DNA from: Bacillota bacterium
GTDB taxonomy: Bacteria; Bacillota; UBA994; UBA5500
Reading direction: 5' to 3'
Assembly (NCBI GenBank): GCA_029781045.1
Contig: JAKOXL010000029.1
Span: 1 to 64,000 of the forward strand
DNA length: 64,000 nucleotides
The position numbers and the translations under genes were made by a program. Below are positions 1 through 64,000 of the stretch, in pieces (position 1 is the stretch's first letter; each line of letters opens with the position of its first letter). The notes beneath the pieces were generated by a model that saw nothing but the letters and a program-made list of their open reading frames with translations, had not been told where the DNA came from and did not search any database.

Positions 1-1
1 A

Positions 2-169
2 CTACTCAAATCCGAATTACTCTATCTCCAAAGCTTCGAATCCGTTGAAGACTTCCGAGAGCAGCTGGAAAAGTACATAGATTACTACAACCATCGACGA
101 ATTAAGCTGAAGCTAAAAGGAATGAGCCCAGTTGAATACCGGACTCATCCCTTCGAAGCTGCTACTTAA
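2..169 (+). mobile_element. IS3-family transposase (OrfB) C-terminus, truncated by window edge
   Basis: Frame 2 reads [55 protein letters not shown], typical IS3/IS150 OrfB C-terminus ([15 protein letters not shown]). Confidence 0.92.
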
Positions 170-174
170 TAATC

Positions 175-199
175 TGTCCAACATTTGGGGTGCAGATCA
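175..199. repeat. Right terminal inverted repeat of the IS3-family element
   Basis: TGTCCAACATTTGGGGTGCAGATCA directly after the transposase stop; complement TGATCTGCACCCCAAATGTTGGACA is IS3-like. Confidence 0.75.
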
Positions 200-220
200 T
201 TGTGACAGCCCCCTTTCGTT

Positions 221-742
221 TTAGTTGGCGTTGGCGAGTGGAGCCGGGACCGTATAGACTCGTTGTCCCATCTCCCGATCTAGCATAAACAAGCCCTTAG
301 GGTCGGTACCAAACAGGCGATACTGATCTATGTTGTTGCGAGCGTTGTCTTCCTCTTCTACTTGTTCTTCGATGAACCACTGTAGCATCTGCACCGTCTT
401 AAGATCGCGGGCCTCCATAGCTGCTTCCACGATCTCGTTAATGCTCTGAGTTACATATTGCTCATGGGCTAGTGTCTCAGTCAACACACCTTCTACACCG
501 TCGAACTCAACCGGAGGTTGCTGAATGGCTTGCAATTTAACCCGGCCGCCGGCAGCCCAGACGTAGTTATAGATGATCAAGGCATGATCGCGCTCTTCTT
601 GAGCTTGAATCTTGAACCAATGGGCATAACCCTTTAGGTTCTTTTCCTCAAGATAGGCCGACATGGACAGGTACAGGTAAGCCGAATAGAACTCCTTCTG
701 AATCTGATCGTTCAGCATCTGCTCAACTTTCTCGGGTAACAT
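221..742 (-). CDS. ftnA: Ferritin (non-haem)
   Basis: MLPEKVEQMLNDQIQKEFYSAYLYLSMSAYLEEKNLKGYAHWFKIQAQEERDHA. Confidence 0.95.
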   Translation of the reverse strand: MLPEKVEQMLNDQIQKEFYSAYLYLSMSAYLEEKNLKGYAHWFKIQAQEERDHALIIYNYVWAAGGRVKLQAIQQPPVEFDGVEGVLTETLAHEQYVTQSINEIVEAAMEARDLKTVQMLQWFIEEQVEEEDNARNNIDQYRLFGTDPKGLFMLDREMGQRVYTVPAPLANAN

Positions 743-914
743 GGTCTTACCTCCTTCAGATTATTTGTGATTAGTACTTCGCTGGCAGCCTTAGTTTTCC
801 TGCCGCATGGGCCAAAGCTTCACACTAACTATTGTAAACAGCTGGCTTGGATGCATGCGATGCTGCTAACTGCGGCAAACTGTACATAGCATCTTGTGAC
901 AAGGAGGAAGCATA

Positions 915-1484
915 ATGCAGTTGACGCAAAAAGAGATGATGTATCTCAAAGATGCAAAGTCACAGGAGGAACTGTGCATCGCAAAGTACACCAACTACAG
1001 CCAGCAAGTTTCCTGTCAGCAGCTTTCCGGTCTGCTGCGGCAGATTGCCCAGCAAGAGCAGCAACATCTGCAGACCATACAGCAAATAATGCAAGGACAG
1101 ATGCCTAACGTAGGCAGCGGTGGCCAGCAGCAAGGGGGACAGCAGAGCCAGCTTTCTGCCCAAGACGGCACCAGTAGCATGACCATGCAAAGCGGTGGCA
1201 GTAGTCAAGGACAGCAAGCGCAGAGCGGACAGCAGCTGAGCACTCAGGGTCAGAATATGCAGATGGGCGGTAGCAGCCGCGGCCAGCAATTGAACGATCG
1301 CCAGATCTGCGAGGACTTGCTGACTACTGAAAAGGCCGTAGCTGGCCTCTATAATACGGCTACCTTTGAGTTTGCTAACCCGCAGCTGCGACAGGTGCTG
1401 GCCCACATCCAGCAAGAAGAGCAGAATCACGCCTATCAGCTGTATGACTACATGGCACAAAAAGGTTGGTATCAGGCCCAATAA
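915..1484 (+). CDS. CotF-like spore coat protein with Gln/Gly/Ser-rich central insert
   Basis: N-terminal helix bundle (LTQKEMMYLKDAKSQEELC), C-terminal MAQKGWY motif; RBS AAGGAGG. Confidence 0.85.
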   Translation: MQLTQKEMMYLKDAKSQEELCIAKYTNYSQQVSCQQLSGLLRQIAQQEQQHLQTIQQIMQGQMPNVGSGGQQQGGQQSQLSAQDGTSSMTMQSGGSSQGQQAQSGQQLSTQGQNMQMGGSSRGQQLNDRQICEDLLTTEKAVAGLYNTATFEFANPQLRQVLAHIQQEEQNHAYQLYDYMAQKGWYQAQ

Positions 1485-1500
1485 GTTAAGGAAGAGGAGA

Positions 1501-1540
1501 GGGCGTTCGGTTCCTTGGCGAGCCAAAGAACTGAACGCCC
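1501..1540 (+). terminator. Intrinsic terminator
   Basis: GGGCGTTCgGTTC...GAACtGAACGCCC hairpin after the coat gene. Confidence 0.75.
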
Positions 1541-1619
1541 TTATCTGTTTCTGTTATGGTTGACAGTGCATACTAGCTTCCTTATGCTAGCAATAACAAG
1601 TAGATTTGTAGGGAGTTAG

Positions 1620-2288
1620 ATGATGAACGATAAATCCTTTGGGGTAATCTCAACCCAAGAACGTAGTTATGGGCTGATCGCGTTGTTGGACGCCCACTCA
1701 GAGGCTACTATTCGCAGCCTTTGGCGAGGATTGGAACTGGAGAGAATCACCGATAGCCTGCCCAGCATAGTTTGTGCCCAACCTCATATCACCCTCGGTA
1801 TGTTTTCACGCCTCACCAGTCAGCTCCGGAGCCAGTTTTCGCAGCTGACTGCTTATCACTTGCCCTTCGGCGTACAGTATAGTTCGGTGGGAGTATTTCC
1901 CACTCCGGAGAGTTATACCGTGTTCCTGGCGCCGGTGGTAACTGAGAAGCTGTTGCTACTGCAGCGGGATCTGCGCCTATTGTTACAATCGGCTGATATC
2001 GAGTTGCACGAGTTCTACCGGGAGGGGAACTGGCAACCCCATAGTTCGCTGGCCTATGGACTCACGCGTGCTCAGGCGGCCAAGGTGCTGGAGTTTGGTC
2101 TTGGCTTGGATTTGCCAATAATAGGGCACGTTCACGCTCTGGGACTGGTCGAGATGATTAGGCAGGGCCCCTATGTCGTTTCCGGCTGTGAGCTAGAGCG
2201 TTGGGCCTTAGGCACGGGTGAGAAGTTGGTTACTCCTGGCTGCCCTGATCCGAAACGCTGCCTGTTTCGCTCTTTAGCCAAACGCTAG
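1620..2288 (+). CDS. 2'-5' RNA ligase family protein
   Basis: PHITLGMF and PHSSLAYGL, the two H-x-S/T motifs of the 2H phosphoesterase fold. Confidence 0.8.
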   Translation: MMNDKSFGVISTQERSYGLIALLDAHSEATIRSLWRGLELERITDSLPSIVCAQPHITLGMFSRLTSQLRSQFSQLTAYHLPFGVQYSSVGVFPTPESYTVFLAPVVTEKLLLLQRDLRLLLQSADIELHEFYREGNWQPHSSLAYGLTRAQAAKVLEFGLGLDLPIIGHVHALGLVEMIRQGPYVVSGCELERWALGTGEKLVTPGCPDPKRCLFRSLAKR

Positions 2289-2307
2289 CTTTTGGGCTGA
2301 AGGGTGT

Positions 2308-2357
2308 GGACAAAAGCGGGATATATGTTATCATCTACTGAGTAGAGAAAGTTTCTC
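2308..2357 (+). promoter_or_regulatory. Promoter with palindromic operator upstream of ZIP transporter
   Basis: TGGACA-N16-TATCAT followed by perfect palindrome GAGAAAGTTTCTC (2345-2357). Confidence 0.5.
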
Positions 2358-2397
2358 ATTCTCAATTCGTGCAGCATGGTTTTGGGAGGCGGCAGAG

Positions 2398-3213
2398 ATG
2401 TGGGAATCGGTGTTCATAAGTACACTGGCTGGGTTAGCCACCGGTGTTGGTGCAATACTTGTGGTTCTATTTGGACGCCCTTCACGTCGTCTTTTGTCGG
2501 TAATGCTGGGCATTGCCGGTGGACTAATGTTAGCTATATCCGTGTTTGAGCTCTTGCCGGAAGCCACTGAGTTAGGAAACCACACCACTACGGTGGTAGG
2601 GTTTATTTTCGGTGCTGGCCTCATGGCTTTGCTGGATATGGTGTTACCCCATCTACATAAGAACCTGCGGACGCCAGAGGTCGGTGCCATCGGCAACTTG
2701 GAGGGAGCTCTGCATACAGCCAGTTGCCAGGAAAGGGACAGATGCTGTGGTCAGCGCCAACCTGCCTTTGACATAGGGCAGATGGCTAATATGTACTATT
2801 GTGGCCTATTTCTGGCTATCGGCATTGGCTTACATAATCTACCAGAGGGGCTAGCTGTTGGCGCCGGTTATAGCAATAGTGCTGCCCTCGGGGCTACCAT
2901 AGCCCTCAGTCTTGCTCTGCACAACATTCCGGAAGGCATGGTAACAGCGGCACCGCTGCGAGTAGCCGGAGTGAACAAGTGGTTGGTGATCGCCATCGCC
3001 ACCGCTGCTGGACTAGTTACGCCGATAGGCACCTTTATAGGTGCTTTACTGACTAGTATAAGCCCCGGGTTCATTGGTATCTCGATGGCGTTCGCTGCTG
3101 GCGCCATGATCTACATCGTCAGTGATGAACTCATCCCCCAGTCCCACGAGTATCACTGCCATGCGGCTAACTTTGGCCTAGTAGCTGGGTTTATTCTGGG
3201 GTACATGCTGTAA
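2398..3213 (+). CDS. ZIP family metal transporter
   Basis: HNLPEGLAVG and HNIPEGM motifs, multiple TM segments. Confidence 0.93.
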   Translation: MWESVFISTLAGLATGVGAILVVLFGRPSRRLLSVMLGIAGGLMLAISVFELLPEATELGNHTTTVVGFIFGAGLMALLDMVLPHLHKNLRTPEVGAIGNLEGALHTASCQERDRCCGQRQPAFDIGQMANMYYCGLFLAIGIGLHNLPEGLAVGAGYSNSAALGATIALSLALHNIPEGMVTAAPLRVAGVNKWLVIAIATAAGLVTPIGTFIGALLTSISPGFIGISMAFAAGAMIYIVSDELIPQSHEYHCHAANFGLVAGFILGYML

Positions 3214-3374
3214 ACGAATCTGCGGTGCGAAACTGCTGGCACCTATGAAGCCGCTGGCTAATACATTAGGGTCGTTGTGCCAAGATATAGTTACGCCAAA
3301 CGGATAATCCCACAGGGCCGGTGGTCATACACACAGCACTCTAGTATGATCAGCTCTGGAATATAAGAGAGCAA

Positions 3375-3394
3375 GGGCTGTCTTGCGACAGCCC
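3375..3394. terminator. Bidirectional terminator between convergent genes
   Basis: GGGCTGTC-ttgc-GACAGCCC. Confidence 0.7.
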
Positions 3395-3415
3395 CATTAT
3401 TGTTCTTACCGTATG

Positions 3416-4813
3416 TTACGCCCGAGCGGTTAAAGCGCTGTCCAACTGTTTTTTCCACCGTCCACGATGGTAACGAGTGATGCTGAGTGTAAAACGTACG
3501 AAAAGATCAATGGTCATGGCGACCCACACACCGATAATGCCCCAGCCCACATATAAACTTAAGAAGTAGGCCAAGGGGAGACGAATGCCCCAGAGACCAA
3601 TGGCGCCAAAAACCATAGGAGCTTTGGTGTCGCCAGCACCGCGGAGCGCTCCATTATATACGCCAGTGAGCTGCTGCGGAATCTGGGCGAGACCCATCAA
3701 AATCAGGTAATAGGCCCCCAGGTCTATAACCTCCCGCACGTTGGTGAGTAGGCCGAATACCAGTTTTGGAGTGAAAAGAAGGAAGGAGGCGGTAAAGGCG
3801 GTGAGGATCAAGCTCCACTTGGCAAGTTCACGCACATAGCGTTCCGCCAGTTTAGTGGAACCGGCGCCCATACTTTGCCCCACAAAGGCGGTGGCTGCTA
3901 CGCTGAAGCCTACCGCCGGCATGTAAGAGAGGGATTCGGCAGTTAGCCCTTGTTGATGGGCGGCCAGGGCGATGTTGCCGAAACTAACCACGAGACCGGT
4001 AAGCATTATCTGACCCAGTTGCATGAGTAGGTTTTCAGCGGCAGTTGGCAGACCGATTCCCAGCAGCCTGCGCACATCGGCACCATTAATACGGACGCCC
4101 TTCAACTTGAAGACCAAGTTATCTTGACGGTAGAGCATAATATACAGTGCTAATAATGCGCCAACGGCTTGCGCTATGTTGGAAGCCCAAGCGGCACCAA
4201 TAACTCCCATGGGCTTGAAGCCCAAGTTCCCAAAGATCAGGATGTAACTAAAGATAACATTGACGATATTAATGGTACTGGCAACTTGCATGGGTACTTT
4301 GGTGTTACCAGCACCGCGCATGATGGCCCCGGTGATCTGCATTATGGCCATGAAGGGTACGCCCCAAATGGCGATGCGTAAATAGTCGGTGCCAACCTCC
4401 AGCAGCTCGCCACTAGTGTTATAAAGCAAGATAAGGATTTCACGGGCAAAAAGGAACGTGACTATGGAAATACTTAACACAAGTCCTAAGGCCAAAAAAA
4501 AGGCCTGTTCCGCATAGCGTCCGGCTTGAGCACGGTCCTTGGCGCCCACGGAGCGGGCTACCATAACCGTGGTACCGGTACCTATGGCAGCGAAAAAGCC
4601 CCAAATAAGCATTGTAATACGACGCCCCAAGCCTACTGCTCCGATAGCAACAGCGCCCACTCGTCCCAACATGGCCGAGGACACCATGCCGACAGCCATT
4701 TGCAAGACATTCTCGATGGTGGCGGGCCACACCATGGCGAAGATGTTCTTACGTATTTCTTGCTGGCTGATGTCGTTAGGATCAGGTCTGGCTGTCATCT
4801 GCTCTACTGTCAT
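3416..4813 (-). CDS. MATE family efflux transporter
   Basis: 12-TM MATE pattern (GAGNTKVPM, GAGDTKAPM, AATAFVGQSMGAG). Confidence 0.93.
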   Translation of the reverse strand: MTVEQMTARPDPNDISQQEIRKNIFAMVWPATIENVLQMAVGMVSSAMLGRVGAVAIGAVGLGRRITMLIWGFFAAIGTGTTVMVARSVGAKDRAQAGRYAEQAFFLALGLVLSISIVTFLFAREILILLYNTSGELLEVGTDYLRIAIWGVPFMAIMQITGAIMRGAGNTKVPMQVASTINIVNVIFSYILIFGNLGFKPMGVIGAAWASNIAQAVGALLALYIMLYRQDNLVFKLKGVRINGADVRRLLGIGLPTAAENLLMQLGQIMLTGLVVSFGNIALAAHQQGLTAESLSYMPAVGFSVAATAFVGQSMGAGSTKLAERYVRELAKWSLILTAFTASFLLFTPKLVFGLLTNVREVIDLGAYYLILMGLAQIPQQLTGVYNGALRGAGDTKAPMVFGAIGLWGIRLPLAYFLSLYVGWGIIGVWVAMTIDLFVRFTLSITRYHRGRWKKQLDSALTARA

Positions 4814-5079
4814 TAAATTCCCTCCGGTTTCTCTCTACCTATGACCGTCAGCAACACTCCAGGCGTTGCCAAACAACAAGCAAATTCGTGTGTCCAAATG
4901 TTCTCTGTTACTTATTTAATCATAACCCCTTTCGGTGTCACAGTGCAATTGTTGCCTCTTGGGCCGTGTTAAGAAAATGTCTTTTCTCCTTCTCATCAGG
5001 GAGGATATTGGATATGCTGGGAGAAAGATAATTATAACGCTTAGTAAATGTAAGCCAATTAGGTAGAGGAGGTAAGGAA

Positions 5080-5241
5080 ATGGAAAAATACGTCTGCATC
5101 CCCTGTGGCTATGTGTACGATCCCCAAGAAGGTGACCCGGATAACGGCATTGAGCCCGGTACTCCCTTTGAAAATCTTCCAGATGATTGGGTTTGCCCCC
5201 TCTGCGGCGCCGATAAGTCCCTTTTTGAAAAGCAAGAGTAA
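5080..5241 (+). CDS. Rubredoxin (53 aa, below the ORF-track length cut-off)
   Basis: [53 protein letters not shown]; two CxxC knuckles; RBS GAGGAGG. Confidence 0.97.
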
Positions 5242-5253
5242 GAGCTAGCTACA

Positions 5254-5282
5254 GGGCTGTCTCGGCAAGACTGAGACAGCCC
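5254..5282 (+). terminator. Intrinsic terminator
   Basis: GGGCTGTCTC...GAGACAGCCC then CTTCATTTT. Confidence 0.8.
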
Positions 5283-5316
5283 CTTCATTTTGCAGTCGTG
5301 AGAAAGGAGTGCCCTA

Positions 5317-6615
5317 GTGAACAGGACAGCAGTTCAAGTCTCCCTTTTAGACATGGTAATGTGCGTCTCTCGTACTACAGACTTAATTAGCCCTGTGGTG
5401 GCCGACCATCAAAAGCGGGTAGCATATTTGGCTGCACGCCTAGCGGGTGCCGTGGGGCTAGATAGACAGCAGCAAAGGCAAGTGTTTGCCGCTGGGGCGC
5501 TACACGATATTGGTGCGCTTTCTCTAAGTGACCGTCTATCCGCTCTAGACTTTGAGGTGCAGCATACGGCTTTGCATTCGCAAGTAGGCGCCACCCTCTT
5601 GCGCTCCTATCAACAGTTGGCTCCCATCGCTGACCTAGTGCTGCATCATCACACCTATTGGGATAACGATAAAGATAAGAAAGCCCCTTTGGGAGCTCAA
5701 CTGGTGCACCTGGCTGACCGCATCGATGTACTCTTGCGTCATGGCAGTGATAACTGTCTTCTCTTGCAAGTGGACAGCGTGTGTCAACGAATCAAGGCTG
5801 TGGCGGGACGCATGTTTGATCCGGAACTGGTGGAGGTTTTTCTTGACTTGGCTCGGGAAGAAGCTCTATGGTTGGATTTACAGCCAACCATGATTGACAT
5901 CGTGTTGTCACGTCATGTTAATCACGATAATGTGACCCTCGATTTAGAAGGCTTGCTGAGTTTTGCTCAGCTGATCGGGCATGTCATCGACTTCCGCAGC
6001 CGCTTTACTGCCACCCATTCGGAAGGTGTGGCCGCCACTGCTGAGGCGCTAGCTGAGGCCCTAGGGTATGATCCGGAGCATTGTCGCGAAATTCGGGTGG
6101 CCGGCTATCTTCATGATTTGGGGAAGCTGGCGGTGCCCAGCAACCTACTGGAGAAACCGGGTGCCCTTACACCTGCCGAGTATGCCACCATCAGGAGCCA
6201 TACATATTACACCTACCGTAGCTTAGAAGTGGTGAGGGGGCTGGAGCAGATTGCCGGCTGGGCTGCATACCATCATGAACGGCTTGACGGCAAAGGCTAT
6301 CCCTTCCGTTTGACTGCGGATGAGCTGGGGCCGGAGGCTCGTCTCATGGCAGTGGCTGATATCTACACCGCGGTTAGTGAAGATCGGCCGTACCGCCGCG
6401 GAATGGAAAGAGATGCGGTCCGACGGGTGCTGCAGAAGATGGTGCTCGACGGGGCATTGGATGGCAACATTGTGGAGTGTCTGTGTGACAATATTGCACG
6501 GGTTGAAGAAGCGCGGGTTACGGCTCAGCGGCAGGCTGTAAAGCGCTACGAGGAGTTCTGGGAGAACGTCAACCAAAACACCTACATCTACCGCAATCGA
6601 TCTATTAGCAGCTAA
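5317..6615 (+). CDS. Two-HD-domain protein; second domain HD-GYP-type c-di-GMP phosphodiesterase
   Basis: HDIGALS in first half; HDLGKLAVP and HHERLDGKGYP (HD-GYP) in second half. Confidence 0.9.
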   Translation: MNRTAVQVSLLDMVMCVSRTTDLISPVVADHQKRVAYLAARLAGAVGLDRQQQRQVFAAGALHDIGALSLSDRLSALDFEVQHTALHSQVGATLLRSYQQLAPIADLVLHHHTYWDNDKDKKAPLGAQLVHLADRIDVLLRHGSDNCLLLQVDSVCQRIKAVAGRMFDPELVEVFLDLAREEALWLDLQPTMIDIVLSRHVNHDNVTLDLEGLLSFAQLIGHVIDFRSRFTATHSEGVAATAEALAEALGYDPEHCREIRVAGYLHDLGKLAVPSNLLEKPGALTPAEYATIRSHTYYTYRSLEVVRGLEQIAGWAAYHHERLDGKGYPFRLTADELGPEARLMAVADIYTAVSEDRPYRRGMERDAVRRVLQKMVLDGALDGNIVECLCDNIARVEEARVTAQRQAVKRYEEFWENVNQNTYIYRNRSISS

Positions 6616-7089
6616 TACCAGAGGGCGACGCCGGCGAAAACACTACCGCATCGTTCCACCTGGTGTTCAACTGCCACTAGTCTTATCTCCAATAACGGTT
6701 GTTGGCGCAAGCGGAAGACCTCTTCCACCATGCTTGTTGCTCTCTCCTCGGCTTCTTGTTTGCTACAATAGCCTGAACACTCCATTATTACACCGCAGCC
6801 GCATTCCGCTGGTATCCCTACCGCTACGGCTGCGGCTATTTCTTGTCCCGGCTCCTCACTTGCGATGCTAGCATGGACGACAGAAGACCAGCAGGTCTTG
6901 GGTGACAACTAGCTTTTCTGCACGTGCGGCACCTGGAGGTAAGATGGTGTTCACCCGCAAGAGATTGAGATCAGCCATGCCAGCCCTTACCAAAGCACTG
7001 TCAAAGGCGGCTGCAGGATTATCGGCTTCTCCCCAACCGACCCCTAAAGTATAGCGCACAGGAATCTGCAATATCATCGCCTCCCGCAA
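6612..7089 (-). pseudogene. Pyruvoyl-dependent arginine decarboxylase, frameshifted
   Basis: 7089..6868 gives VRYTLGVGWGEADNPAAAFDSALVRAGMADLNLLRVNTILPPGA; 6908..6612 continues VVHASIASEEPGQEIAAAVAVGIPAECGCGVIMECSGYCSKQEAEE in another frame. Confidence 0.8.
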
Positions 7090-7118
7090 GTTCTAATACC
7101 GTAAAATATGTGTTCACT

Positions 7119-7166
7119 GGCCCAGTGGTGTAGTTGGCTGTTCATCATACTTACACCTTCTGGGCC
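7119..7166. promoter_or_regulatory. Long hairpin in divergent intergenic region
   Basis: GGCCCAG-t-GGTGTA-N19-TACACC-tt-CTGGGCC. Confidence 0.5.
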
Positions 7167-7214
7167 ATATGATTAGGCAAGCAGTGAAAAAGAGCAGGGC
7201 TAGGAGGGGGAGCT

Positions 7215-8153
7215 ATGCGGCAAAAGGGAAGACATGCGTTGATACTTGCCACATACCTCTTTCTAGCCATGTGGTTTGCCTACTATCGGGAACTATGCCT
7301 TCTTCTAGTTGCCCTCGATCGGCAGCTGGTGCGCCCCTTGGCTGTTCCTGCCTGGAGTCAGCCCACCGTAACTGAGCATCCTTTTAGTCGTCCAGTCGCT
7401 GGGCCCCTTCCTTGGGAAGATGACCCGGCCTTCCAGGAGCTGTGTGCCTTGCACGGAGCTCACATTCGCATGGGCGCCTATGCCACCACCTTGCCGGACC
7501 CACACCCGGGCGAAGAGCACAACTTTAAAAGGGCCGCCGAGCTGGTGGCTGGACACGTGATCCAACCCAATGAAGTATTCTCTATGCTACAGGACATCGG
7601 TCCCTTTGATGCCAGCAAAGGCTTCCGGGAAGGACTGGTGTATGTGGGCGGGCGCGTGGTGCGTGGTATGGGGGGTGGTGTTTGCAAGGTGGCTACAACG
7701 CTTTACAACGTGGCGATTCTGGCTGATCTACCAATTGTGGCCCGCCGCAACCATAGTATGTTGGTGCCCTATGCCAATCCGGGGCAGGATGCCACCGTCT
7801 CTAGTCCAAGCATCGATCTCAAGTTCAAGAATGATACAGGGCACCCCATCGTCATTTGGGCCGACACCGTCGATTACACCCTTTATGTGGCCTTCTACGG
7901 TCAGCGGGTTCCACCTGATGTGGTCTGGCACCATGAGGTGCTACAGGTACAAGAGCGGCCAGTGATACGCCGCTTCAACCCCCAGCTGGCCCCTGGCGAA
8001 GAGAGAATTATGATCCCTGGGGCCGAAGGTATTGCTGTTAAATCGTGGGTAGAGCTGCGCTACCCCGATGGCCGGACCGCTAAGCGTGACCTCGGAATCG
8101 ATTGGTATCGCCCCATGGCCCGCATAATAGAATATGGGCCCCCAGAGAAGTAG
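7215..8153 (+). CDS. VanW family protein
   Basis: HNFKRAAELVAGHVIQPNEVFSMLQDIGPFDASKGFREGLVYVGGRVVRGMGGGVCKVATTLYNVA. Confidence 0.93.
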   Translation: MRQKGRHALILATYLFLAMWFAYYRELCLLLVALDRQLVRPLAVPAWSQPTVTEHPFSRPVAGPLPWEDDPAFQELCALHGAHIRMGAYATTLPDPHPGEEHNFKRAAELVAGHVIQPNEVFSMLQDIGPFDASKGFREGLVYVGGRVVRGMGGGVCKVATTLYNVAILADLPIVARRNHSMLVPYANPGQDATVSSPSIDLKFKNDTGHPIVIWADTVDYTLYVAFYGQRVPPDVVWHHEVLQVQERPVIRRFNPQLAPGEERIMIPGAEGIAVKSWVELRYPDGRTAKRDLGIDWYRPMARIIEYGPPEK

Positions 8154-8280
8154 GCCAGGATAGGGGAGCCATGTGCGCTTTCCTATTGGCCCTCTACGCC
8201 GCCGGCCTTTTGGGCATTGCTCCTCTCTTTGGAATGGTCTTGGCTTAACCGCAGGGTCGCCGTTGGGTGCCCCTTTTTTG

Positions 8281-8339
8281 TTGCCGTGCCTAGAGATCCA
8301 GTGCTATAATGGAAACGTTGGTGACTGACTGGTCAGTCA
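8281..8339 (+). promoter_or_regulatory. Sigma-A-like promoter plus TetR-type operator for ABC exporter pair
   Basis: TTGCCG-N18-TATAAT (8305-8310), then TGACTGACTGGTCAGTCA (8322-8339), palindromic except the central 2 bp. Confidence 0.65.
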
Positions 8340-8381
8340 GTAGACCAGCGGCGGGCACCCCAGTAGGGCGCCGGGAAGGGA

Positions 8382-10115
8382 GTGGACCTTATGCTGAAAC
8401 TAGCTCGCTACTTAAAGCCCTACCTTTTGGCAGTAGTGGCAGTAGCGATTCTCGTGTTTTTACAGTCCATATCGCAATTATATTTACCTAACCTAATGAG
8501 CGAAATTGTAGACGTGGGCATCGTTAGCGGAGACAGCAGCTTCATTTTGCGTGTTGGCGGACGCATGCTGTTAGTGGCGGCGCTGGGTGCAGCCTGTACC
8601 ATTGGCGCCAGCTATCTGTCGGCCCGTACTTCGGCGGCTTTTGGCAGCGACCTGCGCCTGCGTATGTTTGAGAAGGTTTCCGCCTTCTCCTTGAGTGAGT
8701 TCGATAGAATTGGTACTGCTTCTCTAATTACACGCACCACCAACGACATCATGCAGATGCAACAGGTGGTGGTCTTCGGGCTGCGCATGGCGCTGATGGC
8801 ACCGATGATGTTGATTGGCGGCATTGTTATGGCTGTCTCCACCAATCCTGGGCTAACCATGTCATTGGCTGCCGTTATTCCCGTACTAGCATTAATAATG
8901 GCGTTGGTGGGCGGAAAGGGAATGCCCTTGTTTCGGGCTATGCAGGCCAAACTTGACACCCTTAACCGGGTGCTGCGCGAACACCTTACCGGTATTCGTG
9001 TCATCCGGGCTTTCAATCGGGGTGCCTATGAGGAAAGGCGTTTCGATGAGGCCAACTACGACTTAACCCAGACCGCCATTCGCGTCAACCGTCTAATGGC
9101 AGTTGTTCAGCCTATCTTCCTTCTGCTTTTTAACTTTATGGCCCTGGCCATTCTGTGGTTTGGTGGGCTACGGGTAGACCAGGGCGGCTTGCAGGTGGGT
9201 AACCTAATGGCATTTATCCAGTACGCCATGCAGATTCTAAGTTCTCTCGTTATGCTTTCTATGATGTTTGTAATGTTGCCTCGAGCCTCCGTGTCAGCCA
9301 ACCGCATCAATGAGGTGCTAGACATGGATCCAGAAATTGTTGATCCACCAGTGGCAAAAGAGCCAGAGCGACGAGGGGTGCTAGAGTTTAAAGAGGTAAC
9401 CTTTAGTTACCCGGGAGCGGAGCAGCCGGCACTGAAAGACATTTCTTTCAAGGCTGAACCGGGACAAGTGACAGCCATAATAGGCGGCACCGGCTCGGGC
9501 AAAAGTACCCTTTTGAACCTGATAGTGCGCTTCTACGACGTGGATGCGGGCGGCGTATATGTGGATGGGGTGGACGTACGCCAGCTGACGCAGGCTGACC
9601 TGCGGTCGCGCATAGGCCTGGTGCCGCAGACGGCTGTGCTATTCTCGGGCAGTGTGGGGGAGAACATCCGGTACGGTAAGACCGACGCCAGTGCTGAGGA
9701 AATAGAAGAGGCTGCCCGTATTGCCCAGGCCAGTGAGTTTATTACCGGTATGCCGGAGGGCTTTGAGGCCGCCATAGCTCAAAGCGGTACTAACCTTTCC
9801 GGCGGCCAAAAACAACGACTCTCTATCGCGCGCGCCTTGGTGCGCAGGCCCGAGATCTATTTGCTCGACGACAGTTTCTCAGCCCTCGATTACAGAACCG
9901 ATGCCAGACTGCGAGCCGCCTTAAGGCGAGATACAGCACAAGCCACTGTCGTTATTGTGGCCCAAAGGGTGAGCACCGTAATGGATGCGGACCAGATTAT
10001 CGTGCTGGATGAGGGACGCATTGTGGGTAAGGGGCGCCATCAGGAACTACTGAAGAGCTGCGCTGTCTACCGCGAAATTGTGGCGTCGCAGCTGGCAGAG
10101 GAGGAATTGGCATGA
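8382..10115 (+). CDS. ABC exporter, fused permease/ATPase (half 1)
   Basis: [39 protein letters not shown]. Confidence 0.95.
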   Translation: MDLMLKLARYLKPYLLAVVAVAILVFLQSISQLYLPNLMSEIVDVGIVSGDSSFILRVGGRMLLVAALGAACTIGASYLSARTSAAFGSDLRLRMFEKVSAFSLSEFDRIGTASLITRTTNDIMQMQQVVVFGLRMALMAPMMLIGGIVMAVSTNPGLTMSLAAVIPVLALIMALVGGKGMPLFRAMQAKLDTLNRVLREHLTGIRVIRAFNRGAYEERRFDEANYDLTQTAIRVNRLMAVVQPIFLLLFNFMALAILWFGGLRVDQGGLQVGNLMAFIQYAMQILSSLVMLSMMFVMLPRASVSANRINEVLDMDPEIVDPPVAKEPERRGVLEFKEVTFSYPGAEQPALKDISFKAEPGQVTAIIGGTGSGKSTLLNLIVRFYDVDAGGVYVDGVDVRQLTQADLRSRIGLVPQTAVLFSGSVGENIRYGKTDASAEEIEEAARIAQASEFITGMPEGFEAAIAQSGTNLSGGQKQRLSIARALVRRPEIYLLDDSFSALDYRTDARLRAALRRDTAQATVVIVAQRVSTVMDADQIIVLDEGRIVGKGRHQELLKSCAVYREIVASQLAEEELA

Positions 10116-12004
10116 GGCAGCAGCAACCTGGGCAGCAGCCGGCCGCCAGCGGTCAGAGCCACCGGAGACCGCGCATAGGGGTAGGAGGGGGGCACCACGG
10201 CTTTGGGCGCCCCGTCGAGAAGGCGAAAGACTTTAGAGGCACCTTGCGCCGCCTGGTGCGATATGTACGGCCCCACTATAAGCAAATGATGGTGGTGTTC
10301 GTGATGGCCATTTTGAGCACCGCCGCCAACTTGGCCAGCCCTAAGATCATGGGCAAAGCCATCACTAAGCTCTTTGCTGGTGCCATGGAGAAGCTACAGG
10401 GCGTGCCCGGGGCAACCATCGATTTCGCCTATGTGGGGCGGATTCTCATCATATTAGCTGGTCTCTATCTGTTCAGTTCCCTTTTCAGCTATTTACAGCA
10501 GATAATGATGGCCTCTGTGGCCCAAAAGACCGTCTATAACTTGCGGCGAGATGTAAACGCCAAGTTGGGCCGACTTCCTTTGAAATTCTTCGACTCCCAC
10601 ACCCACGGCGAAATCCTAAGCCGCGTAACCAACGATGTGGACAATATCAGCAGCACCTTGCAGCAGAGTATTATTCAAATGCTTACGTCTGTCGTCACCC
10701 TAATTGGTGTGGTGGTGATGATGCTGACCATTAGTTGGCAGCTAACCCTGTTTACCCTGATAACGATCCCGCTATACGTGCTTGTCACCGGTTTGGTGGC
10801 CTCCCGTTCGCAGAAGTATTTCGCGGCGCAACAGCGTAGTTTGGGCGAACTAAATGGCCATGTAGAAGAGATGTACGCAGGCCACCGCGTCATAAAGGCC
10901 TTCGGGCGGGAGCAAGCCTCAGTGGCTAAGTTTAAGGAGATAAACGAGCAGCTATTCGGGGCCGCCTGGCGAGCCCAGTTCATTTCTGGCGTCATTATGC
11001 CCCTGATGAACATGGTCAACAACCTGGGCTACGTGCTCATTTCTGTGGTAGGTGGCATTTTCGTCACCAAGCAAACTTTGGAGTTGGGCGATGTGCAGGC
11101 TTTTATCCAATATGCCCGCCAGTTCACCCAGCCCATTATGCAAACGGCTAATATTGCTAACGTGCTCCAGTCAACGGTGGCTTCGGCTGAGCGGGTATTT
11201 GAACTACTGGATGAAGGGGAAGAAGTGCCCGACAAAGAGCCGCCAGTGATCATTGAACAGCCGCAGGGCAAAGTGGTTTTCCAGGGTGTCAAGTTCGGCT
11301 ATAGCCCAGATAAGCCACTAATAACGGATATGAATATCGATGTTCAGGCCGGCCAATCCATTGCTATTGTGGGCCCCACCGGGGCAGGGAAGACCACTCT
11401 GGTAAACTTGCTTATGCGCTTTTATGAAATCGATGGCGGTAAGGTCACCATTGATGGCCAAGATATCCGTGACCTACGGCGCGGCGATCTACGTAGCCTC
11501 TTTGGTATGGTTCTACAAGACACCTGGCTCTTTAACGGTACCATCCGCGATAACATTGCCTACGGTCGTCCTGATGCCAGTGAAGAGGAGATTGTGCAGG
11601 CTGCTAGGGCCGCCCACGCCGACCACTTCATTCGTACTCTTCCCGATGGCTATGACACCGTCATCAATGAGGAGGCCTCTAACATTTCCCAGGGTCAAAA
11701 ACAGTTGCTCACCATTGCGCGCGCTGTCCTAGCAGATCCGGCCATCTTGATCCTAGACGAGGCTACTAGCAGTGTCGACACCCGTACTGAAGTGTTAATA
11801 CAGGAGGCCATGGCCAAGCTTATGCAGGGTCGTACCAGCTTTGTTATTGCCCATCGCTTGTCCACCATCCGTAATGCCGACCTCATTCTAGTGATGAATG
11901 AGGGTAACGTCATCGAGCAGGGAACCCACGAGCAGTTGCTGGCCAAGGGTGGCTTCTATGCAGAACTCTACAACAGCCAGTTTACCAGCAACGGAGTAGC
12001 TTAG
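10112..12004 (+). CDS. ABC exporter, fused permease/ATPase (half 2)
   Basis: GPTGAGKTTLVN, ISQGQKQLLTIARAV, LILDEATSSVD; ATGA overlap with upstream gene. Confidence 0.95.
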   Translation: MRQQQPGQQPAASGQSHRRPRIGVGGGHHGFGRPVEKAKDFRGTLRRLVRYVRPHYKQMMVVFVMAILSTAANLASPKIMGKAITKLFAGAMEKLQGVPGATIDFAYVGRILIILAGLYLFSSLFSYLQQIMMASVAQKTVYNLRRDVNAKLGRLPLKFFDSHTHGEILSRVTNDVDNISSTLQQSIIQMLTSVVTLIGVVVMMLTISWQLTLFTLITIPLYVLVTGLVASRSQKYFAAQQRSLGELNGHVEEMYAGHRVIKAFGREQASVAKFKEINEQLFGAAWRAQFISGVIMPLMNMVNNLGYVLISVVGGIFVTKQTLELGDVQAFIQYARQFTQPIMQTANIANVLQSTVASAERVFELLDEGEEVPDKEPPVIIEQPQGKVVFQGVKFGYSPDKPLITDMNIDVQAGQSIAIVGPTGAGKTTLVNLLMRFYEIDGGKVTIDGQDIRDLRRGDLRSLFGMVLQDTWLFNGTIRDNIAYGRPDASEEEIVQAARAAHADHFIRTLPDGYDTVINEEASNISQGQKQLLTIARAVLADPAILILDEATSSVDTRTEVLIQEAMAKLMQGRTSFVIAHRLSTIRNADLILVMNEGNVIEQGTHEQLLAKGGFYAELYNSQFTSNGVA

Positions 12005-12223
12005 ACACGAAGAAGCCTGTGAAGTGACGCATGACTGCAAGTTTGGAGCCTGCTAAGAGGGTATCGGCAAGCTGGGCAGGTCATGCTTGTGTCCAATCAC
12101 ACTTAAAACGAGAAGCGCCTGAAGAGTGGGCGCTAGCAGTGCAGGTTTTCTCTCCTGACTCACCCCTAGTTGGTCAGGATACCCTCCCTATTGTGTCCCT
12201 GGGAGGAGCTTTGACTTGTGAAT

Positions 12224-12250
12224 AGGGCTGCGAGAATGTCTCGCAGCCCT
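12224..12250. terminator. Intrinsic terminator
   Basis: AGGGCTGCGAGA-atg-TCTCGCAGCCCT. Confidence 0.75.
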
Positions 12251-12297
12251 ATTGCTATATGGTTTAGGATTTATCTAACAGCGAAGATGGCTCTTCT

Positions 12298-12654
12298 CTA
12301 CATGCTCATTTCTTCTAAAGCTTGGCGTACGATGTTGGCAGGGATGTTAGGAGCCCGACGGGTGCGGGCGCGCAGGCGGTGCCGATGATCAAGGTTGATG
12401 GTGGTGCGAGCGTTGATGATGTGGTAATGCATTCCGGTACCGGGGATAGGGATACCGGGGCCAGTGAAGCGGTTAATGGCATGAGCGTGGCGGCGATCAA
12501 AAGAAGTTAAGGTGCGAACGCGATGAACATGGGTGCCATTGGATAGCACAACTGCGCGGTCAGTGATGTTCAAGACAAGATGCCGATGATCGCGTTCTAC
12601 CGTGGTAAAACGGGCCAGGCCATGGGTATGGCCATTTCGCAGTCTGATTGCCAT
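12298..12654 (-). CDS. YmaF family protein (His-rich)
   Basis: Repeated H-x-H/HRH motifs (GNGHTHG, DHRHLV, HVHRVRTLTSFDRRHAH, HYHIINARTTINLDHRHRL). Confidence 0.75.
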   Translation of the reverse strand: MAIRLRNGHTHGLARFTTVERDHRHLVLNITDRAVVLSNGTHVHRVRTLTSFDRRHAHAINRFTGPGIPIPGTGMHYHIINARTTINLDHRHRLRARTRRAPNIPANIVRQALEEMSM

Positions 12655-12827
12655 CTGTCAATCACCTCCTACTGTCTAGCATATGTTGGGTATAACTTTA
12701 GGTGTTACAGAACAAGCCTACAGTCTTTCATGCTAACGGTATAATTTAGCAATTAGCATAAGGCGTAACCAACAGCAAATGGGGAAGACTGCTAAGTGAG
12801 TAAGATCTAAAAGGAGGAGCTAGCTAG

Positions 12828-13043
12828 ATGCACAACAGTCATTTGGCACCCCATGAAATGCTGGATTTGCACGAACTGATAGGCATGAAAAACGTACGCG
12901 CTGCCAAGTCGGCGGCCATGATGAACATGGTAACCGACCCCCAGTTGCGCAACTTCCTGCAACAAGAAGTGCAGACCGCTACGCAACATGCCCATCAGAT
13001 TCAGAGCCTGTTAAGTGGTGTAACGACAGGAGGTAGGTATTAG
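12828..13043 (+). CDS. CotF-like spore coat protein, N-terminal-half homologue
   Basis: 71 aa helix-bundle half; RBS AAGGAGG. Confidence 0.75.
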   Translation: MHNSHLAPHEMLDLHELIGMKNVRAAKSAAMMNMVTDPQLRNFLQQEVQTATQHAHQIQSLLSGVTTGGRY

Positions 13044-13441
13044 TGCAACAACTAGGTAATACGAACTATGGTTCAACTATGAATACCCAACCCTTGAACG
13101 ACCAGCTGATTGCCGGCGATCTACTGAGCTCAGTCAAAGCTGGTATCAAAGCTACCGCTGCTGCCCTCACGGAAACCGCAACGCCGGAGGTGCGCCGCAC
13201 CCTAGAACAGCAGCTGCAACAGGGGCTCAATTTCCATCAGCAGCTTACCAACTTCATGATGCAGAAGGGCTGGTACAAGCCCTATGATGTGCAGGCCATG
13301 ATTCAAGGTGATTTGCAGCAGACCCAACAGATTCATCAGCAATTAGGTGAATCGATGCAGTATCATCAGCAGTTTGGTTCAAGTTACACCCAACCCCAAT
13401 ATGGACAAACCCAGTACATCCAACAGCAGTATAGGCAATAG
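13043..13441 (+). CDS. CotF-like spore coat protein, C-terminal-half homologue, Gln/Tyr-rich tail
   Basis: LNDQLIAGDLLSSVKAG...NFMMQKGWYKPYD; TAGTG stop/start overlap with previous gene. Confidence 0.82.
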   Translation: MQQLGNTNYGSTMNTQPLNDQLIAGDLLSSVKAGIKATAAALTETATPEVRRTLEQQLQQGLNFHQQLTNFMMQKGWYKPYDVQAMIQGDLQQTQQIHQQLGESMQYHQQFGSSYTQPQYGQTQYIQQQYRQ

Positions 13442-13447
13442 CAAAAT

Positions 13448-13487
13448 AGCAGGGGCTCGCAGCCGATAATGACTGCGGGCCCCTGCT
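13448..13487. terminator. Bidirectional terminator
   Basis: AGCAGGGGctCGCAG...CTGCGggCCCCTGCT. Confidence 0.7.
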
Positions 13488-13496
13488 CATTCTACA

Positions 13497-14207
13497 TTAG
13501 CCGTTGGAGACATCTTGAGGAAAGACGGCTAGCTCCTCTCGCACTGTGCTAAACATATTGCCATCCCAGCTGAGATAGTCTTGAATATAACCTAGGGTGT
13601 CGGCGGCGAAGGTGCCGTAAACTCTGGTCAAAGCCAGGAGGCTACATACACCACTACTTTCATCAAGAACAACGGGAATAGCCATAATAAACGGTCCCAC
13701 ATTGGCCTCGGTAGGCTGCTTAAGAGTCCCGTCGGGGTTGTAAAGATCAGCCGCGGCCGGGTCTAGGCTCACGTCAATTCTATACTGCTGCCCATGCCCG
13801 TTCTCAACCACCACCGTGAAGCCATCGACGTAGTAGGCGCGGAACTGACGACTAACTTCATACCGTTCTCCGGAGAAGAGCAACCGCAGCCTACTATTGA
13901 CAAAAGAGTATATGTAAGTGAAAACAAAACCGCCACTACCACCCGACTGAATACTGACTTTAATATCCAATACTCCATCGCCAGTAAAGTCACAGAGGTA
14001 AATAGTGGGCTCATACCCCATGTTTTCCGGCAGAGCCACCTGGGTGATACGTCCTGTCATTCCGTTTTGGATCAGCAGAGTAATGTCTTGAATAAAGGGG
14101 CTATCCTCAGTTCTCACACCTGTTAGCCAAACTCTATCGGCTACGCCGTCGCCGGTAACATCTCCAGTGCGGCTCACAATAACTTCTGGTGCACCACTTG
14201 ACTTCAC
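13497..14207 (-). CDS. FG-GAP/VCBS-like repeat protein, function unknown
   Basis: GDVTGDGVADRVWLTG and CDFTGDGVLDIKV repeats. Confidence 0.6.
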   Translation of the reverse strand: MKSSGAPEVIVSRTGDVTGDGVADRVWLTGVRTEDSPFIQDITLLIQNGMTGRITQVALPENMGYEPTIYLCDFTGDGVLDIKVSIQSGGSGGFVFTYIYSFVNSRLRLLFSGERYEVSRQFRAYYVDGFTVVVENGHGQQYRIDVSLDPAAADLYNPDGTLKQPTEANVGPFIMAIPVVLDESSGVCSLLALTRVYGTFAADTLGYIQDYLSWDGNMFSTVREELAVFPQDVSNG

Positions 14208-14826
14208 TTAAACTCCCCCCTCCATAAGCCTTGCTGTTGCATATTATGCTTTGGAGAAGAAAAAGGGGAGAGATCAGCCGTAGAAGAATGTACCCATTTA
14301 GAGTAGCTTCAAGATAAGTCTATTCTATGCGAGTCAGAGAACGGTCTATTGGTCAGCCGCATCCTTCTCGCCCTGGTTCCGGGTTCCATTGCAGTTACCC
14401 ACGCCCTCTTCCATCCATTACTGTAGCTCACGCTACAGGGTGCAATAGAAAAGGTTGCTCTTCCTAGTTGCCTCAGTGTTGCCTAACTCTTGTTGCTAGG
14501 AGGGCCATATGCAGCAAAGCTGATACGACGATCATGACTTCTTTAACCGTCATAGACAGATGGCCCGCTCTGTGAATGGCTTAAGATGGAGCAGGGTAGT
14601 GGCATGAGAGGAAACAAGAGGCATGTGGCGGGCGTTTTCTGGACGTTCGCACATGCCTTTACTCATGGTTGCAACGACGAGCTGCGACCTTAGGCTTACC
14701 AGCGTGCTAGGAGGCTTGGTCTTGCAGCTTCGGAGGTAGATCAACTATATATCATGGTATTACACCTTCTGGAGATATACCGCATATCTTATAGAGCAGG
14801 ATTACTCTGGAAAAGGGGGGACTAGT

Positions 14827-16230
14827 GTGCCTAGAAACAAAGCTCCACGCTTGAATGTTTGCAGAAACCTAGTTCTCGATCACAGCTTTGAGGAAGGTTT
14901 ACGCAATTGGGGTGTTTCTGGTGACGTCACCTATTACTCGGGTCAGCCTTTTACCGGGAACCAAAGCTTGCACATGAACTCCGGGGCGGCCAGCCTGTTC
15001 CAGAACGTGTCCCTAGCTGGAGTGGGGCGCCGACCTCTATTCCTCAGCTTCAATGTGCGTGGTTCCCAGGGGGCTGCCGACCTCATAGTTGATGTTATCT
15101 GGCTAGATCGGAGCCTACGGGTCCTTGGTGTTGGCCAGCACATGTATATTGGGGCAGAAAACTTCACTGGAGAACTTAACGCTCCGTTGACCTTCTTTGA
15201 GATAACTGACTTGCCACCTACACAGGCAGCCTACGCCAAGCTGGTGTTTAGCAAACAGGAGGGGGCCGTTGACAGCTATATCGATATTGACCAGGTGATC
15301 CTTGCTCCCATTCATTCCATCAACTTGGTGCAGAACCATGGTTTTGAACGGGGTTTGTTAATGTGGAACCCAACCAACTTCATCGCGGGCTTCAGCTTCC
15401 CACTTGAAGGTGGCGGCTTTGCTCGCGGCCAGGGCGATGGCTTGCTGACGCAAGATGTCTATATTGCCAATCAACCGCCGAGATCATCCTATTTGTTAAG
15501 CTTTGCTCTCAGCATACCGGAGGCTGTAGCCGTCGAAACTACCGTACGTGTGCAATGGTTGAATAGCGATGGTACCGTGATATCCGATGGCCTAGTGTTT
15601 TTCATCCCCTCCGCCTCGCTTCTGAATCGACAAGCCTACCTTACCTACGTGGCGGTTACTAGTCCAGCACCTCTAGGGGCTGTCAGAGCCCGAATCAGGT
15701 TTGAAAACCAAGGCGCGGGATTGTTTGAATATAGAATAGATCAAGTACTGTTTGCGAGAATCAGCCTGTCTAACCTGGTGCAAAACTCGAGCTTTGAAAA
15801 CGATCTTACTAGTTGGGATTCCGATGGTGTTAGTGCCACCAATATGCCAACTGCTTATGAAGGGAGCTGGGTTGCCAGTATACCTGCCACTGGTGGCTCT
15901 TTATCGCAACAGGTCCCGCTTCTCCGGGCGACTGGACGCTGCTACCTGCTCAGCTTTGCTCTCAAGGCTACCAGTGAAGAAGAAGAGGCCGCAGATGCGG
16001 TTCTACTGGCCAGAGTAATATGGGTAGACCGATTTGGCAGAGAGCTTGGTTTAGGCTTGGGTTTTGTTGCTCGTGTTGGCGTCACTGAAAGCGAAGATGC
16101 GACCTGGTCTGTCTTTGCTGCTATTACCGAACCAGCACCACCGGGCACTGTAGCAGCCAAGTTGCAGTTCAGCATGCCCGAATCGAGCGCTAGTCTCGAA
16201 CTGGATCATGTGGTGTTTACCCGACTGTAA
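14827..16230 (+). CDS. Protein with three tandem carbohydrate-binding-like (NTTRR-F1/CBM_4_9-like) beta-sandwich repeats
   Basis: NLVLDHSFEEGLRNW, NLVQNHGFERGLLMW and NLVQNSSFENDLTSW, each followed by a conserved ~150 aa unit. Confidence 0.65.
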   Translation: MPRNKAPRLNVCRNLVLDHSFEEGLRNWGVSGDVTYYSGQPFTGNQSLHMNSGAASLFQNVSLAGVGRRPLFLSFNVRGSQGAADLIVDVIWLDRSLRVLGVGQHMYIGAENFTGELNAPLTFFEITDLPPTQAAYAKLVFSKQEGAVDSYIDIDQVILAPIHSINLVQNHGFERGLLMWNPTNFIAGFSFPLEGGGFARGQGDGLLTQDVYIANQPPRSSYLLSFALSIPEAVAVETTVRVQWLNSDGTVISDGLVFFIPSASLLNRQAYLTYVAVTSPAPLGAVRARIRFENQGAGLFEYRIDQVLFARISLSNLVQNSSFENDLTSWDSDGVSATNMPTAYEGSWVASIPATGGSLSQQVPLLRATGRCYLLSFALKATSEEEEAADAVLLARVIWVDRFGRELGLGLGFVARVGVTESEDATWSVFAAITEPAPPGTVAAKLQFSMPESSASLELDHVVFTRL

Positions 16231-16286
16231 GTTGTTCTACCGGAAACGGGATTATCTAGTACCATTTCCATGTCTAACAACAAAGT

Positions 16287-16312
16287 GAGGCACGTTGCAT
16301 GCAACGTGCCTC
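16287..16312. terminator. Perfect 26-nt palindrome, terminator-like
   Basis: GAGGCACGTTGCATGCAACGTGCCTC between convergent genes. Confidence 0.55.
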
Positions 16313-16326
16313 AAATCCTTTCTATG

Positions 16327-16536
16327 CTAATTCTCAACGGTGTAACCAGCATCTGCAACAGCAGCTACCATAGCCTCACGGGTTACTTTGCCTTCTTCGT
16401 ACTGCACCTGTACTTGGCCCGTGGTGAGATCCACATCCACATTATGAACTCCATCCAGATCGGTCAGTGCGCGAGCAACTGCTCGCCGGCAATGGCCTCA
16501 GCTCATGCCCCTCACTTTCAAAGTGATGCTCTGCAT
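16327..16536 (-). CDS. Heavy-metal-associated domain protein (CopZ/MerP-like), predicted selenoprotein with in-frame TGA as Sec
   Basis: MQSITLKVRGMSUGHCRRAVARALTDLDGVHNVDVDLTTGQVQVQYEEGKVTREAMVAAVADAGYTVEN; TGA at 16498-16500 (minus) sits at first Cys of GMxCxxC; RBS GGGAGGTGAG. Confidence 0.82.
16471..16486 (-). promoter_or_regulatory. Candidate bacterial SECIS stem-loop
   Basis: Minus strand: UGA-N11-GCGAGC-AGUU-GCUCGC; loop starts 18 nt after UGA with G at loop position 2. Confidence 0.72.
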
Positions 16537-17082
16537 TTTCTCACCTCCCGCTGAGCTTGTCTACTATAATTATATCTTATGCGAGTGGGAAATAAAGCCA
16601 AAGTGGTGGCAAATGGCAAGATTTTCAGCGAGGCGCAGAGAGATGCAATGGCCCGAAGGAACCGGGTCGAGTAGGTGTAGTCTTTCAGTAATAGTCTTTC
16701 ACTAAGATGTTCGGTGAGAAGAGCGAAGCGCCGAGACGAAAGGTTGCAAGAGACTACCAAATCCACACGGGTTTGGGCTGAGATAGGGACGCAGCAGGAA
16801 GGCGTTGGGGCCTCTCCGGTTTGATACCTCGGAGTACGATCGGGGCGAACTCATGGCAGAAAATTCGCGAACTATTATGTTAAGGATTTCTGTTCTTCGC
16901 AGGAGAATGTTGCTAGTGCTGAAAGGCAGCGTCAACGATTGCGCCAGGTAAGTGACGAGCGATGGATCGTCGTTGGTGTCAAATTTGCATGTTGCTGGTT
17001 GCGATTGGAAAGACTACGAGAACGGAGTTGGGTAGTGCGCGAATATGGCTCTATGCCGGAATCTGAAAAGGAGGGCAAAGCA

Positions 17083-18297
17083 GTGAGCGAACACATCAAC
17101 AACCGGGAGTATCGCAAACAGGTGTTGAAGCAGATTATTCGGCAATTGCATGAGGGTAAGTCGGTGGAGGAGGTAAAGGGGCAGTTCGAGAAGACCTTTG
17201 CTGGTGTGTCGGCTATGGAGATCGCTGAGGTAGAGCAGGCGTTGGTGGCTGAGGGGTTGCCCGTTAGCGAGATTCAACGGCTGTGCGACGTGCACGCTGC
17301 TGTGTTCAAAGGCTCCATTGAGGAAATCCATCAGCCAGTAGATCCCAGCCAAATTCCTGGTCATCCCGTGAATGTGCTTAAGCGGGAGAATCGTTACATC
17401 GAAAAGATAATTGCCGACCGAATCAAGCCTAATTTGGCCAAGCTACCTAACGCTGAGGCCTTTGCTGCTCTGCAAGAGGGAGTGCAAGAACTTGCCGACA
17501 TAGAGGCCCACTATGTGCGTAAAGAGAACTTGCTTTTCCCCTATATGGAGAGGTACGGCATTGTTGCGCCTCCGAAAGTGATGTGGGGCGTGCATGATGA
17601 AATCCGCGCCCAGCTAAAGGAAGTGCAAGCCATGATGAGGGACCATGGGCCATCGGCGTCCGCCCTCAAGGAGAAAACGGAGGCTCTGGTGCAGAAAATA
17701 CTAGACATGATCTTCAAGGAAGAGAATATTCTTGTGCCCATGCTTATGGAACACTTGACCATCGATGAATGGCGAAGTATAGCGGCAGAAAGCGCTGAGT
17801 TGGGTTACATGATTGCAGATGTTGCCAAATGGGGTTTGCCTCAAGATGCCACGGTGCCAGAAGGGGCGGAGGAGTTGGAGGCACCTGCCCCTGGCAGCAT
17901 TAACTTGCCCAGCGGTGTGTTGAAGGTGGACGAACTCATTGCCATGCTCAATACATTGCCCTTTGATATTACCTTTGTAGATAAGGATGGCATCGTGCGG
18001 TATTTCTCCGAGAGCAAGGAACGCATCTTCCCACGGGCTAGAGCGGTCATCGGGCGCCATGTTGTGAACTGCCATCCGCCGGCCAGCGTACACATAGTGG
18101 AGAAAGTCGTGGAAGACTTACGCAACGGCCGTAAGGAGCATGAAGACTTCTGGATTAAGCTGCGTGACCAGTATGTTCTTATCCGTTACTTCGCTGTGCG
18201 TAACGAAGCGGGAGATTTTCTGGGCGTTCTCGAGGTATCGCAAGATATTAAGCCCATTCAGGGAATTACAGGCGAAAAGCGATTGCTTTCCGATTAG
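17083..18297 (+). CDS. DUF438 / hemerythrin-like / PAS domain protein
   Basis: HPVNVLKRENRYIEKII...HYVRKENLLFPYMERYGI...EENILVPMLMEHLT, C-terminal PAS (VGRHVVNCHPP-type); GTG start after AAGGAGGGC. Confidence 0.88.
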   Translation: MSEHINNREYRKQVLKQIIRQLHEGKSVEEVKGQFEKTFAGVSAMEIAEVEQALVAEGLPVSEIQRLCDVHAAVFKGSIEEIHQPVDPSQIPGHPVNVLKRENRYIEKIIADRIKPNLAKLPNAEAFAALQEGVQELADIEAHYVRKENLLFPYMERYGIVAPPKVMWGVHDEIRAQLKEVQAMMRDHGPSASALKEKTEALVQKILDMIFKEENILVPMLMEHLTIDEWRSIAAESAELGYMIADVAKWGLPQDATVPEGAEELEAPAPGSINLPSGVLKVDELIAMLNTLPFDITFVDKDGIVRYFSESKERIFPRARAVIGRHVVNCHPPASVHIVEKVVEDLRNGRKEHEDFWIKLRDQYVLIRYFAVRNEAGDFLGVLEVSQDIKPIQGITGEKRLLSD

Positions 18298-18317
18298 TTT
18301 TGTTGAGTAGCAGAAGA

Positions 18318-18343
18318 GAGGGGGTGCCGCAAAACACCCCCTC
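18318..18343 (+). terminator. Intrinsic terminator
   Basis: GAGGGGGTG...CACCCCCTC then ATTCTTT. Confidence 0.75.
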
Positions 18344-18490
18344 ATTCTTTGTGATCCCGAGGGTCATGGCCATGAACAAGCTGCTTAACAGCGTAAGGGG
18401 AAGATCGATTAGACTGATTAAGTCCCTTGCTACGCACTTCTCGCAGGTATAATATTAAACTTAGGCTTTAATGAGAAGGGCGGAAGTGTT

Positions 18491-19933
18491 ATGCAGACAG
18501 TGATTGCGGGGTCGCCCTGGCAGCGTTTCCGGGCCAGGTTTGTTGGCGACCGTCAGTTTTACAAAGCAGTGTTGAGCCTGATTGTACCAGTAATTATCCA
18601 GAACATGGTTTCCAATGTGGTCAACCTATTGGATAATGTTATGGTTGGCTCCCTTGGCACAGTACACATGTCGGGAGTGGCCATTGCCAACCAACTAATG
18701 TTTGTTTTCCATTTGGCCATTTTCGGGGCCATTTCCGGTGCGAGTATCTATGGGGCTCAGTTTGCTGGAGCAAAGGATTGGGATGGTTTCCGGCAGGCCT
18801 TGCGGACAAAACTGGTTGTCTCGCTGGTCATTGCGGCCTTAGCCATAGTTGTATTCTCGCAAGGTGCAGATACCCTGATTTCCTTCTACCTGCAAGGCGA
18901 AGGAGATAGCGCCGACGCCGCTGCCATGCTGCATTATGGAAAGCAATACTTGATGATAATGCTTTGGGGTCTTATACCTTTTGCCTTGACACAGTGCTAT
19001 AGTGGTGCTCTCCGCCAAGCTGGAAAGACCTTCTTGCCAATGGTCTCCAGTTTGGCAGCAGTGATGGTGAACCTTTTTCTTAACTATGTGCTCATCTTTG
19101 GGAAGTTGGGGTTGCCAGCGCTAGGAGTAGAGGGGGCCGCCATCGCAACAGTGGTTAGCCGGTTCGCGGAATTGGCAATTGTGACCCTGTTCTCTCATGG
19201 AGACCTTAAGCGATACCCCTTTATGGCGGGCGTCTACCGGCCTTTTTACATCGACAAGCAGTTAGCCAAGAATGTTGCTATCAAGGGTATTCCTCTTTTT
19301 ACTAATGAATTCTTGTGGTCTTTAGGTATGGTGACTTTGACTCAGATTTACTCTACTCGGGGTTTGGTGGTTGTTGCTGGTCTCAACATCGCCAGCACTG
19401 TTGGGAACCTCTTTAACGTGTTTTTCTTGTCCATGGGAACGGCAGTCGCTGTTATGATAGGACAATCCCTAGGGGCTAATGATACAGAACTGGCGAAGAA
19501 GCAGATCTGGCAACTTATCTTCTTTGGAGTCAGTATAAGCCTAGTGGCGGCGACTACTTTGGCTATCAGTGCGGGGCCTATCACGCAAATCTACAATACG
19601 GAAGCGGAAGTGCGCCGGCTGGCGGTAGCATTTATGCGTACCAATGCTCTTTACATGGCCTTCCATACGATCGCTCATTGCTGCTACTTCGCCTTACGAT
19701 CAGGGGGCAAGACGTTTATCACGCTCTTGTTTGATAGTGTATATACATGGTTGGTGGTTGTGCCCTATACTTACTTCATGGTGAACTACACCACCTTAGG
19801 CGTGACAACACTCTATCTATTATGCCATTTGACTGATCTGGCTAAAGCCATCTTGGGTATAGTGGCAATCGGCACGGGCTTCTGGGCCCACAATCTGGTG
19901 GGCAAGGACCCGGCTAAAGCCGTAGCAGAATAA
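18491..19933 (+). CDS. MATE family efflux transporter
   Basis: MATE fold (LLDNVMVGSLG, ALRQAGKTFLPM, ALRSGGKTFI). Confidence 0.93.
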   Translation: MQTVIAGSPWQRFRARFVGDRQFYKAVLSLIVPVIIQNMVSNVVNLLDNVMVGSLGTVHMSGVAIANQLMFVFHLAIFGAISGASIYGAQFAGAKDWDGFRQALRTKLVVSLVIAALAIVVFSQGADTLISFYLQGEGDSADAAAMLHYGKQYLMIMLWGLIPFALTQCYSGALRQAGKTFLPMVSSLAAVMVNLFLNYVLIFGKLGLPALGVEGAAIATVVSRFAELAIVTLFSHGDLKRYPFMAGVYRPFYIDKQLAKNVAIKGIPLFTNEFLWSLGMVTLTQIYSTRGLVVVAGLNIASTVGNLFNVFFLSMGTAVAVMIGQSLGANDTELAKKQIWQLIFFGVSISLVAATTLAISAGPITQIYNTEAEVRRLAVAFMRTNALYMAFHTIAHCCYFALRSGGKTFITLLFDSVYTWLVVVPYTYFMVNYTTLGVTTLYLLCHLTDLAKAILGIVAIGTGFWAHNLVGKDPAKAVAE

Positions 19934-19941
19934 GATCGATG

Positions 19942-19974
19942 ACAGCGGGACTGGGAGCTAACCAGTCCCGCTGT
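19942..19974 (+). terminator. Intrinsic terminator
   Basis: ACAGCGGGACTGG...CCAGTCCCGCTGTTTT. Confidence 0.8.
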
Positions 19975-20126
19975 TTTACAGGATTCGGCGCCCATCTTGC
20001 CGAATGAAGAGTTGGAGCATTGGTGAGGATTAGAATAATCCCCACGCTGTGGTATAGGCAAGAAGAGGAGGTATCAGGGTGTGGATTTAGGAGAGTTTGC
20101 AATTGGCCTGTTGACCTTCTGTCCGG

Positions 20127-21185
20127 GTGGAATGGGACGCTATGAGAAAGATTGAAGGTTTTCCTCAGAAGTGCGGTCTTGGGCAGCCTGTGGCCAGCAT
20201 TACTCAACGGCAAGCTGCCCTGTGGAATTTGCAGCAGTTAGGGTTAATTAACCCGTATGCCAGTGCTTTGGAGGCGGTGCGGGCGGTGGTGGCGGTGCAA
20301 GCGCAGGATTCGGTGGCGGCCGCATGCGCCGTAGCCCCGCGGACTGCCGAGGAATTCAAGTTGCAGGCCACGCTGCCTCCAGAGAGTGGATTAGTGCGCA
20401 TGTGGACGGTACGAGGCACCCTACATCTGGTGCCAACAGAGGAAGCGGGTTACCATCAGGCGGCAACAGTGGATGAATGGTTTAGCCGCTGGGGTAAGTT
20501 TCTAGACAAATACCTGCCTGTTCCCAGAGAGCAGGTTAGGCAAGAGCTGTATCCGCAGATTGCGGCCGTTCTTGAGGACAAACCTTTGAGCTACCAAGAG
20601 ATTGCAGCGGCAGCTGGACTAACAGATCCTTATATTAGGTTACTCCCGCATCTTATGAAGGATTTATGCTATATGGGATTGTGCGTACGAGGTTTTCGTG
20701 ATGGGCACCGTGCCCTTTACATGCGGGCCAACTACCCGCAGAAAGAAGGATTACGGACGCGGGACGCTCAGCTTTGGCTGCTGCGGCGATTTGTGGAATG
20801 TTATGGCCCGGTGACTATAGCAGATATGGTCTACTGGTCGGGCTTGCGGGTCCCCGTGGTGAAGGAACTGGTGCAAGAGTTGGCCAGCCAAGTGGTTGTT
20901 GTTAGCATCGCGGGACAGGATAGTCGGGCCTTGCTCCTAGCGGAGCAGCTTGATGCTTTACTATCTCAGAAGGCAGATGAAGAACTGCCCGAACGCTATT
21001 TGCCCGCCTTTGATGTGCTATTGCTGGGTTATAGGGACAAGAGTCGTTTTCTGCAAGAGCGATTTGTACGACGTGTCTTCCTCTCAGCTGGCCGAGTAGC
21101 TCCCACCGTATTGCTCGACGGTCGGGTGGTAGGAACCTGGCGACGAGGAGAAGCCGGAATGGAGATAAACTGGTTTGAGCAATGA
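20127..21185 (+). CDS. Winged-helix DNA-binding (AlkX/YcaQ-like) protein
   Basis: QAQDSVAAACAVAPRT, RMWTVRGTLHLVP, LPAFDVLLLGYRDKSRFL. Confidence 0.8.
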   Translation: MEWDAMRKIEGFPQKCGLGQPVASITQRQAALWNLQQLGLINPYASALEAVRAVVAVQAQDSVAAACAVAPRTAEEFKLQATLPPESGLVRMWTVRGTLHLVPTEEAGYHQAATVDEWFSRWGKFLDKYLPVPREQVRQELYPQIAAVLEDKPLSYQEIAAAAGLTDPYIRLLPHLMKDLCYMGLCVRGFRDGHRALYMRANYPQKEGLRTRDAQLWLLRRFVECYGPVTIADMVYWSGLRVPVVKELVQELASQVVVVSIAGQDSRALLLAEQLDALLSQKADEELPERYLPAFDVLLLGYRDKSRFLQERFVRRVFLSAGRVAPTVLLDGRVVGTWRRGEAGMEINWFEQ

Positions 21186-21345
21186 CGCATTCTAACGGAT
21201 ATTTGGTGGCTCCTTGAAGCGCCGTTCTTTCCGAGACCTACTCATAGAGGATTATGCAGATAGCATAGACTGGGAGCGATATCCTGGTGATAGGTTAGTC
21301 AGCGATTATTAATTCTTTGTAGTAGATGTTAGTACCAAGAAACTG

Positions 21346-21374
21346 TTGACAGGGTTAGATGATTGCTATACACT
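21346..21374 (+). promoter_or_regulatory. Sigma-A promoter for lysine-riboswitch operon
   Basis: TTGACA-N17-TACACT. Confidence 0.65.
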
Positions 21375-21407
21375 ATCGATAACTTAACAAACAAAACCTC
21401 ACTCTCG

Positions 21408-21590
21408 CCGGTGAGGTAGAGGCGCGGTATTTAAGAGTCCTTGGTGGAGCCTGAGAAGCAGTGAGGCCAGGGAGGGCGAAGTGCCGCCGAAGCGATCGCA
21501 TCCTCAAGTGCGGTTAGCTGGGGTTGCAGTGAGGAACTGCATCACTGTCTCAGTTAACAGTCCCGGTTAGCTGAGTTGAGCTACTTCATT
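21408..21590 (+). ncRNA. Lysine riboswitch (L-box)
   Basis: Conserved blocks GAGGTAGAGGCGCGG, AAGAGT, GGAGCC, AGGGAGGGCGAAGTGCCGCCGAAGCG, GGTTAGCTGGGGTTGCAGTGAGGAACTGCATCACTGTC; P1 TGAGGTAG/CTACTTCA. Confidence 0.92.
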
Positions 21591-21622
21591 TAGGGAAAGT
21601 GGGGAGGTGTAGGGTTATCTAC

Positions 21623-21650
21623 GACCTAAGCATCGCCTTAGGTCTTTTTG
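21623..21650 (+). terminator. Riboswitch-controlled intrinsic terminator
   Basis: GACCTAAG-catcgc-CTTAGGTC-TTTTTG. Confidence 0.9.
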
Positions 21651-21724
21651 TTTGCCTGAAAACAACGAGCTAGAACATAAGCTGCTGTAACAGAAACTGA
21701 GTGACTGAAAGGAAGGAAGCAAGA

Positions 21725-22537
21725 ATGAGAAAGAACTTGTTGCGAGCTCTAGCCTTGGCTTTGGCTCTTATGACTGTGATGACTGGGTGCGGAAATCGAG
21801 ATGAAGGTGTATTTCGGGTAGGAATGGAGGCCGGTTATGCCCCTTTCAACTGGACACAATTGGATGATGCTAACGGGGCGGTTCCTATTGAGGGCACTGC
21901 CGAATACGCTGGTGGTTATGATGTGGAAATCGCCAAGCGCATTGCCGCCGGCTTGGGAAAAGAACTGGTAGTTGTCAAAACCGAGTGGTCTGGTCTAGAA
22001 ATGGCTTTAACTTCCGGCAAGATAGATGCTATCATCGCCGGTATGTCACCAACGGCCGATAGGGCTCAGCGTATTGACTTTACAGATAGCTACTACGAGT
22101 CGGATCTGGTGCTAGTGGTTAAGAACGGTGGCCCCTATACTAATGCCACCACTCTAGCTGACTTTGCCGGGGCTAAAGTGACGGCGCAGATGGGGACCTT
22201 CCACTATACTGTCATCGACCAGATTCCAGGTGTGGATAAGCAACCAGCTATGGATGATTTCCCCGCCATGCGTGTTGCCCTAGAAGCGGGTATGATTGAC
22301 GCCTATGTGTCTGAGCGCCCAGAGGGAGTCAGTGCCTCTGCTGCCAACTCCAGTTTCAAGATGATTGAACTGCAGGATGGTTTCACTACGTCTCCGGAAG
22401 ATACGGTAGTAGCCGTTGGTCTGCGCAAAGGTAGCGAGTTGAGAGAGAAGATTAACCAGATCTTAGCCGGTATTTCACAAGAAGAACGTCTGCAGATTAT
22501 GGATGAGGCTATTAAGAACCAGCCTACCGGTGAGTAG
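21725..22537 (+). CDS. Amino-acid ABC transporter substrate-binding lipoprotein (lysine/basic aa predicted)
   Basis: Lipobox MTGC; FRVGMEAGYAPFNW, GYDVEIAKRIA; under lysine riboswitch. Confidence 0.92.
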   Translation: MRKNLLRALALALALMTVMTGCGNRDEGVFRVGMEAGYAPFNWTQLDDANGAVPIEGTAEYAGGYDVEIAKRIAAGLGKELVVVKTEWSGLEMALTSGKIDAIIAGMSPTADRAQRIDFTDSYYESDLVLVVKNGGPYTNATTLADFAGAKVTAQMGTFHYTVIDQIPGVDKQPAMDDFPAMRVALEAGMIDAYVSERPEGVSASAANSSFKMIELQDGFTTSPEDTVVAVGLRKGSELREKINQILAGISQEERLQIMDEAIKNQPTGE

Positions 22538-22599
22538 GACCGCTGGGAGCCGGGGCCTTGCTTCTGAGGTTTCGGTTCCCTCACTCTAGGAGGAGAGCC

Positions 22600-23376
22600 A
22601 TGAGCATAGAGTGGTTAGTCAGGATTGCAACGGAATATTGGCCCATGTTTGTACGGGGAGCACGCATGACTCTCCTGTTGGCCACCGTAGGCACAATTGT
22701 GGGATTTTTCATCGGGTTGCTGGTAGGTGCGGTCCGCACCGTTCCTCGTGAGGGGGGTCTCATTAGGCGGGTGCTGCTGTGGATAGTGGACGCGGTGCTG
22801 GCCGTCTACGTGGAGGTTTTCCGGGGAACACCGATGATTGTGCAGGCTATGGTCATCTATTATGGCTCAGCCATAGCCCTAGGCTTGCATATGGATAAGT
22901 TGACTGCTGCCCTGTTCATTGTTTCGGTGAACACCGGGGCTTACATGGCCGAGATTGTTCGCGGTGGCATTGTATCTATCGATAAGGGACAGTTCGAGGC
23001 AGCTCAAGCCATCGGCATGAACCATTGGCAGACCATGCTCTATGTGATTCTGCCCCAGGTTGTTCGCAATATCCTACCGGCCACTGGCAACGAGTTTGTC
23101 ATCAATATCAAGGATACATCGGTGCTGAACGTCATCTCTGTGACCGAGCTCTTTTTCCAGGGCAAGTCGGTGGCTGGGGGCAATTTCCGCTACTTTGAGA
23201 CCTTCTTGGTCATAAGTGCCATCTATTTGATACTAACCTTCACCGTCACGCGCATCTTGCGTTATATAGAGAGAAAACTGGATGGCCCCGAGCATTTCAT
23301 ACCTTACGCCAATCAGATGCAGGTGCAGACCCCCGAAGATATATTGCGCAAAAAGCGCAATGCGGTGGGTTACTAA
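22600..23376 (+). CDS. Amino-acid ABC transporter permease
   Basis: [45 protein letters not shown]. Confidence 0.94.
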
Positions 23377-23396
23377 CTGGGAGGCAGGCGAAAGCT

Positions 23397-24137
23397 ATGA
23401 ACAACGTGATTGAAATCAAACACTTGAGCAAATCCTTTGGTGCCCACCAGGTGTTGAAGGATATTGACTTCTCCGTGCGGGCCGGTGAAGTGGTATGTAT
23501 TATCGGCTCTTCAGGTTCGGGGAAATCGACCCTGCTGCGCTGCATCAACCTGTTGGAGAAGCCGAGCGGTGGACAGATCATCTACCGGGGGCAAGACATC
23601 TTGACCAACCCGAGTAACGTCTACGCCCTGCGAGCTAAACTAGGCATGGTGTTTCAGCAGTTCAATCTGTTCAATAACTACGATGTCCTGGGTAACTGCG
23701 TGGTGGGGCAGATGAAGGTGTTGCGCCGAAGCCGTGAGGAAGCGGAGGAAATGGCGCTCAAGTATCTGCGGCTGGTGGGGATGGAGCAGTTTATCCACGC
23801 CCGGCCCCGCCAGCTTTCCGGTGGTCAGAAACAGCGGGTTGCCATTGCTCGGGCTTTAGCTATGGAGCCTGATGTGATGCTTTTTGATGAGCCTACCTCA
23901 GCCCTCGATCCGGAAATGGTAGGCGAAGTGTTGAAGGTGATGGCTACGCTGGCTGCCAGTGGTATGACCATGCTCATCGTAACCCATGAAATGGCTTTTG
24001 CTCGTGAGGTTGCCCACCGGGTCGTTTTTATGGACCAAGGAGTGATAGCGGAAGAAGGTCCACCCGAGCAGATCTTTATCAATCCGCAGCAGGAACGCAC
24101 CCGGCAGTTCCTGCAACGGACACAGAGAAGACAGTAG
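23397..24137 (+). CDS. Amino-acid ABC transporter ATP-binding protein
   Basis: [43 protein letters not shown]. Confidence 0.96.
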
Positions 24138-24147
24138 GGGTGTACGG

Positions 24148-24178
24148 GCGCAGGGGAGTTGCTCCTTCTGCGCTTTTG
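24148..24178 (+). terminator. Intrinsic terminator
   Basis: GCGCAG...CTGCGCTTTTGTTG. Confidence 0.7.
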
Positions 24179-24353
24179 TTGTTCTGCTGGAACAGATGCG
24201 GCGTATGTTGCGTCAATACACGTAGAATAGTTAGTTGGAAGTCAAGAAGGATAGGGTTCTCCGTCGCAGAAGATAAGTATATACATGTAACCGTGCGGAA
24301 AGAGTATCCTAAGAGTAGGCCAATTTGATCTGATGCGAGAGGGTGTGGTGTAG

Positions 24354-24974
24354 TTGAAGACGATTACTAGACTGATTGCCGTTGGGCTTCTGTTGCTTGG
24401 ACTATTGGTGGGTTGCACGGCCCCCGCCAATAAGGAGCTGGAAGAGGAAGTGGCTGTTTGGCGGAAACTGGCGGAATCGCAAGAACCGCTCCTTAGCGCT
24501 CTACGTGCCATTGAGCTGATCAAAGCCAAGGATTGGGCAGGCCTGGCGACCATGGTACACCCAGAGGCGGGTGTGCGCTTTTCACCTTATCCGCATGTGG
24601 AAATGGATTCGGACAAAGTATTTACTAACCAACAGGTTGCCGCCTTGGCCAGCGATACCACTGAATACGAGTGGGGTGCTTATGATGGCAGTGGTGACCC
24701 CATTCGCCTCACCTTCGATGGGTATTACCAGCGTTTCATCTATGATAAAGACTTTGCTCAAGCGCCTATGATTGGACGTGATCAGATTATCGGTGTTGGT
24801 AACGCCATTGAAAACGTGAAGGCGGCCTATCCCAACGCTCGCTTTATTGAGTTTCATTTCCCTGGCACAGAGGAGTACAATGGCATCGATTGGCGTAGCT
24901 TGAAGCTGGTCTTGCAGCAGCAGGGTGATACTTGGTATCTGATTGGTATTATCCATGGGGAGTGGACCATTTAG
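24354..24974 (+). CDS. Hypothetical lipoprotein
   Basis: Signal peptide plus lipobox LVGC; intact 206 aa ORF. Confidence 0.7.
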   Translation: MKTITRLIAVGLLLLGLLVGCTAPANKELEEEVAVWRKLAESQEPLLSALRAIELIKAKDWAGLATMVHPEAGVRFSPYPHVEMDSDKVFTNQQVAALASDTTEYEWGAYDGSGDPIRLTFDGYYQRFIYDKDFAQAPMIGRDQIIGVGNAIENVKAAYPNARFIEFHFPGTEEYNGIDWRSLKLVLQQQGDTWYLIGIIHGEWTI

Positions 24975-24999
24975 GTCTAGCCAGTTTTGCTGGTGAAAT

Positions 25000-25431
25000 G
25001 TGAACAAGTCTCCCAGTGTAGTGAAGGTTCTGTACCCTCCTGTGGCGAATAGACGAGATGACGTTTCTCCCCGGGAGGGAACACTTAAGGTTAATGTAGA
25101 GGTATTACAAGAGAAGCTGGGTAAGGGGTTGGTCAACTCGCCGTTTCTATCGGTGATGATAGTCAATAGGAAGTATCAGGTTGTGTGGCACAACCAGCGG
25201 TTTGCAGAGGAATTCAATCATGGTGCAGATCGCACTGGTGTGCCCTGCTTTCAGGCCGCCGGTTTTGACAAAATTCATGCCGATTGTCCACTGCAGAAAA
25301 GCATCAAGGAAAGCGAGCCCAACATGGGTAACATCGAATCGGAAGATAGCACCTTTTTCTATATGTGCATTCCACTGGACGCCGAACACGCGGCAAAAGT
25401 ATATGTATTCCTGCCCAGAAAGAAGAGTTGA
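25000..25431 (+). CDS. PAS domain protein
   Basis: FLSVMIVNRKYQVVWHNQRFAEEF...CPLQKSI. Confidence 0.65.
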   Translation: MNKSPSVVKVLYPPVANRRDDVSPREGTLKVNVEVLQEKLGKGLVNSPFLSVMIVNRKYQVVWHNQRFAEEFNHGADRTGVPCFQAAGFDKIHADCPLQKSIKESEPNMGNIESEDSTFFYMCIPLDAEHAAKVYVFLPRKKS

Positions 25432-25432
25432 G

Positions 25433-25461
25433 AAAACAGGACGGTGTCCCCGTCCTGTTTT
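25433..25461. terminator. Bidirectional terminator
   Basis: AAAACAGGACGG-tgtc-CCCGTCCTGTTTT. Confidence 0.75.
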
Positions 25462-25467
25462 GCTTCC

Positions 25468-26038
25468 TTACTTTTTGGCTAATTGCTCCTGAAGCTCCGC
25501 CAGAAACTCTGGGGAGTTTAATGGCGTGATTGCATAGAAAGTCTTCTCCGTGAAGATGACCAAGGCCGGCCGTGTGATGTCCTGGGCATAGACCTTACCC
25601 CGACCTATGCCAGCCACGTTGAAGGTACCGTTGCGACGGTTACCAAGAGATTCGCCCACGCGCAGGGAGAGAGCTGGTAATAATATTTCTCCATCTCTTT
25701 CGCTATTGCGATTCGCCCACGCGCAGGGAGAGAGCTGGCAGCTTTTCAAAATACTCCACCGCCGTTATCTCCTCATAAGGAATGGTAATACCACGACCGC
25801 GGGTGATAGTCACTCCCGTGTCGTTCAGCAGATACTCGTAGTCACCCACGACATAGGTGAAAAGCATAACAGTTGCTACAATCGCTAAGCCCACGAAAAT
25901 CCAAAGGGGGTTTTGTTCACGCCTGCCGAATCGCACAGCCGCACCTCCTATCCGATATGGTTGGCCTCCATCCTTAAGCATAACATACAACCAACGTCCA
26001 GAACACCGAAGGAACTCCATGTCGCCACCTAGCGTCAT
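25468..26038 (-). pseudogene. PH-like (bPH) membrane protein gene interrupted by a 61-bp insertion
   Basis: Frames 26038..25703 and 25749..25468 join after removal of 61 bp into ...EYFEKLPALSLRVGESLGNRRNGTFNVAGIGRGKVYAQDITRP..., matching paralogue at 37998-38435. Confidence 0.85.
25649..25738. repeat. 29-bp direct repeat / 32-bp unique insert / 29-bp direct repeat (61-bp period)
   Basis: GATTCGCCCACGCGCAGGGAGAGAGCTGG at 25649-25677 and 25710-25738; insert taataatatttctccatctctttcgctattgc. Confidence 0.98.
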
Positions 26039-26089
26039 AAGAGAGGAAGAGTTGCCTGCAGTATTTTCAAAGAAGGGATGTGATACAGA

Positions 26090-27689
26090 GTGTTGACCTG
26101 GAGAAGGTTAGGAGCCCTATTGGCAGTCTTCACCCTCTTGGTTATGCCGCTGTCTGCTGGTGCCGAAGAGTGGGATGTATCTAGTGAGCATTATCCCATA
26201 GCGGTGCCGCCGCTTCCACCGGACGCAATGGAAGAAGAACAGAGTCAGACGTTTACTGGTGTAGTGGAGTGGGTGGACCTAGAAGGTGGCTACTATGCTC
26301 TTGATGGGTATCGGCTAATCGCTGATACGGAGGAGCTGGAAAGCTGTCTCGGGCATTTGGTCAGGGTGCGAGGATTCATCTCTGCAGAACCTTCGATTTA
26401 CATGGTGCCGGCCATCAAAGTGGAAGAAGTACAGCGGATTCAACCGGGAGAGACTGTAAGCTTGATCGGGGAACTAGTTTATGAAGACCTAGAGGGTGGC
26501 TTCTTTGCAGTTAAAGGTTACCATCTGGTCAGCGAGCTGGACGAGGGAGAACTCTCGAAGTACTTAGGGCGTCAGGTGCAGGTTAGGGGGAGCATCACAG
26601 AAGAGGTTTCCATCTTTATGACCAAGGCCTTTTCGGTGGTGTGGATACAACCCATCGATGAGGCTGTTGACCTCCCCGTAGTGGAAGTGGATCCTCTGGC
26701 GGGCTTGTGTCCGGTAGAGGCGGTGCGCGTGTTGCCTCGACGTTTGTTGGTGGACGGCAAGGAAGAAGAGGCTGTTCGCCCGCTGCAAAGGGGTGATGTC
26801 CTGATGGTACCTTTACGACGTATTGTGGAGAGCGCTGGTGGCAAGGTGCATTGGGTGGGTGCAAGTCAGACGATCCATGTTGCTCTACCAGGCCGCACCG
26901 CCTCATTTGTCATAGGAGAGGGTGAGGCGGAGCTGAATGAAGAGGGCGTCTACTACTTCCGCCGTAACCTGATTAGATTAGCGCGGCCAGCCCAGCTGAT
27001 TGGCGACACTACCTACGTATCAGCCGATGCGCTCTCCAGCATCTTAGGCTTTATGGCACGGGAGTCGGAGCCCGATGTGCTAGATCTGGTATCACCTGGA
27101 GCCTTGAAAGAAAGGCTGCAGACGAAAGAACCCGCAGAGAAAGAAAGGCAAACCCTTGTGGGCCTGGTTGTGCAAATGGACGATGGGGAACAGCCTCGGG
27201 TTCTACTACAAGGTGGCCCCATGGCCAGCGGCGAACCGCTGTTAGTTTGGTTATACTTCCACGAGGACACCAAGATAACTTGGGCTAAGGGTGAGGCCGC
27301 CCAGTCTGCTGATCTAGCGGTAGGTCAGCAGATAAGTGCGCAACTCTCTGGGCCCATGTTAACCTCATATCCAGCGCGGGCTGGCGCTGATAGTATCATC
27401 ATTTTGTCCGACGTTTCCCTATGGTGTAGTGGCAGGAACCATTAAGGATATAAGAACAGAAGAAAAAACGCAGATACTGGTGGATGGAACTGAGCTAATG
27501 ACCCAGCAGCCGTTACTGATTTGGTTGACTCTCGATGAGGATACGGTAATCAAATGGGCTGAAGCGGACGCGGGTGCCACCGTGGCCGATTTGGCCGTTG
27601 GCCAGGTGGTGGAGGCAGAGCTTTCGGGACCTGTGATGGAGTCTTACCCCTACCGGAGTAGTGCAGCAAAGGTGACGATCGTCAAGTAG
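26090..27689 (+). pseudogene. Secreted protein with copper-amine-oxidase-N-like domain and repeated C-terminal domain; apparent 1-nt frameshift
   Basis: 26090..27445 and 27429..27689 carry consecutive homologous units; frame changes near 27411-27417. Confidence 0.7.
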
Positions 27690-27698
27690 ATATAGAAC

Positions 27699-27725
27699 AG
27701 GGCGAGGGAGCAGTCCCCTCGCCCT
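27699..27725. terminator. Bidirectional terminator
   Basis: AGGGCGAGGG-agcagt-CCCCTCGCCCT. Confidence 0.75.
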
Positions 27726-27744
27726 TACTTCAATTGCTGTTTCC

Positions 27745-28335
27745 TTAGCTAATAATCTTGACAACGCCGTCCCTACGTGGGGACCGCTGGATAGGGTCGG
27801 CTGCTGGGTAGCCAAACACCGCTGCCGCATATGGAACATAGTTAGTGGGAACATCCCACTGCTGTAGAAGGGCCTTACCTTCATCGGTGTCAAAGAGGTC
27901 CGCTACTACCGCGTGAATCCAATTGGACCCCAGCCCCATTGAGGTGGCGGCCAGCATCATGTTTCCCATAGCCAAAGTGCAATCATGGATGGCGGTGGGG
28001 ACGTCTTTATCGCCGAACACAACAATGAGTGTGGGCGCGCTTTCCAGCAAGCTGGCGCGAGTTGGGGCATCGGGAGGTGCCGGACGCATTGCTTTAATAA
28101 TGCGATCCATCTCCAGCATTACCTCCTTGTTCTGCACTACTAGAAAAAACCAGGGCTGACGATTACGGCCGGAAGCGGCGTACTTGCCGGCCAGCAAGAT
28201 CATCTCCAGCTCTTCGCCCTTTATCTGTTCGGGTTTGTATACCTTTATACTTCTACGGGTCAGTATGGACTTGATGGTTTCGTTCACTGGCCTCATCTCC
28301 CTTTCAGCTAGATTCGAAGGTATATTCTTCCTCAT
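27745..28335 (-). CDS. Nitroreductase family protein
   Basis: ILTRRSIKVYKPEQI, GRNRQPWFFLVVQNKE, MGLGSNWIHAV. Confidence 0.93.
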   Translation of the reverse strand: MRKNIPSNLAEREMRPVNETIKSILTRRSIKVYKPEQIKGEELEMILLAGKYAASGRNRQPWFFLVVQNKEVMLEMDRIIKAMRPAPPDAPTRASLLESAPTLIVVFGDKDVPTAIHDCTLAMGNMMLAATSMGLGSNWIHAVVADLFDTDEGKALLQQWDVPTNYVPYAAAVFGYPAADPIQRSPRRDGVVKIIS

Positions 28336-28420
28336 AAGTAGATAATCCTCTCATCTGCTCCTAGCAGGAAGTGTAATTGTCCTCTTTCTGGCTAATACTA
28401 CCAAGAAGGAGGATGATGTT

Positions 28421-29119
28421 ATGCGGCGAGGCCTAATTGTAATGGTATTGACCATCAGCATGTTGCTGACGGGTTGTGAAGGCAGCCTATTTGTGGAGAT
28501 GGACACGAGTATTGACAATAGTGCAGGTAGTGGCGATTTTATCATAAGCCTTAGCGGTACGGGAGAAGTAAATGAGGCGTTGCAAAGGGGAGACTTTAGT
28601 GACTATTTCACCCGTATAGAAGATGTGGGCTTCTTTGTGCGGCAATATAAAGAGGGTGAAAGTGCCTTTATTGAGATACGCGGCAGCTTTGAGTCATTGG
28701 AGGAACTGAACGCGTTACAGGCCGAACTTCTGGCACCTCTTAAGCTGGCGCCTTTTATCCGACAGGAGACTCGACCGGGACTCTTTTCGGCTCGACATAT
28801 CTATGATGTAACCTTCAGAACCGATTCGCAGGAGATTGAGTCCATACCCGCCTGGGCAAGTTGGGAGGATGCGGGGGTAGGCTCGGAACAGCCGGCTACT
28901 TTTCTTACCTACCGCTTGTCTACCCCAGGCACGATTCTTAGCAGTAACGCCTTGTCAGTTGAGAAAGGCGCGGCTACCTGGACGCTGTCCGATTGGCAAA
29001 TGCGGAGTGGAGTTTCTTTAGGTGTGCTCTCTGAGCAGTTGTATTACGGGCGCATAGCTGCTGCCGGCCTTGTCCTTGTGTCTCTAGCATATATGGCCTA
29101 CCGATGGCTTTTTATTTAA
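28421..29119 (+). CDS. Hypothetical lipoprotein with C-terminal TM helix
   Basis: Lipobox LLTGC and terminal TM segment. Confidence 0.7.
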   Translation: MRRGLIVMVLTISMLLTGCEGSLFVEMDTSIDNSAGSGDFIISLSGTGEVNEALQRGDFSDYFTRIEDVGFFVRQYKEGESAFIEIRGSFESLEELNALQAELLAPLKLAPFIRQETRPGLFSARHIYDVTFRTDSQEIESIPAWASWEDAGVGSEQPATFLTYRLSTPGTILSSNALSVEKGAATWTLSDWQMRSGVSLGVLSEQLYYGRIAAAGLVLVSLAYMAYRWLFI

Positions 29120-29230
29120 GGAAAGAGAAGAGGTTGTGTTGCAGGAAACGAGTTATGACACGGAGGTGCAGTTCGTCAGGCATTAGCGCTCTAGTATGAC
29201 CACGTCCAAGTAGTGCCATGGAGGAGAAAG

Positions 29231-29252
29231 GGGGCTGTCCAGCGACAGCCCC
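29231..29252. terminator. Intrinsic terminator
   Basis: GGGGCTGTC-cagc-GACAGCCCC. Confidence 0.75.
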
Positions 29253-29266
29253 TTAATACGCGCGTG

Positions 29267-31132
29267 CTATTCCATGTTTTGTAGCCTTTCTTCTAAGGCA
29301 TCCAGCTGAGCATGCAGTTCCTGTGGAACCTTCGGTCCAAAGCCTGCATAGTACTGGCGGATAGATGCTACTTCCTGCAACCATTCTTCTTTGTTCACCG
29401 AAAGTAGTTCCCGCATTTCGGCTTCGGTCACGTTCAGTCCGGAAATATCAATAGCGTCTAGCGTTGGCATGTAGCCGATAGGAGTCTTTACGGCCTTGCC
29501 AGTGCCTGATACACGTTCGAAGATCCATTTCAGAACTCGGCTATTCTCACCGAAACCAGGCCAGAGCCATTTGCCATTCTTGTCCTTACGGAACCAGTTC
29601 ACATAGAAGATCTTGGGCAGCTTGTCTGCATCGGTCATCAGGCCAATATCGAGCCAATGCTGCAGATAGTCACCCACGTGATAGCCGATGAAAGGCAACA
29701 TAGCAAAGGGGTCGCGGCGAACCTGACCAATCTTGTCGCTGATTGTAGCGGCTGTGATCTCCGAGCCCATTATGGAACCCATGAACACACCATGGTTCCA
29801 ATCAAAGCTCTCGTGTACTAACGGTATAGTGCTGGGGCGACGGCCACCAATGAGAATGGCGGAGATGGGAACTCCCTGCGGATCCTCCCATTCCGGGGCG
29901 ATGGATGGGCACTGGTGTGCCGGTGTGGTGAAACGCGCATTGGGATGGGCCGCCGGTCTACCAGAGTTGGGGGTCCAGTCATTGCCTTGCCAGTCGATAA
30001 GATGCTGAGGCGTCTCGCCATCCATGCCTTCCCACCATACGCCGCCGTCGTCGGTGATGGCTACGTTAGTGAAAATTGTGTTGGAACTCACTGTCCTCAT
30101 GGCGTTGGGGTTGGACTTCATGGATGTACCTGGTGCTACGCCGAAGAACCCGGCCTCCGGATTAATGGCATACAGACGACCGTCAGGACCAAACTTCATC
30201 CAAGCGATATCGTCGCCGATGGTTTCCACTTTCCAACCAGGAATGGTGGGAATGAGCATGGACAGGTTGGTCTTGCCGCAGGCGCTGGGGAAAGCACCAG
30301 CTATATATTTTACGTTGCCTTTCGGATCAGTCAGCTTAAGGAGCAACATATGCTCGGCCAACCAACCCTCGTCACGGGCTATAACGGAAGCAATGCGTAG
30401 CGCAAAGCATTTCTTGCCTAGGAGGGCGTTGCCACCATAGCCGGAACCATAGGACCAGATGGTGCGTTCTTCTGGGAAATGGCTAATGTATTTTTCTTCC
30501 ATAGGAGCGCAGGGCCACTCCACATCTTCTTGACCTTCGGCCAGTGGATACCCCACCGAATGGAGGCAGGGAACGAAGTCGCCGTCTTCGCCCAGTGCTT
30601 CCAGAACGGGGGCACCAATGCGAGCCATAATGCGCATGTTGACGACCACATACGGGCTATCGGTCAACTCTACGCCAATCTTAGAGATAGGTGAGCCGAT
30701 GGGACCCATGGAAAAGGGAATCACATACATGGTACGGCCCTTCATGCAACCGTTGTAAAGCTCACGCATTCTGGGTTTGAGTACTTGGGGGTCAATCCAG
30801 TTATTAGTCGGCCCCGCATCCTCTTCTTTAACGGAAGCAATGAAGGTACGGTTTTCTACTCGTGCTACATCGGATGGGTGGCTACGGAAGGCATAGCAGC
30901 CCGGAAACTTCTCCGGATTCAGGGGCGTGGCGGCACCTGATTCTACCATCTGTTGCAACAGACGGTTGTACTCTTCATCAGAGCCATCGCACCAGTAGAC
31001 ATTGTCGGGCTGGCATAGCTCGACCATTTCTTGAACCCACTGTTGTAGCTTCTTGTTAGAACACACTAAAAGCCCCTCCCAATAGAATGTTGTGTTGATT
31101 TCCAAGTTTGATATAGGCAGCTGCCCAACCAC
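29267..31132 (-). CDS. pckG: Phosphoenolpyruvate carboxykinase (GTP)
   Basis: [49 protein letters not shown]; start may be internal. Confidence 0.96.
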
Positions 31133-31446
31133 TTCATTTGATTATGGCAAACAGCACGGCAGCATGTCTATGTTATTGTATATTATAAATCAGAAATAGG
31201 CTATACTTTTTGCCATTAACTGTGGATATAACTGAAAAATGACAGCATCTGCGACGAAACCTCCTAAGCGTCAAGAATGGACCTGCTTAAGCCGTGGACT
31301 TCTTTTGCAGCCTTTGATGTCCTGGAAGTATTATGCTGCTATGTGGCAGCTAGCTCGTATGTCGCCGATTAATAACCTCCTTCGTATGCTATACGGAACG
31401 GTTATATCCGGATTAAAGGAAGGTATCAGAAGGAGGAAGAAACCCG

Positions 31447-31563
31447 GTGACAACAAGTCAGGAACATGGGCACTTGGTGTTTGCGGAAGAGAAGCTAGAG
31501 CAGGAAAACAGGGAGCTGATAGAATGGGTTCTTTTCGTACCCAGAGAGGTGGAGATCAAATAG
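31447..31563 (+). CDS. Possible 38-aa small protein
   Basis: GTG start after AAGGAGGAAG; MTTSQEHGHLVFAEEKLEQENRELIEWVLFVPREVEIK*. Confidence 0.3.
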   Translation: MTTSQEHGHLVFAEEKLEQENRELIEWVLFVPREVEIK

Positions 31564-31628
31564 GGTAGTTAAAAGGACGTGGCAATGGATGTTTCCAAGC
31601 CCCGTCCTTCTGATTTCAATGTGGGATC

Positions 31629-33404
31629 CTAGGATCTACATGGTTGTACTATAACTACCTGCCCTGGACCTTTATTCTTTGCCTCATATAGGGCAGTATC
31701 AGCAGACTGGAAGATCTCCTCGTAGGACCGTTTATCCTTGACCAGAGTTGCACCTACGCTAATTGTTATAGTGAGATCACCCACGCTAGAGCGGGTGGCG
31801 TTCACCAATTGCCGACATTTGTTCTCAAGGAACTCCAATGAAGGCACGTTCTTCATATAGATGCAGAACTCATCGCCACCAAAGCGACCGATAATGTCTG
31901 TGGCCCTAAAAACGCTGGTCAGTGTATTCGCTAGCCCTTTCAGCACCTGATCGCCCATGAAATGCCCAAAGGTATCGTTAACTTGCTTGAAAGTATCGGC
32001 GTCCAGAAGTATAAAGGCATCCAGAACACCGCGACTTTTCTGGTTTAGCCGCTCTTCCACCAGTTCACGCACCGTTGCCCTGTTGAAAACCCCAGTTAGC
32101 CCATCCAGCTGGGCTCTAGTAACGAGGGCCTCCTTTTCGGCTACTTCCTTACTCACGTCGATCAGCTTACCGATAACCTCCCGCAGCTGCCCGTCGCTGG
32201 TGCAGATGTCGCTGGTAACCAAGCGGAAGGTTACATTGTGGCCAGAAACAGGAAGGAGAATGGTATCATTAGTTGCGTTGCCCGCAGCCGATGGTTGCTC
32301 TAGCCGCTTCATTAGATTGGCTTTAACCATGTCCCCAACTTCGGCGACGTGTTCCCCAAAGGAACTAGTAGAGTGTTGGCTGAAGGTAATTGTATCCGTT
32401 TCCAATGAGTAGGCAAAGATGAACTCGTTAGAAAGCTCCGCCAGCATTTCATAACGACGGTTCTGTAACTCCAGCTCTTTGCGGCTGTGTCGGGAAGAGC
32501 GAATCAAGAGCAGTAAGAGAACGATAATGATTAGCAATAGGGTCCACACTACTCCCTTATAGGTATCAAGAATCTTGGCCCAACTAATATCTTGGTCAAT
32601 CTGCGTGGTAGCACGAAGAATAATCGACAGTATTGTATCGTCATCTATAGCTGCAATAGCTTTGTTAAGGATGGACATAAGAAGAGGATCGGGATTGATC
32701 GGCGCTAGGCAGTATTCCCGCTGCTCCCGCTCTAGAGGAACAGTAACCAAATTCCTGTATCCATTTTGTAGGGTATAATAGGCCACCGAATAGGCATTCC
32801 CGTAGCCATAATGGGCTATGCCCGCATTGACGGCCGTCATGGCTTCTTCCCGAGTATCAAAATAACGGACACTCTCAGCTGGGATGCCTGAAGGAATATT
32901 ACCGCCTTCTACTGCCGCAAATATCTTTCCGTCCAGTTTTTCCGGATTTACCGACTTATGCTGAAACTGAATGGTAACAGATGTTAAGTAGGGACGAGAG
33001 AGCACTAGCCCTGGCATGGCATCCGCGTAGGCCTGCGGGACGCCTACTACAATATCACCGTCCCTAGCTACTGCCTGCAACTGTTCCAGTGAGTCGAATG
33101 CTAGACAGTTAAAACGCAGCCCGGTGTCGGCAGCGATTTTCTCTAGTATCAGTCTGGATATTCCCTGTAGTTGGTTCCTTCTATCCATATATTGGATAGG
33201 GGCAGCCCCCACTACCAGCAGGGCATTAATCTCCCGGCTGTTTGCTATGTATTCTCTTTCTTCTGCAGTTAAGCCTAAAACCGGGTTCTCTAAAGCTAGT
33301 ACCGATGGTAGTCCCAAAAGCGTCAGTACAATAACAAGCGAGAGGTTCGCAATTGTGCGGCCCACCCGCGCCAGAGCTAAAATCCTCTTCAATTCCCCAT
33401 TCAC
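31629..33404 (-). CDS. Diguanylate cyclase with extracellular SBP_bac_3-like sensor
   Basis: Periplasmic SBP-like region, TM, PAS-like region, GGDEF (RFGGDEFCIYM). Confidence 0.92.
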   Translation of the reverse strand: MNGELKRILALARVGRTIANLSLVIVLTLLGLPSVLALENPVLGLTAEEREYIANSREINALLVVGAAPIQYMDRRNQLQGISRLILEKIAADTGLRFNCLAFDSLEQLQAVARDGDIVVGVPQAYADAMPGLVLSRPYLTSVTIQFQHKSVNPEKLDGKIFAAVEGGNIPSGIPAESVRYFDTREEAMTAVNAGIAHYGYGNAYSVAYYTLQNGYRNLVTVPLEREQREYCLAPINPDPLLMSILNKAIAAIDDDTILSIILRATTQIDQDISWAKILDTYKGVVWTLLLIIIVLLLLLIRSSRHSRKELELQNRRYEMLAELSNEFIFAYSLETDTITFSQHSTSSFGEHVAEVGDMVKANLMKRLEQPSAAGNATNDTILLPVSGHNVTFRLVTSDICTSDGQLREVIGKLIDVSKEVAEKEALVTRAQLDGLTGVFNRATVRELVEERLNQKSRGVLDAFILLDADTFKQVNDTFGHFMGDQVLKGLANTLTSVFRATDIIGRFGGDEFCIYMKNVPSLEFLENKCRQLVNATRSSVGDLTITISVGATLVKDKRSYEEIFQSADTALYEAKNKGPGQVVIVQPCRS

Positions 33405-33482
33405 CCCAGTTCAAACTATCAGCATTATATCATATAGGATACGGGGAGAGTCGGGGAAGAAGGGCAAATGGGACTTCTTCTC

Positions 33483-34673
33483 CTAGGGTTCGGTGTGCAA
33501 TACCAGCGCTCCTATAATCTGTTCTAAAGGCACGGACCCAGAACAGCTAAGGTGATATACCCAGCTATCTTGCCAGGCTATGACTTCCTTCTGGTCTTCA
33601 TCTTCCAGTAACCAGAGCCCCGCAAAAGAGCCCGCGTCGCTGGCGGGTTGCAGGGGTAAGCTGCTGCGAGTAGGGTAGAGAGGCCTCTCCGAGGCCAGAC
33701 TGCCGGCTAGTGCTTTGGCGATAGAGGGGGAGACTGCCCGGTAGGTATCGCAATGGAAGTAAATGGTGGAGGCATCAACCCCGCTGCTCTGCAGTCTTGC
33801 CGATTCGGCCAAGAAATACTGTTCGGGAACCAATAGGCTACTGTCTTGGCGAAAGTAGTTGAACACGTCACCCTTACCTGCGTAGTAGCCCTGGTTAGGA
33901 ATGGAGTCGGCGTACTGGAAGACGTCTAGCACCTGCGATAAACGCACCACCGGTAACGGTCCTTCGGGAATGGGCGGGAAGAGGGGCTTTCTTAGCATGA
34001 GCGGTGTAACGAACCTTCCACCCAATAGCAATATACAAGTGAGGATAACGAGTGCACCTCGTAACTGGGCAAGCCTCATAGCCTGACGCCAGCGGACGGA
34101 GCGTGGGGGCTGGCTGCCACGGCGCAAGCGGGCCATGTATTTTCCCAGGTGTCGCAGAGCCACGATACTCATGAGGATCCAAAACAAAAAGAAGAGGGTG
34201 CTGAGGAAGGTTAACCAATCGCTCTGTAGTAGTAGCTGAGCCAGCCTGGGGCTCTTAACATAGAAGGTAAAAGACAAGAACAAGAGGGGAAAGAGAAAGC
34301 TGGCTAGACGCCCGGGCAGTAGGCGCCCCACGTTCCTGGCCTGTTCCAACGGATCGGTATGGATTTCTGGTATGGTGGAGTTATTACTGGCGCGGAAAAT
34401 CTGCACTAGACCTCGATTGGCCACATGCTCCCATCCCGCATCTTGATAAAGCTGTAGGCGCTCCTGTTCCGACCAGTCGTCGGCTTTAAATACGTCGCAG
34501 CGATAGCGGTACTCCCAGGGTGTTCCCTTCTCAAAAGTAGCTCTTCCAACATTGGTCTTAACCAGATGCCAGCCTTTCTTGGACATGTCTTCTAACCAAG
34601 CTTCTTGTTCTGCAAGTTGCCAATCTTCCAGCCACCAGAGGCAACGCCGCATTTCCTTCTTATCCATTCTCAA
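33483..34673 (-). CDS. DUF2812 domain protein
   Basis: WLEDMSKKGWHLVKTNVGRATFEKGTPWEYRYRCDVF. Confidence 0.82.
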   Translation of the reverse strand: MRMDKKEMRRCLWWLEDWQLAEQEAWLEDMSKKGWHLVKTNVGRATFEKGTPWEYRYRCDVFKADDWSEQERLQLYQDAGWEHVANRGLVQIFRASNNSTIPEIHTDPLEQARNVGRLLPGRLASFLFPLLFLSFTFYVKSPRLAQLLLQSDWLTFLSTLFFLFWILMSIVALRHLGKYMARLRRGSQPPRSVRWRQAMRLAQLRGALVILTCILLLGGRFVTPLMLRKPLFPPIPEGPLPVVRLSQVLDVFQYADSIPNQGYYAGKGDVFNYFRQDSSLLVPEQYFLAESARLQSSGVDASTIYFHCDTYRAVSPSIAKALAGSLASERPLYPTRSSLPLQPASDAGSFAGLWLLEDEDQKEVIAWQDSWVYHLSCSGSVPLEQIIGALVLHTEP

Positions 34674-34962
34674 TAACCCCCATTTCCAGCCACTTACCGT
34701 CTTCTACCATAGCCTTAAGGCGAGCGTGTTCTTCCAGCAGGGCGGCCTTACCTTGCGGAGTTAGGCAATAGATTTTTCGCCGCCCATCGTCTTCCGTGAG
34801 CGTGATAAGCTTCTCCCTGCAGAGTCGAGTCAGCACACCATAGAGTGTTCCTGGCCCCATGACAATACGACCCCGGGATATGGATGTAATAGCGTTCATT
34901 AACGCGTAGCCGTGCAACGGCTGGCGTAAAGCCAGCAGAACGTAGTACATGGCTTCGGTCAT
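34660..34962 (-). CDS. PadR family transcriptional regulator
   Basis: YYVLLALRQPLHGYALMNAI...GPGTLYGVLTRLCREKLI; paired with DUF2812. Confidence 0.92.
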   Translation of the reverse strand: MTEAMYYVLLALRQPLHGYALMNAITSISRGRIVMGPGTLYGVLTRLCREKLITLTEDDGRRKIYCLTPQGKAALLEEHARLKAMVEDGKWLEMGVIENG

Positions 34963-34987
34963 TGCCTCACCACCCCTCATATTATGC

Positions 34988-35007
34988 GTCACGATATATC
35001 GTGTGAC
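34988..35007. promoter_or_regulatory. Palindromic operator upstream of padR
   Basis: gtcACGATATATCGTgtgac; 12-bp perfect palindrome at 34991-35002. Confidence 0.6.
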
Positions 35008-35367
35008 ATAATAATAGCACCAAGAGGGTAGCAAATCAATGCCTCTAACAGGGGATTGGGGCAGGAGGGAGAATAGGATACCAGTAGAAGAGATGAAAGC
35101 AGAGAAGAAAAGGGGGAACAAGGAACCTGGGGACTCGGTTTTGTAGGAACATTAAGTTAGGGCAAGGGCCTGCGGATTAATCCTAGCAAGTCGCGTATTG
35201 CTTCAGCTGGGGGCCGGGTTGCGCATAAACAGGACTGTGAGAGTACTACCCGTAAGACCTTTTCGATTCCCGGTATTGGCTTATCTCTTGTAAAGGTACT
35301 GGCTGCAAAAGGCAGGAAAAGGGCGCAAGAATGGCACGAAGTTGCCTTCTTGCCATTCCATCCTCTG

Positions 35368-35790
35368 TTAACGAAAATAGAGTCCGGCTAGCCGCATGTC
35401 CGTGTCAAAGCTGACGGTAAAGGTGGCCGTCCCCCCGGCATATTTTGCGGTGAGCACCGCGACGGCATACTCGTTATTGGATTGATCTTTAGTGCCGCCC
35501 AATTGGGTCTTGGTGATGCCTTGGAATTCGCCCTTCGCACTAATGGCAGAGAAGACTGGTGCCAAAGCTTCATCGGTGAGGGCTTCCCGCAGCTCCTCCG
35601 TACCCATGGCTCGTATAGCCTCGCCGTCATTATAGTTTATCAACTCTACGACTTCAGCCGCTGTCTCTTCAACAACAGTTGCGTCAAAGGTAGCGGGGAG
35701 TCTACCAATGGAGCTGCAACCGACGAGAGTTAACCCTATTAAAGATAGGAAAAGCCCTAGAACTACCAAGTTAATCCGAAACTTCCCCAT
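35368..35790 (-). CDS. DUF3887-like lipoprotein
   Basis: Lipobox LVGC; small NTF2-like pattern with TATFTVSFDTDMRLAGLYFR. Confidence 0.6.
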   Translation of the reverse strand: MGKFRINLVVLGLFLSLIGLTLVGCSSIGRLPATFDATVVEETAAEVVELINYNDGEAIRAMGTEELREALTDEALAPVFSAISAKGEFQGITKTQLGGTKDQSNNEYAVAVLTAKYAGGTATFTVSFDTDMRLAGLYFR

Positions 35791-35877
35791 GGACTTCTAC
35801 CTCCATTGGATTGTTCATTTCCAGTATAACATCTAACATTAGCCAGGGAAAAATGTGCCCCAAAATGCCGTTAAGGA

Positions 35878-36906
35878 GTGTGTTCAATGCAGAGTCCAGA
35901 GTTATCTATCAGATTGCACGCCAATGAGAATCCTTTTGTGGTACCAGCAAATGTGTGGCAAGAGATACAGGAGCGATTGACTAACATTGAGCTGAATCGC
36001 TATCCTGGTCAGGCAATGAAGGCTTTCTATGCGTCCTTGTCTGCTCATCTGGGTTACCCGGCAGAAATGCTCTTAGCCGGTAATGGTTTGGAAGAGATAA
36101 TCCTGCTGTTATTAGCATCTTTGGGACGGAAGGGGCGGGTGATCTTGCCCACACCTACCTTTTTTGTCTACAAGCAGGTGGCTGCTGCCCTCGGCTTGTC
36201 TATCCTGGAGCTGCCACTGATAGAAGACTCGTGGCAGCTGGATATACCGCTCATTCTGAAGGAGGTAGGGCTGGAGGAAGGCCTAATCATTATCTGTCGG
36301 CCCAACAACCCCACCGGTAATGTTTTTCCTCGGGAAGATGTTCTGCGATTACTAGAGGAAACACAGCTAACGGTTGTAGTTGACGAGGCCTATTTTGGTT
36401 TTTGCGAGGAGACCATGATAGAAGACGTGGCTAGGTACGATCGATTAATAGTCCTGCGTACTTTTTCAAAGACCTTCGGTCTAGCCGGTATTCGTCTGGG
36501 TTATATGGTGGCTAACCAGAATTTAGTGGAGGTGGTGCATCAGGTCCGCCCAGCCTTTAACTTGAATGCCCTCACCCTTATCGTAGGCTGTGTGGCCTTG
36601 GAACAGGAACAGCAGTTACTGGCACGGGTTCCTGCTATAGTGGAGGAGCGGGAGCGACTAGCCACCTTACTTGGCCGCTTGCCAGGGGTGAAGGTTTACC
36701 CATCGGAGACCAACTTTCTATTAATTAAGCTACCTTTCCCGGCACAACCCCTGTGGCAAAAGCTGCATGAAGATGGCATTTCTGTGCGGCTGGTTGGCAA
36801 CGAAATGCCCCAGTTCCTCCGCATTTCAGTAGGCTTACCCACAGAGAACGACCTTTTGCTGGCGGCTCTGGCAGAGCAACTGAATGCAGGTGGACAGCAA
36901 GAATAA
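35878..36906 (+). CDS. hisC: Histidinol-phosphate aminotransferase-like PLP enzyme
   Basis: RLHANENPF, RPNNPTGN, VVDEAYFGF, RTFSKTFGLAGIRLGY. Confidence 0.88.
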   Translation: MCSMQSPELSIRLHANENPFVVPANVWQEIQERLTNIELNRYPGQAMKAFYASLSAHLGYPAEMLLAGNGLEEIILLLLASLGRKGRVILPTPTFFVYKQVAAALGLSILELPLIEDSWQLDIPLILKEVGLEEGLIIICRPNNPTGNVFPREDVLRLLEETQLTVVVDEAYFGFCEETMIEDVARYDRLIVLRTFSKTFGLAGIRLGYMVANQNLVEVVHQVRPAFNLNALTLIVGCVALEQEQQLLARVPAIVEERERLATLLGRLPGVKVYPSETNFLLIKLPFPAQPLWQKLHEDGISVRLVGNEMPQFLRISVGLPTENDLLLAALAEQLNAGGQQE

Positions 36907-36922
36907 GTAATAAGTAAGGCAG

Positions 36923-37840
36923 ATGATGAGCATGTTGGACACCGCTAGAGCCACCGTCGAAGGTATTAAGTTCACTATCATCCCAATAGAGTGCTTGGAG
37001 GAGATCAAAACCGACATGCAGTTACTGTCGGCGCGATATGAACTCAACGACTTTCAACGGGAGATAGTTAACGATAGATATGTTCTCGACCCGCCGCAGG
37101 GCGAGTTCCCGAGTAAGTCGCTAGTTATTGCAGTCTGGCAGTTGTCCATTGCCCGAGCAAGCTTTCATTACCGCGGGAGGTGTGCCAGCTGCATTGTGGA
37201 CGACAGCTTTACACCCGCCACCGATATTCATGACAGGCTGTCGAAGTTGTTCTCCGCCCAAGGCTATGCACTTAAATATGTTAGTTGGTTACCACTGAAA
37301 CGATTGGCTGTGCGCAGCGGGCTATGTGAGTATGGCAGGAATAACATTACCTACTGTGGCGATTGGGGTAGCTTTATCCGGCTGGGCGCCTATGTATCTA
37401 GTGTTCCGGCTGAGAACTATGTCTGGCGAGAGGTTAAGAGCATGGGCGCTTGCAGTAGGTGCGGCAAATGCATAGCCAATTGCCCAACCGGGGCCATCCT
37501 GCCCAACCGATTCCTGATAGATAATGTGAAGTGCCTAACCTATCATAATGACTCAGATCAAGGCATCCCCGACTGGGTGCCTAGGTCGGCGCACCATTGT
37601 TTAGTAGAATGCACACGCTGTCAGGAGATCTGTCCTCTGAATAGCAGGAGGCTGACGAACCTAAAGACAATAGAGTTTACTGAAGCTGAAACGGAAGCTA
37701 TGTTGAGTGCCGGATCCTTTCTGGGTTTCCCCGAGAGCGTAAGAGAGAAGCTGTGGTATTACGACACGGGAGAGCCGTTTAAGTTCTTACCCCGTAATCT
37801 TCGACTAATGCTAGACAACTTGCTGGGTGCAGAAAACTGA
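36923..37840 (+). CDS. 4Fe-4S double-cluster protein, epoxyqueuosine-reductase-like
   Basis: CSRCGKCIANCPTGAI and CTRCQEICPLN. Confidence 0.8.
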   Translation: MMSMLDTARATVEGIKFTIIPIECLEEIKTDMQLLSARYELNDFQREIVNDRYVLDPPQGEFPSKSLVIAVWQLSIARASFHYRGRCASCIVDDSFTPATDIHDRLSKLFSAQGYALKYVSWLPLKRLAVRSGLCEYGRNNITYCGDWGSFIRLGAYVSSVPAENYVWREVKSMGACSRCGKCIANCPTGAILPNRFLIDNVKCLTYHNDSDQGIPDWVPRSAHHCLVECTRCQEICPLNSRRLTNLKTIEFTEAETEAMLSAGSFLGFPESVREKLWYYDTGEPFKFLPRNLRLMLDNLLGAEN

Positions 37841-37866
37841 ACGGAACAGGGCGTACCTGTTCCGTT
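37840..37866 (+). terminator. Intrinsic terminator
   Basis: AACGGAACAGG-gcgta-CCTGTTCCGTT. Confidence 0.8.
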
Positions 37867-37997
37867 CTGCTTTACGAGGGGTAATAGGGGACAGTGCATC
37901 TCAGGGGAGGGGCTTTCAATCACCAGTGTCTTCTCTGTTAGTGTGGGCATAGACGTAGGTGACAGTTGGAAGCGTGGTTAGCTTTCACTCTCGTTAA

Positions 37998-38435
37998 TTA
38001 GTGTCCTTCTAGCCTGGCTTGCACTTGCTGCACAAAGTTGACGGCGTCTGCGGGTGTAATGATGTAGATACTACTCTTAGTCTTGATCACGATAGCCTTC
38101 CACTTGGTGTTGAGGATGTAAGCTTTAACCCTACCATACTCCTCAGAGCTAAAGTCGCCGACCCAGGTACGGAAACCGTCTTTACCGAGTATCTTCCGCA
38201 TCTTCGGAATGCGCTCCAATAGCTGCACCTCGTCTATCTCACTGAAAGGAATGAGACGGTTCTCCGGCGGTATGATCACTAATGCACCACCGTGAGTTAT
38301 CTGCACACCTTCGGTTGTCACTGAGTACTCCAAATCCATATCTCCGGCTACGGCCACGTAAGTGAACCAGCCAATGGGGATCAGCATGAGCAGAATTAGG
38401 GTTTTCAACCAACGGGGATATTCTTGTTCTGGCAT
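37998..38435 (-). CDS. PH-like (bPH) membrane protein, intact paralogue of 25468-26038
   Basis: Two TM-like start, LEYSVTTEGVQITHG...SSIYIITPADAVNFVQQVQARL. Confidence 0.65.
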   Translation of the reverse strand: MPEQEYPRWLKTLILLMLIPIGWFTYVAVAGDMDLEYSVTTEGVQITHGGALVIIPPENRLIPFSEIDEVQLLERIPKMRKILGKDGFRTWVGDFSSEEYGRVKAYILNTKWKAIVIKTKSSIYIITPADAVNFVQQVQARLEGH

Positions 38436-38447
38436 CTGGCATCCCTC

Positions 38448-39044
38448 TCAGCTCAAGTGTTCGATGCTATTAGAAAAGAGGATTCGGCGCCTACCCGAAT
38501 CATATTCCCATAGGTGGATGCCCGTGTCACCCGTAACGAAGACCACATCAGAGGCAATGGGTAATCCCAGGAAAGCCTGATAGAGCATCTTAATCGTACC
38601 CCCGTGGCAAACAAGGGCGATGGTGCTGTCGTCTTTATTCTCATAAAGAATCTGGGAGAGCGCTTTTTCCACCCGGCAGCGAAAGTCGATCTCCGATTCC
38701 ATCTCATAGGGGCCCATATGGGGAGGACGGTTTGGAATCGGCGGGTATTTGACTAAGGCTTCCTCGAAGGGCAGACCAGCCAGTAGGCCGTTATCATGTT
38801 CGCGCAGACCGGGCTCATGGATCAGGGGCGCATTGGTGGCTGCTGCCAGCGCTTCAGCTGTCTGCAGCGCGCGCTGCAGGGTGCTCACATAGATCCTATC
38901 GATCTTGAAGCGCTGAGCCACCCAACGGGCCATTGCTATCACCTGTCGCTGGCCTTCTTCCGTGAGGGCAAAGTCGGCTCTACCTTCATGCACTTTAAGT
39001 ATATCGGCTTCTGATTCGCCGTGACGAATAATGAGCAGTTTCAT
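38448..39044 (-). CDS. Histidine phosphatase family protein
   Basis: LLIIRHGESEAD, CHGGTIKML. Confidence 0.93.
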   Translation of the reverse strand: MKLLIIRHGESEADILKVHEGRADFALTEEGQRQVIAMARWVAQRFKIDRIYVSTLQRALQTAEALAAATNAPLIHEPGLREHDNGLLAGLPFEEALVKYPPIPNRPPHMGPYEMESEIDFRCRVEKALSQILYENKDDSTIALVCHGGTIKMLYQAFLGLPIASDVVFVTGDTGIHLWEYDSGRRRILFSNSIEHLS

Positions 39045-39082
39045 CCTTTTACTCCTCTCCTATTCAGTATTAGAACGACCGC

Positions 39083-40106
39083 TTAGAACAGTTTGGCTAC
39101 AGCGTGTTCGATATCTGGTTCCACTATGTGTAAGTCACGAATCTCGCCCAACTCGGCCATGAGGCGTAGCAGCTCATTAGGAGTGTGACGGGAGCGATCA
39201 AACTTGACTAGGGCGCGGGTTTCGTTCTGCCACGTAACTTGCAGTCCGTTGATCAAGGTATGGGTGATGATTGGTCTGCTGAAGTCGACGATAAGGGTAC
39301 TCTCTGCCCCGATTTGAGAGTAAAGGTGTTCTATACTGCCATCGAGAAGGATCTTCCCATGGTTGATAACTATCACCCGTCGGCACAGCTGCTCTATATC
39401 TCGTAGATCGTGGGTGGTTAACAGTATGGTAATGCCCTGCCGGTTAACCTCAAGTAGAAACTTGCGTATGGCCTGTTTAGCCACCACATCCAAACCAATA
39501 GTGGGCTCATCGAGAAAAAGGATCCGAGGCGCATGCAGCAGGGCGGCTGCGATTTCGCCCCGCATGCGTTGTCCGAGAGAGAGCTTGCGCACCGGCGTCT
39601 GCCAAAACTGGCTCAACTGCAGCAGTTCATCAAAGGTACGGAGCATGGATTTATAGCGTTTTTCTGGCACTTGATACATGGCTGCCAATAGTTCAAAAGA
39701 CTCCTGCAGGGGCAAGTCCCACCATAGCTGACTACGTTGGCCAAAAACGACGCCGATCTGACTTACCACTTGCCGCCGCTCCCGTTGGGGACTGCGGTCC
39801 TGTAATACGCATCGGTATAAACCTCCTTTCTTGCCGCCGCTCCCGTTGGGGACTGCGACCTAAAACACTAACCAACCCGGCCGTAGGATGTAGGATGCCA
39901 GTTAGCATTTTTATGGTGGTGGACTTGCCTGCGCCATTGGGGCCGATGTAGCCCAGGAACTCTCCCGGAGCTATCTGAAAACTGATACCATCGACGGCGG
40001 TGACCGTCTTTCCCCTGCGGCTGAGCAGACTGCGGAAAGTGCCAAAGGGTCCCGGCAGAATCTCAGGTACGAAGAACTCCTTTCTTAGGTTTTCAACTGC
40101 AATCAT
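39083..40106 (-). pseudogene. ABC-2 type transporter ATP-binding gene interrupted by a 61-bp insertion
   Basis: 40106..39732 (Walker A GPNGAGKSTTIKML) and 39769..39083 (LSLGQRMRGEIAAALLH, LFLDEPTIGLD) join as ...LGRSPQRERRQVVSQIGVVFGQRSQLWWDLP... when 61 bp is removed. Confidence 0.9.
39769..39857. repeat. 28-bp direct repeat / 33-bp unique insert / 28-bp direct repeat (61-bp period)
   Basis: CTTGCCGCCGCTCCCGTTGGGGACTGCG at 39769-39796 and 39830-39857; insert gtcctgtaatacgcatcggtataaacctccttt. Confidence 0.98.
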
Positions 40107-40115
40107 GAAATCCTC

Positions 40116-40907
40116 CTAACTTCCGGTACTTTGATAAGCCTTCTCGCCGGCTCGCCACATTAGGAGAGCTACCAACCATGTGGCGACTATTACGAGCCAA
40201 GGCAGTAGAAGATACCAAGGAGAACCGCCTAACCCCAGGGCGAACTTGGCTGGCACGTAGCCCACAAAAGTGACTGGTATAACAGTGAGCAGGATACGCA
40301 TCCACTGGGGATAGATGTTGGTGGGATAGGAAGCGGCATAGTTGGCGCCATAGAAGGCTAACGTCTGTAGATCGCGGACACGGCCAAACCAAAAGGCACA
40401 GGATGCAATGGCCACACTGATGCCAAAGATGATGAGGGTACCAGAGAGTGGCAGCGTCAGAAGATAGAAGTAACGCCAGCCAAGGGTTCCTGGGCCACCT
40501 AAGTGATGCAAAGATACTAGAAGCACCGTGGCAGCTTGGATTACCCCACCCAAGCGAAAGAACTCAACACGTCGGCCGAGCAGTACCATTAGACTGGGCA
40601 AGGGGCGCAACAAGATGCCGTCATACTCACCCCGGATGATATACTCCTGGAACCGATGTAGTTCGCACCCAAAGGTACGGAAGAGGGAGGCACTGATACC
40701 TACTACGCCATATATGACACCGATCTGTGGCAAGCTCCAACCACCCACGCTGCGGGCATTGTAGATAATCGTTATAACTACCAGGAAATCGGTTAGGGTA
40801 ATCCAACAATGGAAAAAGAGGGAAACCAAGAAACTAAACTTGTATTGCAGTAACGCTTGCCAAGTGGCTGTCAAGAGGCGCCAATAGAGTCGGAGACTGG
40901 TCTTCAT
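40116..40907 (-). CDS. ABC-2 family transporter permease
   Basis: MKTSLRLYWRLLTATWQALLQYKFSFLVSLFF; REYDGILLRPL-like EYIIRGEYDGILLRPLP. Confidence 0.85.
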   Translation of the reverse strand: MKTSLRLYWRLLTATWQALLQYKFSFLVSLFFHCWITLTDFLVVITIIYNARSVGGWSLPQIGVIYGVVGISASLFRTFGCELHRFQEYIIRGEYDGILLRPLPSLMVLLGRRVEFFRLGGVIQAATVLLVSLHHLGGPGTLGWRYFYLLTLPLSGTLIIFGISVAIASCAFWFGRVRDLQTLAFYGANYAASYPTNIYPQWMRILLTVIPVTFVGYVPAKFALGLGGSPWYLLLPWLVIVATWLVALLMWRAGEKAYQSTGS

Positions 40908-41709
40908 CCGCCTTGCACCTCCAGATGGCGCCGTGCCAGCAGGGTTAGACCACGGCAAATCACCGTTAACAGGCATGCCCATGTGGCGGGGAGCAACAAA
41001 GCCCCCAGCCCTGCAAGCCCAGATAAATCAGATTGGGATAGTGGGCGAGGGCAGCCCAAGGTGAGAAGGGGAGAATACGTCCAAGTATCCCGGGTAATAG
41101 GTCCACAGGCAGCTGCCCTCCGGATCCGGCTGTGAAGAGCGCCATGTTGAGATAAGTAATCCAGCGGATATCGGTGGTCCAAAAGCTGACCAGACCCTCG
41201 AGATAGCCAAGACAGAGGGCCACATAAAGCGCTAAGGCAAGGCTGGGTAGTAACAGAAGTAGCGATGGAGCTTTAGGAATGTGGTAGCCAACGGTAAGCG
41301 CGTAGAGTAGGTAGAGGGGAAGAGAGCGATAAATCAGCTTGTACAAATGCTCACCACTCTGGCGACAGATAACGTACGTGAAAAAGTCAATGGGGCGCAG
41401 CAACTCCAAGCTGATGTCGCCAGTACGTACTGCTAACTGTATGTTCAATCCGTGCGGCCAACTTACAAAGTTATACATAACCTGACCAAAGGCTGCCCAG
41501 CATACCAACTGGTCAACCCGATAGGGACCCACACTACCAAGTGGACCGGCGGTGGCCAGCCAAATGTAGATGTTGATGTAACCAAAGAGAGCGCTACCCA
41601 TGGTATCCACCAGGTGAGCTACCCGATACTGGAAGTTGCGTCGGTAAGTTTTGTGCACTAGCAACCAGTAGGCGTACAAGCCCCATTCCTCCTCTGATGC
41701 CAGTCGCAT
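40904..41709 (-). pseudogene. ABC-2 family transporter permease with frameshift in a G-run near the C-terminus
   Basis: Frame 41709..40966 ends early; the 41182..40904 frame supplies GALLLPATWACLLTVICRGLTLLARRHLEVQGG and an ATGA overlap with the next gene. Confidence 0.8.
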
Positions 41710-41854
41710 GACTGGAAAGCCCCGCTCGAGAGATGGTAACAGCGGGGCTAATCATTCTATCATAATTCTAGTTTGGATACCAGATCTCTTGCAGGCAGGA
41801 AATAGAATAGTCGCAGAGAAAATGCAGGGAGAAAACAAAGCGAGGAGGTGCAGC

Positions 41855-42136
41855 ATGCTATCCCGATGTGGGTTGGACTGTAGCCAATGTTATGCTTATC
41901 CCCATGATTGCCAGGGGTGTGAGGCCGTTGCAGGAGCCCCTTTTTGGACGCAACAAGAACAAGGGGGTATGGAACAGTGTGAGCTTTATCGCTGTTCAGC
42001 GGAAAAGGGCTATGCCCATTGCGGTTCTTGTCAGGAGTTGCCCTGCAAGAAGTGGTATGATTTGAAGGATCCATCATACAGTGAGGAACAACACTTACAA
42101 AGTATACAGGAGCGGATAAAAAGACTACGCCCATGA
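41855..42136 (+). CDS. DUF3795-like Cys-rich protein
   Basis: MLSRCGLDCSQCYAYPHDCQGCEAVAG...CSAEKGYAHCGSCQELPCKKW. Confidence 0.8.
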   Translation: MLSRCGLDCSQCYAYPHDCQGCEAVAGAPFWTQQEQGGMEQCELYRCSAEKGYAHCGSCQELPCKKWYDLKDPSYSEEQHLQSIQERIKRLRP

Positions 42137-42141
42137 ACGGA

Positions 42142-42172
42142 GGACGGTTCCTGTGAGGCACAGGAACCGTCC
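42142..42172. terminator. Bidirectional terminator
   Basis: GGACGGTTCCTGTG-agg-CACAGGAACCGTCC. Confidence 0.85.
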
Positions 42173-42177
42173 GCGTT

Positions 42178-42885
42178 TTACCACCTGGTTCTTAGTAGAT
42201 CATTCATTGTGTAGAAACCTGCTGGTTGCTGACAAAGAAACTCGGCGGCTTTAACAGCTCCTTCAGCATAGACCCGGCGATCATGCACTGTATGGGTCAA
42301 GGCGAGGGTCTCCCAATCGGTGAAAAAGCGCACTTGGTGTTCTCCCAGAACACTGCCGCCCCGTATAGAATGGACACCGATATCATGAGGCTCACGCAGC
42401 GCCAACCCTTGGCGGCCATGTACAGGGGACCTGGGTCCGAGAGCTCGCTGCAAAACAGCCAAGAGTTCTTTGGCACTGCCCGAAGGGGCATCCTGTTTAT
42501 ACCGATGGTGGATTTCCACTATTTCGATGTCGCTATCTGCCAAGACTAAGGCCACAGTTTCCGCCAGTACCAGCAATAGGTTTAATCCTAAGGAAAAGTT
42601 GGGTGCCTGCAGGATGGGGATGGTCTTACTGGCCGACCGGATTTGGGTCTGCTGCTCTGCCGAATGGCCAGTGGTGCCAATGACCACGGGTAGTTTCTTC
42701 TGCAGGGCGTATGCCAACAGGTCAGAGGTGCATTCGGGTAAAGAAAAATCCACAATCACATCGGCAGGGGGCAGCGCCCGTTCGGCTCTAGTGACACGGC
42801 CGACTACCTTATGTCCCTTCTCTTCTATTACTTGGCACGCGGTGCGCCCCATCTGACCACTGGAGCCCCATACAATCACGCGCAT
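42178..42885 (-). CDS. dapB: 4-hydroxy-tetrahydrodipicolinate reductase
   Basis: IVWGSSGQMGRTACQ, VIGTTGHSAEQ, EIHHRYKQDAPSGSAKEL. Confidence 0.94.
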   Translation of the reverse strand: MRVIVWGSSGQMGRTACQVIEEKGHKVVGRVTRAERALPPADVIVDFSLPECTSDLLAYALQKKLPVVIGTTGHSAEQQTQIRSASKTIPILQAPNFSLGLNLLLVLAETVALVLADSDIEIVEIHHRYKQDAPSGSAKELLAVLQRALGPRSPVHGRQGLALREPHDIGVHSIRGGSVLGEHQVRFFTDWETLALTHTVHDRRVYAEGAVKAAEFLCQQPAGFYTMNDLLRTRW

Positions 42886-42939
42886 TGCTCATCCTCCTAG
42901 TCGACAAGCCTTGATTACCCATGAAGAGTCGAAGGGAGA

Positions 42940-43875
42940 TCATACGTACTGTTCGATGATGCTCTGCAGTGTCCCGGGCAGGAAACTGACTATCGGAATC
43001 TCCAGGATGGTATAGGCTCCTGGGGGTTGACGTTTGGCGGCCCGGGCACTGGAAACCATTACTTGCCCTGTAAGGGCAGGGTTGGTAACGCGGCTTTCGT
43101 AGCGGAAGAACTGATTGGCCGTCTTTCCGGCAGTGCCGTGCCGTTCCATTACCACCCCGTGACCCGTATCCGTCAACTTGGCCACATCCTTTACGGCAAA
43201 TACGTGGGTTTCGTCATGAGAAAAATAGGGGTCTTGTTTAATGGCGTTGGCTATGGTCTCAAGGGCATAGCCCGGTTCCAGTTCCACGTAGACTTGTCGT
43301 CTATGCTGTCCATATCCAATGGGCAGAGTAAGGGAGAGGGCGTTCTTTACTCCCTCTTTCTCCTTTGCTACCACCGTATGTCCCATGCTCATGCCAGGCC
43401 CAAAGTTGGTGTAGGTGATTCCTCGGGGGGCTTGCAGAGCGAGAATTGCCCGAATCAAAGAATCAGTCCCCGGATCCCAGCCGGCCGCTATCACAGCGCT
43501 AGCACCTCCCTGCCGGGCAGCTTGGTCCAGTTCCTGGCGCAGGCGCCATAGCTCACTGCCATGAATATCAAAACTGTCAACGGTGCATATCCCTTGTTGT
43601 AGTAGTGGAACGGCTACCTTCTCGACACTGCGGCTGGGAACGGCCAGCACAGCCACATCCACCTTTCCCAGCTCATCCATGCGACTGACAACGGATACGT
43701 GCGGTGGAAGCAGTTGACGGGCACGACAAAGCGCATGTTCCCGCACCACCACGCCCGCCAAGTCAAGATCGGGAGCCGCTTCTATTGCATCGAGTGCTCC
43801 TGTACCCACATTGCCCAAACCGACGACGGCAACACGTGTTTTGTCCACTGAAAGACCACCTCCCATGTTCCTCAC
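42940..43875 (-). CDS. ddh: Diaminopimelate dehydrogenase
   Basis: VAVVGLGNVGTGALDAI, CTVDSFDIHG, AAGWDPGTDSLIRA, GPGMSMGHT. Confidence 0.93.
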   Translation of the reverse strand: MRNMGGGLSVDKTRVAVVGLGNVGTGALDAIEAAPDLDLAGVVVREHALCRARQLLPPHVSVVSRMDELGKVDVAVLAVPSRSVEKVAVPLLQQGICTVDSFDIHGSELWRLRQELDQAARQGGASAVIAAGWDPGTDSLIRAILALQAPRGITYTNFGPGMSMGHTVVAKEKEGVKNALSLTLPIGYGQHRRQVYVELEPGYALETIANAIKQDPYFSHDETHVFAVKDVAKLTDTGHGVVMERHGTAGKTANQFFRYESRVTNPALTGQVMVSSARAAKRQPPGAYTILEIPIVSFLPGTLQSIIEQYV

Positions 43876-44042
43876 TCGTTCATAAGGATGCGAGATGAGC
43901 CAAATATATGCTCGTTGTGCCGTCAGAAAGAGGACGCATTGTGACTTTTCCCCGCCTAAAAGGGGAAGAGGCTAGAGGAAAGGGAGCAAAGGTGTGGAAT
44001 CCAAGAGAGGGTGGTTTTGTCAGTTCGGCTGGAGGTGACTTC

Positions 44043-45494
44043 ATGTTCTTTCGTCTTGGGATTCTTAACGTCCAAAGGCAGTTGGCTCGTAGTACCTTGG
44101 TGGTCGTAGCTTTAGCTATGGCGGCTATTAGCCTTACGAACTCCATAGCTTTGCAGGAGATTCCGCCTCTGCGTATAGCTCCCTTCCTGAACCGCTTTAC
44201 AGGAGGACATATTCTGGTAATTCCTTTTCGTTGGGCAGGTCAGCAGCTAAGTGACGTCACCGGCTCCCTGCAATTTGAGCCAACTAGTCTGATTGCCAGT
44301 GGTAGCAGCTGGCTAGATTGGTTCTACCCGCAATTCTATGAGCAGGGTTTCTGGGTACCGCTGGGTGAAACTCCGACCGAGTTCATAGATGCTGATGTGC
44401 TTGCTGGTCTTACCGCTTTCCCGGGGGTTGAGGCGGTAGTAACTGTACCTATGCTACCGGCGGTGGTTTATGCCATAGGTCCCAATGGTGAGGTAGCTTA
44501 TCCGATTCGCATAGCGCCCTTGACGGAAGAGATCCGCCAACTGACGGCCGACAGTAAGCAGTCTAATCAGTTTGCTTTGGCCGCTAGAGGCATCTATTTT
44601 AACCAGGCCGCTCAGGTTTTACGGGAAAAGCCTAAATATGAACGACCAGGTGTGGAAGTAGAGCTTCTGTTGCCGCAATTGGACGACGGCGGCAAACTGG
44701 GCATTACAGCGGCCACTAAGTATACCGTGCCCTTTGGCGCTTACCTGCAGGTTCCAACGCGAGAAGTAACGTGGATGGATTCGCTGGGGGGTACCTTAAC
44801 CGAGGTAGGTCGGCTAATTGCCGATATTGCCTGGATAGGTGAGAATAGCTGGCGGGAAATTGTTGCATTGGTGACTGGTGGTAACGATAGTCTTCCCATT
44901 GGTAATGTGGTCTTACGGGTGGAAGATCTGCAGGTTCTGGAGCCCACCATTGCCAAACTAAGTAAAGCTTACCCTGACTTGACTTTTGTGAGTTTGGGTG
45001 AGGTGGAAGAGCGCATCTTCCATACGGGGCATCTTGAGCAGTTTACGCAAGCCCCTCGGGTGGTGTGGAAACAGGAAGGGCAGCCTCGACTTACCGTGCC
45101 CATTTCCTTTAGCCGTATATTCTCCTATTTACTGGTGCTGATTGCAGCTATTCTTCTCGGTGGGCACATGTTAACCGGTGTGGCAGCACGCAATCAAGAA
45201 ATTGGAACATTGCGGGCACTTGGCGCCCGTCGGCGGGATATACTGGTGCTTGGCGTCAGCGAGACGGTAGCACTCACGGTAATCGGGTCTACTTTGGGCT
45301 TTTTTCCCCTGCGTCTATTTGGTGTTATTATGCAGCTACGAGGTGGCCAAGCCTTCTTACCGGTATTCATTGGGGTTCTAAAGGAGTATATGCAGATTAG
45401 CGGCCTCACCTTGGCGGCAGCGCTCCTATTCTCATTGTTACCCGTGTGGCGGCTGGCTAGTGTAGCTCCCATGGAGGTGTTGCGCAATGAATAG
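44043..45494 (+). CDS. FtsX-like ABC permease
   Basis: Large extracytoplasmic domain then LLVLIAAILLGGHMLTGVAARNQEIGTLRALGARRRDI. Confidence 0.85.
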   Translation: MFFRLGILNVQRQLARSTLVVVALAMAAISLTNSIALQEIPPLRIAPFLNRFTGGHILVIPFRWAGQQLSDVTGSLQFEPTSLIASGSSWLDWFYPQFYEQGFWVPLGETPTEFIDADVLAGLTAFPGVEAVVTVPMLPAVVYAIGPNGEVAYPIRIAPLTEEIRQLTADSKQSNQFALAARGIYFNQAAQVLREKPKYERPGVEVELLLPQLDDGGKLGITAATKYTVPFGAYLQVPTREVTWMDSLGGTLTEVGRLIADIAWIGENSWREIVALVTGGNDSLPIGNVVLRVEDLQVLEPTIAKLSKAYPDLTFVSLGEVEERIFHTGHLEQFTQAPRVVWKQEGQPRLTVPISFSRIFSYLLVLIAAILLGGHMLTGVAARNQEIGTLRALGARRRDILVLGVSETVALTVIGSTLGFFPLRLFGVIMQLRGGQAFLPVFIGVLKEYMQISGLTLAAALLFSLLPVWRLASVAPMEVLRNE

Positions 45495-46836
45495 CCTGGT
45501 TCGTCTATGGAGCAAGCGGGTCTGGTGCTTTCGTTTCGTTCACCTGTTGGTGGCGGCGCTTGTAGCGGCCGTAGTTGTTGTAGCTCTGCTATATCAGGGG
45601 TATGTGGGAGCATTGAGTGAGAGCTTTGCTGACCGTTTGGTCTTTCCCCAGTTTCCGGGCGCTGCTGCAGTATTCGCCCCTGGATTGGTCCAACCACCGC
45701 GGCAGGTGACTACTCCGCCCAATTTGCAGCTGGCTCTAATGACTACCACCACCCGTCACGGAAACATTCATCTGGGGGTCGTGCTATCCTCCTACGCAGG
45801 TGGCTGGCCTGTGCCAAAAGGCAATGAGGTCTGGTTACCTGTCAGTCTACGAGGTCATGTTTTTGATGAAGGGGTTGGCGACAGCCTTACCCTAACCTAT
45901 TTTGGCAGGGGTCCTTGGCAACAAGCAGAAGTGGTTGTTGCTGGATACTACGAAGATGCTCGACTTCTTAGCCCAATCTTGATTAGCCTTCCCTTTGCCC
46001 AAGAGTGGCTAGGTGACCAACTGGTCTATGCTCAGTCCGTATTGGTTTATCCGGAGAGCGCCCTCAGGCAGCTGCGAAGCAACTTATACCGTATTCCGAA
46101 TGCACAGTTGGTTAGTCTGGATTCAGCCTTTTTGGGAGCTAAGTATCTGGTTAGTAGTATGTTTGCTGGTGGTGACTTAGCTCTGGTCTTAGGGATAGTG
46201 TTTCTGGCTATCGGGGTAGGCATTTTCGGTCTCTTGGTCTTCTTGGATAGTCGTAGTGAGATAGCCATGCTGAAAACCTTGGGTTTGAAACCAGGTGAAG
46301 TGAGTCGGCTTTCGCTTTTCGAGTTCGGTTTCTCTACTCTCATAGGATTAGGTTTGGGATGGGCAGTGATCTCTGTTCTGCAGGAGCACATTAGCTTTCC
46401 CTTTAAGTATGATCTGGCACTTCTTCGTCATGGTTTCCTGCTGGTTGGCTGTGCCTTTGCTTTGGCGCTATTTGCGCCGGCACGCTTGGCAAGGGTTGCT
46501 ACCGTTAACGAACTGTTGCTGAAGCGACCGACTCTACTTTTCAGTCAGGTGATTAGTAGTGTGGAGGGGCAACGTCCCGCATTACATGACATCATCAGCC
46601 GTGGCTGGAGCTGTCTGAAGCTGGAGAGCGATGGAAGCAATTTTCTCGGTACAGTTGTTCCGCAGCAGGGGGCTTTTGTGCGACAAGGTGAGCTGGTGGG
46701 ATGGCAGACGACCTGGTTTGGTATGGGGGAAAAGCGCTATGTGGCGCCCCATGATGGTATTGTGCAAATGGTGGACCCAAAACGGGGGGTGGTGGCAATC
46801 TCTCCCTGCGTGGAACCGAAAGAGGGAAGTATTTAG
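45487..46836 (+). CDS. FtsX-like ABC permease with C-terminal lipoyl/biotinyl-like domain
   Basis: FLDSRSEIAMLKTLGLKPGEV (FtsX); C-terminus GTVVPQQGAFVRQGELVGW...RYVAPHDGIVQMVDPKRGVVAISP. Confidence 0.75.
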   Translation: MNSLVRLWSKRVWCFRFVHLLVAALVAAVVVVALLYQGYVGALSESFADRLVFPQFPGAAAVFAPGLVQPPRQVTTPPNLQLALMTTTTRHGNIHLGVVLSSYAGGWPVPKGNEVWLPVSLRGHVFDEGVGDSLTLTYFGRGPWQQAEVVVAGYYEDARLLSPILISLPFAQEWLGDQLVYAQSVLVYPESALRQLRSNLYRIPNAQLVSLDSAFLGAKYLVSSMFAGGDLALVLGIVFLAIGVGIFGLLVFLDSRSEIAMLKTLGLKPGEVSRLSLFEFGFSTLIGLGLGWAVISVLQEHISFPFKYDLALLRHGFLLVGCAFALALFAPARLARVATVNELLLKRPTLLFSQVISSVEGQRPALHDIISRGWSCLKLESDGSNFLGTVVPQQGAFVRQGELVGWQTTWFGMGEKRYVAPHDGIVQMVDPKRGVVAISPCVEPKEGSI

Positions 46837-46938
46837 TTGGTCAGTAGCGAAACATAGGGGTTTCAGGTTGAGGAAAAGATGGTTGACCATCGGTCCGGCC
46901 TGCGACCCCTTTTTTCTGCAGGAATCTAGTTGACCAAC
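46836..46938. promoter_or_regulatory. Inverted and direct repeats upstream of TerB/BrxD operon
   Basis: GTTGGTCA (46836-46843), GTTGACCAtCGG (46882), GTTGACCAaCGG (46930). Confidence 0.45.
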
Positions 46939-46955
46939 GGCAAAGAATACTAGTT

Positions 46956-49334
46956 ATGGCTACACATGACGGAGGAAAAAGGGTGGGGGCAATGAAGCAA
47001 GTGGAAGGCGCGGGATCGCCGTTACCCCGGCTAGGTCTGCGCAGCATTCGCCGCGAATACCGGGCTATCGGCCAGGTGGAAGCGGAACCACGCCTATTCG
47101 TAGGCGAGAAAGAGTATAGTGCTTTGACCCTTTCGGAGCGGTTATCCTCTTCGTCAGACTACTTGCTATTACCTGATGGAGAGCAGATATCGCAGGGGCA
47201 GGCGCGAGCCAGTGGGTTGGCGGGCTTCGGTCGCGCTTATGATGGCACGTCCCTAGAGCCGTTTCCACTGCCACCGGAGTCCATGCTATGGCATGACTTT
47301 CGACAAGTTCCAGGTCCTTGGCAAGAGATCTACCCTTTAATCCTAACCCCCCCGGTGCGAAAGCCCTACGCCCATCTAGAATGGCTCCGTTACTGGGGCT
47401 TTTCCGGTGGGTTGTTTGGAACTCTGTATGAGGTGGGGGTGCCATTGGTCCGCTGGCTAAAAGACTATTTGGACCGAGTGCCGCAGCCGCGGGTCTTGGT
47501 AGTAGGGACCGCGACAGTGCAGAATTACATGTATCATCTGGCCAACAGAGAACGGGTTTGGCGACTGACTACTGAACACCGCTATCAAGAGGGTTGTCTG
47601 AATTTCATTTCTCCTGAGCTAGTTGTGGCTACCCCTCAGCTGGCAGAAACCACGTGGGATATCGTTTGCTTGGTAAACGCCCACATGTTCTTAGGGGAGG
47701 AGCATTCCCAGCTGGTTAATGTTTTGCAGACCCTGCCGCGTCGGCTGTTTGTTGGGCTGTTTGCCCATCGGGACTGGCAAGAGCGGACGGAGCAGCGTAT
47801 CCGTTGTGCTAGTCTGCTCGGTATTACAGCTGGCGGTTCTAACCACCTTATTTGGCACTATCTCCTACGCAACCCTAAGGAGATGCCGCGACCATTACCC
47901 GAGCCCCCAGCCATTCCTTTGCGGTCAGAGGGTGAGGTGCAAGAGCGAAGGGAACCTGATCTAGCTCCTTATAGTTTTGAACTCCGAAGCTTCATCCGCG
48001 ATGCCGAGCACTTTAGCCAAGTTTCGGGAACCCCTGTTCCTTTTCGGCCCTATTATAATCAAAGGCCCAATTATGGCACCTTAGACAGAAGGCAACTGGC
48101 TTGGTATCTCTATTGGCGACACGAGGTGCGGCAGGGCCGCTACTTAGAAACGGGGCTCGATTATATTCGATTACTAGCGCAGGAACTGGTTAATGGTTTC
48201 GGCGGCCAGAATGTTATGGAGCGCTATAGATTCTTGCAAGAGCTGTGGCTCCATTATCGTCAGGCGTACCCTTCGCTAGACAACTGGTTACCTGAATGGC
48301 TCTGCGACTACCTATTAGTCAATGAGTGTCCTCTGGATCCGCTGCTACCGCTATTGCAGGCTGCAAAACTAAGCATACCCACCCGATACCCGGACATGTT
48401 GTTAGAGCGTTTCCATTCCTGTGGTTGGCGATCAGTGCCCTTTTCGCTGCTGGAGCAGCTCTTGGGGATATCGCTGCGTCAGAGTCAGGTGTATACGTCG
48501 GAAGACCGTAAGATAATAGCAGAGACCGTTCTCCGTACTCTTCATAACATCGAAGCCAAGTGGATACAAGAGAACGGGCAGGGGATCCTAGCGCGGTATC
48601 GCCCGCCTCGGCCACTGACACTCAAACGTCTGCCATTTAGCAACACCCTCTTTGGACGAGCTACGCGGCTCATCTACTTCGGTCGTTACTATCCCTACAG
48701 CCAGCAAAGGGGATTCTTACAGCTACTACTTGCCGTAGTGAAAGAGAGCGAGAATCTACTTAGGGTCAAGCGGGGTTATCGAGGTCGTGTACGCACCGCC
48801 GCCGTGTCCGATCTAGTACCGAAGCTGGTGGAAGAGGCTTTTCTGCTGAAGCAACCGTCAACGAGAGTTACGATAGATAACGATCGGGTCAAAGAGTTGC
48901 TGGTCGAATCCGATGCAGTGCGAGACCTACTGCTGGCCAAGGCCAGCAAAGAGGGATCTGAAACGGATCCCACGGATGGAGAAGATAAAACGCCAGGAGC
49001 TGGGTTGGCGACGATGGTGGTGCAACATAATGCTACACTGATGGCAGAAGCATCGGAGTTGGAAGTCTATATCCGTCTGTTTGATGGTCTAGAGGATATG
49101 GAGATTAGGGCTTTAGCCGCTCTATTAGAAGACGATGGATGGGAAAAACTAATACATATCTGTCAAGAAAGGGCTATGATGCCCGAACTGTTGGTGGATC
49201 GCATCAATCAGGTGGCGCTGGAAGTACAAAACGATATCCTGATCGACACAACTAGTACACCACCCACAATAGTGGAAGATTACTTGCCGCAAGTTATTGG
49301 ACTGGTAAAGCACTTTGAGGCGCAGAAGAGGTGA
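46956..49334 (+). CDS. TerB-N/TerB-C domain-like protein
   Basis: 792 aa; YYNQRPNYGTLDRRQLAWYLYWRHEVRQGRYLETGLDYIRLLAQELVNG (TerB-N-like), RVTIDNDRVKELLVESDAVRDLL (TerB-C-like). Confidence 0.75.
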   Translation: MATHDGGKRVGAMKQVEGAGSPLPRLGLRSIRREYRAIGQVEAEPRLFVGEKEYSALTLSERLSSSSDYLLLPDGEQISQGQARASGLAGFGRAYDGTSLEPFPLPPESMLWHDFRQVPGPWQEIYPLILTPPVRKPYAHLEWLRYWGFSGGLFGTLYEVGVPLVRWLKDYLDRVPQPRVLVVGTATVQNYMYHLANRERVWRLTTEHRYQEGCLNFISPELVVATPQLAETTWDIVCLVNAHMFLGEEHSQLVNVLQTLPRRLFVGLFAHRDWQERTEQRIRCASLLGITAGGSNHLIWHYLLRNPKEMPRPLPEPPAIPLRSEGEVQERREPDLAPYSFELRSFIRDAEHFSQVSGTPVPFRPYYNQRPNYGTLDRRQLAWYLYWRHEVRQGRYLETGLDYIRLLAQELVNGFGGQNVMERYRFLQELWLHYRQAYPSLDNWLPEWLCDYLLVNECPLDPLLPLLQAAKLSIPTRYPDMLLERFHSCGWRSVPFSLLEQLLGISLRQSQVYTSEDRKIIAETVLRTLHNIEAKWIQENGQGILARYRPPRPLTLKRLPFSNTLFGRATRLIYFGRYYPYSQQRGFLQLLLAVVKESENLLRVKRGYRGRVRTAAVSDLVPKLVEEAFLLKQPSTRVTIDNDRVKELLVESDAVRDLLLAKASKEGSETDPTDGEDKTPGAGLATMVVQHNATLMAEASELEVYIRLFDGLEDMEIRALAALLEDDGWEKLIHICQERAMMPELLVDRINQVALEVQNDILIDTTSTPPTIVEDYLPQVIGLVKHFEAQKR

Positions 49335-50644
49335 GGCATATGACCATAGCAGTTCCTAAGCGGATTTCTAGCGCCCTTCTAGGCTCTTTGGCCGCTGGGG
49401 TTGTGCCCCGTATTGGTCTGGAGTATATAGCCGTGGGACGCCAACAGGAGATTAGGGCCTTATTACAGGATTTGGATAATATCGCTGCTGGCGGTGCTGC
49501 CTTTCGTTTGATTGTGGGGCGCTACGGCTCGGGCAAGAGCTTCTTACTACAGCTTATCCGCAATCATGCCATGGACCGCGGTTTTGTGGTAGCCGACGCC
49601 GACTTGTCGCCGGAACGTCGGCTGACAGGATCGCAACGACAAGGGGTAGCCACCTACCGGGAGCTAATGCGCAATCTAGCTACCAAGATTCGGCCCGATG
49701 GTGGTGCTTTACCGGCCATCTTAGAGCGTTGGATCGCCAATATTCAGATGCAGGTTGCCAAAAGCACCGGTCTAGATGCCACCAGTGATGCCTTCACTGC
49801 AGCGGTTGAGCGGCAGATGATGACGGTCATTGGTAAAATGGAAGAACTAGTTCACGGCTTTGACTTCGCTTCCGTACTAAGGAGTTATTGGAGAGGCTAC
49901 CGTCAGGGGAATGAGCAACTAAGAGACGCGGCTTTGCGTTGGTTGCGGGGTGAGTTTAGCACCAAGACCGAGGCCCGTCAGGCCCTTGGTGTGCGGGTTG
50001 TTATCGATGACGACTCCTGGTATGACTACATAAAGCTCGTAGCCCGTTTGGCGGTAGGGTTAGGATATAAGGGGTTAATCATCATACTGGATGAGATGGT
50101 AAATCTCTATAAGATTAGCCATGCCCAGTCGCGGCAGGCCAACTATGAGAAGTACCTAACCATGTTCAATGACACAATGCAAGGCAAGGCAAGCTACTTG
50201 GGTATCATTACTGCAGGTACCAGCCAGTTTGTTGAAGATACTCGCCGCGGGCTGTACAGCTATGAGGCACTGCGTTCGCGTCTGACAGAGAGTCGTTTAC
50301 TGCCCAGCGGGCTACTTGACACCCGGGGGCCCATTCTGCGGTTGGCCCTACTCAGTTACGAAGAGTTGTTTGTTCTGCTCTGCCGTCTCCGTGATATTCA
50401 TGCCGGTCACTATGGCTATGCTCCCCGCTTGGTGGATAGTCAGTTAATCTTGTTCCTGCAGGAGGCAGTGAATCGCTTAGGAGCCGAGGAGTTATTGACG
50501 CCACGAGAAGTAACTCGAGACTTCATAACTCTGCTTAACCTACTGGAGCAGAATCCGGAGCTGCAATTTGAACAGTTGCTTAAGGGAATGGAACTTCATA
50601 AGGAAGAGACAGATGAGGACGATCTGGCTGAGTTTGTGTTATGA
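49331..50644 (+). CDS. BrxD-like (DUF2791) P-loop ATPase
   Basis: VGRYGSGKSFLLQLIRNHAMDRGFVVADADLSPERRLTGSQRQGVATYRELM, LIIILDEMVNLYK; ATGA overlaps. Confidence 0.85.
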   Translation: MRHMTIAVPKRISSALLGSLAAGVVPRIGLEYIAVGRQQEIRALLQDLDNIAAGGAAFRLIVGRYGSGKSFLLQLIRNHAMDRGFVVADADLSPERRLTGSQRQGVATYRELMRNLATKIRPDGGALPAILERWIANIQMQVAKSTGLDATSDAFTAAVERQMMTVIGKMEELVHGFDFASVLRSYWRGYRQGNEQLRDAALRWLRGEFSTKTEARQALGVRVVIDDDSWYDYIKLVARLAVGLGYKGLIIILDEMVNLYKISHAQSRQANYEKYLTMFNDTMQGKASYLGIITAGTSQFVEDTRRGLYSYEALRSRLTESRLLPSGLLDTRGPILRLALLSYEELFVLLCRLRDIHAGHYGYAPRLVDSQLILFLQEAVNRLGAEELLTPREVTRDFITLLNLLEQNPELQFEQLLKGMELHKEETDEDDLAEFVL

Positions 50645-52782
50645 ATGAGTTTGCTCGCTTAGCACCTTTTATCAAAGAATATATATTTCGGCACGGATGG
50701 ACTGAGTTGCGGGAGATCCAAACTCAAGCTATCCAAGCAATCCTAGATACCGATGCTCATCTGTTGCTAAGTAGTGGTACCGCCTCCGGTAAGACCGAAG
50801 CAGCTTTCCTACCTATTCTGACGCTGCTGACGGACAATCCCGCCTCCAGTATTGGGGTACTCTATATTGGCCCCACCAAGGCCCTGATCAATGACCAGTT
50901 CTATCGCTTGCAGGGCCTGTTGGCTGAGGCCCACATCCCTGTCTGGAGTTGGCATGGAGACGTGGCAACCAGCTATAAGAAGCGTCTGCTACGTCAGCCC
51001 CAAGGGGTATTGCAAATCACTCCCGAATCATTGGAAAGTCTCCTTATCAATCAAAGACAGCACCTATGGGCCATGTTTCATGATTTGCGTTTTATTGTCA
51101 TTGACGAAGTTCATGTCTTCATGGGAAATGACCGGGGGCAACAGATTCTGTGCCAGTTAGGGCGTTTGATCGGTTACACCAGAGTTGAACCGCGGCGCGT
51201 AGGTTTATCTGCCACCTTAGGTGACGTGAAGGGAGCTTGCAGCTGGTTAGCCAGTGGCAGCCAGAAGGAGGTTTTGGCACCGTCTGTGACGGCCAGTGGG
51301 CAGAAACTCCGCCTTTCATTAGAACATTTCTATCGGCCAATGGAAGGAACAGAGAGAGTGACAGATGACCCCTATTACAGGTACATTTTCCAACAAAGCC
51401 TTGGACGCAAGTGCCTTATTTTCGCCAATCGGCGTAGTGAAACAGAGACTGTAATAAGTGCTTTACGCCAGATGGCGGCGGAGCAGGGTCTTCCTGATGT
51501 CTATCATGTACACCACGGCAGCGTGGCCCCAGCTTTACGCGTGGCGGCGGAAGCCGCCATGCGTGAACCTCATCAGCCGGCAGTGACGGCCGCCACGGTT
51601 ACGTTGGAGCTGGGCATTGACTTGGGGCAATTGGAGACCATAATTCAACTGGAAGCGCCCCATTCGGTGATGAGTTGGCTACAGCGTTTAGGCCGTTCGG
51701 GGAGACGAGGTGGGCCCCAGGAGATGCGCCTAGTTACCAGTGAGAGTGGGGCCGAAGGGATACAGGCGCCCTTGCCTTGGCAACTATTGCAAAGCATGGC
51801 TATTATTGAACTTTATCTGCGGGAGCGCTGGATTGAACCGGTGGAGCCACCACGCTACCCCTATAGTTTGCTTTACCAGCAGACCATGTCCATACTCTTG
51901 GCTGCTGGTGAACTGCAACCTACCCAATTGGAGCAGCGGGTGCTCACGTTGCCACCCTTTAGGCATGTGAGCCCGCAACGGTACCGTAGGCTCCTACAGC
52001 ATCTTCTGACCATTGGGCATTTGGAGCGTCTGGAAACAGGAGCCTTAATTGTCGGTCTTGCAGCGGAAAAGGTTGTCGGCAACTGGCGTTTCTATGCGGT
52101 TTTCCAGGACAGTAATGAGTATAGAGTGCATGACGGTACACGTGAAATTGGCAGTATAAACTACGAACCGGCGGTAGGTGACCTCATTGCCTTAGCAGGT
52201 TCCACCTGGAAAGTACGGGAAGTGGTGGTTTCTAGGCGACAGGTCTTGGTCCAGGCAGCACCCGGCCATGCTGTCACCTACTGGATTGGCATAAGCACCC
52301 CCATTCATCAGCGGGTACTAGGGAAGATGCGAGAGCTACTTCTGGGTGATGGCGACGACTACCCCTACCTGCGGCCGGGAGCTAGAGCCCGGTTAGAGGC
52401 GGCACGGCGCTGGGCGAAGGCTATGGGGCTTGCGGAGCGTAGTGTGGTGGCTCGGGGACAGAACTTCTTTTGGATTTTTCCGTGGAGGGGAAGCAAAGGC
52501 TTTTCCGCTCTGGAACGTGCCTTGCGTCAGCAGGGGTCGAATCTTGGTGTGCGCCATATCGCGGCATACTGTCCCTATTATTTAATGGTGGAAGCGGAGC
52601 ACGGGAGGGGGGACCGCTTGGAGGTGGTCATACAGCAACTGCAGGAAGAGATCAATAGGGGAGTCACTTTCTTGCAGGGATATCGGGTACCCCGTCTCAA
52701 CAAGTATGACGCTTTTCTACCCGCTGAACTGTTACGCCAATCCTATGAAGATGTTCAGCGCCCCGAACCGATTCATGCCTGA
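50641..52782 (+). CDS. DEAD/DEAH-box helicase (BrxHI/Lhr-like)
   Basis: LLSSGTASGKTEAAFLPIL, VIDEVHVF, LSATLGDV, RLGRSGRRGGPQEM. Confidence 0.9.
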   Translation: MNEFARLAPFIKEYIFRHGWTELREIQTQAIQAILDTDAHLLLSSGTASGKTEAAFLPILTLLTDNPASSIGVLYIGPTKALINDQFYRLQGLLAEAHIPVWSWHGDVATSYKKRLLRQPQGVLQITPESLESLLINQRQHLWAMFHDLRFIVIDEVHVFMGNDRGQQILCQLGRLIGYTRVEPRRVGLSATLGDVKGACSWLASGSQKEVLAPSVTASGQKLRLSLEHFYRPMEGTERVTDDPYYRYIFQQSLGRKCLIFANRRSETETVISALRQMAAEQGLPDVYHVHHGSVAPALRVAAEAAMREPHQPAVTAATVTLELGIDLGQLETIIQLEAPHSVMSWLQRLGRSGRRGGPQEMRLVTSESGAEGIQAPLPWQLLQSMAIIELYLRERWIEPVEPPRYPYSLLYQQTMSILLAAGELQPTQLEQRVLTLPPFRHVSPQRYRRLLQHLLTIGHLERLETGALIVGLAAEKVVGNWRFYAVFQDSNEYRVHDGTREIGSINYEPAVGDLIALAGSTWKVREVVVSRRQVLVQAAPGHAVTYWIGISTPIHQRVLGKMRELLLGDGDDYPYLRPGARARLEAARRWAKAMGLAERSVVARGQNFFWIFPWRGSKGFSALERALRQQGSNLGVRHIAAYCPYYLMVEAEHGRGDRLEVVIQQLQEEINRGVTFLQGYRVPRLNKYDAFLPAELLRQSYEDVQRPEPIHA

Positions 52783-52926
52783 AAATCCCAATGCATTTCT
52801 AAGGAGCTTAGGCTATAATGGGGCTGAAATTGCTTGGTACATAGAGAGAGAATTAAACTAGAATAGAGAGAAGAGAAAGAGAGAAAGAATGCCACCCTTT
52901 CTGCGCCATTCAGAAAGGGGGAAGGT

Positions 52927-53424
52927 GTGTTGTTCAAGACGAAACGGGGCCTCGTCAAGTTACTGGCCTCCATGTTGGTAGTAGTAGCAGTAGTTACTTT
53001 AGTACCTTTCGCTGCAGCGCCTGAGGAAGCGGAAGCAGCCACACGGTTTTCCAACCGCTATTCGGTTGTTGAAACCGCTCGCAAGTATATGGGACGACCC
53101 TATGTTTTCGGGGCTAATGGTCCTCGCAGTTTTGACTGCTCCGGTTTTACTCGCTATGTTTATCGTCTGCACGGCTATTACATTCCACGTACAGCTGCTA
53201 GCCAGTCGCGGGTAGGAGCATTTGTTGCAAAAGGAAATTGGCGCTATGGCGACCTAATTTTCTTCCGCAACACCTATAAGAAAGGCATTTCCCATGTGGG
53301 CATCTATGCAGGCAATGGACGCATTATCCATGCTTGGCCACGCAGTGGTGTTACGGTCCACAACTTCACCACTTATCGTTATCTCGCTACGAGATACGCA
53401 GGTGCTCGTCGTATTCTTAAGTAA
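52927..53424 (+). CDS. NlpC/P60 (C40) cell-wall peptidase
   Basis: FDCSGFTRYVYRLHGYYIPRTAASQ, SHVGIYAGNGRIIHA. Confidence 0.95.
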   Translation: MLFKTKRGLVKLLASMLVVVAVVTLVPFAAAPEEAEAATRFSNRYSVVETARKYMGRPYVFGANGPRSFDCSGFTRYVYRLHGYYIPRTAASQSRVGAFVAKGNWRYGDLIFFRNTYKKGISHVGIYAGNGRIIHAWPRSGVTVHNFTTYRYLATRYAGARRILK

Positions 53425-53438
53425 AGAAGCAGCACGAG

Positions 53439-53468
53439 GGCCGTTCGGGGGGAACGGCCTTTTTTTTG
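53439..53468 (+). terminator. Intrinsic terminator
   Basis: GGCCGTTC...GAACGGCC-TTTTTTTTG. Confidence 0.9.
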
Positions 53469-53528
53469 TCGCAGAGGAGAGGAAAAATGCTAAAATAAAA
53501 CAATACGAACCTAAAGGAGCCGATTGTA

Positions 53529-54431
53529 ATGGAGCGAGTTGTCAGTGTAGATCTAGGGGCGACAAGCCTTAAGGCGGCCCTCATCGATAGGACGGGAAAC
53601 ATTCTCTGTCGTAAAACCATCGCTACCAGTAAGGCAGGCCGGGCTGCTATTATTGAGCAGATGGTGACCGTGATTCAAGATCTGGCCCGCGGTGAGTCGG
53701 TGAAAGCGGTTGGTATTGGCACGCCAGGCTTTGTTGATAGCAAGATGGGAAGTGTGCTGCTGGCTACAAACATACCTGGTTGGAGTGGTACTCATCTGGC
53801 TCATACCTTACAGGAACACCTGGGTCTTCCCGTTGTAGTAGAAAACGACGCCAATGCGGCGGCGTTAGGAGAAGCCTGGAAGGGCGCGGGGCAGAGCTTG
53901 GAGAGCTTTATTATGATCACGCTGGGTACCGGCGTCGGCGGGGCCCTATATAGTCGCCGTACCGGTCTCTTGAGTGGTAGCGGCTTCCGAGGTGGCGAGA
54001 TAGGCCATGCTATTCTCTATCCGGGTGGTGCAGCCTGCGCCTGTGGACAAAAGGGCTGTGTAGAACAGTACTTATCCGGGCATGTTTTGGAGGCCAACTA
54101 TCTCCGCAGAACCAACAAGCGCCTGAGTAGCGCGGAGGTTCTAGCAGCCGCCGCAAAAGATGATGTGGCTCGTGGAATAGCTGAACGTTTCGCTTTTGAT
54201 TTGGCCGTGCTCATTACAAGTCTACAGAACATCTTTGATCCTGCCGGCTTTGTCATCGGTGGAGGCCTAGTTCACTGGCGGGCCACCTGGTGGTCCTGGC
54301 TGGATCGGAATGTGAGAGAGCAATGCGTACACGGAGGACGGGTCTGTCTTCTGCCAGCTGCCACCGGAAATGATGCGGGTCTCTATGGTGCTGCCTATCT
54401 TGCCTTTAGTAACCTGATGGGAGCTTTATAG
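53529..54431 (+). CDS. ROK family sugar kinase
   Basis: VSVDLGATSLKAALID, VENDANAAALGEA, CACGQKGCVEQY. Confidence 0.93.
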   Translation: MERVVSVDLGATSLKAALIDRTGNILCRKTIATSKAGRAAIIEQMVTVIQDLARGESVKAVGIGTPGFVDSKMGSVLLATNIPGWSGTHLAHTLQEHLGLPVVVENDANAAALGEAWKGAGQSLESFIMITLGTGVGGALYSRRTGLLSGSGFRGGEIGHAILYPGGAACACGQKGCVEQYLSGHVLEANYLRRTNKRLSSAEVLAAAAKDDVARGIAERFAFDLAVLITSLQNIFDPAGFVIGGGLVHWRATWWSWLDRNVREQCVHGGRVCLLPAATGNDAGLYGAAYLAFSNLMGAL

Positions 54432-54434
54432 ACT

Positions 54435-55577
54435 ATGAGGGCGATAATCAACGGTACGGTGATCAGCGGAGGAAGGGTTTGGCCCGACTATGGGGTGGTT
54501 TTTGACAGCAAAATCCGCGCCGTGGGTCCTGCCTGCGGGGTAGAGGCTTGGCCCATCAAGGAACGAATTGATGCTAAAGGGCTGATTGTGGCTCCTGGAC
54601 TGATTGATCTCCATATCCATGGCTGTGGAGGTCGTGATATGATGGATGCTACGCCGGAGGCTTTGGATACTATGGCAACCTGCTTAGCCCAGCATGGAGT
54701 CACGTCCTTTTTGCCGACTACCATGACCAGCAAGTGGGGAGAAGTGCAAAGGGCTTTGACTAACGTTCGGCAACTGGCGAATGATGATAATTGGACAAAG
54801 CAGGTGCGGGCACGCATACTAGGAGCGCACTTGGAAGGTCCCTTCTTGAACCCCAGTTATAAGGGGGCCCATGCTGCGGAGCACCTGTCTCTACCCAACT
54901 TCGAGCTTATTGCTGAATACTTAGATGTTATCCGCATAATCACGTTGGCCCCGGAGCTGGCGGGGGCGAGAACCTTGTTGGCGCAGCTGACGGCTTTTCC
55001 ACAGCTCGTGCTAGCTATGGGACATACAGGCGCCAGCTATGAAGAGGCCAAGGTTGCTATGGACTTAGGAGTGCGTCACGCCACCCATCTGTTCAATGCT
55101 ATGGCTCCTCTGCATCATCGGCAGCCAGGCGTAATCGGTGCAGTGCTGGCCAGTGGGCTCAGCGTTGAGCTCATCGCCGACGATTTGCATGTGCACCCCG
55201 GCCTATATTCACTTCTGTATAAGACTCTGGGCCGAGAAGGTTTGATTCTGGTTAGCGATTCCATGCGGGCTGCCGGCTTAGGTGATGGCTTATACGAACT
55301 TGGCGGTCAAAAGGTGTGGGTGGAAGGCGGCGCTGCCCGTCTGGCTGATGGAACGTTGGCAGGAAGTGTGGTTACCCTCAATCAGGCGGTAATCAACTTC
55401 CAGCGGGCCACCGGTTGTTCATTAGCTGAGGCGATTGGGCTGGCTACCCGCAATCCGGCGCGTCTGCTGGGTCTTGAGCAGAAAATCGGGGACCTGGCAG
55501 TGGGTATGGACGCAGACATAGTGATAATGGACAGGGATGGGCAGGTTCGACGCACCATTGTTGGCGGTAGGGGTTAA
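54435..55577 (+). CDS. nagA: N-acetylglucosamine-6-phosphate deacetylase
   Basis: GLIDLHIHGCGGRDMMDA, GAHLEGPFLNPSYKGAH, MGHTGASY, ATHLFNAM. Confidence 0.95.
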   Translation: MRAIINGTVISGGRVWPDYGVVFDSKIRAVGPACGVEAWPIKERIDAKGLIVAPGLIDLHIHGCGGRDMMDATPEALDTMATCLAQHGVTSFLPTTMTSKWGEVQRALTNVRQLANDDNWTKQVRARILGAHLEGPFLNPSYKGAHAAEHLSLPNFELIAEYLDVIRIITLAPELAGARTLLAQLTAFPQLVLAMGHTGASYEEAKVAMDLGVRHATHLFNAMAPLHHRQPGVIGAVLASGLSVELIADDLHVHPGLYSLLYKTLGREGLILVSDSMRAAGLGDGLYELGGQKVWVEGGAARLADGTLAGSVVTLNQAVINFQRATGCSLAEAIGLATRNPARLLGLEQKIGDLAVGMDADIVIMDRDGQVRRTIVGGRG

Positions 55578-55605
55578 GTTAAGCAGCAATACTGGGAAGA
55601 AGGTG

Positions 55606-56373
55606 ATGGTTATGCTAGACGACATTCGGCTAGAGATTTGTATAGATTCACTATCCTCGGCCCTGGCAGCTCAAGATGGTGGTGCCTGTCGGGTTGAACT
55701 ATGCGACAATTTGCTGGTAGGGGGGACTACTCCCAGTTACGGCATGATCAAGCAGGTGCGGCAGGTATTGACTATTGGGCTACACGTGCTGATTCGCCCC
55801 CGGCGGGGCGATTTCTATTACACCACCGACGAGTTAGCCATTATGCGGGAAGACATTCGGATAGCTAAGGGGCTGGGGGCTGACGGCGTCGTGTTAGGCG
55901 TGTTGCAGCCCGATGGCAATGTAGACATGCGGATAGCAGAGCAGTTGATTGGATTAGCGCGACCTATGAGCGTTACATGGCACCGGGCCTTTGACTTAAC
56001 ACGGGATCCGGTTCGCGCCTTGGAGGATATAATTGCCTTGGGCTGCGATTATCTACTGACATCAGGGCAACAGCCCACAGCTTGGGAAGGCAGAGAGTTG
56101 CTGGCGCGTTTGGTGGAGCAAGCTGCGGGTCGTATCGTTATTATGCCCGGGGGTGGGGTGCACGAGGAAAACATAGGGCGATTGCGACGGATAACTGGTG
56201 CCAGAGAGTTTCATTCCTCGGGGCGGCATACCATTCCTAGTGGTATGGAGTGGCAACGTCCCAACTTATATATGGGTGCATGGCAACAATCGGAGTACGA
56301 GCTGGTAGTCGTCGATAGAAGGCGGGTGGCGGCCATGCTGCGGGCAGCCTCGTTTTTGGAAAGAAATAACTAG
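55606..56373 (+). CDS. cutC: CutC family protein
   Basis: EICIDSLSSALAAQDGGACRVELCDNLLVGGTTPSYG, VLIRPRRGDFYY, TWHRAFD. Confidence 0.94.
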   Translation: MVMLDDIRLEICIDSLSSALAAQDGGACRVELCDNLLVGGTTPSYGMIKQVRQVLTIGLHVLIRPRRGDFYYTTDELAIMREDIRIAKGLGADGVVLGVLQPDGNVDMRIAEQLIGLARPMSVTWHRAFDLTRDPVRALEDIIALGCDYLLTSGQQPTAWEGRELLARLVEQAAGRIVIMPGGGVHEENIGRLRRITGAREFHSSGRHTIPSGMEWQRPNLYMGAWQQSEYELVVVDRRRVAAMLRAASFLERNN

Positions 56374-56572
56374 ACGCAAGAATGTTAAGTTATCTTAATA
56401 ACTTTATTTTTGTGCGGCATAACGTGAATTAGTATGCTATGATAGAGATGGAATAAATAGTAGCGATATGCTATGATTTTCGCAAAATCGCTCTTTACTC
56501 AGGTTTAGCTTTGCTGAATAACTATGCAACATAGTCCCGTTTCGAAGTCTAAGGAGGGAAGGAGGTAGAAAA

Positions 56573-56878
56573 ATGGCCAAGAGCCGACAAGAGCTGGAGT
56601 TGATGGTTGAAGAATTGAGCCGCTCCGTGGCAAGTCTCATGGAGGAGATCATCAACACCGGCGACATGCTAGCTGATGATCAGATGAAGCTGGCACTGCT
56701 TGAAGACAGCAATAGGCCGGACTATCAGGACTTGCGTGTCTATTACGTTCGCCGCCTAGTTCGCAACCGTCGCAAGCTAGAAGATCTCCGGAGCGCCTTA
56801 GATCGTCAGCAAGAGCAACTTGAGAGTGCAAAAGAGAAACTACGTAATGCTCCAGCGGAGGCACTAGTAGCGCAATAA
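56573..56878 (+). CDS. Small coiled-coil protein, unknown function
   Basis: 101 aa heptad-rich ORF; RBS AAGGAGG; terminator downstream. Confidence 0.6.
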   Translation: MAKSRQELELMVEELSRSVASLMEEIINTGDMLADDQMKLALLEDSNRPDYQDLRVYYVRRLVRNRRKLEDLRSALDRQQEQLESAKEKLRNAPAEALVAQ

Positions 56879-56904
56879 TCAGCTAAAGTAATAAGCTTTT
56901 TCAT

Positions 56905-56935
56905 AAAAAGACAGGCCTGTCGCTTGTCTTTTTTC
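56905..56935 (+). terminator. Intrinsic terminator
   Basis: AAAAGACA...TGTCTTTTTTC. Confidence 0.7.
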
Positions 56936-57101
56936 TTTTAGCAAGAAGGTTCCATAATATGGCTAGCAAGTAAATTGCAGGACTCCAGCTGTAAGGCTCG
57001 AATATAGTCCTCCAAGACCCAAGGGAGGAGTGGATGTTCTGCAACAAAAGGTTGCACCCGAGCGTCTCAGAGATAGCTAGATAGCAAAGGAGAGAGAGGC
57101 A

Positions 57102-58670
57102 ATGCGTAGAATAATCATTCCCCTTCTGGTAGTCGCCTTGCTACTACCAGCGACTGCTCCTGTTTCTGTAGCAGCCCTGGAGAAACCGGCTTTTAAACTA
57201 GGTAATGAGGTGCTGTTTGAGCGTTATCTACACCTAATTGCAGGAAAGCGGGTAGGGTTAGTTACCAACCAGACGGGCGTTAATAGTAAGGGCGAGTCCA
57301 CCATAGACCGGCTAGCTCAGAATCCAGACGTGGATCTAGTGGCCCTATTTGGACCTGAACACGGTATTGATGGTAAGGCCAAGGCTGGAGTCTATGTGGA
57401 ATCCTATATCCACCCAGAGCTCAGTATACCCGTATATAGTCTATATGGTGCTACCCGTCGCCCCACAGCGGCGATGCTGCGGGATATCGATGTCATCTTG
57501 TATGATATTCAGGATATTGGAGCCCGTTCATACACCTATATTTCCACCATGTACTATGTGATGGAAGAGGCCAAGAAATATAACATTCCTGTTGTTATTT
57601 TGGATCGGCCCAATCCGGTGGGCGGAGAGATATGTGAGGGGCCTGTACTAGAGGATTTTACCATTGGCTTCATCGGTATTGATAATCTACCCATAGCACA
57701 TGGTATGACAGTTGGCGAGTTGGCCCGCTTCTTCAACCGCAAGATAGCCCACCCGTCATTGCATGTGGTACCCATGGAGGGATACACCCGCGACATGATC
57801 TGGTTTGACACCGGGCTGCCCTGGATCCCAACCTCACCCATGATACCTTACGTAGAGTCGGCATTCGGCTATAATGCCACTGGCTTAGGTGACGGGACGG
57901 GCATCCACCAAGACGACTACTTCCGCTGGATTGGTGGCGCGGGTATTGATAGTCAGAAGTTTGCCGACCTGATGAACAGTAGCAAACTGCCGGGTGTCGT
58001 GTTTATCCCTGAGACCCGAGGCGGCCATGGTGGTGTGCGCCTTCAGATTACCGATTTCCGCACATTCAACCCGGTACGGGTTAACATCCACGCTCTTGCT
58101 TATGGAAAGCGCCTAATCAACTTCACCGTTCCGAAGAGTGGCAACACCTATAACTCTCTTAGCATGTTCGCCAAGATAATGGGTGGCAACCGTATGGGAG
58201 AGTGGTTGGAACAGAAGCTGTCGCCGCAGCAGATAGAAGCGCGTTATGCAGCGGAACTTTCCCAGTTCAAGCGGGACCGTCAGCCCCATCTAATCTACGG
58301 CTACCACGGCGGGGCTGGTCCTAACCTACAGGTGGACAATATACCTTTGTTCAGTGATGTGAAACCCTATATCGATAGCAGTGATCGGGTGATGGTTCCC
58401 TACAGAGTGATAGGACAAGCGTTGGGAGCGAAAGTGCATTGGAATGCGGAAGAGAGGAGTGTTACCCTGCAAAAGGGTGAGAACACGGTGGTCTTTAAGA
58501 TAGGTGAGAAGACTGTATACCTAAATGGTCAGCCGAGAGTTATGGATACGGTGGCCGTGATCAAAGACAATCGCACGCTGGTACCTGTGCGTTATGTAAG
58601 CGAACTTCTTGGTGCCTTTGTGCATTGGGACCAACCTTCGAGAACCGTGATCGTACGAACCCAGCCATAG
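57102..58670 (+). CDS. namZ: NamZ-like (DUF1343) exo-N-acetylmuramidase with C-terminal copper-amine-oxidase-N domain
   Basis: GKRVGLVTNQTGV, FGPEHGIDG, YDIQDIGARSYTYISTMYYVM; C-terminus DRVMVPYRVIGQALGAKVHWNAEERSVTL. Confidence 0.88.
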   Translation: MRRIIIPLLVVALLLPATAPVSVAALEKPAFKLGNEVLFERYLHLIAGKRVGLVTNQTGVNSKGESTIDRLAQNPDVDLVALFGPEHGIDGKAKAGVYVESYIHPELSIPVYSLYGATRRPTAAMLRDIDVILYDIQDIGARSYTYISTMYYVMEEAKKYNIPVVILDRPNPVGGEICEGPVLEDFTIGFIGIDNLPIAHGMTVGELARFFNRKIAHPSLHVVPMEGYTRDMIWFDTGLPWIPTSPMIPYVESAFGYNATGLGDGTGIHQDDYFRWIGGAGIDSQKFADLMNSSKLPGVVFIPETRGGHGGVRLQITDFRTFNPVRVNIHALAYGKRLINFTVPKSGNTYNSLSMFAKIMGGNRMGEWLEQKLSPQQIEARYAAELSQFKRDRQPHLIYGYHGGAGPNLQVDNIPLFSDVKPYIDSSDRVMVPYRVIGQALGAKVHWNAEERSVTLQKGENTVVFKIGEKTVYLNGQPRVMDTVAVIKDNRTLVPVRYVSELLGAFVHWDQPSRTVIVRTQP

Positions 58671-58678
58671 AGTTTACT

Positions 58679-58700
58679 GGGGCTGTCGCAAGGCAGCCCC
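58679..58700 (+). terminator. Intrinsic terminator
   Basis: GGGGCTG-tcgcaag-GCAGCCCC-TTTTTC. Confidence 0.8.
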
Positions 58701-58864
58701 TTTTTCTCTATGGTGCGGACCGTGCTCCTGCTCGCGGGTCCAGTCAAGAGAGACGAGGCTGTTCTTGACTGGATGCCACGCTACTTTGGCCGATGGGCCC
58801 AACTGCTAATATAAGCAATAGCCCTATTACTAGGTCGCTTGGGAGACTGACTCTCTTGGCAGAC

Positions 58865-60373
58865 CTATAGTTCCAGCAGTTTGTTAAGCAGAGGTGTAAA
58901 GGCGCCGATGAGAGCCCCCAACAGGAAACCCAGATTGGTGATGGCCGTTAGCTGATCACGCATGACTTTCAGCAGGATTTCCTCCACCTGAACGATATCC
59001 AGATCATTCACTTGCGCTTCCACCACCTCTGTGAGACGTAGGAGCTTGAGGAGTTCCGAACCATTGGCCGCCACTGTCTGCCGCAGCTTCTCCTGGATGC
59101 GCGGAGCTAGGACAGAAGGTTCGGGAAACTCTAGGGTCGCTAATAATTGAGCCGGTGTCATCTGTAATAAGGAGCGGAGGGCAGAGGCTAGAGCCTGCTT
59201 GCTCGTTGGTGAGGTGAGGAATAGGATAAGAATCTCCTGTGTCAGTTGCTCTAGCTTGCCTGCCAGCAGCTGGTCAGCCTCGATTGCATTAGCACTAGTG
59301 TTGAGAATTAATGCCAGCTTGTCCTGTAGAGCTGCTTGAAACTGGGGAGACTCGTAAATTCCTGCAAACGACAGACTTCTGATCTTAACTCTTGCCGCCA
59401 ACGGTGCTAAGGGCTGGTCAAGTAGTCGCTGCCAAAGAACTAGCAAGTGGGTGACAATCTGAGTGCGCACTTCTGCCTTTCTTAGAGAGCCGACAAGGGA
59501 GTCAGCCAGTTTGCCTGCATCAGCGAAAGCCGATAATAGGCGTAGCATAGTACTGCCAGAAAGCACTTGCTGAATAAGACTCTCGATGAAATGCTTGCTA
59601 GCCGGTTGCTGCAGTTGTTCATAAAGCCAATCTAGCCACTGAGGAGAATCGGTAAGTATACAATTATGTATCGCCTCCTGTAATCGTAAGGGCAGGACGT
59701 CTGCTAGTCGGCGATCTTCGTCGCTCTGTATGCGGTTTAGCATATCCTCCAACTGCTCCAAAAGCTGCTGTCGCATGGGGTTGCTGCTGAAAAGAGCTGA
59801 GAAAAAGGAAGTTAGTGAAGGGGCCAGGGCTTCCCAAGGAAGATCCCGCCCCGCATTATGCAGCAGGTCTGTGGCCCGCTGAGCAGCTAGCTGCAGTACC
59901 TGCCCTGCTAGCTGCTCAGTCCAGTCTTCCAAATACTGTCTTAGATCTGTTCCCTCCAATAACTCTGCCAAAGGGCGCTTTTCTGTCCGCAGTTTTGCAA
60001 ACGTATCAGTCAGAAATGACTCCAGGCGTTGTGTCACTTGCGGATGAGAGAAAGCTGTTGTCAGCGTCCCAGGTGTTACCAGATACTGGGCGACCGTATG
60101 CCCCAAACTTCTGGCTAGCTCGGCGCGTCTCTTCGGTATTAGCCCGGGTGTAAACGGGATACGCAAGGGGCCGATGTACTTTTCTCTTAGAGGGCGAAAC
60201 AGCATTTTGATAGCTAACCAATTGGTACTGTAGCCAATGATGCCACCTACAAGTGCACTTATGAGAATAGGCAGAAGCATGCCAATCCACTCCTTAGGTA
60301 TACGCTTATCCCTTATTATATGCCAAATGGCGCCAGTGGCAAAAAGAATGAGGTGTTTGCTCAACTTGGGCAA
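58865..60373 (-). CDS. DUF445 family membrane protein
   Basis: GGIIGYSTNWLAIKMLFRPLREKYIG...FTPGLIPKRRAELARSLGHTV. Confidence 0.9.
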   Translation of the reverse strand: MPKLSKHLILFATGAIWHIIRDKRIPKEWIGMLLPILISALVGGIIGYSTNWLAIKMLFRPLREKYIGPLRIPFTPGLIPKRRAELARSLGHTVAQYLVTPGTLTTAFSHPQVTQRLESFLTDTFAKLRTEKRPLAELLEGTDLRQYLEDWTEQLAGQVLQLAAQRATDLLHNAGRDLPWEALAPSLTSFFSALFSSNPMRQQLLEQLEDMLNRIQSDEDRRLADVLPLRLQEAIHNCILTDSPQWLDWLYEQLQQPASKHFIESLIQQVLSGSTMLRLLSAFADAGKLADSLVGSLRKAEVRTQIVTHLLVLWQRLLDQPLAPLAARVKIRSLSFAGIYESPQFQAALQDKLALILNTSANAIEADQLLAGKLEQLTQEILILFLTSPTSKQALASALRSLLQMTPAQLLATLEFPEPSVLAPRIQEKLRQTVAANGSELLKLLRLTEVVEAQVNDLDIVQVEEILLKVMRDQLTAITNLGFLLGALIGAFTPLLNKLLEL

Positions 60374-60393
60374 ACACCTCGATGATTTTGTCT

Positions 60394-61242
60394 TTATGGT
60401 AACCGAAAATGGACCGGTGGAGTGTCGCGTTTTAGCACTTCAAAAGTATAGCCCTGGGCTAGCAGACCCTCTATGATCGCAGGTAATGCTTCTACCGTAG
60501 TCCTTTTGGCGGGGGCATCGTGGAGCAGAACAATGGCCTGATTTCTGCCCTGGGCTCCCCGCAACGTGGCCTCAACAATAACATTGGTTTCTACCACGGG
60601 TTTGGTGGCATCGAGAGAACTCACATTCCAATCAAAGTATTGCATGCCCTCCCTATGAATACGGGCAACCAGGCTAGCCGCCAAGTCGGGCCCACCATAG
60701 TGCTTTGCGTAGCTGGTGTTTGATCCGCCAGGGAAGCGGAGAATATCGGGCCTTACTCCGGTGGTCTCTTCAATCAGCTCTCTAAGCTTATACATGCTAT
60801 CCATAAATGCTTCTTCCGATTTATAGATGTCCGCATATACATGGTTGTAGCTATGCAACCCGATTGCGTGACCTTCCTCCACAATACGGCGATACAGATG
60901 CTTGCCGTACTCGGTTTCAGAACCGATAACGAAGAAGGTCGCCTTTACACCATACTCCTGCAAAATGTTTAGAATTTGCTCGGTGTTGGCGCTAGGGCCA
61001 TCGTCGAAAGTCAAGTAGGCAAACTTCGGTTGCATGGGCTTCGTTGGGGTTTGACCGCCCAATTGAGCTTCTTGCCTTGCCAGCTCCAGGTCGATGGTCA
61101 GAGCTGAATTCTCGTTTTGCAACTGTTCATTCTGCTCCATAAGAGCCTTTACTGTAGCTTGCAGTTTAGAAATATGGGTGATTAAGCCGATGAAAATACT
61201 AACCACCAAGACTGCTGCAATAATCTTTAGGTACTTGCCCAT
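60394..61242 (-). CDS. Polysaccharide deacetylase
   Basis: YLTFDDGPSANTEQIL, GLHSYNH, RFPGGSN, LLHDAPAKRTTVEALP. Confidence 0.94.
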   Translation of the reverse strand: MGKYLKIIAAVLVVSIFIGLITHISKLQATVKALMEQNEQLQNENSALTIDLELARQEAQLGGQTPTKPMQPKFAYLTFDDGPSANTEQILNILQEYGVKATFFVIGSETEYGKHLYRRIVEEGHAIGLHSYNHVYADIYKSEEAFMDSMYKLRELIEETTGVRPDILRFPGGSNTSYAKHYGGPDLAASLVARIHREGMQYFDWNVSSLDATKPVVETNVIVEATLRGAQGRNQAIVLLHDAPAKRTTVEALPAIIEGLLAQGYTFEVLKRDTPPVHFRLP

Positions 61243-61389
61243 TTAACTCACCCTCTTTCCGTATCTATGATACCACCGTTCGACAACAATGTGGATAGAT
61301 GTAAGAAAATACATGTCGAAAAACGTAGTTTTGGCAACAACTGAAAGTAGGGTTGATTCCTTGCATATACATTACCGGGGAGGGATTGT

Positions 61390-61845
61390 ATGTGGAGGGA
61401 TTTTATCAAAGATGCCGAACGGGCCTGGCTGCGAGTCTTTGACTCAGGCCGCAGAACGTCGTTTCTAAGTCCCGACGGTGCACCCCTTATGCGTTTACCC
61501 ATGCGCTGGCAAAGTCGGCGCAACATCTACAATTACTTCCGTCGTTGGTGGGGACCTCGTCTGGCTAACAACATGTTGCAAAACTTGCCAATCTATGAAC
61601 GGGGGGGCACCCTTTATGTGGCAGCCTACGACGTGCCTCCCATCTCACTCAACGTTAGTAGGGTGGAGGTGCTGAGGGAGAAGGACGACACTGCCTGGCT
61701 GAGAGCTACTTTGACTGGAGGCTTCGATGAACCTCTCATCATAAGATACGTGATCAAAAAGGACCCTTTGACAAAACACCATATGATTGTAAGTCGCAGC
61801 GATCCGCAAGATTTTCGTTACTGTGATAGGAAAATAGAGGAGTGA
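61390..61845 (+). CDS. Conserved-looking hypothetical protein
   Basis: Intact 151 aa ORF, RBS GGGGAGGG, terminator downstream. Confidence 0.6.
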   Translation: MWRDFIKDAERAWLRVFDSGRRTSFLSPDGAPLMRLPMRWQSRRNIYNYFRRWWGPRLANNMLQNLPIYERGGTLYVAAYDVPPISLNVSRVEVLREKDDTAWLRATLTGGFDEPLIIRYVIKKDPLTKHHMIVSRSDPQDFRYCDRKIEE

Positions 61846-61859
61846 AGCTAGCCGTGGCG

Positions 61860-61896
61860 GGAGTCCGGAGCGTGGGACCGGACTCCAATTCTTTTT
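61860..61896 (+). terminator. Intrinsic terminator
   Basis: GGAGTCCGG...CCGGACTCC-AATTCTTTTT. Confidence 0.8.
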
Positions 61897-61952
61897 GGGC
61901 TACTTAGAGGTTATATATAGTATAATTGGCATGGTTAGACTGGAGGGAGAGT

Positions 61953-63203
61953 ATGCCACAACAGCACGATGAGATTTTGGCCCACAATATTCGCTGGAAC
62001 AATATTAACGGTGTCTTAAACACCCTTTCACAGAATATGTTGAGCCCCTTTACTGGCATCTTTGCCATCAAGTTAGGGGCATCTGACGGACTAATCGCCG
62101 CCCTTTCTTCCTGGCCAGCTCTGGTTAGTCTGGTGACAATGATACCTGGTGCTCGCCATGTGGACCGCTATCCGCGACAAAAGCGTCTGGTGACAATCCT
62201 AGCTTTACTTAATCGCCTTGTTTTCCTTTTGGTAGCTCTGCTGCCAGTTTTGGTACGAGACCCCAAGCAGAGGCCTATCGTTTTTGTCAGCATGATTGCT
62301 TTAGCCAATGTACCAGGTGCCCTTGCCAATGTGGCTTGGCAATCCTTCATGGGCAAAGTAATTCCACCTGCCCAAAGGGGCATGGCTTTCGCCAAGCGCA
62401 ATCAGTTAATGAGTTTGTGTGGTATAGGAGCTTCCCTATTGGCGGGCTGGATAATGGATCGTTTAGCTTTTCCCATTGGTTTTCAGATAATGTTCTTCGT
62501 TGGTTTCTTGTTGGCCTTGCTGGAAATAGCGGCTCTTTACCAGACTATTGAGCCGGAGACCAGCAACTCCAGACCAATTAAGACCAGCAGATTTGCCTTT
62601 AGCTGGGAAGCCTTGGTGGCTGGTATACGTAGCCATAAAGGCTATTGGCTCTTTGCCTCCGCATCGCTTCTTTTCCACTTAGGCTGGCAAATGGGTTGGC
62701 CTCTGTATACCAAGTATCAAGTGCAAGTGCTGGGCGCCAGTACTACTTGGGTGAGTCTATTTGGCGTTTGCCAGTCGATAAGCTCAGTGGTAGCTTATCC
62801 AATCTGGGCTAAGCTGGCAGATCGTTACGGCAATCAACGGATGCTTTCCTTTTCCACCATGGGTATGGCAGTAACTCCGTTGCTGTATGTCATCTGTACG
62901 CGGCTTTGGATGCTAGCTCTTTTGTGTTTAGTGATAGGTGTTTCGGTGGCGGGTACCGTATTGCTGTTGCTTAATACCTTACTGGAGATATGTCCAGAAG
63001 AAGCGCGTACGGAGTACATAGCCTATCACAATACGGCCACCAACGCTACGGCGGTGGTGGCTCCCTATATAGGTATTTTTCTTTCGACGGCTAGCGGGAT
63101 TCGTTGGGCCCTTGTCATAACGGCGTTTGCCCGTGGTCTGGGGGCAGCAGCCTTAGCCCTAGTTTATCGCTTGGGGCAAGGCAGGGCAACGCAAAGGTCT
63201 TGA
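61953..63203 (+). CDS. MFS transporter
   Basis: 12 TM; NIRWNNINGVLNTLSQNMLSPFTGIFAIKLGASDG. Confidence 0.88.
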   Translation: MPQQHDEILAHNIRWNNINGVLNTLSQNMLSPFTGIFAIKLGASDGLIAALSSWPALVSLVTMIPGARHVDRYPRQKRLVTILALLNRLVFLLVALLPVLVRDPKQRPIVFVSMIALANVPGALANVAWQSFMGKVIPPAQRGMAFAKRNQLMSLCGIGASLLAGWIMDRLAFPIGFQIMFFVGFLLALLEIAALYQTIEPETSNSRPIKTSRFAFSWEALVAGIRSHKGYWLFASASLLFHLGWQMGWPLYTKYQVQVLGASTTWVSLFGVCQSISSVVAYPIWAKLADRYGNQRMLSFSTMGMAVTPLLYVICTRLWMLALLCLVIGVSVAGTVLLLLNTLLEICPEEARTEYIAYHNTATNATAVVAPYIGIFLSTASGIRWALVITAFARGLGAAALALVYRLGQGRATQRS

Positions 63204-63241
63204 GTTGGTAACGGGTTTGGTGCGACGAGTGGTAAGAGATT

Positions 63242-63264
63242 GGGGGCTGTGGCAGAACGGCCCC
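63242..63264 (+). terminator. Intrinsic terminator
   Basis: GGGGCTGTggcagaaCGGCCCC-TTTTCC. Confidence 0.65.
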
Positions 63265-63624
63265 TTTTCCTTATGGTACTGATGGGCTGTGGTCATCTAG
63301 TCGCCGGTGAGACCGGGTCGTCAGAGCAGCAACGGCCTGTGGAATAGTTTGGTCTAGCCGGCAGTTAGCTTCATTTTAGCCTGATTTGTCGTTGCCGGTT
63401 CCTGTGGGTTAACGTGCTGTGCCTTTGACCATCGGCCAGAAAGAGCGATAATCGATCATGGTCCCGGTATATCAGTGCGGATATAGCTTTTGTCCCATAG
63501 TCAGGTAATCTCCATATCTTAACTAACCTGTACCCTGCTAGGTGCAGGAGCTGTCATCTGTCACATAGAATCTACGCAAACAAGGGATATTCTAACTTAA
63601 GATCGTTGGAAAGGAAGGGGAATA

Positions 63625-64000
63625 ATGAAACAGTTGCTGCGGAAAGCGCTGGGACTAGCAGTCGGGAAGGTCGACTATTGCGAGATACGCTTTGAAGAAA
63701 GTCAAATCTTAAATATCAGGTTTCAGGGCAAAGGACTTGATCGCATCAACAAAGATGTGCTTTATGGTGGCAATGTGCGAGCCTTGAGCCAAGGAGGTTG
63801 GGGTTTTTGCTCCTTCAATGATTTGGCAGACTTGGAATGGGCCTTGGCGGCTGCCTGTGAACAAGCCCGTTTTGCTGGGAGTAGGAAGCAGGAAGCAAGT
63901 AGGTTGGCACCTGTTCCTGTGGTCGAAGACGAGGTGCGCCCTGTTTACACTCTTGACCCGCGGGCAGTAAGCGTAGACGAGAAGGTACGTATCCTGACCC
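63625..64000 (+). CDS. TldD/PmbA family metallopeptidase, N-terminal part (runs off window)
   Basis: MKQLLRKALGLAVGKVDYCEIRFEESQILNIRFQGKGLDRINKDVLYGGNVRALSQGGWGFCSFNDL. Confidence 0.8.
   Translation, partial: MKQLLRKALGLAVGKVDYCEIRFEESQILNIRFQGKGLDRINKDVLYGGNVRALSQGGWGFCSFNDLADLEWALAAACEQARFAGSRKQEASRLAPVPVVEDEVRPVYTLDPRAVSVDEKVRILT

Follow-up and report, generated by a model that had tools for sequence, protein, structure and literature searches.

Probable off-target integration of type I-E CRISPR spacers at three sites in a Bacillota genome

What places 33 bp of DNA between two copies of a 28-bp stretch of a protein-coding gene, and does so with the same lengths elsewhere in the genome? 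The question is raised by a frameshifted membrane-protein gene, here termed site A, in the window (the whole 64,000-nucleotide stretch of DNA from a Bacillota bacterium that was analysed). The 29-nt sequence GATTCGCCCACGCGCAGGGAGAGAGCTGG occurs there twice, at 25649-25677 and 25710-25738, as an exact direct repeat with a spacing of 61 bp. The preliminary description had noted this offset and the unique insert between the copies, and both were borne out: the insert has a single occurrence in the genome, and its GC content is 33% against ~52% for the window. As one boundary G is common to repeat and insert, 28 + 33 and 29 + 32 are equally valid readings of site A. The suggestion that assigning this G to the insert gives the same 28-bp duplication and 33-bp insertion as at a locus near 39.8 kb, here termed site B, is upheld by the geometry of that locus (39769-39857), which is unambiguously 28 + 33. 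The two sites comprise:

25468 to 26020, minus strand: bPH_5 (PF10882) membrane-protein gene, assigned by Pfam, frameshifted by site A and open without the 61 bp
25649 to 25676, minus strand: site A, copy 1 of the 28-bp target duplication, an exact repeat at spacing 61; position 25677 is the ambiguous G
25677 to 25709, minus strand: site A, 33-bp insert, minus-strand sequence GCAATAGCGAAAGAGATGGAGAAATATTATTAC
25710 to 25737, minus strand: site A, copy 2 of the 28-bp target duplication, an exact repeat
39083 to 40106, minus strand: ABC-transporter ATPase gene split by site B, with the frameshift after the Walker A motif
39769 to 39796, plus strand: site B, copy 1 of the 28-bp target duplication, an exact repeat with similarity to the type I-E repeats of kin
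39797 to 39829, plus strand: site B, 33-bp insert, GTCCTGTAATACGCATCGGTATAAACCTCCTTT, with 32/33 identity to a phage minor-head gene
39830 to 39857, plus strand: site B, copy 2 of the 28-bp target duplication, an exact repeat

The window also carries a lysine riboswitch (RF00168, 83 bits) at 21409-21591 on the plus strand.

Since 61 is 3 × 20 + 1, both insertions shift the reading frame of the gene they interrupt. Excision of 61 bp had been predicted to restore the gene at site A, and it does so: the result is a single open 163-aa frame with a bPH_5 domain (Pfam E 8.5e-12). In alignments with the paralogue at 37998-38435 (30% identity) and with a protein from the same genus, this frame runs through the site with no gap. 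The same operation at site B yields an intact 320-aa ABC-transporter ATPase frame. Its closest relative in the genome collection, from an uncultured Bacillota genome, shares 61% identity over residues 1-320, and the top relatives match over their full length with no interruption, the insertion being absent from them. With both genes open in the absence of the 61 bp and aligning to relatives, the duplicated target at sites A and B is ancestral host sequence.

A third unit, site C, is intergenic:

C15:121513-121601 (L192:1513-1601): site C, 28 identical bases and a 33-bp insert, CCATGTCTGCGTGTAACATCGTGCCGTCATCAA, at a spacing of 61

Its neighbours, identified by eye from their translations, are a signal-peptidase-like frame on one side and an rbgA-like GTPase frame on the other. 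Because the duplication includes a purine-rich stretch just before the GTPase start, the rbgA-like gene was probably spared.

That 28 + 33 insertions of this kind are present is confirmed. Across a sample of 864 kb (43% of the 2.01-Mb genome), sites A, B and C are the only repeat pairs of at least 23/28 at spacings of 60-62, and all three are spaced by exactly 61. At 3/3 sites the duplication is 28 bp, the length of one I-E repeat, and at 3/3 the insert is 33 bp, the length of one I-E spacer; the three inserts are mutually unrelated and have no common termini. Sites A and B are also the sole exact direct repeats of at least 17 nt at spacings of 20-400 in the 234 kb of contigs C13 and C24, and simple arithmetic gives ~1e-12 as the number of exact 28-mer repeats expected by chance at one fixed spacing in 64 kb. 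Near-tandem repeat families of 147-196 bp with GTAGGGGCGAGGCG and GGGCCGGTCACCGACCGGCCC palindromes were seen as well, on short contigs and at contig ends (L056, L065, L067 and L069).

The insert of site B was traced to a phage gene. Exact 33-mer searches of viral contigs gave no match; piecewise searches of viral contigs identified IMGVR_UViG_3300010285_000060 (L081), which agrees with the insert at 32/33 bases and whose next-best place scores 18/33. The source gene encodes a phage minor head protein (phrog_115, E 2e-90) and follows portal and terminase genes. If the collection is taken to comprise about 1e11 bases, a rough estimate puts the probability of a single 32/33 match by chance at <1e-6. 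On the source strand the junction reads CCAG|GCCCTG, that is, AG lies upstream and G is the first base of the insert. The sequence AGG is a known I-E PAM, and the AG|G flank fits it, in an orientation that was chosen independently by repeat similarity. With up to 3 mismatches allowed, the insert has no other copy in this genome, nor any in 398 further genomes of the same phylum. A Shine-Dalgarno sequence and ATG within the insert were considered and set aside as coincidence, the source being internal coding sequence.

No source was found for the other two inserts. For site A, where a protospacer search had been proposed, searches with similar pieces, with a synonymous-codon pattern and by a scan of the genome collection returned chance matches of at most 25/33 or none, BLAST against phages and plasmids gave no convincing source, and 0/14 other genomes of its class contain the insert. 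The search for site C covered phages and plasmids by BLAST, and again gave no convincing source.

Repeats of 28 bp with a period of 61 are the geometry of type I-E systems, and such systems are present among close relatives of the host. A genome of the same genus (G002) has two, whose Cas1 proteins are both recognised by the Cas1e model TIGR03638 (E 1e-108 and 7e-122), and one of the same family (G003) has a single system with Cas1, Cas2 and an array. The arrays of these kin (contigs C52 and C70 of G002, C25 of G003) have 28-bp repeats, 33-bp spacers and a period of 61, the spacer length being 33 bp in 29/30, 9/9 and 6/6 cases (44/45 in total). G is the first base of 9/9 spacers in one G002 array and, when they are oriented by repeat similarity, of inserts A and B as well. 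The G002 systems carry fused proteins: in one, Cas2 is joined to a DEDDh (DnaQ-like) exonuclease (L049:4188-5165, contig C52), and on contig C186 a type I-E Cas2 is joined to the N-terminus of a Cas3 helicase-nuclease (L050:3-2513). Cas2-Cas3 fusion is usually a type I-F association.

The preliminary description had likened the site A target to type I-E repeats. The I-E repeat of the host itself is absent from the assembly, which leaves that part of the comparison without its object; the repeats of kin do match. All 28-mers on either strand of the sampled sequence were scored against three pooled repeats from G002 and G003. Target A (minus strand) scores 45, in the top 0.02% of genomic 28-mers (p about 2e-4), and target B (plus strand) scores 42, in the top 0.11% (p about 1e-3); for both, the maximum of similarity within +/-5 positions falls exactly on the register of the duplication. 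The alternative register that the common G permits at site A has no score, which favours the 28 + 33 reading from 25649. Resemblance is weaker for target C, which scores 35 (p 0.03) at its own register and 46 at +2 bp. When the leaders of the kin arrays and the DNA upstream of the targets were compared by eye, no obvious common motif was seen.

The host genome itself presents a different CRISPR inventory. Its assembly (G000) consists of 57 contigs and is rated 100% complete; a search that found its positive controls in G002, G003 and control genomes detected no I-E Cas2 (PF09707), Cas8e or I-E array in it. Its sole Cas1 is broken and of non-I-E type, a 153-aa frame that covers positions 2-174 of PF01867 and has 2 stops. 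This frame is the truncated Cas1 of an operon on contig C24 (L003:1-5480) that also encodes a Cas3''-like HD protein, an unrecognised 553-aa protein, Cas7/DevR and a Cas5-like protein. The repeats of an array on contig C19 are 37 bp long, with a period of about 72-76, and a remnant of this 37-bp repeat lies just downstream of the C24 operon. The sites described here are not a resident I-E system or array. A type I-E system may have been lost, may lie on an unassembled or unbinned contig, or may have arrived on a mobile element; CRISPR loci are commonly left unassembled or unbinned.

We consider that sites A, B and C very probably arose when a type I-E Cas1e-Cas2e complex integrated spacers off target. 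According to this model, the complex, loaded with a 33-bp prespacer (at site B, one from a phage head gene), would attack both ends of a 28-bp chromosomal stretch with a chance resemblance to an I-E repeat, through two staggered strand transfers. Gap repair would then duplicate the 28 bp, giving a repeat-spacer-repeat unit of 28 + 33 + 28, a net gain of 61 bp and a frameshift. The I-E system would have been present at the time of insertion, and since been lost or left unassembled or unbinned. The enzyme, the strand-transfer mechanism and this former presence are the parts of the explanation that we infer. It should be noted that the assembled host genome is without I-E cas genes or an array, that the searches found no source for inserts A and C, that target C is poor at its register and that the junctions are known from assembled sequence, not from reads, all of which count against a type I-E origin. 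The earlier reading of site A as an independent CRISPR-type integration with I-E geometry is nevertheless supported, given the 28/33/61 dimensions of the kin arrays, the agreement of the target register with kin repeats and the phage-derived insert at its sister locus.

Could another machinery have produced the same units? The Cas7/DevR-type system is resident in the genome, with its operon on C24 and its array on C19, but its repeats are 37 bp and not 28, its period of about 72-76 cannot explain 61, and its Cas1 is broken. The constant 28/33 geometry of the three sites also speaks against the adaptation module of some other subtype, type I-F being expected to give 28 + 32 = 60; integration by either route is very unlikely. 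Target duplications flanking inserts are typical of transposition in general, and a transposase-like element or a repair event (an IS remnant, template slippage or patch repair) might duplicate 28 bp. However, the 33-bp inserts are unrelated and lack common termini, and the lengths agree at all three sites. Insert B comes from the interior of a phage gene, and slippage is not expected to supply unrelated phage DNA. This explanation has already been largely refuted, and we regard it as extremely improbable.

An equally improbable account appeals to the assembly, a fragmented draft that probably derives from a metagenome, in which errors of assembly or binning might arise. Yet chimeric joins are not expected to yield 28 + 33 three times with no other close pair near 61 in 864 kb, nor is there a reason why an artefact should resemble an I-E repeat at the register of the duplication. 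A one-spacer array would have the repeat-spacer-repeat form observed, and the sites might on that ground be what is left of ordinary I-E arrays after decay to a single spacer. The repeats of sites A and B are host coding sequence, however, and the genes are intact without one copy and the spacer. These restored open frames refute array decay for both sites. Moreover, neither leader nor cas genes are adjacent and the repeats only half-match those of kin, and we attach almost no weight to this explanation. A type I-E Cas1e-Cas2e complex acting off target remains the reading that we prefer.

Off-target integration has reportedly left putative natural cases, described by Nivala et al., in Yersinia pestis and Sulfolobus islandicus. 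When overexpressed, the I-E Cas1-Cas2 of E. coli integrates off target to form ‘neo-CRISPR’ loci (Nivala, Shipman and Church, 2018, Nat Microbiol 3:310, as cited in PMC11788318 and PMC9456107). As reported, such loci resemble the present sites in that a 33-bp prespacer enters a repeat-like 28-bp chromosomal target to give a solitary repeat-spacer-repeat unit outside arrays. Unlike them, the units described here are natural, with three in 43% of the genome, two of them within genes and one with a spacer of traceable phage origin; the lineage is Bacillota-like, and its assembled genome shows no I-E system. Ectopic spacer acquisition in type II-A arrays of Streptococcus thermophilus (PMC7999890, PMC5338259) also places a spacer at a non-standard position, but there the insertion is at a true repeat of an array that already exists, and the subtype differs. 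The I-E arrays of kin share with the sites the 28-bp repeat, the 33-bp spacer, the period of 61 and, in one array, spacers that start with G; there, however, many near-identical true repeats stand beside cas genes, whereas here single units consist of host gene sequence. The case is strong that these sites are a natural instance of the off-target integration already published, with most of its testable features and unusually clear evidence.

Off-target integration is known from the laboratory, but examples from nature in which the foreign spacer can be traced seem to be rare. Clean and repeated scars, two of them in protein genes, show a mutational cost of CRISPR adaptation as well as a route by which new one-spacer loci arise, and the 28 + 33 + 28 signature can be searched for in any genome, including those without type I-E, as a footprint of lost immunity. 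The I-E-positive relative G003 has no such sites in 227 kb. A bolder reading, which we consider possible but doubtful, is that this lineage once had a promiscuous I-E Cas1-Cas2 that was a genuine insertional mutagen, scattering phage-derived spacers over the chromosome and breaking genes before the system was lost. If that were true, the 28 + 33 scars would be a record of past immunity and of past phages.
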